Source: Clostridiaceae bacterium (GTDB lineage Bacteria > Bacillota > Clostridia > DSM-8532). Taken from it: a stretch of 32,226 bases of DNA. Both the position numbers and the translations under genes were made by a program. Every line of letters starts with the position of its first letter. Position 1 is the first letter of the stretch. This document shows positions 1-32,226 of the stretch, piece by piece. The notes under the pieces were generated by a model. That model did not search any database. It worked only from the letters and a program-made list of their open reading frames with translations, and was not told where the DNA came from. The stretch covers positions 1 through 32,226 of the forward strand of contig JAAXZX010000005.1 in assembly GCA_012719645.1 (NCBI GenBank). The letters run 5' to 3'.

Positions 1-19
1 CCTCCGGCGAGGATGGGGT

Positions 20-38
20 GCAGGGGCAACGCCCCTGC
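20..38. repeat. GC-rich hairpin near left edge
   Basis: GCAGGGGC (20-27) and GCCCCTGC (31-38) form a perfect 8-bp stem with a 3-nt AAC loop. No T-run follows on either strand, so it is not a convincing terminator. It may be the tail of a dispersed repeat or of a gene outside the window. The rest of positions 1-278 shows no coding region I can support. Confidence 0.4.
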
Positions 39-278
39 CATGACCAGGAAATTGCGTAACCTAACTTATGGGTAGGGGGTGAAATTTTCATGCGATAAAT
101 TTGACCCATTTAGGGTGAAATATTCAAAAAGTATTGACATCATCCCGGGCATATAATGTTAAGAATTAGATAAGGATCATAAGTTTTTATAGAAGGATAC
201 CGTATACGCGAACTGCAGGTCGGAACGCTTCATATTCACGCTGCCTGTCCGCAACCCGGCATGCAGACCGGTATAGGT

Positions 279-971
279 CTATAACGCCATATTTCCTGCA
301 TATTCGCGCATGACCGTCCTGATAAGTTCGTGCCCGCGCTGGTTGGGATGGATGCCATCCTCGCACAGGAACAGGGTGTAATCATTCTGCAGCAGGAAAG
401 GCTGCCTTATATCGATAAGGTCGCATCCCAGGCTGCCGGCCAGGCTCATGATGCACAGATTGTAGCATTCATGGTGTCGGTAGATGTGATGCACATCGCC
501 AAGCCAGTTTAATATGTTCTGGGCATTAAGGCCTCTCGTGATCCACTTGAAGTACCTTTCCGGATCAATCGGCGGAAGGTTAACCAATACCGGCCGGATA
601 GTTTTCTTCCTGAGCATTCCCACCATATCGATGATGCACTGCCTGAACTGGTCCAGCGGAGTCTTGCATCTATGTTCTTTTTCCGGGTTTTCGGACACCT
701 CTTTCCAGTTGAAATCACAGTCGTTGCCACCGAATTCGATTATGGCTGCCTGGCTGTCATTTCCTTTCTCCAGTTCACGGGCCATCAGGTCCCTGGCCTT
801 GGGAGCCGTCAGTCCGAAATGGGAATTGTTCCTGATATCCACTCCCATACTTTTAAGCCCATTTACCGCATTATCCTCCCTTAGCCTCGTATACCTGCCC
901 CTGTCGTAGATAATACCCTTGAGCACCGAGTCTCCCCAGATATCTATTTTCCTGATCCGTTCAAACACCAT
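279..971 (-). CDS. SGNH/GDSL-family hydrolase (esterase/lipase-like)
   Basis: Predicted SGNH hydrolase of 230 residues, probably cytoplasmic because no signal peptide is seen. Block I is WGDS with the nucleophile Ser15. The block II glycine is near residue 53. Block III is GGND (residues 81-84, oxyanion Asn83). Block V is DGIHPNQRGH with Asp205 and His208 completing the triad. These are the family's catalytic elements in the expected order. The substrate (acyl ester, acetylated glycan or lysophospholipid) cannot be told from sequence. A GTG two codons upstream is possible, but the ATG at 969-971 sits about 5 nt after AGGAG and is preferred. It is divergent from the DUF1836 gene, with its own sigma-A promoter at 1018-1046. 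Confidence 0.85.
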   Translation of the reverse strand: MVFERIRKIDIWGDSVLKGIIYDRGRYTRLREDNAVNGLKSMGVDIRNNSHFGLTAPKARDLMARELEKGNDSQAAIIEFGGNDCDFNWKEVSENPEKEHRCKTPLDQFRQCIIDMVGMLRKKTIRPVLVNLPPIDPERYFKWITRGLNAQNILNWLGDVHHIYRHHECYNLCIMSLAGSLGCDLIDIRQPFLLQNDYTLFLCEDGIHPNQRGHELIRTVMREYAGNMAL

Positions 972-1017
972 AACCACTCCTGAATATCGAATATTATTTC
1001 ATCTGGTTTTGATTACT

Positions 1018-1046
1018 ATGTTATGCTATTACTTTCACTTTGTCAA
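1018..1046 (-). promoter_or_regulatory. Sigma-A promoter of the SGNH hydrolase gene
   Basis: On the minus strand the -35 is TTGACA (1041-1046), the spacer is 17 nt and the -10 is TAACAT (1018-1023). It lies about 47 bp upstream of the start codon. The -35 overlaps one half of the palindrome at 1042-1059. Confidence 0.75.
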
Positions 1047-1059
1047 TGATTATATTGAC
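1042..1059. promoter_or_regulatory. Candidate operator between divergent promoters
   Basis: GTCAAT (1042-1047), a 6-nt spacer and ATTGAC (1054-1059) form a perfect inverted repeat of the size a dimeric regulator would bind. It overlaps the -35 of the hydrolase promoter and lies 4 bp upstream of the -35 for the DUF1836 gene. The position is seen directly; a regulatory role, perhaps by the adjacent DUF1836 protein, is inference. Confidence 0.5.
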
Positions 1060-1063
1060 CATG

Positions 1064-1092
1064 TTGTGAGATTTTAATTATCATGATATAAT
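1064..1092 (+). promoter_or_regulatory. Sigma-A promoter of the DUF1836 gene
   Basis: TTGTGA (1064-1069), a 17-nt spacer and TATAAT (1087-1092), 66 bp upstream of the chosen start codon. A second TATAAT occurs at 1099-1104 without a good -35. Confidence 0.7.
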
Positions 1093-1158
1093 ACGGCTTA
1101 TAATATGTGCTGTAAACTGAGCGCTCGGAAGTAATTTTTGCCACAAGGGGTGATGCCT

Positions 1159-1836
1159 ATGCAACAGGCTGATATCAGGACGAAAATGGTTTCATGGTTT
1201 TCAATGCTCAAGGATCACCAAACCCCTAATTGGGATGCGCTTCCCGACCTGGATCTCTACATGGACCAGGTAATCACCTACCTGGAGCGGCAGATGAAGT
1301 CATTTGCCCAGGATGAAGAAGACAGGCTCATCACTTCGTCAATGATAAACAATTACGTCAAGCATGAGCTGATCCCCAGGCCTGTCCAAAAAAAGTATAC
1401 CCGTGACCACCTGGCTTACCTTCTTGCCATATCCATACTCAAGCAGGTGCTTCCCATCACCGATATTTCCAATATCATCAGGCATCAGACGGGCTCCATG
1501 GAAATGGAGGAATTCTATGACTGGTTCCGCGCCATCCAGGATGATACCCTGCATGCGATCGCCCGGCGTATAGAGGCAGAGGTCGCGGAGAACAACAACG
1601 ATGGCTTTATCACCAAGGACGCCCTGGGCATGCTTGCCTTCAGGCTGGCCCTCGAAGCCAGCGCCAACATCCTTGCAGCAAAGAAGATCATACGCCTGTT
1701 GTGCAATGAAGAGGATTCCCCCGTTTTACGGGAAAATGATGACAATAAGAAGAAAAACGGATCGGGCAATAAGCCTGAGAAAAATAAAAAAGCTGTCCAT
1801 GAAGACAGGGAGGCTATGAAGGAGAACCGGGAATGA
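1159..1836 (+). CDS. DUF1836 family putative DNA-binding protein
   Basis: A 225-residue protein with the hallmark DUF1836 stretch at about residues 58-105 (ITSSMINNYVKHELIPRP, then KKYTRDHLAYLL and ILKQVLPITDI). This resembles a MerR-like winged helix in which a tyrosine- and valine-bearing recognition segment precedes an IPRP turn. The C-terminal ~40 residues are low-complexity, rich in Asn, Lys and Glu. The reading frame extends upstream to a TTG at 1138, but AAGGGGTG sits 8 nt before the ATG at 1159, which I take as the start. Function is not established for the family; a transcriptional role is inferred. Divergence from the hydrolase and the palindrome between the promoters suggest autoregulation or control of the neighbour. 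Confidence 0.85.
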   Translation: MQQADIRTKMVSWFSMLKDHQTPNWDALPDLDLYMDQVITYLERQMKSFAQDEEDRLITSSMINNYVKHELIPRPVQKKYTRDHLAYLLAISILKQVLPITDISNIIRHQTGSMEMEEFYDWFRAIQDDTLHAIARRIEAEVAENNNDGFITKDALGMLAFRLALEASANILAAKKIIRLLCNEEDSPVLRENDDNKKKNGSGNKPEKNKKAVHEDREAMKENRE

Positions 1837-1842
1837 TATATG

Positions 1843-1867
1843 AAAACAGCCAAGTATCGGCTGTTTT
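1843..1867. terminator. Bidirectional intrinsic terminator
   Basis: AAAACAGCC (1843-1851), a 7-nt loop and GGCTGTTTT (1859-1867). The A-run on one side and T-run on the other let it stop both the DUF1836 transcript (+) and the AlbA_2-gene transcript (-), which converge here. Confidence 0.85.
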
Positions 1868-1869
1868 TC

Positions 1870-3033
1870 TTATTGCGTCTTATCGGCGCTTCCGGGTTTC
1901 TGCCCGGGAATCCTCGGCAGCACCACCCTGAACGCATTGCTTCTGCCCAGGTTGATGAACTTGACCTTGCCGATCCGCTCAAAGGCGCGCTTGATGTTGC
2001 TTATTCCCAGCCCGTACTTCAGGAACCGCTTCTTGTCATCCACAAGGACGAGCCTCTGGTAGAGCCAGGGGTTGCGCCTTAAGGGAAAATCGTCCTTTCT
2101 GTATCCGAAAATGCGGTTTCCGCCGAAATATGCGCCCGGGTTGGTTATCTCGATAGTTTTCTTTGTGATGTTTACGATAATGCCCCTGGAAGCGTCCAGG
2201 TAATCCCTGTGGACAAGGGCGTTGGCAACGGCCTCGTCAACCGCGGCAAAGGGATAATCGCCTCCGCCTGTTATCTCCCTTATCCTGACCGACGCCCAGT
2301 CCAGCAGACCGGGGATATTGTCGGTTTTCATCTCGGTATGCTGGTCATGAATGATCCTGATATGGCTGTGGGGCATATGTATCTGCATGTCAAGCCCGAA
2401 CAGAAGCATACCGCCGATTGTGGGGCTGTACTCCCCATTTCCCCTGTCGCCTATGAATCCGAAGGTTTCCATCAGGATCTCATTGGACCTGTCGCCGGCA
2501 ACCTCCAGCCCGGCGAAGAATCTACGGATTCTCTCCATATCCAGGGCATCAAGCCCAAGGTCGGTCCTTACGACGGTTTCATAGGACAAAAGCCCGTTTT
2601 CCTGCAGGATGGATGCCAGTTCGGCCCTTCTTAAGTGGTCCGTGGTGGAACCCCTGCGTATATAGAACGCACCGTTCTGGATCACCTGATGGGGCGCATG
2701 GCGGCTTTTGAAAATGGTTATAACCGCCAGGTCCTTCCCCTCGTATTCTACAAAATCAACCTGGACCGGAACCGGGGGATCCGTCCGGTTATATATGATC
2801 TGCTGGATCTGTTCTTCCTTGAACTCGGTTTTGTCTATGCCGAGGATACGCTTTGTCTTGTCTTCAACGCCAAATATGATATGGCCCCGTCCGCCCTTCG
2901 AGTTGGCAATGGCGGTGACATCCTTCACCAGTTCCTTCTTCTCGCTTTCGGTGCAAAGCTTCAGACAGGCCTTGAAATCAAGTTTTTCCCCTTCCTCCCG
3001 TGAAAGAAGCTGCTTCACTTTCTGCGCATCCAC
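1870..3033 (-). CDS. AlbA_2 (Schlafen-type) / RecG-like C-terminal domain protein
   Basis: A 387-residue protein of the group annotated as AlbA_2-domain or 'RecG-like' putative DNA-binding proteins. The N-terminal AlbA_2 domain spans about residues 10-130 (EGEKLDFK, then AIANSKGGRGHIIFGVED, the conserved glycine-rich strand-turn). A C-terminal ATPase_c-like region begins at DEAVANALVHRDY and continues to about ITNPG (roughly residues 260-300). It has no helicase motor motifs, so 'ATP-dependent helicase' would be wrong. The start is GTG (3031-3033) with GGAGG about 13 nt upstream, which is long, so the start is somewhat uncertain. It lies 40 bp after the 93-aa gene on the same strand and may be the last cistron of the cdd-era-recO run. 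Relatives act as regulators or nucleic-acid-binding proteins; the role here is unknown. Confidence 0.8.
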   Translation of the reverse strand: MDAQKVKQLLSREEGEKLDFKACLKLCTESEKKELVKDVTAIANSKGGRGHIIFGVEDKTKRILGIDKTEFKEEQIQQIIYNRTDPPVPVQVDFVEYEGKDLAVITIFKSRHAPHQVIQNGAFYIRRGSTTDHLRRAELASILQENGLLSYETVVRTDLGLDALDMERIRRFFAGLEVAGDRSNEILMETFGFIGDRGNGEYSPTIGGMLLFGLDMQIHMPHSHIRIIHDQHTEMKTDNIPGLLDWASVRIREITGGGDYPFAAVDEAVANALVHRDYLDASRGIIVNITKKTIEITNPGAYFGGNRIFGYRKDDFPLRRNPWLYQRLVLVDDKKRFLKYGLGISNIKRAFERIGKVKFINLGRSNAFRVVLPRIPGQKPGSADKTQ

Positions 3034-3073
3034 AGTATTGCCATCGCCTCCGGTTCCATGCCATCAACACGTT

Positions 3074-3355
3074 TCATGTATATGTAACCCTGTAGCTCTT
3101 CCAGTTCGCACTGAGAAGGTCGGACTGCATGAGAATATTGTAGGAATGTTTCATCCTTACATTTTCAAGATGTTCATCGGCAATGCTGAAAATGATCTGC
3201 GCCTTCCTGTCGTTAAGCGAACCGAAGCAGATATACTCGGTATCGGGGCCCACGTCTGAGTATTCCATGTATTCGGCTTTAAAAAGGCCTTCATTTAACT
3301 GCTTCAGGTTTTTCTCATACATGACCTCGCCCGAGGTGAACAGGTGTTTTTTCAT
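3074..3355 (-). CDS. Hypothetical protein coupled to recO
   Basis: A 93-residue protein that I do not recognise. It is soluble and rich in aromatic and acidic residues (AEYMEYSDVGPDTEY near the middle), with no membrane segment and no Cys/His metal motif; it looks like a small beta-rich domain. Its ATG overlaps the recO stop in an ATGA arrangement (3352-3355), which indicates translational coupling and supports a real gene. It is not the Bacillus YqzL protein, which sits between era and recO and is about half this length. A second ATG (residue 12) is possible, but the coupled start is preferred. Confidence 0.7.
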   Translation of the reverse strand: MKKHLFTSGEVMYEKNLKQLNEGLFKAEYMEYSDVGPDTEYICFGSLNDRKAQIIFSIADEHLENVRMKHSYNILMQSDLLSANWKSYRVTYT

Positions 3356-4119
3356 AGATTCTCCCCCATATGGTATGCGGCCTGGCTTATTTCTTTCAGG
3401 TAGTCCAGTTTCCCGTATTTTTTGTCAAACCTGTCCGCTATATAGCGGTTGGAGATATCGGAGAACGATTTCAGGTTCTCAGGCGAAAGGTTGAAACCAA
3501 AAACCCCCGGATTGTCCGAGCAGAGCACATGCAGAATGGCCTTCGCCGTGCCTGTGGTTATTGGTACAACGTCATTTAAGGTTTTTGCACAGTTTTCACA
3601 GGCAAACCCGCATTTTGAGAAGCTGAAGTAAATCCTGTCAAGCTCTTTTTCATGGCAGGATACGCAGCTTGTCACATGGGGCGGGTAACCGCATATCTGC
3701 ATCAGCTTCATGGTAAAGGACGATGACACCAGCAGGGGCTCCCGGCCCTTGTTAAGCGCGTTCAGGCCATGGAGCAGCAGGTTTAAAACCCTTGCCGAGG
3801 TCTGGTCATCGGAAGCGGCGTCCGACGCCATCTCGATCATATGGGCCGCGTAAGTAAACCTTTCCAGGTCGTTGGCCAGGTCATAGAATGAAGCCAGTAT
3901 ATCGCAGCCGTCGAGGATTAAGCTGTTCCGGCCCTTGAACAGTATATACTGGCCGTAAGTTAAAATCTGCGTTCCATAGGAATTGCGGCTGTTTTTCCTT
4001 GCTCCCCTTGCCGATACCGAGACCTTTCCTATGTCCTCGGTAAGCAGGGTTAAGATCTTGTCGGCCTCACCCACATATGTCTCCCTTATGACCAGGCCCT
4101 TTGTCCTGATGAGCGCCAT
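3352..4119 (-). CDS. recO: DNA repair protein RecO
   Basis: RecO, 255 residues, the usual length. It works with RecR to load RecA onto SSB-covered single-stranded DNA in RecF-pathway recombinational repair. The N-terminal OB-fold region starts with TKGLVIRETYVGEADKILTL. A zinc-binding module follows with Cys152/Cys155 (CVSC) and Cys174/Cys177 (CENC). The C-terminal helical part contains the usual LNLSPENLKSFSD-type segment. The start ATG follows AGAGG by 7 nt, 12 bp after the era stop. The era-recO order is typical of Bacillota. Confidence 0.95.
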   Translation of the reverse strand: MALIRTKGLVIRETYVGEADKILTLLTEDIGKVSVSARGARKNSRNSYGTQILTYGQYILFKGRNSLILDGCDILASFYDLANDLERFTYAAHMIEMASDAASDDQTSARVLNLLLHGLNALNKGREPLLVSSSFTMKLMQICGYPPHVTSCVSCHEKELDRIYFSFSKCGFACENCAKTLNDVVPITTGTAKAILHVLCSDNPGVFGFNLSPENLKSFSDISNRYIADRFDKKYGKLDYLKEISQAAYHMGENL

Positions 4120-4131
4120 GTTTGTACCTCT

Positions 4132-5025
4132 TTATGATTTATACCCAAGTTCGTTGAGCACAAAATCGTTATTCCGCCAGTCTTCCCTGACCTTTACCCA
4201 AAGCTTGAGCACGGTCTTCCTTCCCAGCAGCCTTTCGATATCCTCCCTGGCGCGCGTTCCTATCTTTTTCAGCATGGCGCCGCCCTTGCCGATGATTATT
4301 GCCTTATGGGAGGCCTTTTCGCAGTAGATGTTGGCGTCTATGCCCACGATATTCCGCTCTTCGTTCTCACTGAAGCGCACCACTTCCACACCGATGCCGT
4401 GGGGGACTTCCTCGTCCAGAAGTTCCAGCATCTTTTCCCTTATCAGTTCCTGGACCAGGACCCTTTCGGTCTGGTCGGTAAGCATATCGTCGGGATATAG
4501 CTTTTCGCCCTCGGGAAGGTACTTTTTAAGGACACCGAAGAGCAGTTCGGCAGTTTCTGCCTCAATGGCGCTTATGGGAACGATCTCTTTAAAATCGTAA
4601 GCCTTGCTGTAAAGATCGATAAGAGGCAGGACCCTTTGCTTCTCCGCCAGGTCCACTTTATTGATGGCCAGGATGACCGGCGTTTTTGTTTTTGAAAGGG
4701 CCTCGATAATGGACTGGTCAACCGGGCCTATATCCCTGTCGGTGGCCTCGACCATGTAAAGAATGACATCCACGTCGTCCAGGGTTTCCATTGCCGAATT
4801 TGTCATGAACACACCCAGCTTGTTCTTTGGCCTGTGTATGCCCGGAGTATCTACAAAGACCATCTGGAAATCGTCCCTCGTCACCACGGTCCGGATAAGG
4901 TGCCTCGTGGTCTGGGGCTTTCTTGACATGATGGCCACCTTCTCGCCTGTCAGAAGGTTCAGCAGCGTGGATTTCCCGACATTGGGTCTTCCTATTATGG
5001 TGATAAAACCCGATCTGAATGACAT
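4132..5025 (-). CDS. era: GTPase Era
   Basis: Era, 297 residues, an essential GTPase that binds the 3' end of 16S rRNA during 30S maturation. G1 is GRPNVGKS (12-19), G3 is DTPG (59-62) and G4 is NKVD (122-125). The C-terminal KH domain has its GKGG loop at 246-249. SRKPQTTR near residues 34-41 is the Era effector (G2) region. GGAGGAG lies about 9 nt before the ATG. It sits 38 bp after cdd and 12 bp before recO on the same strand, so it is probably one transcript. Confidence 0.97.
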   Translation of the reverse strand: MSFRSGFITIIGRPNVGKSTLLNLLTGEKVAIMSRKPQTTRHLIRTVVTRDDFQMVFVDTPGIHRPKNKLGVFMTNSAMETLDDVDVILYMVEATDRDIGPVDQSIIEALSKTKTPVILAINKVDLAEKQRVLPLIDLYSKAYDFKEIVPISAIEAETAELLFGVLKKYLPEGEKLYPDDMLTDQTERVLVQELIREKMLELLDEEVPHGIGVEVVRFSENEERNIVGIDANIYCEKASHKAIIIGKGGAMLKKIGTRAREDIERLLGRKTVLKLWVKVREDWRNNDFVLNELGYKS

Positions 5026-5063
5026 ACCAAGTTTCTCCTCCCCGGATATTCATGGTCACTGGT

Positions 5064-5510
5064 TTATTTTTGGCCATGCTCCTGTTTCAGAACAAAGGGG
5101 TGCGGTATAAGCTCCGCGATGGTGAACCGCCGGTAATCGCCTTCCCTGTTTCCCAGGTACAGCGGCATATCCTCATCGCAGAACTCGCTTATTACCTGTC
5201 GGCATATGCCGCATGGCAGGGTAGGACCCTCACTGTCGCCGGCAACCGCCATGGCCTTTATTTTCCTGGCCCCGTCCGATACGGCCTTGGCCACGGCTGT
5301 CCTTTCGGCGCATATGGCCGCGCCGTAAGAAGCGTTTTCCAGGTTGCAGCCCGTGTATATCTTACCGTTATCGGCCAGGACCGCAGCGCCCACATGGAAG
5401 CCCGAATAAGGCGCATAGGCGTTTTGCCTTGCCCTGAGGGCTATCTCCACCATTTCCCTGGCCAGGACATCTTCAGGCTCACTGCTGACACATTTGCCGC
5501 CCCTTGTCAT
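5064..5510 (-). CDS. cdd: Cytidine deaminase
   Basis: Cytidine/deoxycytidine deaminase of 148 residues, the size of the small tetrameric class; it makes uridine in pyrimidine salvage. The zinc site is C67-A68-E69 (CAERTA, Glu69 the proton shuttle) with Cys100 and Cys103 in PCGICRQ. The three-Cys ligation is typical of the short Gram-positive enzymes. YAPYSGFHVGAA and GCNLENASYG are the substrate-binding segments. The reading frame extends seven codons upstream, but GGAGGTGGG lies 6 nt before the ATG at 5508-5510, which fixes the start. It is the first gene of the cdd-era-recO run, as often in Bacillota. Confidence 0.95.
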   Translation of the reverse strand: MTRGGKCVSSEPEDVLAREMVEIALRARQNAYAPYSGFHVGAAVLADNGKIYTGCNLENASYGAAICAERTAVAKAVSDGARKIKAMAVAGDSEGPTLPCGICRQVISEFCDEDMPLYLGNREGDYRRFTIAELIPHPFVLKQEHGQK

Positions 5511-5812
5511 GATAATCCCACCTCCGCGCATGTTCTATGCATCATGGGCATTTCCATTTTACCATGTTATGATATACCAGGACAGCACATTTTTTTGCTT
5601 CCCTTCCATCATTTCTTTCTCAAACCCCCTTGTTTTTTTCCCAATGCGTGATATACTACAATAGATGATTAATTCGTCGGTTGATGATGCGATCATCGTA
5701 TTATCAGGATTAAACAATTTTGAACACTGCCCCCATCCTTCTTGAATATTACGGATATGGGTCACAGGGTCAATAATTGGTAATCCGAGAATGTTTAAGG
5801 AGGTTTGCGGGA
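5511..5812. other. Intergenic region between divergent cdd and zinc-ribbon genes
   Basis: About 300 bp without a supportable gene. It holds only a 6-bp inverted repeat (GATGAT-GCG-ATCATC, around 5684-5698) and the ribosome binding site of the downstream gene (AAGGAGG, 5797-5803). I could not assign a consensus promoter to either divergent gene. Confidence 0.5.
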
Positions 5813-5980
5813 ATGGCAGACAAAACTTTAAAATGCAAGGATTGCGGCGCCGATTTCATCTTCACCGAAGGTGAGCAGGCATTCTACAAGGAGAAGGGTT
5901 TCGAAAACGAGCCCCAGAGATGCCCTGATTGCAGAAGGGCAAGGAAAGCCCAGAGGATGGCAAATCGCGACAGGTATTAA
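5813..5980 (+). CDS. Small zinc-ribbon domain protein
   Basis: A 55-residue protein of the small zinc-ribbon family common in Clostridia and other bacteria. Two CxxC knuckles are present: CKDC near residues 8-11 and CPDC near 37-40. Between them is the family segment FTEGEQAFYKEKGF, and a basic tail (RRARKAQRMANRDR) follows. The tail suggests nucleic-acid or ribosome contact, but the function is unknown. A reading frame upstream to 5777 exists; the ATG at 5813, 9 nt after AAGGAGG, is clearly the start. It converges on clpB across a bidirectional terminator. Confidence 0.9.
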   Translation: MADKTLKCKDCGADFIFTEGEQAFYKEKGFENEPQRCPDCRRARKAQRMANRDRY

Positions 5981-5999
5981 TCCCTTGCGAAAGAAACAA

Positions 6000-6024
6000 A
6001 AAGGAGAGCGTAAAGCTCTCCTTT
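6000..6024. terminator. Bidirectional intrinsic terminator
   Basis: AAAGGAGAGC (6000-6009), loop GTAAA, and GCTCTCCTTT (6015-6024): a perfect 10-bp stem with an A-run before and a T-rich tract after. It serves both the zinc-ribbon gene (+) and clpB (-), whose stop codon is 3 bp away. Confidence 0.9.
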
Positions 6025-6026
6025 CT

Positions 6027-8627
<2,601 letters not shown>

Positions 8628-8713
8628 GATAATACCTCACTTCCATCACTTACCCTTTTGCACGTCTTTACTGCTGCCCTTTATACCATCGGACCTTGCA
8701 GCCGGCACCCCGC

Positions 8714-9664
8714 TCATGATTCGTCCCGAAGCTGCTCATAGAGCTTCCTCTGCTTCGGCGTAAGCCTTGAAGGATTGACAAGGCGTACCGACAGGAACAG
8801 GTCGCCGCGTCCTCCGGCGGGTGTATAGTAACCTTTTCCGGGTATTCTGATCTTTCCTCCGCTCTGGATACCCTCAGGCACACGCACCATGATCCTCCCA
8901 TCGGGTGTGTTTACTGTCTGTTCCCCTCCAAGTGCGGCTACCCAGGGATAGACCGGCAGGTCCATGATGATGTCATGCCCTTTTAGCTGCAATCCATCAT
9001 CAAGAAAGCGCACGACAAGGTACAGATCCCCGTTGGGCCTGCCCGCGGCGCCCTTTCCGCCCAGGCCCTGCAGGCGTATTTTCCCGCCGGGCTGTATGCC
9101 CCTTGGTATTTTCACTTCAACAGTCCTTCGACCGTTTGGTGTGTCGATGCTGATACGGCGCTCGGCGCCCTTTAGACCGTCGGTAATGGGGATTCTGATC
9201 TCGTATTCCCGGTCCTCACCCTTCATGGGACCATAATTGCCCGCGCTGTAGAACCTGCTTCCGGTGCTGCCTCCGAACCCGGTACCCCGCAGGTTGCCCA
9301 GCAGTTCATCTATATTGAGGCCTCCCGGGCCGAAGAACATGTCAAAGAAATCGCTGAAACCGCTGGTATTGGCATTCCTGAATTCATACCGCATGTTCCC
9401 GAACCCGAACTGGGACGGGTCAAATTCAAAACCATTGGCGAAGTTGAACCTGCTGCCCAGTTGGTCATATTTCCTGCGGTTTTCAGGATTCCCGAGGACC
9501 TCGTAGGCCTCGTTGATCTGCTTGAATTTCTCCTCATGTTCCTTGCTGCCCGGATGGGCATCGGGATGGTAGGCCTTGGCCAGTTTCCGGTATGCCTTTT
9601 TTATCTGGTCCTGGGTGGCATCCCTGGGCACGCCCAGAATCTCGTAGTAATCACGGTATTGCAT
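8714..9664 (-). CDS. DnaJ-family co-chaperone, CbpA-like (no zinc finger)
   Basis: A 316-residue J-domain protein that stimulates DnaK ATPase. The J domain spans residues 1-70 with the HPD catalytic tripeptide at 33-35. A G/F-rich region (about 75-135) follows, then two C-terminal substrate-binding beta domains and a dimerisation tail. The four CxxCxGxG zinc repeats of classic DnaJ are absent, so this is a CbpA/class II J-protein; gene names vary (cbpA or dnaJ), so I leave the symbol empty. AAGGAGGAGGTG lies about 5 nt before the ATG. It is the first gene of a dnaJ-clpB operon under CtsR, which ties it to protein-aggregation stress. Confidence 0.93.
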   Translation of the reverse strand: MQYRDYYEILGVPRDATQDQIKKAYRKLAKAYHPDAHPGSKEHEEKFKQINEAYEVLGNPENRRKYDQLGSRFNFANGFEFDPSQFGFGNMRYEFRNANTSGFSDFFDMFFGPGGLNIDELLGNLRGTGFGGSTGSRFYSAGNYGPMKGEDREYEIRIPITDGLKGAERRISIDTPNGRRTVEVKIPRGIQPGGKIRLQGLGGKGAAGRPNGDLYLVVRFLDDGLQLKGHDIIMDLPVYPWVAALGGEQTVNTPDGRIMVRVPEGIQSGGKIRIPGKGYYTPAGGRGDLFLSVRLVNPSRLTPKQRKLYEQLRDES

Positions 9665-9687
9665 CGACTCACCTCCTCCTTATTAAC

Positions 9688-9704
9688 TTTGACTTTCTTT
9701 GACC
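9688..9704 (-). promoter_or_regulatory. CtsR operator
   Basis: The minus strand reads GGTCAAA-GAA-AGTCAAA, a match to the established CtsR heptamer direct repeat (RGTCAAA-NAN-RGTCAAA). It lies 6 bp downstream of the -10 box and upstream of the dnaJ ribosome binding site, so bound CtsR would block transcription start. CtsR represses clp genes in Bacillota and is released by heat. Confidence 0.9.
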
Positions 9705-9710
9705 TTTATT

Positions 9711-9739
9711 ATTATAACCAGAATTCCAGGAAATTGCAA
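9711..9739 (-). promoter_or_regulatory. Sigma-A promoter of the dnaJ-clpB operon
   Basis: Minus strand TTGCAA (9734-9739), a 17-nt spacer and TATAAT (9711-9716), immediately upstream of the CtsR operator. No CIRCE element is present. Confidence 0.85.
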
Positions 9740-9797
9740 TATTTTTAAATAAACTATACCCCTGGTCATATCATATTCCGGTTACAGTTGTACATAA

Positions 9798-9865
9798 AAA
9801 ACAAAGCGCTTGACCTGCGGGTTTCCGCCGTTTTCGCCTTCATGGGCGAGGAACCGCTTTGTTTT
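9798..9865. ncRNA. Long bulged hairpin upstream of glgC (unassigned structured element)
   Basis: AAAACAAAGCG (9798-9808) pairs perfectly with CGCTTTGTTTT (9855-9865). Inside, GGGTTTCC can pair with the GGAACC next to the outer stem, and TCGCC with GGCGA, giving an extended hairpin bulged mainly on its 5' side. T-rich tracts follow on both strands, so a factor-independent terminator is one reading. It ends 19 bp before the glgC -10 box, so it is probably not in that 5' UTR unless a promoter lies further upstream. I could not match it to a known riboswitch. Confidence 0.5.
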
Positions 9866-9879
9866 ATTATCAGTGGGAT

Positions 9880-9890
9880 TGGTATATAAT
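9880..9890 (+). promoter_or_regulatory. Probable extended -10 promoter of glgCD
   Basis: TATAAT at 9885-9890, or TATATA at 9883-9888 preceded by TGG as an extended -10. There is no good -35; the upstream space is occupied by the hairpin's T-rich arm. It lies about 33 bp before the glgC start. Confidence 0.5.
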
Positions 9891-9922
9891 AATCAATACA
9901 AAAGCTGGGAGGAGTTCACAGT

Positions 9923-11203
9923 ATGGCTCGGAAAGAGATAATAGCGCTTCTTCTCGCCGGAGGTCAGGGAAGCCGCCTGGGGGTACTTACCAAGAATATA
10001 GCCAAACCGGCTGTTCTGTTCGGGGGCAAATACAGGATAATCGATTTTACGCTCAGCAACTGCATCAATTCCAATATCGACACGGTTGGTGTCCTCACCC
10101 AGTACCAGCCCCTGAAGCTTCATTCCCATATCGGCATAGGAAAACCGTGGGACCTGGACCGCAGGAATGGCGGTGTTACGATCCTCACCCCCTACCAGCG
10201 GCAGGAAAAGGGCGAATGGTATTCGGGCACCGCGGATGCAGTGCTCCAGAATATAAGCTACGTGGAGGAACTCTCACCCAAGTATGTCATCATCCTGTCA
10301 GGCGACCATATCTACAAGATGAACTATTCCGAGATGCTGGAATTCCATAAGAAGAAAAACGCCGACGCCACCATATCGGTTATAGACGTTCCATGGGAAG
10401 AAGCAAGCCGTTACGGTATCATGAGCGTGACTGAAAACAGCAAGATATACGAGTTCGAGGAGAAGCCCGGGAACCCTAAGTCCACCCTGGCTTCCATGGG
10501 CATCTATATATTCAACTGGGAGATTCTTAAGGATTACCTTCAGAAGGACCACGATAACCCCAATTCTGAGCATGATTTCGGAAAGAACATCATTCCAGGC
10601 ATGCTGAAGGACGGCAGGAAGCTTTACGCCTACAAGTTCGTGGGCTACTGGCGCGATGTAGGGACAATCCAGGCCTACTGGGAGTCCAACATGAACCTGA
10701 CCGAGCGAATTCCCGAGTTCAACCTTTTCGACCCCTACTGGAGGATCTATACCCCCAACCCGGTCTACCCTGCCCATTTCATCGGTGAAACCGGCAAAGT
10801 TATGAAATCCATCGTGGCAGAGGGTTGCATAATCCACGGGACCGTAATCAATTCGGTAATATTCCCGGGTGTAACGGTACAGGAAGGAACCGTGATCCAG
10901 GATTCCATAATCATGTCCGACGCTTTCATCGGCGCCAATACAGAAATCAACTGCTGTATCATAGGCGAAGGAAGCGTCGTGGGCAACAGTGTGCGGATCG
11001 GTGTCGGCGAGTTCGCCGAGAACCGTTATAACCCAAAAGTATATAACACGAATATAACCGTGGTGGGTTACAATACCGTCATACCCAACGGAACGATCCT
11101 TGGCAGGAATGTGGTTATCGACAACCATATCATCCCCCAGGATTTCACATCCAGTGTAATTCCGTCCGGCGGTTATCTGATCAAGGGAGGGGATGAGCAA
11201 TGA
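9923..11203 (+). CDS. glgC: Glucose-1-phosphate adenylyltransferase GlgC
   Basis: ADP-glucose pyrophosphorylase, 426 residues, which makes ADP-glucose from glucose-1-phosphate and ATP, the committing step of glycogen synthesis. The nucleotidyltransferase signature [15 protein letters not shown] with [15 protein letters not shown] is at the N terminus. [10 protein letters not shown] carries the catalytic metal-binding Asp, and EEKPGNP binds glucose-1-phosphate. The C-terminal third is a left-handed beta-helix of hexapeptide repeats ([19 protein letters not shown]). GGAGG lies 8-9 nt before the ATG. Its stop overlaps the glgD start. Confidence 0.97.
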
Positions 11204-12321
11204 AACGCGCTATGGGCATTATCCTTACAGGAGGCAAGAATAACAGGCTGAAGGAGCTTTCCTCGGAGCGGTCCATTGCCGCTGTCCCCTTTGGAGGCAA
11301 GTACCGCGCCATAGACTTCACGCTGTCCAACATGGTTAACTCCGGGATCGTAAACGTGGGGGTCATGACCCAGTACAGCATACGATCCCTGATAGACCAC
11401 CTGGGTTCGGGAAAGGAATGGGATCTGGACAGGAAGACAGACGGCCTGAGGATCTTCCCGCCCTATCTTTCGGAAACGGGCACCGGCTGGTACAAAGGCA
11501 GCGCGGACGCCCTTTACAACAACCTGACCTTCCTTGAGAGGAGCGACGAGGAATTCGTCGTCATCGCCAACGGCTATTCCATATACAACATGGACTACGG
11601 CCCCATGCTTGAACAGCATGTGGACAAGGATGCGGACATAACCATAGCCTGCCGCGCCCTTGACGACCTTACCGAAAACGACCGGAAGACGCTTGGAATC
11701 GTCGAGATTGACCAGGACAGCAGGATCGTGGATTTTAAGGAAAAGCCGCTGAACCCCACAGGGAACCTGGGGTCCATGGGCGTTTACATCATGAAGCGGA
11801 AGTTCCTGATCGAGCTTTTGGAGGACAGTGCCGCAAAGGGCTATACCGACCTTGTCATGGATATCATAATCCGGAGCCTGGACTCCATGAGGATATACGC
11901 ATATATCTTCACGGGCTACTGGAGGCCTTTAAACAGCATACAACTCTATTACCGGGCCAACATGGACCTCCTGGATCCCAGAATAAGGCGTGAGCTCCTT
12001 ATGGACAGGCGCAAGATATACACAAAGGTCAAGGACGAGGCTCCTGCCAAGTACAACGAGGAAGCCTGCGTGAAGAACTCCATCGTGGCCGATGGCTGCA
12101 TCATTGAAGGAACGGTGGAAAACAGCATCCTTCTACGCGGAGTCCGGGTCATGAAGGGAGTCCATATCAGCAACAGCATCCTCATGCAGGGATCCACCGT
12201 CCAGGAGGACGCACAGCTCAATTACTGCATATTGGATAAGGGTGTGGTCATAACATCGGGCAAGACCCTGAACGGCGACCAGGAATGGCCGCTGATCGTT
12301 GGAAAGAACATCATTGTCTGA
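11200..12321 (+). CDS. glgD: GlgD, non-catalytic ADP-glucose pyrophosphorylase subunit
   Basis: GlgD-type paralog of GlgC, 373 residues, which in Bacillota forms the GlgCD heteromer and modulates GlgC activity. The fold is conserved ([36 protein letters not shown]), but the loop reads [12 protein letters not shown] instead of AGGQGSRLG, and GlgC's SGDH metal-site motif is replaced by [12 protein letters not shown]. Both point to loss of catalysis. The C-terminal hexapeptide repeats are shorter than in GlgC. The ATG overlaps the glgC stop (ATGA, 11200-11203) and has its own GGAGGGG site, indicating tight co-expression. glgA, glgB and glgP are not in the window. It converges on gpsA with only 24 bp between and no clear terminator. 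Confidence 0.95.
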
Positions 12322-12345
12322 CCTTGCTGCTTACAGCCCGTAGCT

Positions 12346-13353
12346 TTACCACCCGGTATCCTCGGACTCGTGCTTTTTGCTGCGGGTCATCAGGTCATAA
12401 ACCGCCTTTTTGCAGTCCTTCCCCTCAAAAAGGATACGATAAGCCTCGCGGCAGATGGGCATGGTGATCCTGTACTGGTCCATCAGCCTCTTTGCCGCTT
12501 TTGCTGCCGATATGCCCTCTACCACCATTTTTACGCGGGCTGTGGCTTCATCCGGGGATAATCCCTTTCCTATAAGGTTGCCCGCCCTCCAGTTGCGGCT
12601 GTGCTGGCTGGTGCAGGTAACGATCAGGTCCCCAATGCCGGTAAGCCCTGAAAAAGTGGCTGCATTGGCTCCCATGGCCGTTCCCAGCCTTGCGATCTCG
12701 GTGATGCCCCTTGCCATCAGGGCGGCCTTGCTGTTGTCTCCATAGCCAAGCCCGTCGCTGATTCCGGCGCACAGCGCTATTACATTCTTTAGGGCAGCCC
12801 CTATCTCGGCCCCGATTATGTCGGAACTGGTATATACCCTGAAACATGGCGACATGAACAGGTCCTGGACTGCCATGGCCGCGTCCCGGTCCGGGCATGC
12901 TGCCACAACCGTTGTAGGAATGCCGACGGCCACTTCCTCGGCATGGCTTGGCCCGTAAAGCGCCACAACCCGTACGTCCGGCACCTCTTCCAGTATGACC
13001 TGGCTCAGCCTCTTCCCGGTTTCTTCCTCTATCCCCTTTGAACAGAGCACGACGATATCATTCCGCGAAAGGTACGGCAAAAGCAGCCTTGCATTCTCCC
13101 TGACGGTCTGGGACGGGACAACAATAACCACAAAGTCATGGCCCTCAAGGCAGTCCTTCAGATCCGTGGTGAAGATCACATTCCCGGGAACCTTCACACC
13201 CGGAAGCTTATCCTTGTGTTCCCTGTCCCGGTTCAGGATCTCAATCTCATCCTCGAAACGGGACCAGACACGAACCTTGTGCCCGTTGTTTGAAAGGAGC
13301 ACTGAAAGGCTGACTCCCCAGCTCCCCGCTCCGATTATCGATACCACTGACAT
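12346..13353 (-). CDS. gpsA: NAD(P)-dependent glycerol-3-phosphate dehydrogenase
   Basis: GpsA, 335 residues. It reduces dihydroxyacetone phosphate to sn-glycerol-3-phosphate, the backbone for phospholipids. The N-terminal Rossmann motif is GAGSWG (8-13). SKGIEEETGKRLSQ and GPSHAEEVAVGIPT are characteristic. The catalytic Lys lies in AALKNVIALCAGISDGLGYGDNSKAALM, and TCTSQHSRN follows. A TTG two codons upstream opens the frame, but the ATG at 13351-13353 is preferred; its ribosome site is weak (GGGTG). It is third in der-plsY-gpsA and supplies the substrate for PlsY. Confidence 0.95.
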   Translation of the reverse strand: MSVVSIIGAGSWGVSLSVLLSNNGHKVRVWSRFEDEIEILNRDREHKDKLPGVKVPGNVIFTTDLKDCLEGHDFVVIVVPSQTVRENARLLLPYLSRNDIVVLCSKGIEEETGKRLSQVILEEVPDVRVVALYGPSHAEEVAVGIPTTVVAACPDRDAAMAVQDLFMSPCFRVYTSSDIIGAEIGAALKNVIALCAGISDGLGYGDNSKAALMARGITEIARLGTAMGANAATFSGLTGIGDLIVTCTSQHSRNWRAGNLIGKGLSPDEATARVKMVVEGISAAKAAKRLMDQYRITMPICREAYRILFEGKDCKKAVYDLMTRSKKHESEDTGW

Positions 13354-13435
13354 ACGCAAACACCCGCACTTTTAGCATATTTTTATGGAAATTCCCCCGG
13401 AAGCCTGCATGGCAGGCAGATCATAGGTCAGACCG

Positions 13436-14044
13436 TTATGTCCGCCTGAAGCTCAGTTTTTTCTCGCTTCCCTCAAGAAGGCGCCTGATATTTGAAGAAT
13501 GCCTGAAGATGATGAGAATTGCCAGGACCGCGGCAGTAAGGACAAGGAAAAGCGGCTCGCCCATAATCCAAACCACTATGGGGAACGCGGCGCCTCCGAC
13601 CATGGAGCCCAGCGATACATACCGGGTAACCGCAACCACGAGGATAAAGCATGCGAGGCATACCAGCGCCGCTATGGGCGAAAGCATGACGGCCACTGAG
13701 AAAGCGGTCGCAACGCCCTTGCCGCCCTTGAATCCGAAATACAGGGGCCAGTTGTGCCCGACGACAGCCATTATCCCGGAACAGTATTCTCCCGCATAAA
13801 TCCCCGGGGAGGTTTCACCGGCCAGCCATCTTCCGATAAGGCATGCCAGCACGCCTTTAAGAAAATCGCCGGCCACCACAAGAAGAGCGGCGGTTTTCCC
13901 CAGCGTCCTCAGGGTATTGGTGGCCCCGGCATTGCCGCTTCCGTACTGGCGCACATCCTTTTTATAAAACAGTTTTCCCAGGACCAGCGATGTATTGACG
14001 CTGCCCAGGAGATACCCCGCAACAGCCGAAAGAACGATCATCAT
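13436..14044 (-). CDS. plsY: Acyl-phosphate:glycerol-3-phosphate acyltransferase PlsY
   Basis: PlsY, 202 residues, an integral membrane enzyme that moves an acyl chain from acyl-phosphate to glycerol-3-phosphate, giving lysophosphatidic acid. It is hydrophobic throughout, with about five membrane helices. The loop motifs are GSVNTSLVLGK, the glycine-rich GSGNAGATNTLRTLGK, and GHNWPLYFGFKGGKGVAT, which bind phosphate and acyl groups. The C-terminal HSSNIRRLLEGSEKKL is usual. The ATG overlaps the der stop in an ATGA arrangement (14041-14044). Adjacent to gpsA, so substrate and user are made from one transcript. Confidence 0.96.
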   Translation of the reverse strand: MMIVLSAVAGYLLGSVNTSLVLGKLFYKKDVRQYGSGNAGATNTLRTLGKTAALLVVAGDFLKGVLACLIGRWLAGETSPGIYAGEYCSGIMAVVGHNWPLYFGFKGGKGVATAFSVAVMLSPIAALVCLACFILVVAVTRYVSLGSMVGGAAFPIVVWIMGEPLFLVLTAAVLAILIIFRHSSNIRRLLEGSEKKLSFRRT

Positions 14045-15366
14045 TCCTTTTCACCCTTCTCCCTGATGGTAAACCATATTGGTGTGCCTTCAAACCCGAA
14101 ATTGCTCCTCAGGGTATTCTTGAGATACCGTTCATATGAGTAATGCATCAGTTCAGCATCGTTGACGAAAAGCACAAAGCTTGGCGGACGCACACCCGTC
14201 TGTGTCATATAGTATATCTTCAGCCTCTTGCCCTTGTCGGAGGGAGGCTGGACCATGGCAATGGCTTCATTGAGCACATCGTTCAGAACGCCTGTCTGTA
14301 TTCTCAGGCTGGCCTGGTCAAAGACGTAGTCGATCAGTTCCAGGAGCCTGTCCACCCGCTGACCCGTTTTTGCCGAGATGAAGACTATGGGCGCGTAGCT
14401 CATGTACTCCAGGTCCTCGGCGACCTTCTTTTTGTACTTCTCCAGCGTGCCTGTCTGCTTTCCTATCAGGTCCCACTTGTTCACAGCGATGATGCAGGCC
14501 TTCCCCTGCTCATGGGCATACCCGGCAATCCTTGTATCCTGCTCGGTAACGCCGTCCTGTGCATCGATCATGATGATGCAGACATCCGCCCTGTCCACGG
14601 CCGTCCATGCGCGGAGCACACTGTACTTCTCTATTTCCTCGTCCACCTTGCTCTTACGCCTGATGCCGGCTGTATCGATGAACAGATACCGTTTCCCATT
14701 GGTCTCATACAGGGTGTCGATGGCATCCCTGGTGGTGCCCGGGATATCGCTGACAATAACCCTTTCTTCCCCCAGGATCCTGTTTATAAGCGAGGATTTC
14801 CCGGCGTTCGGCTTTCCTATGACCGCTACCTTCACCGCGTCATCATCCGCGTCGGTTTCGCCGGAAGCAGGAAAATGCTCGTAAACAGCATCAAGAAGCT
14901 CCCCGATGCCCAGCCCGTGGATGGAGGATATGGGATAGATCTCACCCATGCCGAGGTTGTAGAACTCGTAGATATCGGTGGGCGGCTCGCCCGGATTATC
15001 CACTTTATTGACCGCCACCAGCACCGGTTTTGCCGCCTTTCTCAGGATGGACGCCACTTCCTCATCCATGGCGGTCATGCCGGCCTTGATGTCCACCATC
15101 ATAACGATAACATCGGCCATTTCAATGGCGACATGGGCCTGGCGGATCATCTGCTGTTTTATGAAGTCATCAGTGTTGGTCTCAATGCCGCCGGTATCGA
15201 TTATGGTGAATTTCCGGCCTCTCCATTCGCTTTCGGCATAGATCCTGTCACGGGTGACGCCCGGCGTGTCGTCTATGATGGATATCCTTTTCCCGGCCAG
15301 GTAATTAAAAAATGTCGACTTACCGACATTTGGCCTTCCGACTATGGCAACAACAGGTCCTGGCAA
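14041..15366 (-). CDS. der: Ribosome-associated GTPase Der (EngA)
   Basis: Der/EngA, 441 residues, an essential double GTPase for 50S subunit assembly. The first G domain starts with GRPNVGKST near residue 10, with DTGGI and NKVDNPGE. The second starts with GKPNAGKSS near residue 185, with DTAGIRRKSKV and NKWD. The C-terminal KH-like domain includes YYMTQTGVRPPSFVLFVN. The start codon is TTG (15364-15366), supported by GGAGGT 8 nt upstream. der-plsY-gpsA is a common Bacillota order. Its own promoter is at 15443-15471. Confidence 0.96.
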   Translation of the reverse strand: MPGPVVAIVGRPNVGKSTFFNYLAGKRISIIDDTPGVTRDRIYAESEWRGRKFTIIDTGGIETNTDDFIKQQMIRQAHVAIEMADVIVMMVDIKAGMTAMDEEVASILRKAAKPVLVAVNKVDNPGEPPTDIYEFYNLGMGEIYPISSIHGLGIGELLDAVYEHFPASGETDADDDAVKVAVIGKPNAGKSSLINRILGEERVIVSDIPGTTRDAIDTLYETNGKRYLFIDTAGIRRKSKVDEEIEKYSVLRAWTAVDRADVCIIMIDAQDGVTEQDTRIAGYAHEQGKACIIAVNKWDLIGKQTGTLEKYKKKVAEDLEYMSYAPIVFISAKTGQRVDRLLELIDYVFDQASLRIQTGVLNDVLNEAIAMVQPPSDKGKRLKIYYMTQTGVRPPSFVLFVNDAELMHYSYERYLKNTLRSNFGFEGTPIWFTIREKGEKE

Positions 15367-15442
15367 ATTCTTTTACCTCCGAATCGCTGGTCTTGGTTCA
15401 AACACGCATTGTCCGCGGGAAAAATTCCCTTCTCGCATATAC

Positions 15443-15471
15443 ATTCTACCCGCTTTTTGCAAAGATATCAA
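15443..15471 (-). promoter_or_regulatory. Sigma-A promoter of der-plsY-gpsA
   Basis: Minus strand TTGATA (15466-15471), a 17-nt spacer and TAGAAT (15443-15448), 76 bp upstream of the TTG start. A small hairpin (GGGAA-AAA-TTCCC, 15417-15429) lies in the leader. Confidence 0.75.
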
Positions 15472-15529
15472 GGAATACAGGAGACAGTTCCTCGTCCGGG
15501 TATCCCAATCCTAAAAACGTTGCGGGCAG

Positions 15530-15600
15530 AGCGCGGCAATCTATTCATAGCGGTAACCGATATGCGATAAAGGCTCGCATTTGCATGAATAGGACGCGCT
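15530..15600. repeat. Nested inverted repeat in the rplL-der spacer
   Basis: AGCGCG (15530-15535) pairs with CGCGCT (15595-15600). Inside it, CTATTCAT (15541-15548) pairs perfectly with ATGAATAG (15585-15592), and ATGCG pairs with CGCAT within the loop. The result is a multi-stem element of about 71 nt with no T-run. It could be a structured RNA or a small mobile repeat; I recognise no family. Confidence 0.5.
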
Positions 15601-15628
15601 GTTTCTGTCTCGACTGACTCCGCAATTT

Positions 15629-15729
15629 AGAGGTGGGAAGTGAGATGTTGGAAGTGGGAGAATAAGAATGGCTACGAAGTCGTATATAATTGAACATCTA
15701 ACATCTAACCTCCCACTTCTCACTTCAAT
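15629..15729. repeat. Degenerate GAAGTGAG/GAAGTGGGA inverted repeat
   Basis: The left arm (15631-15660) contains GAAGTGAGA and AGTGGGAG separated by a 7-nt insert (TGTTGGA). The right arm (15710-15727) reads CTCCCACTTCTCACTTC on the plus strand, the exact complement of the left arm without the insert. ACATCTA is also repeated (15694-15708). This kind of purine-rich heptamer array occurs as an intergenic repeat in many bacteria. There is no coding content. Confidence 0.6.
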
Positions 15730-15827
15730 TTACGAGGACTGAAGGAGAGACTGAACAGCGCGGCTGCAACAAATGGGAAAGCACAGCAGAGATTGCCGCG
15801 CTTCGCACGCAACGACAGCATACAAAA

Positions 15828-15855
15828 CAAGCCGGACCTTTGCTGATCCGGCTTG
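15828..15855 (-). terminator. Intrinsic terminator after rplL
   Basis: CAAGCCGGA (15828-15836), a 10-nt loop and TCCGGCTTG (15847-15855). On the minus strand the stem is followed by TTTTGT. It ends the ribosomal operon 19 bp after the rplL stop, so transcription is not meant to run into der. Confidence 0.85.
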
Positions 15856-15874
15856 CTCAATGCTCTCAGGATTA

Positions 15875-16252
15875 TTACTTGATTTCCACGACAGCGCCGA
15901 CTTCCTTGAACTTGGCAGCGATAGCCTCGGCCTCTTCCTTGGAAACACCTTCCTTGATGGTGCTGGGAACCTTTTCGGTTACATCCTTGGCTTCCTTCAG
16001 TCCAAGGTTGGTGAGCTCGCGAACAACCTTGATAACCTTGATCTTCTCGGGACCGGTTTCCTTAAGGATAACATCGAACTCGGTCTTCTCCTCAACCGGA
16101 GCGGCAGCGGCAGCAGCGGCAGGGCCGGCAGCTACGGCAACAGGTGCGGCGGAAACGCCGAATTCCTCTTCAATAGCCTTTACAAGGTCTTTCAGTTCAA
16201 GAATGGACATAGCCTTAATCTCTTCAATAAACTTCGCTATCTTTTCACTCAT
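15875..16252 (-). CDS. rplL: 50S ribosomal protein L7/L12
   Basis: L7/L12, 125 residues, the stalk protein that recruits translation GTPases. The N-terminal dimerisation helices ([22 protein letters not shown]) are followed by an Ala-rich hinge ([16 protein letters not shown]). The globular C-terminal domain has the [20 protein letters not shown] signature. An ATG two codons upstream (16256-16258) is only 2-3 nt from AGGAGG; the ATG at 16250-16252 has about 8 nt spacing and is preferred. It ends the operon here; rpoB does not follow. Confidence 0.96.
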
Positions 16253-16311
16253 TTTCATTTCCTCCTGTTCAAAGTATAAAATCGTTTCCTGGTTAATACA
16301 TTCCTGACGGG

Positions 16312-16821
16312 TTATGCTTCCTGAGCCTGCTCCTGCTTTTCAACAATAGCATTGAGAGCAATGGCAAGGCCATAAAGTGAGCTCTGCAGGCTGCCAATGA
16401 GCCTTGCAAGCAGTTCTTCCCTGGACGGGGTCTGGGCTAGTTCCTTGACACCGTCAATATCAAGGATCTTACCCTCTACCATGCCAGCCTTGATCTCCAG
16501 TTTTTCATAATCTTTCGCAAACTGGGCAATCAGCTTGGAAGGAGTAACGGGATCAGTATCGCTGATGGCGATGGCCGTAGGACCTTCCAGGTACTTTTCA
16601 AGTTCGCTGTACTGGGTATCCTTCACTGCAAAGCGGACGATGGAGTTCTTGTAGACCCTGTAATCGACGCCTGCTTCGCGCATGGCCCTTCTCATCTTGG
16701 TGTCCTGCTCTACGGTAAGGCCCCTGTAGTCGGCCAGCACAAATGCCTGGGCTTTCGCCAGCTTGCCGCTCAGCTTCTCCACCTCTTCCTTCTTCTGCTG
16801 CAGTATCCTTTCACTGGGCAT
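16312..16821 (-). CDS. rplJ: 50S ribosomal protein L10
   Basis: L10, 169 residues, the base of the ribosomal stalk. It carries L7/L12 dimers on its C-terminal helix and binds 23S rRNA with L11. [22 protein letters not shown] and [11 protein letters not shown] are family signatures, and the C-terminal helix [18 protein letters not shown] docks L12. The start follows AAGGAGG. The 50S complex L10(L12)4 classically represses its own mRNA; the leader at 16880-17003 is the matching target. Confidence 0.96.
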
Positions 16822-16879
16822 TTCAGCACCTCCTTGATGAAATATTCTTTCTGCGGTATCTGTCTTTAGGTTATCTGTT

Positions 16880-17003
16880 CAAAACAAAAACCCTTTCGCG
16901 ATCCAAACCATAGACTGCGAAAGGGTTATAGTATACCCATTTCTCTCAAACCTCGGCAGGATGATATACGTTACACCCAAAGGGTTCCTGCTGTCTACGG
17001 TTT
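16880..17003 (-). ncRNA. L10 leader (rplJL autoregulatory RNA)
   Basis: On the minus strand, AAACCGTAGACAGCAGG and, further on, CCTGCCGAGGTTT match the conserved halves of the L10 leader. The AAACC/GGTTT and CAGG/CCTG pairs enclose a kink-turn-like region (core about 16948-17003). It lies between rplA and rplJ, the expected place. L10(L12)4 binding is known to tune rplJL expression. A strong intrinsic hairpin follows, so control here is probably by premature termination. Confidence 0.85.
16889..16927 (-). terminator. Attenuator hairpin of the L10 leader
   Basis: AACCCTTTCGC (16889-16899) and GCGAAAGGGTT (16917-16927) form a perfect 11-bp stem with a 17-nt loop. The minus strand continues into TTTTTGTTTTG. 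It sits between the leader core and the rplJ start, the architecture of transcription attenuation. Confidence 0.9.
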
Positions 17004-17038
17004 AAACCACGAACGCTATTGTATATGATATCAGCCGA

Positions 17039-17734
17039 TCAGTCAAGTACTTTCTGCTGGTTGATGCGTATGCCGGGTCCCATCGTGGACGCGACAGTGA
17101 CACTCTTCAGGTACTGGCCCTTGGCTGCCGCCGGCTTTGCCTTGATGATGGCGTCCAACAGCGTGCGGAAGTTGTCAAGGAGCTTTTCTGTACCAAATGA
17201 CACCTTGCCGATTGGGCAATGGATGATGTTGGTCTTGTCAAGGCGGTACTCGATCTTACCGGCCTTGATATCTGCAATGGCCTTGGCGATATCCATTGTA
17301 ACGGTTCCGGCCTTGGGGTTCGGCATTAAACCCTTGGGACCGAGGATACGGCCCAGGCGTCCCACAACGCCCATCATGTCGGGGGTAGCCACGACAACAT
17401 CGAAATCGAACCAGTTTTCATTCTGGATCTTTGCCACCAGGTCCTCGGCGCCCACATAGTCGGCTCCGTTCTGTTCGGCCTCGGTAGCCTTATCGCCCTT
17501 GGCGAAAACGAGCACGCGCACGGTACGTCCTGTGCCATGGGGCAAAACAACCGCGCCCCTGACCTGCTGGTCGGCGTGGCGGGAGTCGACGCCAAGCTTG
17601 ATATGGGCTTCCACAGTTTCATCAAATTTTGCCCTTGCGGTCTTCTGGACCAGTTCCAGGGCTTCAGCCGGCTCATACAGTTTTGTCCTGTCTACCAGCT
17701 TAAGACTCTCGATATATTTCTTGCCTCTCTTCAT
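17039..17734 (-). CDS. rplA: 50S ribosomal protein L1
   Basis: L1, 231 residues, which forms the L1 stalk that moves E-site t[24 protein letters not shown] at the start, [18 protein letters not shown] and [14 protein letters not shown] are family signatures. The frame extends 17 codons upstream, but AAGGAGTG lies 7 nt before the ATG at 17732-17734 and the family begins there. It sits between rplK (67 bp upstream) and the L10 leader. In several bacteria L1 represses the rplKA transcript; I did not identify the site. Confidence 0.96.
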
Positions 17735-17801
17735 AATAATCACTCCTTTGTGGTCATGGAAAAATCGGGAATATATCCCTCCCACACAATCGGGCGTTCA
17801 A

Positions 17802-18227
17802 TCAGTCTTCCACTACGACGCCCATGCTTCTGGCCGTGCCTGCGATCATGCTCATGGCAGCCTCAATGCTGCCGGCATTCAGGTCAGGCATCTTGAGCTC
17901 AGCAATCTTGCGGATCTCTTCCTTAGAGATCCTGGCTACCTTATCCCTGTTGGGGGAAGCAGATCCGGACTCGATCTTGCATGCCTTCTTGATCAGAACG
18001 GCAGCCGGAGGAGTCTTCGTGATAAATGAGAATGAACGGTCTGCGTAGACCGTGATAACCACCGGAATAACCAACCCCGCATCTTTTGCGGTTCTCTCAT
18101 TGAATTCCTTGCAGAACTGCATGATATTTACACCATGCTGTCCGAGGGCTGGTCCGACCGGTGGAGCAGGCGTAGCCTTTCCTGCCTGGAGCTGCAGCTT
18201 GATATAGCCCAAAACCTTTTTCGCCAT
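17802..18227 (-). CDS. rplK: 50S ribosomal protein L11
   Basis: L11, 141 residues, the standard length; it binds the 23S GTPase-associated region and is needed for RelA-type stringent signalling. [35 protein letters not shown] is the conserved proline-rich N-terminal domain, and the C-terminal RNA-binding domain ends in [12 protein letters not shown]. It lies 115 bp after nusG in the usual order. Confidence 0.97.
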
Positions 18228-18342
18228 AATATGTCCACCTCCCAGTGTTTTTACCTGTAATAACCAGGTATCTATCCAAGTGCTCAGCGCACATGAAATC
18301 GCTTTTCATTCAAACAAAACTGACATCGTGCGTGACAGCCTG

Positions 18343-18861
18343 TCACAGCTTCATAATCTGGATAAAATCAAGCTCAACAGGCGTTTCCCTGCCGAACATG
18401 GAGATCATGACACGCACCTTTTTCTTGTCCATGCTGATCTCTTCAACAGTTCCGATAAAGCCTTCCAGGGGCCCGTCAATAACACGGACGCTGTCTCCGA
18501 CTTCATAGTCCACAACGGTTTCTACCTGCTCGACACCCATCATACGGATCTCATCATCGGACAGGGGCACCGGCTTTGACCCCGGACCTACAAACCCTGT
18601 TACACCCCTGGTATTGCGGACCACATACCAGGATTCGTCGGTCATGACCATCTTCACCAGTACATAACCGGGGAAAACCTTCTTCAGGGTTGCCTTCTTC
18701 TTGCCGTCCTTTATCTCGATCTGCTCTTCCATGGGGACGACAACATCAAGGATATAATCCTGCATCTTACGGTTTTCCACTATCTTCTCAATATTCGCCT
18801 TAACCTTGTTTTCGTATCCTGAGTAGGTATGAACAACATACCACTTTGCTTCATCTGCCAT
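18343..18861 (-). CDS. nusG: Transcription termination/antitermination factor NusG
   Basis: NusG, 172 residues, which binds RNA polymerase and affects pausing, termination and transcription-translation coupling. The NGN domain spans about residues 5-110 (KWYVVHTYSGYENKVK, then FPGYVLVKM). The KOW domain starts at VGDSVRVIDGPLEGFIGTVEEI. A TTG one codon upstream is possible; ATG (18859-18861) is used. No Shine-Dalgarno sequence stands at normal distance: the nearest AGGAG is about 19 nt upstream and is part of a hairpin (18870-18884). Confidence 0.95.
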   Translation of the reverse strand: MADEAKWYVVHTYSGYENKVKANIEKIVENRKMQDYILDVVVPMEEQIEIKDGKKKATLKKVFPGYVLVKMVMTDESWYVVRNTRGVTGFVGPGSKPVPLSDDEIRMMGVEQVETVVDYEVGDSVRVIDGPLEGFIGTVEEISMDKKKVRVMISMFGRETPVELDFIQIMKL

Positions 18862-18869
18862 CAAAGAGC

Positions 18870-18884
18870 GGAGCCCAAGGCTCC
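18870..18884 (-). promoter_or_regulatory. Hairpin carrying the only SD-like sequence before nusG
   Basis: GGAGCC-TTG-GGCTCC on the minus strand, 8 nt before the nusG ATG. Its 5' arm is part of AGGAGCC, the only purine-rich SD-like sequence nearby. It may limit nusG translation or couple it to secE. Confidence 0.4.
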
Positions 18885-18900
18885 TGTCCCCCTTCCGCTT

Positions 18901-19116
18901 TTATTTCCCGAATATGAACGTGAACAGCAAGCCCAATCCGGCATCAGCCACCCAGACGACAATACCAATAGCAAGGCAGGCCGCAAAGACAACCAAAGTA
19001 TAGTTGACAAGCTGTTGCCTTGTAGGCCATATGACCTTTTTCATTTCCATGCGGACTTCCTTGAAAAACCTGTTTATACGCCGGAAGAATCCGACTTTTT
19101 CTTTCTGTTCGGCCAT
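18901..19116 (-). CDS. secE: Protein translocase subunit SecE
   Basis: SecE, 71 residues, the short single-helix type of Gram-positives; it clamps SecY in the translocon. An amphipathic helix (FFRRINRFFKEVRMEMKKV) is followed by the conserved WPTRQQL and one membrane helix (YTLVVFAACLAIGIVVWVAD). The frame opens three codons earlier, but the ATG at 19114-19116, 9 nt after GGGAG, is the likely start. It sits between rpmG and nusG in the canonical order. Confidence 0.96.
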   Translation of the reverse strand: MAEQKEKVGFFRRINRFFKEVRMEMKKVIWPTRQQLVNYTLVVFAACLAIGIVVWVADAGLGLLFTFIFGK

Positions 19117-19137
19117 GGATAACAACTCCCAACTTAA

Positions 19138-19287
19138 TTATTTGGTTTCCCTGTGCACAGTGTGCTTACGGCAAAATCTGCAGTACTTGCTCATCTCAAG
19201 CCTGTCAGGGTCGTTCTTCTTATTCTTCATGGTATCGTAGTTTCTCTGCTTGCATTCTGTACAAGCCAATGTTATTCTGACTCTCAT
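19138..19287 (-). CDS. rpmG: 50S ribosomal protein L33, zinc-binding form
   Basis: L33, 49 residues. Both zinc knuckles are intact (CTEC at residues 9-12 and CRFC at 36-39), so this is the zinc-dependent (C+) form. [12 protein letters not shown] and [16 protein letters not shown] are typical. A GGGGTG site precedes the ATG at 19285-19287. It is the first gene of the rpmG-secE-nusG-rplKA-rplJL block and is read from the strong promoter at 19358-19386. Confidence 0.95.
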
Positions 19288-19357
19288 CGCGGAACACCCC
19301 TATGTCTCAAACAAGTTTATTTTTTGCATAAAAAAAAACGCTCGCAAAGCAATAACG

Positions 19358-19386
19358 AGTTTAGCATATCCAAAGACTGATGTCAA
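19358..19386 (-). promoter_or_regulatory. Strong promoter of the rpmG-secE-nusG-rpl operon
   Basis: Minus strand TTGACA (19381-19386), a 17-nt spacer ending in TGC (extended -10) and TAAACT (19358-19363). A run of nine T lies about 25 nt downstream after a weak 4-bp stem (CTCG/CGAG), possibly a mild attenuator. Confidence 0.85.
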
Positions 19387-19525
19387 GCGTTTTACAGAAA
19401 ATAACTCGCTGATTATCACGGCCCTCATTTGAAAAGTTAAATTCCACCCCTCTCAGGATACGATGCAGAAATAACTTTTTCAAAAGCAAAAGTGGAACTA
19501 AGTTTTTCAATTGACCCAATTATCA

Positions 19526-19553
19526 CGGGGCAGGGTTTGTGCTCCCTGCCCCG
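19526..19553 (-). terminator. GC-rich hairpin after secF
   Basis: CGGGGCAGGG (19526-19535), an 8-nt loop and CCCTGCCCCG (19544-19553): a perfect 10-bp stem 8 bp past the secF stop. The T-run is poor on the minus strand, so it may act as a 3'-end stabiliser as much as a terminator. Confidence 0.6.
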
Positions 19554-19561
19554 AAGTCCTA

Positions 19562-20521
19562 TCAGCCTGAAGTCTTTGCTTTCATGCGCCTTGATCTTAA
19601 TGAGTGCCAAAGGTTTGGAGCGATGAATACCGAGGAGTATGTTCCCACTATGCACCCTACCATCAGCGACAAGTTGAACCCCATGAGGGATGTAATGTTG
19701 TTTGCCGCGGCGAATATATACAGGGTGACGACGGCAATCAGTGTTGTCACCGTTGTGTTGATGGTTCTCGCAAGGGTCTGCCAGACACTGACGTTGACGA
19801 TGGTTGCCATGTCGGATTTCTGCATTATGCGTGCGTTCTCTCGGATCCTGTCGTATATGATGATGGTATTATTGATGGAATAGCCTATGATGGTAAGGAT
19901 TGCCGCTATGAACACATCGTTGAACGGGATCCTGAACGCCACATACACTCCCAGCATTAAAGCGCAGTCATGGAGCAGGGCGATAACCGCGCAAACTGCA
20001 GCAGAAAAGCCGCTCATGATGCTGAAGCGCCAGGCGATATAGAAAAGGATGAGAACCGATGAAATCAGGACGGCCAAAAGGCCCCTCTTCAGCGTTTCCC
20101 TTCCGATGGAAGGCTCGATGCTGGCCACCTCGTTGTTGGGGCTGTCCAGGATAACCGGGAAACCCTCATTGACCAGGGTATCACGGACAAGCTTTTCCTC
20201 ATCGTGTGTCAGGGGGTTTTCGCTGGCCACGTCAATCCTGAGCATGATGCTCTTCTTTGTTGTTCCCTGGTTGCCGGAAACAGTTTCCATCACGCTGGTG
20301 CTGACCTTCTTGTTCAGGACCTGCTCCAGCTTCACTGCCGCCAGGTTGGCGTCAACCATCTGACCGCACTCAATGGACATGCGGGTACCGCCCCGGAATG
20401 TTACGTCCAGAACCGCCCCGTTTACTATATACAGCACCAGGAAGGCAAGCAGGAAGATGATACTGATTGAGAAGAATATCTTTCTGTTCCCGACAAAATC
20501 AAACTTCATCATGGTTGTCAT
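19562..20521 (-). CDS. secF: Protein-export membrane protein SecF
   Basis: SecF, 319 residues, partner of SecD in the proton-driven SecDF complex that pulls exported proteins across the membrane. A first membrane helix near residues 13-35 is followed by a periplasmic-type P4 region. Five further helices follow, with the family motifs TFRGGTRM, then YIAWRF and ILTIIGYSINNTIIIYDRIREN (the helix-4 D/R motif). The ATG overlaps the secD stop (ATGA, 20518-20521), with GGAGG about 9 nt before. Confidence 0.96.
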   Translation of the reverse strand: MTTMMKFDFVGNRKIFFSISIIFLLAFLVLYIVNGAVLDVTFRGGTRMSIECGQMVDANLAAVKLEQVLNKKVSTSVMETVSGNQGTTKKSIMLRIDVASENPLTHDEEKLVRDTLVNEGFPVILDSPNNEVASIEPSIGRETLKRGLLAVLISSVLILFYIAWRFSIMSGFSAAVCAVIALLHDCALMLGVYVAFRIPFNDVFIAAILTIIGYSINNTIIIYDRIRENARIMQKSDMATIVNVSVWQTLARTINTTVTTLIAVVTLYIFAAANNITSLMGFNLSLMVGCIVGTYSSVFIAPNLWHSLRSRRMKAKTSG

Positions 20522-21843
20522 GCCTCGGCGCCTCCTTCCCTGACCCCGTAGAGTTTTTTATTGCGGGCAAACCTGAAAGCGGTCATGTTCCTTATAAGCA
20601 CTTTTGTAATCAACAGGGCGGTGATGAAGCTGAGAATTACGCCAAGTCCCAGGGTCACACCAAAGCCCTTTACGGGTCCCGTGCCCATCGCGTACAGCAC
20701 AGCCGCCACGATAACGGTGGTTATATTGGAGTCCATTATTGCTACAAAGGCACGCTTGAAACCGGTTTCTATGGAAGCCCTGAGGGTCTTTCCCTCACGC
20801 AGTTCCTCCTTGATGCGCTCGAAGATTATTACATTGGCGTCAACGCCCATGCCCATGGACAGGATGATGCCTCCGATACCCGGAAGGGTTATCGAAATGC
20901 CCGCATTGGCAAGGAACAGGATCTGAAGCGCTACCAGCGCAGACAGCGCCAGGGATGCGATAAGCCCCGGGAGCCTGTAATAGACTATCATGAAAAGGCA
21001 GATCAGCGCAAAGGCCACTATTCCCGCTTTTATAGCCACATCAAGGGCTCCCTGTCCAAGCTGGGCGCTTATGGCGTCCACGCTGACAGGCTTCAAGGGC
21101 ACCGGCAGGGCTCCGAAACGGATCTTGTCGGCCAGGTCCTTGGCTTCTTCGATGGTAAAACTGCCCCTGATATAGAACCTGCTGGTATTGATGCGCTCAT
21201 CAACCAGGGGGCACGAGATGCATTCATCATCCATGAATATCCCGATAAAATGGCCGACCAGGCGTCCCGTTGCCTCGGCGAACTTGTCAACGCCGGAATC
21301 CTTCAGTTCAAGATCCACGTTGTAATAGCCGGTCTCCGGGTTCTGGGACTGGGATGCGGTTTTTATATCTTCCCCATCCAGGATTATGGCCCCGGTTGCC
21401 GGGATCTGGTCCAGGGGAAGCCTGGCATACTCATCGCTGACTTCCCGGAACGTTAGCCGGCCGGTGCTTCCCAGTTCATCCAGGGCTTCCCTCGGGTCAA
21501 ACCTGGTTTCATTCTGGGCCCATGGAATATCTATAATGATACGGTTATTGGTCGCATCCACGTTAATGTTCTTATCAAATATGCCCTGCGCGTCAAGCCG
21601 AAGTTCCATGATGCTCCGCGCGCTGGCAAGGTCTTCCGCCACATTTCGTCCCTCGGTCCCCGCAGGATAATCGGGAACCATGATGGCGCTGATACCGCCA
21701 CGGATATCGATGCCGGTCCTTATCTCGCCCGCTCCCTTTATAATCCTCGAGTTTTCCGGCCCAAGCCCGAAAAAGGCCAGGTAACACAGGAGGGCGATTA
21801 CGACCAGCATGGCGAAAAATTTAAAGGCCCTGCTGTCTTTCAT
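20518..21843 (-). CDS. secD: Protein translocase subunit SecD
   Basis: SecD, 441 residues, typical of Bacillota with separate D and F. The N-terminal helix is followed by RTGIDIRGGISAIM (the SecD D1 signature) and the P1 head region. The C-terminal six-helix part contains ISITLPGIGGIILSMGMGVDANVIIFERIKEELREGKT, with the conserved D-N-I-F-E-R-I-E/K proton-path segment. AGGAGG lies 8 nt before the ATG. Its own promoter is at 21897-21926, downstream of scfB. Confidence 0.96.
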   Translation of the reverse strand: MKDSRAFKFFAMLVVIALLCYLAFFGLGPENSRIIKGAGEIRTGIDIRGGISAIMVPDYPAGTEGRNVAEDLASARSIMELRLDAQGIFDKNINVDATNNRIIIDIPWAQNETRFDPREALDELGSTGRLTFREVSDEYARLPLDQIPATGAIILDGEDIKTASQSQNPETGYYNVDLELKDSGVDKFAEATGRLVGHFIGIFMDDECISCPLVDERINTSRFYIRGSFTIEEAKDLADKIRFGALPVPLKPVSVDAISAQLGQGALDVAIKAGIVAFALICLFMIVYYRLPGLIASLALSALVALQILFLANAGISITLPGIGGIILSMGMGVDANVIIFERIKEELREGKTLRASIETGFKRAFVAIMDSNITTVIVAAVLYAMGTGPVKGFGVTLGLGVILSFITALLITKVLIRNMTAFRFARNKKLYGVREGGAEA

Positions 21844-21896
21844 TGGAGCTTCCTCCTAATCTAATTGATAATAGGTATTTTCAAGCCATACAGGTA

Positions 21897-21926
21897 ATTA
21901 TAATGCTTATCATTCCTGGCAGTCAA
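21897..21926 (-). promoter_or_regulatory. Sigma-A promoter of secDF
   Basis: Minus strand TTGACT (21921-21926), an 18-nt spacer and TATAAT (21897-21902), 53 bp before the secD start, in the 124-bp gap after scfB. Confidence 0.8.
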
Positions 21927-21967
21927 CTTTTCCCTTCCGGCAGGTACTCCCATAAGTGGCGCCGGTA

Positions 21968-23323
21968 TCATCGCGATTCCTGCGCCTTAATCCAGAGGGC
22001 GCATTCAATCCGCTTCTTTTCAAGCTCACAGCCAATCCTGTAGGTTTTTTTGATGTCCTGGTTGAATTTCCAGGCGTTGGCGGCGCAGCCGCCGCTGCAG
22101 TAGTATTTTGCCCAGCATTCCCGGCATTCAGGCTTTTCATAAACATTTGAGCAGTAGAATTCCTCCCTCACGGGATTGCCTGAAAAACCCGTAAAGACCG
22201 ACCCCAGGAGGAACTCTGGCTGGCCCGCGAACTGGTGGCACGGGTACAGGTCGCCCTCGGGCGTTACAGCAAGGTATTCGGTGCCTGAGCCGCAACCCCT
22301 GAGCCTTTTGGCTATACAGGGCCCGCCTTCAAGGTCCAGCATGAAGTGGAAGAAGTTGAACCACCTGCCGTCGGCCCGCCTCTCCGCATAGATCTTTGCA
22401 AGCCGCTCGTATTCGGCACAGGCTCTCGGGATATCCTCCTCCCTGATGTCAAGGCCTGATTCCGCCGAGGCCACGACAGGCTCCACCGAAATCTGCTCAA
22501 AACCCAAATCGGCCAGGTGCAGGACATCCTCTCCGAAATCAAGGTTATCACGGGTAAATGTGCCCCTCACATAGTAATTCTGATGGCCGCGCTCTTCAAC
22601 CATGGCCTTCGCAAGGGGAAGGATCCTGTCATAGCAGCCCGTGCCGTCAAGCCTCTGCCGCATGGCATCGTTGACCTCCCTGCGGCCGTCAATGCTGAGG
22701 ACGACATTGTCCATATGTTCATTGATGAAATCCCGCTTGTCCTTGTTCAGCAGAAGGATATTGGTGGTTATGGTAAACCGGAACCGCTTCCCGGAATCCT
22801 GTTCCCTCGACCTGGCATAACCGACGATCCCTTTCACCACGTCGAAGTTCATGAGAGGTTCCCCTCCGAAGAAATCCACCTCAAGGTTCCGCCTGTTCCC
22901 GGAGTTTTCTATGAGAAAATCAATAGCCTTCTTGCCCACCTCAAGGCTCATCAGGGACCTTTCGCCCAGGTATTCGCCCGCCCCGGCAAAGCAGTACCTG
23001 CACCTTAAATTGCAGTCATGGGCTATGTGGAGGCAAAGTGCCTTTACAACTGTATTCCTGGTCCATTGCGGAAGGAATTCCTCGTATGGGTCTTCGGAGA
23101 AAAGCAGGCCTTCACTGATAAGGGACCGGATCTCATCCAACGCTTCCCTGATCTCGCGCTCAGGCATTTCTTCTTTGAGTTTTGAGAACTTTTTTTCATC
23201 CAGCCTTCCGTCCTGGCCGAAACATTCCAGGACACGGAAGGCCGCGTCATCGAAAACATGTACGGCGCCGCTGCTCACGTCCAGGACCAGGTTTGTGCCG
23301 TGCATTCTGTAAGCGTGTATCAT
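21968..23323 (-). CDS. scfB: SCIFF maturase, radical SAM/SPASM thioether synthase
   Basis: Radical SAM peptide maturase, 451 residues. Related ScfB enzymes form Cys-to-Thr thioether crosslinks in the SCIFF peptide. The N-terminal ~90 residues are a peptide-recognition (RRE-like) region. The radical SAM cluster is CNLRCRYC (C104, C108, C111), with FGGEP at 152-156 for SAM binding. The C-terminal SPASM domain has many cysteines for auxiliary [4Fe-4S] clusters (C344, C362, C400, C403, C409, C413, C432). SCIFF maturases typically open with an MIHxY-type stretch, as here. The start follows GAGGAAG by about 10 nt. Its substrate gene, scfA, is 155 bp upstream on the same strand. Confidence 0.95.
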   Translation of the reverse strand: MIHAYRMHGTNLVLDVSSGAVHVFDDAAFRVLECFGQDGRLDEKKFSKLKEEMPEREIREALDEIRSLISEGLLFSEDPYEEFLPQWTRNTVVKALCLHIAHDCNLRCRYCFAGAGEYLGERSLMSLEVGKKAIDFLIENSGNRRNLEVDFFGGEPLMNFDVVKGIVGYARSREQDSGKRFRFTITTNILLLNKDKRDFINEHMDNVVLSIDGRREVNDAMRQRLDGTGCYDRILPLAKAMVEERGHQNYYVRGTFTRDNLDFGEDVLHLADLGFEQISVEPVVASAESGLDIREEDIPRACAEYERLAKIYAERRADGRWFNFFHFMLDLEGGPCIAKRLRGCGSGTEYLAVTPEGDLYPCHQFAGQPEFLLGSVFTGFSGNPVREEFYCSNVYEKPECRECWAKYYCSGGCAANAWKFNQDIKKTYRIGCELEKKRIECALWIKAQESR

Positions 23324-23378
23324 GGTACACCAACTTCCTCGGGCAAAACGTCAAAGCCCGCGCTTTTGCCCCGGCGCA

Positions 23379-23403
23379 GCCTGCATAAAACCGGAATGCA
23401 GGC
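23379..23403 (-). promoter_or_regulatory. Hairpin 2 in the scfA-scfB intercistronic region
   Basis: GCCTGCAT (23379-23386), a 9-nt loop and ATGCAGGC (23396-23403): a perfect 8-bp stem. It lies between peptide and maturase genes and has no T-run. Confidence 0.55.
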
Positions 23404-23444
23404 CATGCCCCGCAAAACCGCGGACCCGGCCGTCCACAACAATA

Positions 23445-23463
23445 GAAGGGCCTCAAGCCCTTC
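23445..23463 (-). terminator. Hairpin 1 after scfA (partial terminator or stabiliser)
   Basis: GAAGGGC-CTCAA-GCCCTTC (23445-23463): a 7-bp stem 15 bp past the scfA stop, followed on the minus strand by TATTGTTGT. Probably a leaky terminator or mRNA stabiliser that makes peptide transcript exceed maturase transcript. Confidence 0.6.
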
Positions 23464-23478
23464 ATGACCAGGATAATC

Positions 23479-23619
23479 TTATTTCTTTTCGCACTTCTGG
23501 TTGGCAACGGTGCAGGAAGTCTTGCATGCCGATTGACAGGATGTCTGGCATTCGCCGCAGCCGGCCTTTTTGACATCGCGGTTCAGAGTTTTTCCGTTGA
23601 TAGTCTTGATATGCTTCAT
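23479..23619 (-). CDS. scfA: SCIFF ribosomal peptide precursor (six cysteines in forty-five)
   Basis: A 46-residue precursor peptide. The leader MKHIKTINGKTLNRDVKKAG is followed by a core with six cysteines in a short span (CGEC, TSC, SAC, TSC, then a final NQKC), and ends CEKK. This is the SCIFF signature. The Cys and nearby Thr residues are the sites where the ScfB maturase makes thioether bonds. An ATG two codons upstream (23623-23625) is only 2-4 nt from GGAGGAG; the ATG at 23617-23619 has proper spacing. The biological role of mature SCIFF peptides is unknown. Strong promoter at 23656-23683. Confidence 0.95.
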   Translation of the reverse strand: MKHIKTINGKTLNRDVKKAGCGECQTSCQSACKTSCTVANQKCEKK

Positions 23620-23655
23620 CTCCATACTCCTCCTCATCCAGTACAATTCCACATT

Positions 23656-23683
23656 ATTATAGCATATGGCTTATGATGTGCAA
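23656..23683 (-). promoter_or_regulatory. Extended -10 promoter of scfAB
   Basis: Minus strand TTGCAC (23678-23683), a 16-nt spacer ending TGC (extended -10) and TATAAT (23656-23661), 36 bp upstream of the scfA start. Confidence 0.85.
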
Positions 23684-23740
23684 GTAAAGATTCTAAACTT
23701 CATGAAAATGAAGGTAATGACAATTATGGATCGCATACGA

Positions 23741-23780
23741 AAAAGGCACAGCGCGTAAGAAAATCCCTGAACGCTGTGCC
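23741..23780 (-). terminator. Intrinsic terminator of the lipoprotein gene block
   Basis: GGCACAGCG (23745-23753), an 18-nt loop and CGCTGTGCC (23772-23780), followed on the minus strand by TTTTTCG. It ends the accessory block and insulates scfA. Confidence 0.9.
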
Positions 23781-23813
23781 AGCCGCGTCACACTGACATT
23801 GTACGGCATCCGG

Positions 23814-24845
23814 CTATTTATGCTTCAGTAAAAGTATCCGCCTGTCGTTGCTCGTTACCGTCAGGTACTTTAAGTCTCTGGACAGCGAAATACTGTATGG
23901 TGTGAAATCTTCATCAAACACAAGCTGTTCCTCGGTCCAGGAGGCGCCGCCGTCCGATGTGGACAGGACATAGGCAAAAAAGCCTTTCGAGGGTACCATA
24001 CCAATGAAAGCAGCCATTCCATTGTTCTCGTCGGTGAAAACGAGATCCGCGACCGGCTGCCTGTTTGCAGGCAGATGATCTTTCCTGTTGTTCATCATGT
24101 CAACGAAACCGTATTTATCGAATCCCAGGCTATCGATTTTCCATGTCTGTCCCCCGTCATTGGTTATGCAGAACTGGCCTGAACGGGTCAGCAGGTATAC
24201 GTCATTCGCGGTCCTTAGAAAGACTGCAGCGACACTGTCAATCTCCTCCGGCAGAGCCGATTCGGTCCAGGTCTGGCCTCCGTCATTTGTTACCGCAAAT
24301 CTCCTGTTATTGTTATTGGCGATCCAGCCGGTGGTATCGTCTATGAAGCTTATGTTGGAAAGGGTCGCACCCAGGGCAAGATTTGAAACGGCTTCCCAGG
24401 TCTTTCCGCCATCCCTGGTCACGCGGACATTTCCGCTGTTGCCTGCGCTCCAGGCCAGGCTTTCGTCAACGATATCCAGGCAGTGCTGGCATGCTGACGT
24501 GTTTTCGCCTTCAGGCCAGCTTTGACCTCCATCGTTGGTATAATGCATCTCGCCGCTATACCCCACCATTATGCCGAACTTATCATTCATGAAGTTCACG
24601 GCATAGGCCTGGTAATTAAATGAGGATTTGCCCGCCACCTGCCATGACGGACTTGCAAATGTTCCGGCAGCATTTTCGGGTATTGGCTCCGGAGAGGGTT
24701 CCGGTGTTGGTTGCAAGGATGGCCCTGACACGGGGGGAGATTCTTCCGTCAACGGCTGATCTGTGTTCTGATCTGCCGTACAGCCAATTAAGAACAGCAA
24801 TGAGAGTGTCATGAACAGCGCCATAATTCCTGATGCCCTGCCCAT
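23814..24845 (-). CDS. Lipoprotein with Asp-box/YCF48-like beta-propeller (paralog A)
   Basis: A 343-residue predicted lipoprotein. The signal peptide ends in the lipobox LIGC with the lipidated Cys22. A Pro/Glu/Ser-rich linker (about residues 30-60) follows. The rest is a propeller-like fold with five Asp-box motifs (DGGQSW, DGGKTW, DGGQTW twice, DGGASW). Such domains occur in sialidases and in the YCF48 assembly factor, but no sialidase catalytic arginine triad or FRIP motif is evident, so binding or scaffolding is more likely than hydrolysis. It is a clear tandem paralog of the next gene upstream (25064-26089). Its upstream gap holds no clear promoter and a hairpin at 24972-25015. Function unknown. 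Confidence 0.85.
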   Translation of the reverse strand: MGRASGIMALFMTLSLLFLIGCTADQNTDQPLTEESPPVSGPSLQPTPEPSPEPIPENAAGTFASPSWQVAGKSSFNYQAYAVNFMNDKFGIMVGYSGEMHYTNDGGQSWPEGENTSACQHCLDIVDESLAWSAGNSGNVRVTRDGGKTWEAVSNLALGATLSNISFIDDTTGWIANNNNRRFAVTNDGGQTWTESALPEEIDSVAAVFLRTANDVYLLTRSGQFCITNDGGQTWKIDSLGFDKYGFVDMMNNRKDHLPANRQPVADLVFTDENNGMAAFIGMVPSKGFFAYVLSTSDGGASWTEEQLVFDEDFTPYSISLSRDLKYLTVTSNDRRILLLKHK

Positions 24846-24971
24846 AATCTTTCCTCCTTTATCACGATGTAATCTGTATCCATTTAATTGTAAGGGATTT
24901 TAAATTGTAGAATTGACAATAATTTATGGATAATTGGAAACTGCTCGTAAAACCCCGGGGTAATGAAGATA

Positions 24972-25015
24972 AAGGGACGGCTGCCGGCTGGACAGATTTC
25001 CGGCAAACGTCCCTT
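24972..25015 (-). terminator. Possible weak terminator between the two lipoprotein genes
   Basis: AAGGGACG (24972-24979) pairs with CGTCCCTT (25008-25015), and GCCGG pairs with CCGGC inside. The minus strand continues TTATCTTCATTA, a poor T-run. It lies 48 bp after paralog B's stop, so it could uncouple the two genes partially. Confidence 0.5.
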
Positions 25016-25063
25016 CATTATGCATCCACATACATTAAAGGTAGAGATATCGCTCCATGCATC

Positions 25064-26089
25064 CTATTGACTGCGCTTCATCACAACCACACGCTTGTCA
25101 TTGTCGCAAAGGGTCAGGTATTTGCAGTCCCTGGACAGGGTAAGGATAGAAGGCGTATAGCCGTCTTCAAACACAAGCAATTCATCATCCCAGGTTTTTC
25201 CGCCGTCCGAGGTAGTCAGTACATATGTTTTAAAGCCTTCTCCGGGTATCATTCCGATGAACGCGATCACCCCGTTGTTTTCATCAGCAAAGCTGACATC
25301 GGCATTTGGAAGAGCGTTGACGTTCAAATGGCCCGCCTTGCCTTTCACGTCACTGATTTTAAACCTGTCCAGACCAAGAGCCTGTTTCGTCCATGTCTGA
25401 CCGCCGTCCCTGGTTATGCATAACTGGCCGTCATGGGACAGGATGTATCCATCATCGGCGGTTCTCAGGAAAATTCCCGCGATGCTGCTTATCCCCTCGG
25501 GCATGTTTGTTTCTGTCCATGTCTGTCCGCCGTCCTGTGTTATTGCGAATTTCTTATTGACGGCGATCCATCCCGTGGTATCATCTATAAAGCTGATATG
25601 GGTGTGAGTACCGCCTATACTTACGTCACGGACAGCCTCCCAGGTTTTTCCCCCATCCCTGGTCATACGGACATTGCCACTGGCCCCGCCGGACCAGGCC
25701 AGGTTTTCATCAAGAATATCCAGGCTGAACCGGCATGCGGATAAGTTCTCTCCTTTAGGCCAACTCTGGCCGCCGTCAACCGTATAATGGAACTCTCCCG
25801 ACAGACCTCCTGTTATACCGTAGTCATCAGAAATAAAGGTTACCACATTAACCGGGTGTGTGATCTGTATATCTCTCACCGTCTCCCAGGATGATTCGGG
25901 TACCTGCTCAGGCGCCTGTTCGGGAGTTGGCTCGGGTGTCGCTTCGGGGGTTGTCTGGGAAGACGGTTCAGCAGGCTGTGTCTCTCCCGGCACATCATCG
26001 CCTGCGGTCTTATCGGATGAACAGCCTGACAGGACCAGGCCACAGGCGATCATCAGAACCAATAGCAGAATGACTGGATTTTTCTTCAT
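25064..26089 (-). CDS. Lipoprotein with Asp-box/YCF48-like beta-propeller (paralog B)
   Basis: A 341-residue predicted lipoprotein with lipobox LSGC (Cys23) and a repetitive PEPTPEQAPEQVPES linker that would hold the domain away from the membrane. Five Asp-box motifs follow (DGGQSW, DGGKTW, DGGQTW twice, DGGKTW), aligned with those of paralog A. Many other segments are near-identical (FIDDTTGWIA, IAGIFLRTADD/VAAVFLRTAND, LTLSRDCKYLT/ISLSRDLKYLT), so the pair arose by tandem duplication. GGAGGG lies before the ATG. It is 98 bp downstream of the araC-type gene, and a perfect 10-bp inverted repeat sits in that gap. Surface sensing or binding is inferred; the ligand is unknown. Confidence 0.87.
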   Translation of the reverse strand: MKKNPVILLLVLMIACGLVLSGCSSDKTAGDDVPGETQPAEPSSQTTPEATPEPTPEQAPEQVPESSWETVRDIQITHPVNVVTFISDDYGITGGLSGEFHYTVDGGQSWPKGENLSACRFSLDILDENLAWSGGASGNVRMTRDGGKTWEAVRDVSIGGTHTHISFIDDTTGWIAVNKKFAITQDGGQTWTETNMPEGISSIAGIFLRTADDGYILSHDGQLCITRDGGQTWTKQALGLDRFKISDVKGKAGHLNVNALPNADVSFADENNGVIAFIGMIPGEGFKTYVLTTSDGGKTWDDELLVFEDGYTPSILTLSRDCKYLTLCDNDKRVVVMKRSQ

Positions 26090-26103
26090 GCTTTATCCCT
26101 CCA

Positions 26104-26131
26104 TCTCTAATATCTGTTTCCATATTAGAGA
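26104..26131. promoter_or_regulatory. Inverted repeat upstream of lipoprotein B (candidate operator)
   Basis: TCTCTAATAT (26104-26113), an 8-nt spacer and ATATTAGAGA (26122-26131): perfect 10-bp arms, A/T-rich, with no T-run. It lies 15 bp before the lipoprotein start and next to its ribosome site. It could be a regulator site (perhaps of the AraC-type neighbour) or an RNA hairpin that limits ribosome access. Confidence 0.55.
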
Positions 26132-26187
26132 AGGGGACACAAAGATTGCATGGCAAATAGAAAGCAAAAACCTGCAAATCGGAAATT

Positions 26188-27090
26188 TCATATCCTTGCA
26201 TACTGGGTGCGGTAGGCTGACGGGGTGCAGTTGGCATATTTCTTGAAGGCCCGGAGAAAGTTTGTTTCATCCCTGTAGCCCACCCTTTCCATGATTTCAT
26301 TGACAGTCAGGGTGGTCCGTTTCAGGAGGGAACAGGTTATCTGCATCCTGAGATTGGTCAGGTATTCCATGACCGTCAGTCCCGTAGCCTTCTTGAATTT
26401 TTGGTTCAGTGTGGTTTTGTTGGTATGGAACTTCGTGGTCAGATCGTTGATGGTGATCTTTTCAGGATAGTGAATATGGATATGGTTCACGATTTCACGG
26501 ATTTCATCGTCCATCCTGCCCATCACCAGGCTTTTATAACCTTCGTCATTGTTAAAGACCGAGTTGACCAGCAGCATCAGTTCAATGAAGAAGGAACGGC
26601 CGCGGCAGGGCCAGAAGCCATCCCTCTGATGGGTTAGTTCCTCATCCACAAGTGTTATGAGCTGGGATATCCGGCTGCCAAAATAAGTGTTTGCTCTCTT
26701 TGCCCCGATGTAGGAGTCGTTTCGCCACAGGAAAGGTCTGAAATACCACAGTTCCATATCCCCGCCCAATTCATCCTTTTTCTCGTGCAGCTTATCAAAG
26801 GTCAGGTCGGCATCATAGCATGACGGATCAAAATAGAGGATATCCAGGCGGATGTTGTTGGGTTCCTCGATATCCACCTCTTCCCGCTCATTAAGGCAGA
26901 TCACTGCCGGAGCTGTGACCAACTGACTTTGCTCACCGTTTCTGAACAATCCAAAGCCCTCGCTGACATAGACAATCCTGCACCGCTGGTTGAGACAGTC
27001 ATTGGGAAGAGTGGACATGTTCCTGCGGCAATACAGCTTAATCTCATAACCCTTAAGAAATTCTCTTCCGATGGTTGATAACTCCATCAT
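26188..27090 (-). CDS. AraC-family transcriptional regulator
   Basis: A 300-residue AraC/XylS-type regulator. The C-terminal ~95 residues hold two helix-turn-helix units (INDLTTKFHTNKTTLNQKFKKATG, then VNEIMERVGYRDETNFLRAFKKYANCTPSAYRTQY), the family's DNA-binding domain. The N-terminal ~200 residues are a probable cupin-like sensor (ICLNEREEVDIEEPNNIRLDILYFDPS) with no close family that I can name. The ATG overlaps the stop of the upstream RyR-domain gene (27087-27090), so the two are translationally coupled. This suggests a sensor plus regulator unit acting on the lipoprotein genes just downstream. Confidence 0.9.
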   Translation of the reverse strand: MMELSTIGREFLKGYEIKLYCRRNMSTLPNDCLNQRCRIVYVSEGFGLFRNGEQSQLVTAPAVICLNEREEVDIEEPNNIRLDILYFDPSCYDADLTFDKLHEKKDELGGDMELWYFRPFLWRNDSYIGAKRANTYFGSRISQLITLVDEELTHQRDGFWPCRGRSFFIELMLLVNSVFNNDEGYKSLVMGRMDDEIREIVNHIHIHYPEKITINDLTTKFHTNKTTLNQKFKKATGLTVMEYLTNLRMQITCSLLKRTTLTVNEIMERVGYRDETNFLRAFKKYANCTPSAYRTQYARI

Positions 27091-29042
27091 CTCACCTGAT
27101 CCTTTCCGGTTTCATAGACAATATAGCCGGATGCCTCAAGGATCCTGGGAATATTCCGCACCTGCATGAAATCAAGCTCTTCAAATGACGGCACCTGGTT
27201 GAAACGGCGGGTTACATCGGCAAGCCTTTCCCACGGCACCAGGCAGGCATGGCGCTTGTTGGCGGCATCCTTTGCCTTTTTGGCCCCGGCGGTGTCCGAA
27301 AGCTCCCACGCGGTCCAGCCGCTGGCAAAATGGAAGGCATTCCAGCGCAGGTGTTCCTGTTTTGCAAGATTCTCAAGCCGCGTGCCTTCAAGGTATTCCT
27401 CAAGCCTTACCGGCTGCCTGTCGCATTTTCCAGCCTCCGCCATGTCCAGCCCCAAAAGCCTGAGCTTGGTCCTTATGTTCATGGCGGCGGAGCGGTTGGA
27501 CTCCTTTGTAAACTCATCAAGTTCAAACCAGTTGTCCGCCGGGTCCACGTTATAGATCCTGTTGAACAGGGTATTCATGGTCCGTGCCATCTTATCCATG
27601 CTCTCATTGATGATGATGGACTCAGTGAATATATCGCTGATTCTCCCGAAGATGCGTATCCCCGGAAGCAAGTCGTTCTCCTGGTAATGGATGAGCTCTT
27701 CCGATCCCGAAACTTGCACGGCGATGACGACAGGCCTTTTTACGCCGTTCCTCCTAAGCAGCCTCTGTACCTCCAGCGCGGTTTCCATGCTGATCCTGTC
27801 ATCCTCGAGGCATATGGCTACATAGTTTATTTCATTGATATACCTGAGGATCAGGTCGTAAAAGGCGCTGCTTCCTGGGTCTGCCTGCACGAACTGTATG
27901 GAATAGTTGTCCCTGATGCCGCTGTACCGGTTGTTGAATGTGCCTTCCCTGCACTCCATTGCGTTGTCGGTGACGATGGCCCTGAACTGTCCGCCGTAAA
28001 ACTGCCCGCTGTACAGGGCCTTTCTCAGGACCTCGACCCCCATCCGTCCGAAACCGGCCAGGAAAAGGGTGAAGTCCGAATACACCCTTGCCTCGCAGGT
28101 ATCCAGTTCTATTGTTTCATAAACAGGGCATGTTTCCATAAGCTGCCTTGCCGCCAGGTCCGGTATGCTGAAAACCCGGAAATCGATCTTGACCCCGTTT
28201 TCCTTGCAGACCCTGTCCATAATCTGTCCCGTATTCTCAGACGGGGAATGTATGTAAAGGGTTATGTTTTCTGCGGGTGTCCCGTCCTTTTTGATGTTTT
28301 GGATAAGCCTGATGGCTGTCTGTATATTGGCGTTCTCCTGGTCCGACAAAAGGAAGAAATGAAAGGGCTTCTGGTAAAACACGGAGGGAAGCTTCAGGCT
28401 TTTCAGGCTCTCCACTTCACCGCAGTTCCGGTCAATCAGTATGCACTGGTTCTCGCGGATCTTCCTGACCAGGACCTCTTCCTCTTCGCTGCTCTGCTTA
28501 AGCCCTTCTATGACTATGATGCAGCGGTCCTTTTTGTTCTCCCTCAGGCTGCGGATCAGGTGGTAGGCATACTCGTTCAGACCGCAGAAAACATAGGTTT
28601 CGGATGGACGTGAAAAGAGCAGCTGGATGCGGGAAATGATATGCAGTCCAAAAAGGGAAAGCAGGGTGAGCACCGTGATCATCAGGCCCAATGCGTGTAC
28701 CAGGTGGAACAATGTTGAATAGACCAGGTTGTTCCTGAGTATTTCGCTTACTTCACCGAAGTCGTTCTCCAGTATAAAGATCCTGCAAGTAGAAAAAAGC
28801 GCCCTGAGGGAAATGACAGCCGCGTTCGGCGCAGCCTCCCCGTTGGCCGGCAGCGTCCCCAGGATTACGTGATCGGGCAAATACCCGATTATATACAGGA
28901 TCAGGCCGCTGAAAAAGGTGATTATGGCAAGGGGTATTTTTATCTTTTCATAGATATCACGGTACCTGGCGACAACCAGTCCGCTCAGTAGAATCAAACC
29001 CAATGATATAAGAAGCGATGTCATGGTTAGAGGAAACAGCAT
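27087..29042 (-). CDS. Membrane protein with tandem Rossmann (RCK/TrkA-N-like) and RyR domains
   Basis: A 651-residue protein that I can assign by architecture only. There are three clear membrane segments (about residues 5-25, 36-56 and 109-136) and a hydrophobic stretch between the last two. A first Rossmann-like domain begins at YVFCGLNEYA (about 150), with a degenerate glycine motif. A second starts at LFLAGFGRMGVEVL (GFGRMG about 330-335). A C-terminal RyR domain covers roughly 555-620 (LAKQEHLRWNAFHFASGW, later HACLVPWERL). No TVGYG-type potassium filter is seen. The frame opens at a TTG 11 codons earlier, but the ATG at 29040-29042 follows GGAGGAAG by 6 nt. It is coupled to the AraC-type gene. 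A nucleotide-gated membrane sensor or channel is an inference. Confidence 0.8.
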   Translation of the reverse strand: MLFPLTMTSLLISLGLILLSGLVVARYRDIYEKIKIPLAIITFFSGLILYIIGYLPDHVILGTLPANGEAAPNAAVISLRALFSTCRIFILENDFGEVSEILRNNLVYSTLFHLVHALGLMITVLTLLSLFGLHIISRIQLLFSRPSETYVFCGLNEYAYHLIRSLRENKKDRCIIVIEGLKQSSEEEEVLVRKIRENQCILIDRNCGEVESLKSLKLPSVFYQKPFHFFLLSDQENANIQTAIRLIQNIKKDGTPAENITLYIHSPSENTGQIMDRVCKENGVKIDFRVFSIPDLAARQLMETCPVYETIELDTCEARVYSDFTLFLAGFGRMGVEVLRKALYSGQFYGGQFRAIVTDNAMECREGTFNNRYSGIRDNYSIQFVQADPGSSAFYDLILRYINEINYVAICLEDDRISMETALEVQRLLRRNGVKRPVVIAVQVSGSEELIHYQENDLLPGIRIFGRISDIFTESIIINESMDKMARTMNTLFNRIYNVDPADNWFELDEFTKESNRSAAMNIRTKLRLLGLDMAEAGKCDRQPVRLEEYLEGTRLENLAKQEHLRWNAFHFASGWTAWELSDTAGAKKAKDAANKRHACLVPWERLADVTRRFNQVPSFEELDFMQVRNIPRILEASGYIVYETGKDQVR

Positions 29043-29090
29043 GCTAAACTTCCTCCGGGTGCGTATTTCTTCCAAACCGGTAATATCTTG

Positions 29091-29119
29091 ATTTTAACAT
29101 ACTATGCCTGTATAGTTAA
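29091..29119 (-). promoter_or_regulatory. Promoter of the RyR-domain / AraC operon
   Basis: Minus strand TTAACT (29114-29119), a 17-nt spacer and TAAAAT (29091-29096), 48 bp before the start. The -35 is only a partial match. The rest of the gap 29120-29320 shows no gene. Confidence 0.55.
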
Positions 29120-29320
29120 TACTTACTTTCCAGTATAAACCTGTTATGATGATACGACTTAAGGATGACGTATCATGAAAGGGATTGCTGTTTCTGTATG
29201 CCCCTTTCCTGCGCTGACCTGACGATATGCACGGCATTAAACCAGCCGGCAGGATACTTGCAGGCTGATAAATGCATTTTTACGGCTATCTCCTTCATCG
29301 GGCATGCTCCGGTTATGTAT

Positions 29321-29680
29321 CTATTTGTTCTTGGTCTGTATAAGACCGCGGATTATCAGGCCTATGCCAGCTGCCAGGCAGGCGAACATCAGGATGGTGA
29401 TATACAGCGTGGTAGGTTTGAAGTAGATCTGCAGGCCCATCAGCAAACCCGCAAGTATTGTGATAAGACCTGCGCCGATGAGTATCCAGCCCAGGGTTCG
29501 CTTTTTCATGGCAAAAAGAAGGATTACGCCTATAATGACGGGCAGGAGCAGCAGGCCGAAGGGCGGATTGTAGCCGCCAAAAAACCACCCGAGGCTGAAT
29601 CCCGTTCTTACATCAGTGTTCTGGGTGATCAGAAACAGTCCCAGTATGAATAATGCCAGGCCTGATAAAAAGCTTTTCAT
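29321..29680 (-). CDS. Small four-helix membrane protein of unknown function
   Basis: A 119-residue hydrophobic protein with four predicted membrane helices (about residues 3-22, 40-58, 62-84 and 91-113) joined by short loops. The conserved-looking loop FFGGYNPPFG lies between helices 1 and 2, and a KKRTLGW turn between helices 2 and 3. I know it only as a conserved membrane protein type of Bacillota. The start follows GGAGCGA by about 9 nt. It is 78 bp downstream of the CDF transporter on the same strand and might be its co-transcribed neighbour. Confidence 0.75.
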   Translation of the reverse strand: MKSFLSGLALFILGLFLITQNTDVRTGFSLGWFFGGYNPPFGLLLLPVIIGVILLFAMKKRTLGWILIGAGLITILAGLLMGLQIYFKPTTLYITILMFACLAAGIGLIIRGLIQTKNK

Positions 29681-29758
29681 ACAAGATTCGCTCCATTCAA
29701 AAGAGATTGGGTTTTATTGTCATTTCGCTATCATACTATCAAAACATGGCCATAAAGT

Positions 29759-30973
29759 CTACCGGGGCGACCCGTCCTTCCTGAAGCCGGGGTCTTCGTG
29801 GGTGCTTGACACGTAGTTCCTGTCGATGGTAATTACCGAATTGTACTGGGGATTGCAGCGCCTGATGGCCCTGCGGATCCGTCGGATGAGCTCATCATTG
29901 TCAACCTTGCAGGAAGGAGGCACTGTCACTTCAAAGATCAGCTTGGTATGGCTCTTCCCGAAAACAGCACGGAAATCGTGCATGGAAAGGCCCGGATCAA
30001 TATCCTTCAGTATGCCTTCCACATCCCCTTTAACACGATCAAGGCGCTCATCGCCGGTTACGACCGGGTCAACATGGATGACCATCTGGATATCCATTTC
30101 GGTGCTGAAATCCTTCTCGATGTCATCAATAATATGATGTATTTCGACGATATTGCTGTCCGCCGGCACTTCCGCGTGCACCGTGGCAAAGCACCGGTCA
30201 GGGCCGTAGTTGTGTATGACAAGGTCATGGAATCCTGTAACACCTTCATAGCTTTTCAGTTTATCCTCTATCTTTTTCACCAGTGCTTCGTCCGGCGCCT
30301 CTCCCAAAAGCGGATCGAGGGTTTTCCTTATGAGACCAATACCTGAAATGATAATAAACAATGCGACAGCTATGCCCATATAACCGTCCACCTGTATGCC
30401 GGTCAGACCCGCAAACACTGTTGCAGCCAGGACCGCGCCGGTTGAAGCCATATCATTTACGCTGTCCGCCGACGCGGCTTCAAGGGCTGTGGAATTGATC
30501 CTTCTTCCCATCTTCCTGTAGAACAGGCCCAGCCACAGCTTGGCGGCTATGGACAGGGCAAGCACGGCTGTTGCGGCCCAGCTGAACTGTATGGGAACCG
30601 GGTTTATGATCTTGTCCACGGAAGATCTGATAAGCTGCAGACCAAGCAGGAATACTACGAGGGAAACTATGAACCCTGAGATATACTCTATCCTGGCATG
30701 TCCGTACGGGTGTTCCTTGTCCGCCGGTTTTGCCGACATCTTGAACCCTATCAGGGTTATTACCGATGACCCGGCATCGGATATATTATTGACTGCGTCA
30801 GCCATTATGGCTATGCTTCGGGCAAGAATGCCTATAACCAGCTTAGCGCAAAACAAAACAATGTTACAGACTATCCCCGTCCATGAGGAAACCCTGCCAT
30901 AGCTCCTCCTGACTTCCGGGTCGGCCGTATTTTTATGATCCCTGATAAACAGGTGAATGATAAGACCAGTCAT
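29759..30973 (-). CDS. Cation diffusion facilitator (CDF) transporter
   Basis: A CDF-family divalent-metal exporter of 404 residues. Six membrane helices are followed by a cytoplasmic domain. The helix 2 metal-site region is ADAVNNISDAGSS; the helix 5 region is SADSVNDMAST (DxxxD). The HPYGHARIEY loop is characteristic. The C-terminal part is longer than in zinc YiiP and contains a second ferredoxin-like segment (HDFRAVFGKSHTKLIFEV), as in some Bacillota members. The Asn-rich site motifs resemble manganese-type CDFs, but the metal is not certain. TTG opens the frame two codons earlier; the ATG at 30971-30973 follows GAGGG by about 9 nt. Confidence 0.9.
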   Translation of the reverse strand: MTGLIIHLFIRDHKNTADPEVRRSYGRVSSWTGIVCNIVLFCAKLVIGILARSIAIMADAVNNISDAGSSVITLIGFKMSAKPADKEHPYGHARIEYISGFIVSLVVFLLGLQLIRSSVDKIINPVPIQFSWAATAVLALSIAAKLWLGLFYRKMGRRINSTALEAASADSVNDMASTGAVLAATVFAGLTGIQVDGYMGIAVALFIIISGIGLIRKTLDPLLGEAPDEALVKKIEDKLKSYEGVTGFHDLVIHNYGPDRCFATVHAEVPADSNIVEIHHIIDDIEKDFSTEMDIQMVIHVDPVVTGDERLDRVKGDVEGILKDIDPGLSMHDFRAVFGKSHTKLIFEVTVPPSCKVDNDELIRRIRRAIRRCNPQYNSVITIDRNYVSSTHEDPGFRKDGSPR

Positions 30974-31000
30974 AGCCAATACCCTCTGAAGCTGTTTGGA

Positions 31001-31156
31001 TTATCTCTCCAGTTCAAAGGCCTTTCTCAATATTGTGTCATATTCCATTCTATTATACAGGTCATCGCTGCTGTACCGTTCATGTATCCGTACCGGAAAT
31101 ATCGCAGGCCTGATCGAAATATGCATCGGGAATGACCGCTGTAAATCCTGCTGCAA
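31001..31156 (-). CDS. Possible small gene between QueG-like and CDF genes
   Basis: A 51-codon open frame from a TTG (31154-31156), with AAAGGA about 6 nt upstream, or 41 codons from an ATG at 31124-31126. The C-terminal half looks protein-like (RYSSDDLYNRMEYDTILRK, ending AFELER), with alternating acidic, basic and aromatic residues. It lies 40 bp after the QueG-like stop and 27 bp before the CDF start, a spacing that fits an operon. Codon choice (several ATA and AGA codons) differs from neighbours, so it could be a gene remnant or chance. I recognise no family. Confidence 0.35.
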   Translation of the reverse strand: MQQDLQRSFPMHISIRPAIFPVRIHERYSSDDLYNRMEYDTILRKAFELER

Positions 31157-31196
31157 TCCTCATCCTTTTAAATTCGCTATGCCTGTCCGGGACCGT

Positions 31197-31904
31197 TCAG
31201 CCGCCGGAACCGTGCGCCTTCAGATATCTTTGGGTCCAGGGACATATGTAAATGCACTTCCCGCACAGGGTATAGCTGACACCCAGCCTGGACATCAGCC
31301 GTATTGCCGTTTCCTGGCATCTGTGGACATCATATAAATCATCCCGGTTTTTATCCACGGACCAGTTGCTGCCCCTGACAGCGTTTCCGGGGCAGGCGTC
31401 ACGGCAAAGGGTGCAGTTGCCGCATCGGGATTCGTTTACAGGTGCCCCTGCCGGAAGGCTGGCGTTGGTAAGGACCGATGTGATGCGAATGGCGGAGCCG
31501 AACTGCTCGGTAACCAGAAGGGCGCATTTGCCTATCCAGCCCAATCCGGCTCTTGTGGCCACGGTCTTGTGGGGCAATGGTGTACTCAATGTATCCCGGT
31601 CATGGGCAACGATCGTGGTCGATTGCGGATGGGCTTCATAACCCTTCCCGGCAAGGAATCCGGCCGCAAAGTCGGCCAGGTTGTCCAGCATCTTGTTAAG
31701 CCTCGTGTATTCGTCATAGTATTCCAGTGTCGGTCCGTTCTCTATGCCTCGGATAATATCAGGATCTATGGCCACACCAATGGAAATGCCGTGGGTAAAG
31801 CCTTTCCTGTCCTGCTCAGGAATGTCCGCCAGGTCCGCAAATCCCACGAGGGATGCGCCCCTGCTAAATAGTTTGCTTCGAAGCTCATCGAACGCCTGCT
31901 CCAT
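31197..31904 (-). CDS. Short QueG-like (epoxyqueuosine reductase family) iron-sulfur protein
   Basis: A 235-residue protein related to QueG, the cobalamin/iron-sulfur enzyme of the last queuosine step. The family core TRAGLGWIGKCALLVTEQFG is present. Two cluster motifs follow: CGNCTLCRDACP, and CGKCIYICPW with an extra Cys in VHRCQ. It is much shorter than typical QueG (about 370 residues) and lacks the C-terminal HEAT-like part, so QueG activity should not be assumed. Upstream open frame to 32060 runs through a palindrome and is not real coding; GGGGAAG lies 7 nt before the ATG at 31902-31904, which sets the start. Confidence 0.85.
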   Translation of the reverse strand: MEQAFDELRSKLFSRGASLVGFADLADIPEQDRKGFTHGISIGVAIDPDIIRGIENGPTLEYYDEYTRLNKMLDNLADFAAGFLAGKGYEAHPQSTTIVAHDRDTLSTPLPHKTVATRAGLGWIGKCALLVTEQFGSAIRITSVLTNASLPAGAPVNESRCGNCTLCRDACPGNAVRGSNWSVDKNRDDLYDVHRCQETAIRLMSRLGVSYTLCGKCIYICPWTQRYLKAHGSGG

Positions 31905-31968
31905 TTGAACACTTCCCCATAATAGTTTGATTTCCAGTGTATCACATTTATAAGCAATATTCCATATA

Positions 31969-32026
31969 TCAAACCAGGGGGACGGTTCCTGTGGTTCGAA
32001 CCACAGGAACCGTCCCCCTGGTTTGA
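31969..32026. repeat. Perfect 58-nt REP-like palindrome
   Basis: Two 29-nt arms are exact complements with no spacer, centred on TTCGAA (31995-32000). Each arm contains GGGGGACGGTTCCTGTGG. This GGGACGGTTC-type motif recurs as an intergenic REP-like repeat in many bacteria and is often mis-read as coding. It lies between the divergent QueG-like and ferredoxin-like genes. Confidence 0.85.
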
Positions 32027-32031
32027 GGTTT

Positions 32032-32073
32032 GTAGCCATGGCTACCGATACCCCCGCCATTTGCGATTATAAT
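32032..32073 (+). promoter_or_regulatory. Putative -10 and palindrome upstream of the ferredoxin-like gene
   Basis: TATAAT at 32068-32073, 37 bp before the start codon. A perfect 14-nt palindrome, GTAGCCATGGCTAC, lies at 32032-32045 where a -35 region would be. No good -35 is visible, so an activator or repressor site is possible. Confidence 0.4.
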
Positions 32074-32110
32074 GGCATTGCAAGGAAAAAAAGAACAAGG
32101 AGTGATCAGC

Positions 32111-32226
32111 ATGAAAAGGAAAATTGTCAGGATCGATGAAGATAAATGCAACGGCTGCGGCCTGTGCATAAACGCATGCCACGAAGGCGCGCTGCAGCTT
32201 GTGGACGGAAAGGCGAAACTGGTATC
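32111..32226 (+). CDS. Ferredoxin-like 4Fe-4S protein, N-terminal part (cut by window edge)
   Basis: The first 38 codons of a gene running off the right end. [20 protein letters not shown] is a 4Fe-4S ferredoxin motif (CxxCxxCxxxC, with His where ferredoxins have Pro). The following LVDGKAKLV is typical of the turn after the cluster. AAGGAGTGA lies 6-7 nt before the ATG. The full protein may be a two-cluster ferredoxin or a larger iron-sulfur enzyme; the visible part cannot decide. Confidence 0.85.

Follow-up and report, generated by a model that had tools for sequence, protein, structure and literature searches.

The rplL–der junction of a clostridial genome very probably reflects an old break-up, in steps, of the secE-rpoBC-str-S10 operon supercluster

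How did rplL come to stand next to der, rather than next to rpoB, in the genome of this uncultured clostridium? The window, meaning the whole stretch of 32,226 nucleotides analysed here, is the entire contig C11 of a 2.6 Mb genome (G000) assembled in 142 contigs. Its minus strand carries, in order, a radical-SAM gene, secD, secF, nusG, rplK, rplA, rplJ, rplL, a 508-bp gap, der, plsY and gpsA. An earlier note had read the gap as a strong terminator followed by repeats and a der-plsY-gpsA unit with its own promoter, and had proposed either an ancestral rearrangement exactly at the rplL–rpoB junction, possibly through the repeats, or an assembly join. We identified nusG and gpsA through Pfam, and der, rplL and rpoB through homologue searches; plsY is named after the family to which it presumably belongs, and the radical-SAM gene beside secD is presumably scfB, a name that fits both its position and its family. 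The genes and signals around the junction are as follows.

12346–13359, minus strand: gpsA (Pfam NAD_Gly3P_dh)
13436–14044, minus strand: plsY (open reading frame; stays beside der in relatives)
14041–15366, minus strand: der, ribosome-biogenesis GTPase, TTG start (open reading frame and homologue search)
15471–15443, minus strand: der promoter, TTGATA-17-TAGAAT (conserved in G000, G001, G003 and G004)
15822–15858, minus strand: rplL intrinsic terminator, hairpin and T-run (fold of 15822–15866: -23.9 kcal/mol, z -5.8)
15875–16258, minus strand: rplL, ribosomal protein L7/L12 (open reading frame; homologues in 40 of 41 genomes)
16312–16821, minus strand: rplJ (open reading frame and neighbouring genes)
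16876–17018, minus strand: L10 leader RNA upstream of rplJ (Rfam RF00557)

Both signals named by the earlier note hold up. The rplL terminator hairpin is present in all five members of the genus, with paired changes in G004 that are visible by eye in the alignment, and the TTG start of der and its Shine-Dalgarno sequence are conserved, like the promoter, in four species. The RF00557 match upstream of rplJ scores 66.3 bits, above the curated gathering threshold of 44 bits, and because this leader is in place the control of L10 and L12 looks ordinary; what differs is that rpoBC no longer lies downstream. The window holds no tRNAs.

The earlier note had suggested looking at what precedes rpoB elsewhere in the genome. 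A single rpoB was found, on contig C2 and away from the contig of the window, with rpoC after it. In front of it stand a pair of ecf transport genes, a kinase of the ROK type and truA, names presumed from the translations; a motif scan finds rpsJ, rplC, rpsS and rpoA further ahead on this contig, which begins near rpsJ. The order truA-rpoB-rpoC recurs in G012, which is assembled in one contig, and in G016 and G025. No str operon follows rpoC in G012 within the stretch that was read, whereas in G039, which retains rplL beside rpoB, motifs of rpsL, fusA and tuf come after rpoC.

The age of the separation was estimated from 33 genomes of the order, 30 of which have both a convincing rplL and an rpoB N-terminus; the others are G041 (no rplL match), G042 (a 43% partial match in a longer frame) and G013 (no rpoB N-terminus). 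The two genes adjoin in none of the 30: they are more than 1 Mb apart on the one contig of G012 and on separate contigs in the other 29, although most of these genomes are fragmented metagenome-assembled genomes, in which separate contigs weigh less than direct linkage, and in G002, G015, G018, G019 and G045 the contig ends just past rplL, so that separation there is a matter of contig membership only. For the second family of the order there is a single genome (G025), which has other genes after its rplL. Outside the order, 15 families of the class were sampled with one genome apiece; rplL and rpoB adjoin in five of the 13 families that could be determined (G027, G028, G036, G037, G039), other genes follow rplL in the remaining eight (G029, G030, G031, G033, G034, G035, G038, G040), and two families were left out, G032 at a contig end and G026 with no rplL match. 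The latter genome gives no match with this query though it is listed as 100% complete, and its rplL may be divergent or fall in a gap. Since rplL and rpoB are apart in every determinable genome of the order, the one-contig genome included, we take their separation, judged from gene order, to be an old, settled state of the order and not an assembly join. The earlier note had named just such a state, shared by all relatives, as a refutation, and for the rplL–rpoB separation this is what is found. Its reading is thus borne out in part: the ancestral break stands, as does the separate promoter of der.

The adjacency of rplL and der has a narrower distribution. It is found in four of the five genomes of the window's genus, and in the fifth (G002) the contig stops 215 bp past rplL and no der orthologue was found. 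Most other genera of the family carry the order rplL-lysA-der, which was confirmed in ten genomes from five of them, by coordinates in G006–G010 and G012–G014 and by panel matches on their contigs in G017 and G018; an additional 4.6 kb separates lysA from der in G018, and G021 has a gap after rplL of a size fitting lysA. The five genomes read from the sister genus (G011, G016, G022, G023, G024) have other genes after rplL, with der on another contig. In the Acetivibrio records and in G025 a different gene precedes der, from its translation presumably the DUF512-type protein that is common in this position. No lysA orthologue at 63% identity or above is present in any of the five genomes of the window's genus, where the best match reaches 33–34%; one genome of the sister genus, G005, has lysA at 63% identity, away from rplL. 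In a tree of six proteins the lysA-bearing genus g4 is sister to the window's genus plus its sister genus (supports 0.994 and 0.997), and the other lysA genera fall outside. Given the absence of lysA in the window's genus and the tree position of the genera that have it, loss of lysA is the simplest reading, and the rplL–der neighbourhood is probably what remained of rplL-lysA-der. The copy in G005 indicates that lysA may have been moved rather than deleted. The earlier note's break, made straight from rplL-rpoB to rplL-der, is not supported: the separation from rpoB is order-wide, whereas the rplL–der adjacency is confined to the genus, as expected from loss of lysA.

The earlier note overstated the repeats at about 500 bp, which is the length of the whole gap (508 bp); the repeats occupy only about 300 bp of it (approximately 15518–15818), and the remainder is terminator at one end and der promoter and leader at the other. 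The repeat stretch is a nest of palindromes, in which outer arms enclose the arms of a dispersed element, here called c, and these enclose a purine-rich palindrome, b.

15518–15542, plus strand: outer arm of the repeat element (inverted repeat I1 with 15790–15814; resembles the GTCATTGCGAGC..GGCAATCT repeat)
15593–15624, plus strand: left arm of the c element (copies elsewhere; limits set by eye)
15625–15729, plus strand: inner purine-rich palindrome, the b core, between the c arms (inverted repeats I2 and I3; other copies)
15730–15766, plus strand: right arm of the c element (copies elsewhere; limits set by eye)
15790–15814, plus strand: outer arm, inverted (inverted repeat I1)

Inner inverted arms lie at 15637–15655 and 15708–15726. 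The gap sequence matches 31 further places in its own genome (E ≤ 0.01) and the 301-base repeat stretch folds with a z of -7.8, and for both reasons the repeats are not a chance feature. There are no tandem repeats in the window, and Rfam searches over 12 repeat loci returned T-box, 5S rRNA and tRNAs only, with nothing on the repeat itself. A query with c gave matches in six of the 26 genomes searched and two of 17 genera; by length and score the copies are full-size in the window's genome and G003, G005 holds a partial one, and only the outer end is matched in G001, G002 and G004. The element (fold z -8.6) is about 210 bp long, is dispersed and folds into one long rod, with copies at L013:1325–1560, L014 and L011 in the window's genome, at L203 and L209 in G003, and at other loci; its inner core is interchangeable and may be rich in hairpins, consist of the b palindrome or be almost absent. 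Two other contigs of the window's genome, C135 and C21, share one repeat at their start (first 200 bases; L018 and L019), with short GAACCGTCCCC-containing repeats behind it, as though assembly had halted there.

The inverted outer arms of these repeats, which have many further copies in the genome, might correspond to the paired REPs of a REPIN. The repeats resemble the REPINs and REP elements with RAYT transposases, the subject of PMC3116915, in being short dispersed intergenic palindromes in inverted pairs; the interchangeable inner cores of c set them apart, and a clear RAYT link did not emerge. In the five genomes of the genus no Y1 transposase (RAYT) gene with these REPs in its flanks was found: four of them have one Y1_Tnp match each, with just a few loose motif matches in the flanks, and G004 has no such match yet has the most matches to the REP pattern (28).

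When the gaps of four species of the genus are aligned, the terminator end and the der promoter and leader end are conserved and the fillings are unrelated. The window's genome has the REP-c-b-c-REP nest; in G003 a complete c element runs the other way, with another core, and is joined by another repeat; G001 has two copies of a second repeat and G004 has one. This second family (L083, L086) thus occurs twice in G001, once in G004 in the other orientation, and partly in G003. These alignments show that the repeats are later than the rplL–der junction and were collected separately in each species, and the gap behaves like neutral space separating two transcription units.

With these distributions in hand, the alternatives can be weighed. 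An assembly in 142 contigs whose gap repeats recur elsewhere in the genome is one in which two unrelated contig pieces, one ending in rplL and one in der, might have been fused at such a repeat. However, three other assemblies of the genus join rplL and der with different repeats between them, and the arrangement and orientation of rplL, lysA and der agree between the one-contig member of the family, with its distant rpoB, and nine further genomes, and we regard such an artefact as hardly credible. Recombination between the gap repeats as the cause of the rplL–rpoB break is very improbable. It would account for the location of repeats at the junction, and the text consulted of PMC8046335 holds that transposable elements may aid rearrangements of this sort, but the break is order-wide while the c element has the restricted distribution given above, the gaps of G001 and G004 hold another repeat, and the element in G003 is flipped around a different core. 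Because kind, number and orientation of the repeats vary by species while the junction persists, we do not consider them the cause of the break.

The reverse history for lysA, with rplL-der as the older state of the family and lysA entering between the two genes in the other genera, would be in keeping with the location of lysA outside this place in G005 and with its absence from between rplL and der in G025. Genera with lysA occur on either side of the deepest split in the family tree, however, so insertion would take more than one event, and we think this history unlikely. Loss of lysA in the window's genus is therefore the reading that we carry forward.

We also looked at transcription signals after rplL and before rpoB. 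A promoter module that consists of TTGAC-17-TA...T and, after it, A(C/T)TGC is found in 32 of 44 rpoB upstream regions, compared to a mean of 0.05 in shuffled sequences (the upstream region of G019 has no rpoB start in it and was dropped from the count); the 12 regions that lack it are mostly from other families of the class. A terminator-like hairpin within 220 bases after rplL is found in 22 of 36 genomes, compared to 0.15 in shuffles, and 14 rplL genes have none by this strict rule. Among the five genomes in which rplL and rpoB adjoin, three have the module (G028, G036, G039) and three the terminator (G027, G028, G037). Judged by the module and the hairpin, rplL and rpoBC have the look of separate transcription units also where they are neighbours, and the break probably fell at a transcription boundary that already existed. 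The window itself also has a promoter of the TTGACA type that resembles the rpoB module, its start region (ATTGC) being similar; it lies from 19386 downwards on the minus strand, upstream of the small genes before nusG.

On contig C2, the stretch upstream of rpoB (L082:5921–6290) holds a strong promoter and a conserved, apparently structured leader of roughly 300 nt (fold z -3.5), and homologous leaders occur in relatives. Fourteen leaders from the window's genus and its sister genus show 72% column identity and contain long blocks without any change. Near the 5' end, GTATTGTATT pairs with AGTACAATAC in the window's genome and ATATTGTGTCC pairs with GGGTACAATAT in several other genera, the first pair of the helix changing from G-C to A-U between genera (a change noted by eye rather than by a tool). 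Across the 14 sequences, only one of the 34 pairs in the consensus fold has changes on both sides, and covariation within these two genera is therefore weak, almost nil. The stem finder chose a different best repeat or a partial helix in several genomes (for example G001, G002, G022, G024, G017, G025 and G045) and found no 5' leader helix in genomes outside the order; Rfam gave no match over the leader up to an E of 1. It is possible, though we put it forward only tentatively, that rpoBC, once uncoupled from the L10-controlled operon, came in this family under its own unrecorded, structured, cis-regulatory leader RNA. Such an RNA might extend over about 270–400 nt between the strong promoter, with its conserved A(C/T)TGC start region, and rpoB, and could perhaps comprise a helix of about 9–12 bp and a second long stem ahead of a U-rich stretch. 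We treat the structured leader as a lead, not a result.

Taken together, the comparisons make it very probable that in one clostridial order the secE-rpoBC-str-S10 supercluster broke up long ago and in steps, and that the junction is where this has led today. Comparison across the order shows that rpoBC left the site after rplL for a place next to truA, where the S10-spc-alpha-ecf cluster has its far end, with a strong promoter of its own, and that secE-nusG-rplKAJL went elsewhere. This first break was probably tolerated because the units were already separately terminated and promoted, as suggested by the families in which rplL and rpoB still adjoin. Gene order within the family then shows a state with lysA and der after rplL, and by parsimony lysA would have been lost in the window's genus, bringing rplL beside der-plsY-gpsA. 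The leftover space between terminator and promoter gathered short palindromic repeats, independently in each species. In functional terms the rplJL operon would retain control by the L10 leader, and rpoBC would be transcribed from its own promoter and leader.

rplL and rpoB are ancestral neighbours, and their separation here makes this a broken secE-rpoBC supercluster. Break-ups of the same operon cluster have been reconstructed in Gammaproteobacteria and Bacilli, including the movement of rplJL out of the rpoBC operon in Haemophilus influenzae and the insertion of genes after rplL in Lactobacillaceae, and a pattern of invasion followed by separation was favoured (PMC8046335, from the text consulted). 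The main text of that study does not contain the word 'Clostridia', and in the cases it describes the cluster is the same as here; the present case differs in having rpoBC behind truA of the ecf operon, and lysA and der after rplL. The genes that follow rplL in our genomes vary between genera, and no intermediate of an insertion with later dispersal was seen among them. Judged from titles and the beginnings of abstracts, we found no published report of an rplL/rpoB break in Clostridia. This is a known kind of event, now in another class, and a modest and mostly ordinary addition. With a rough dating and intermediate states, the clostridial case is a further one among the documented break-ups of what is the most conserved operon cluster in bacteria, and it suggests that the supercluster breaks where transcription units are already separate; the conserved rpoB leader is a testable candidate regulator of RNA polymerase synthesis.
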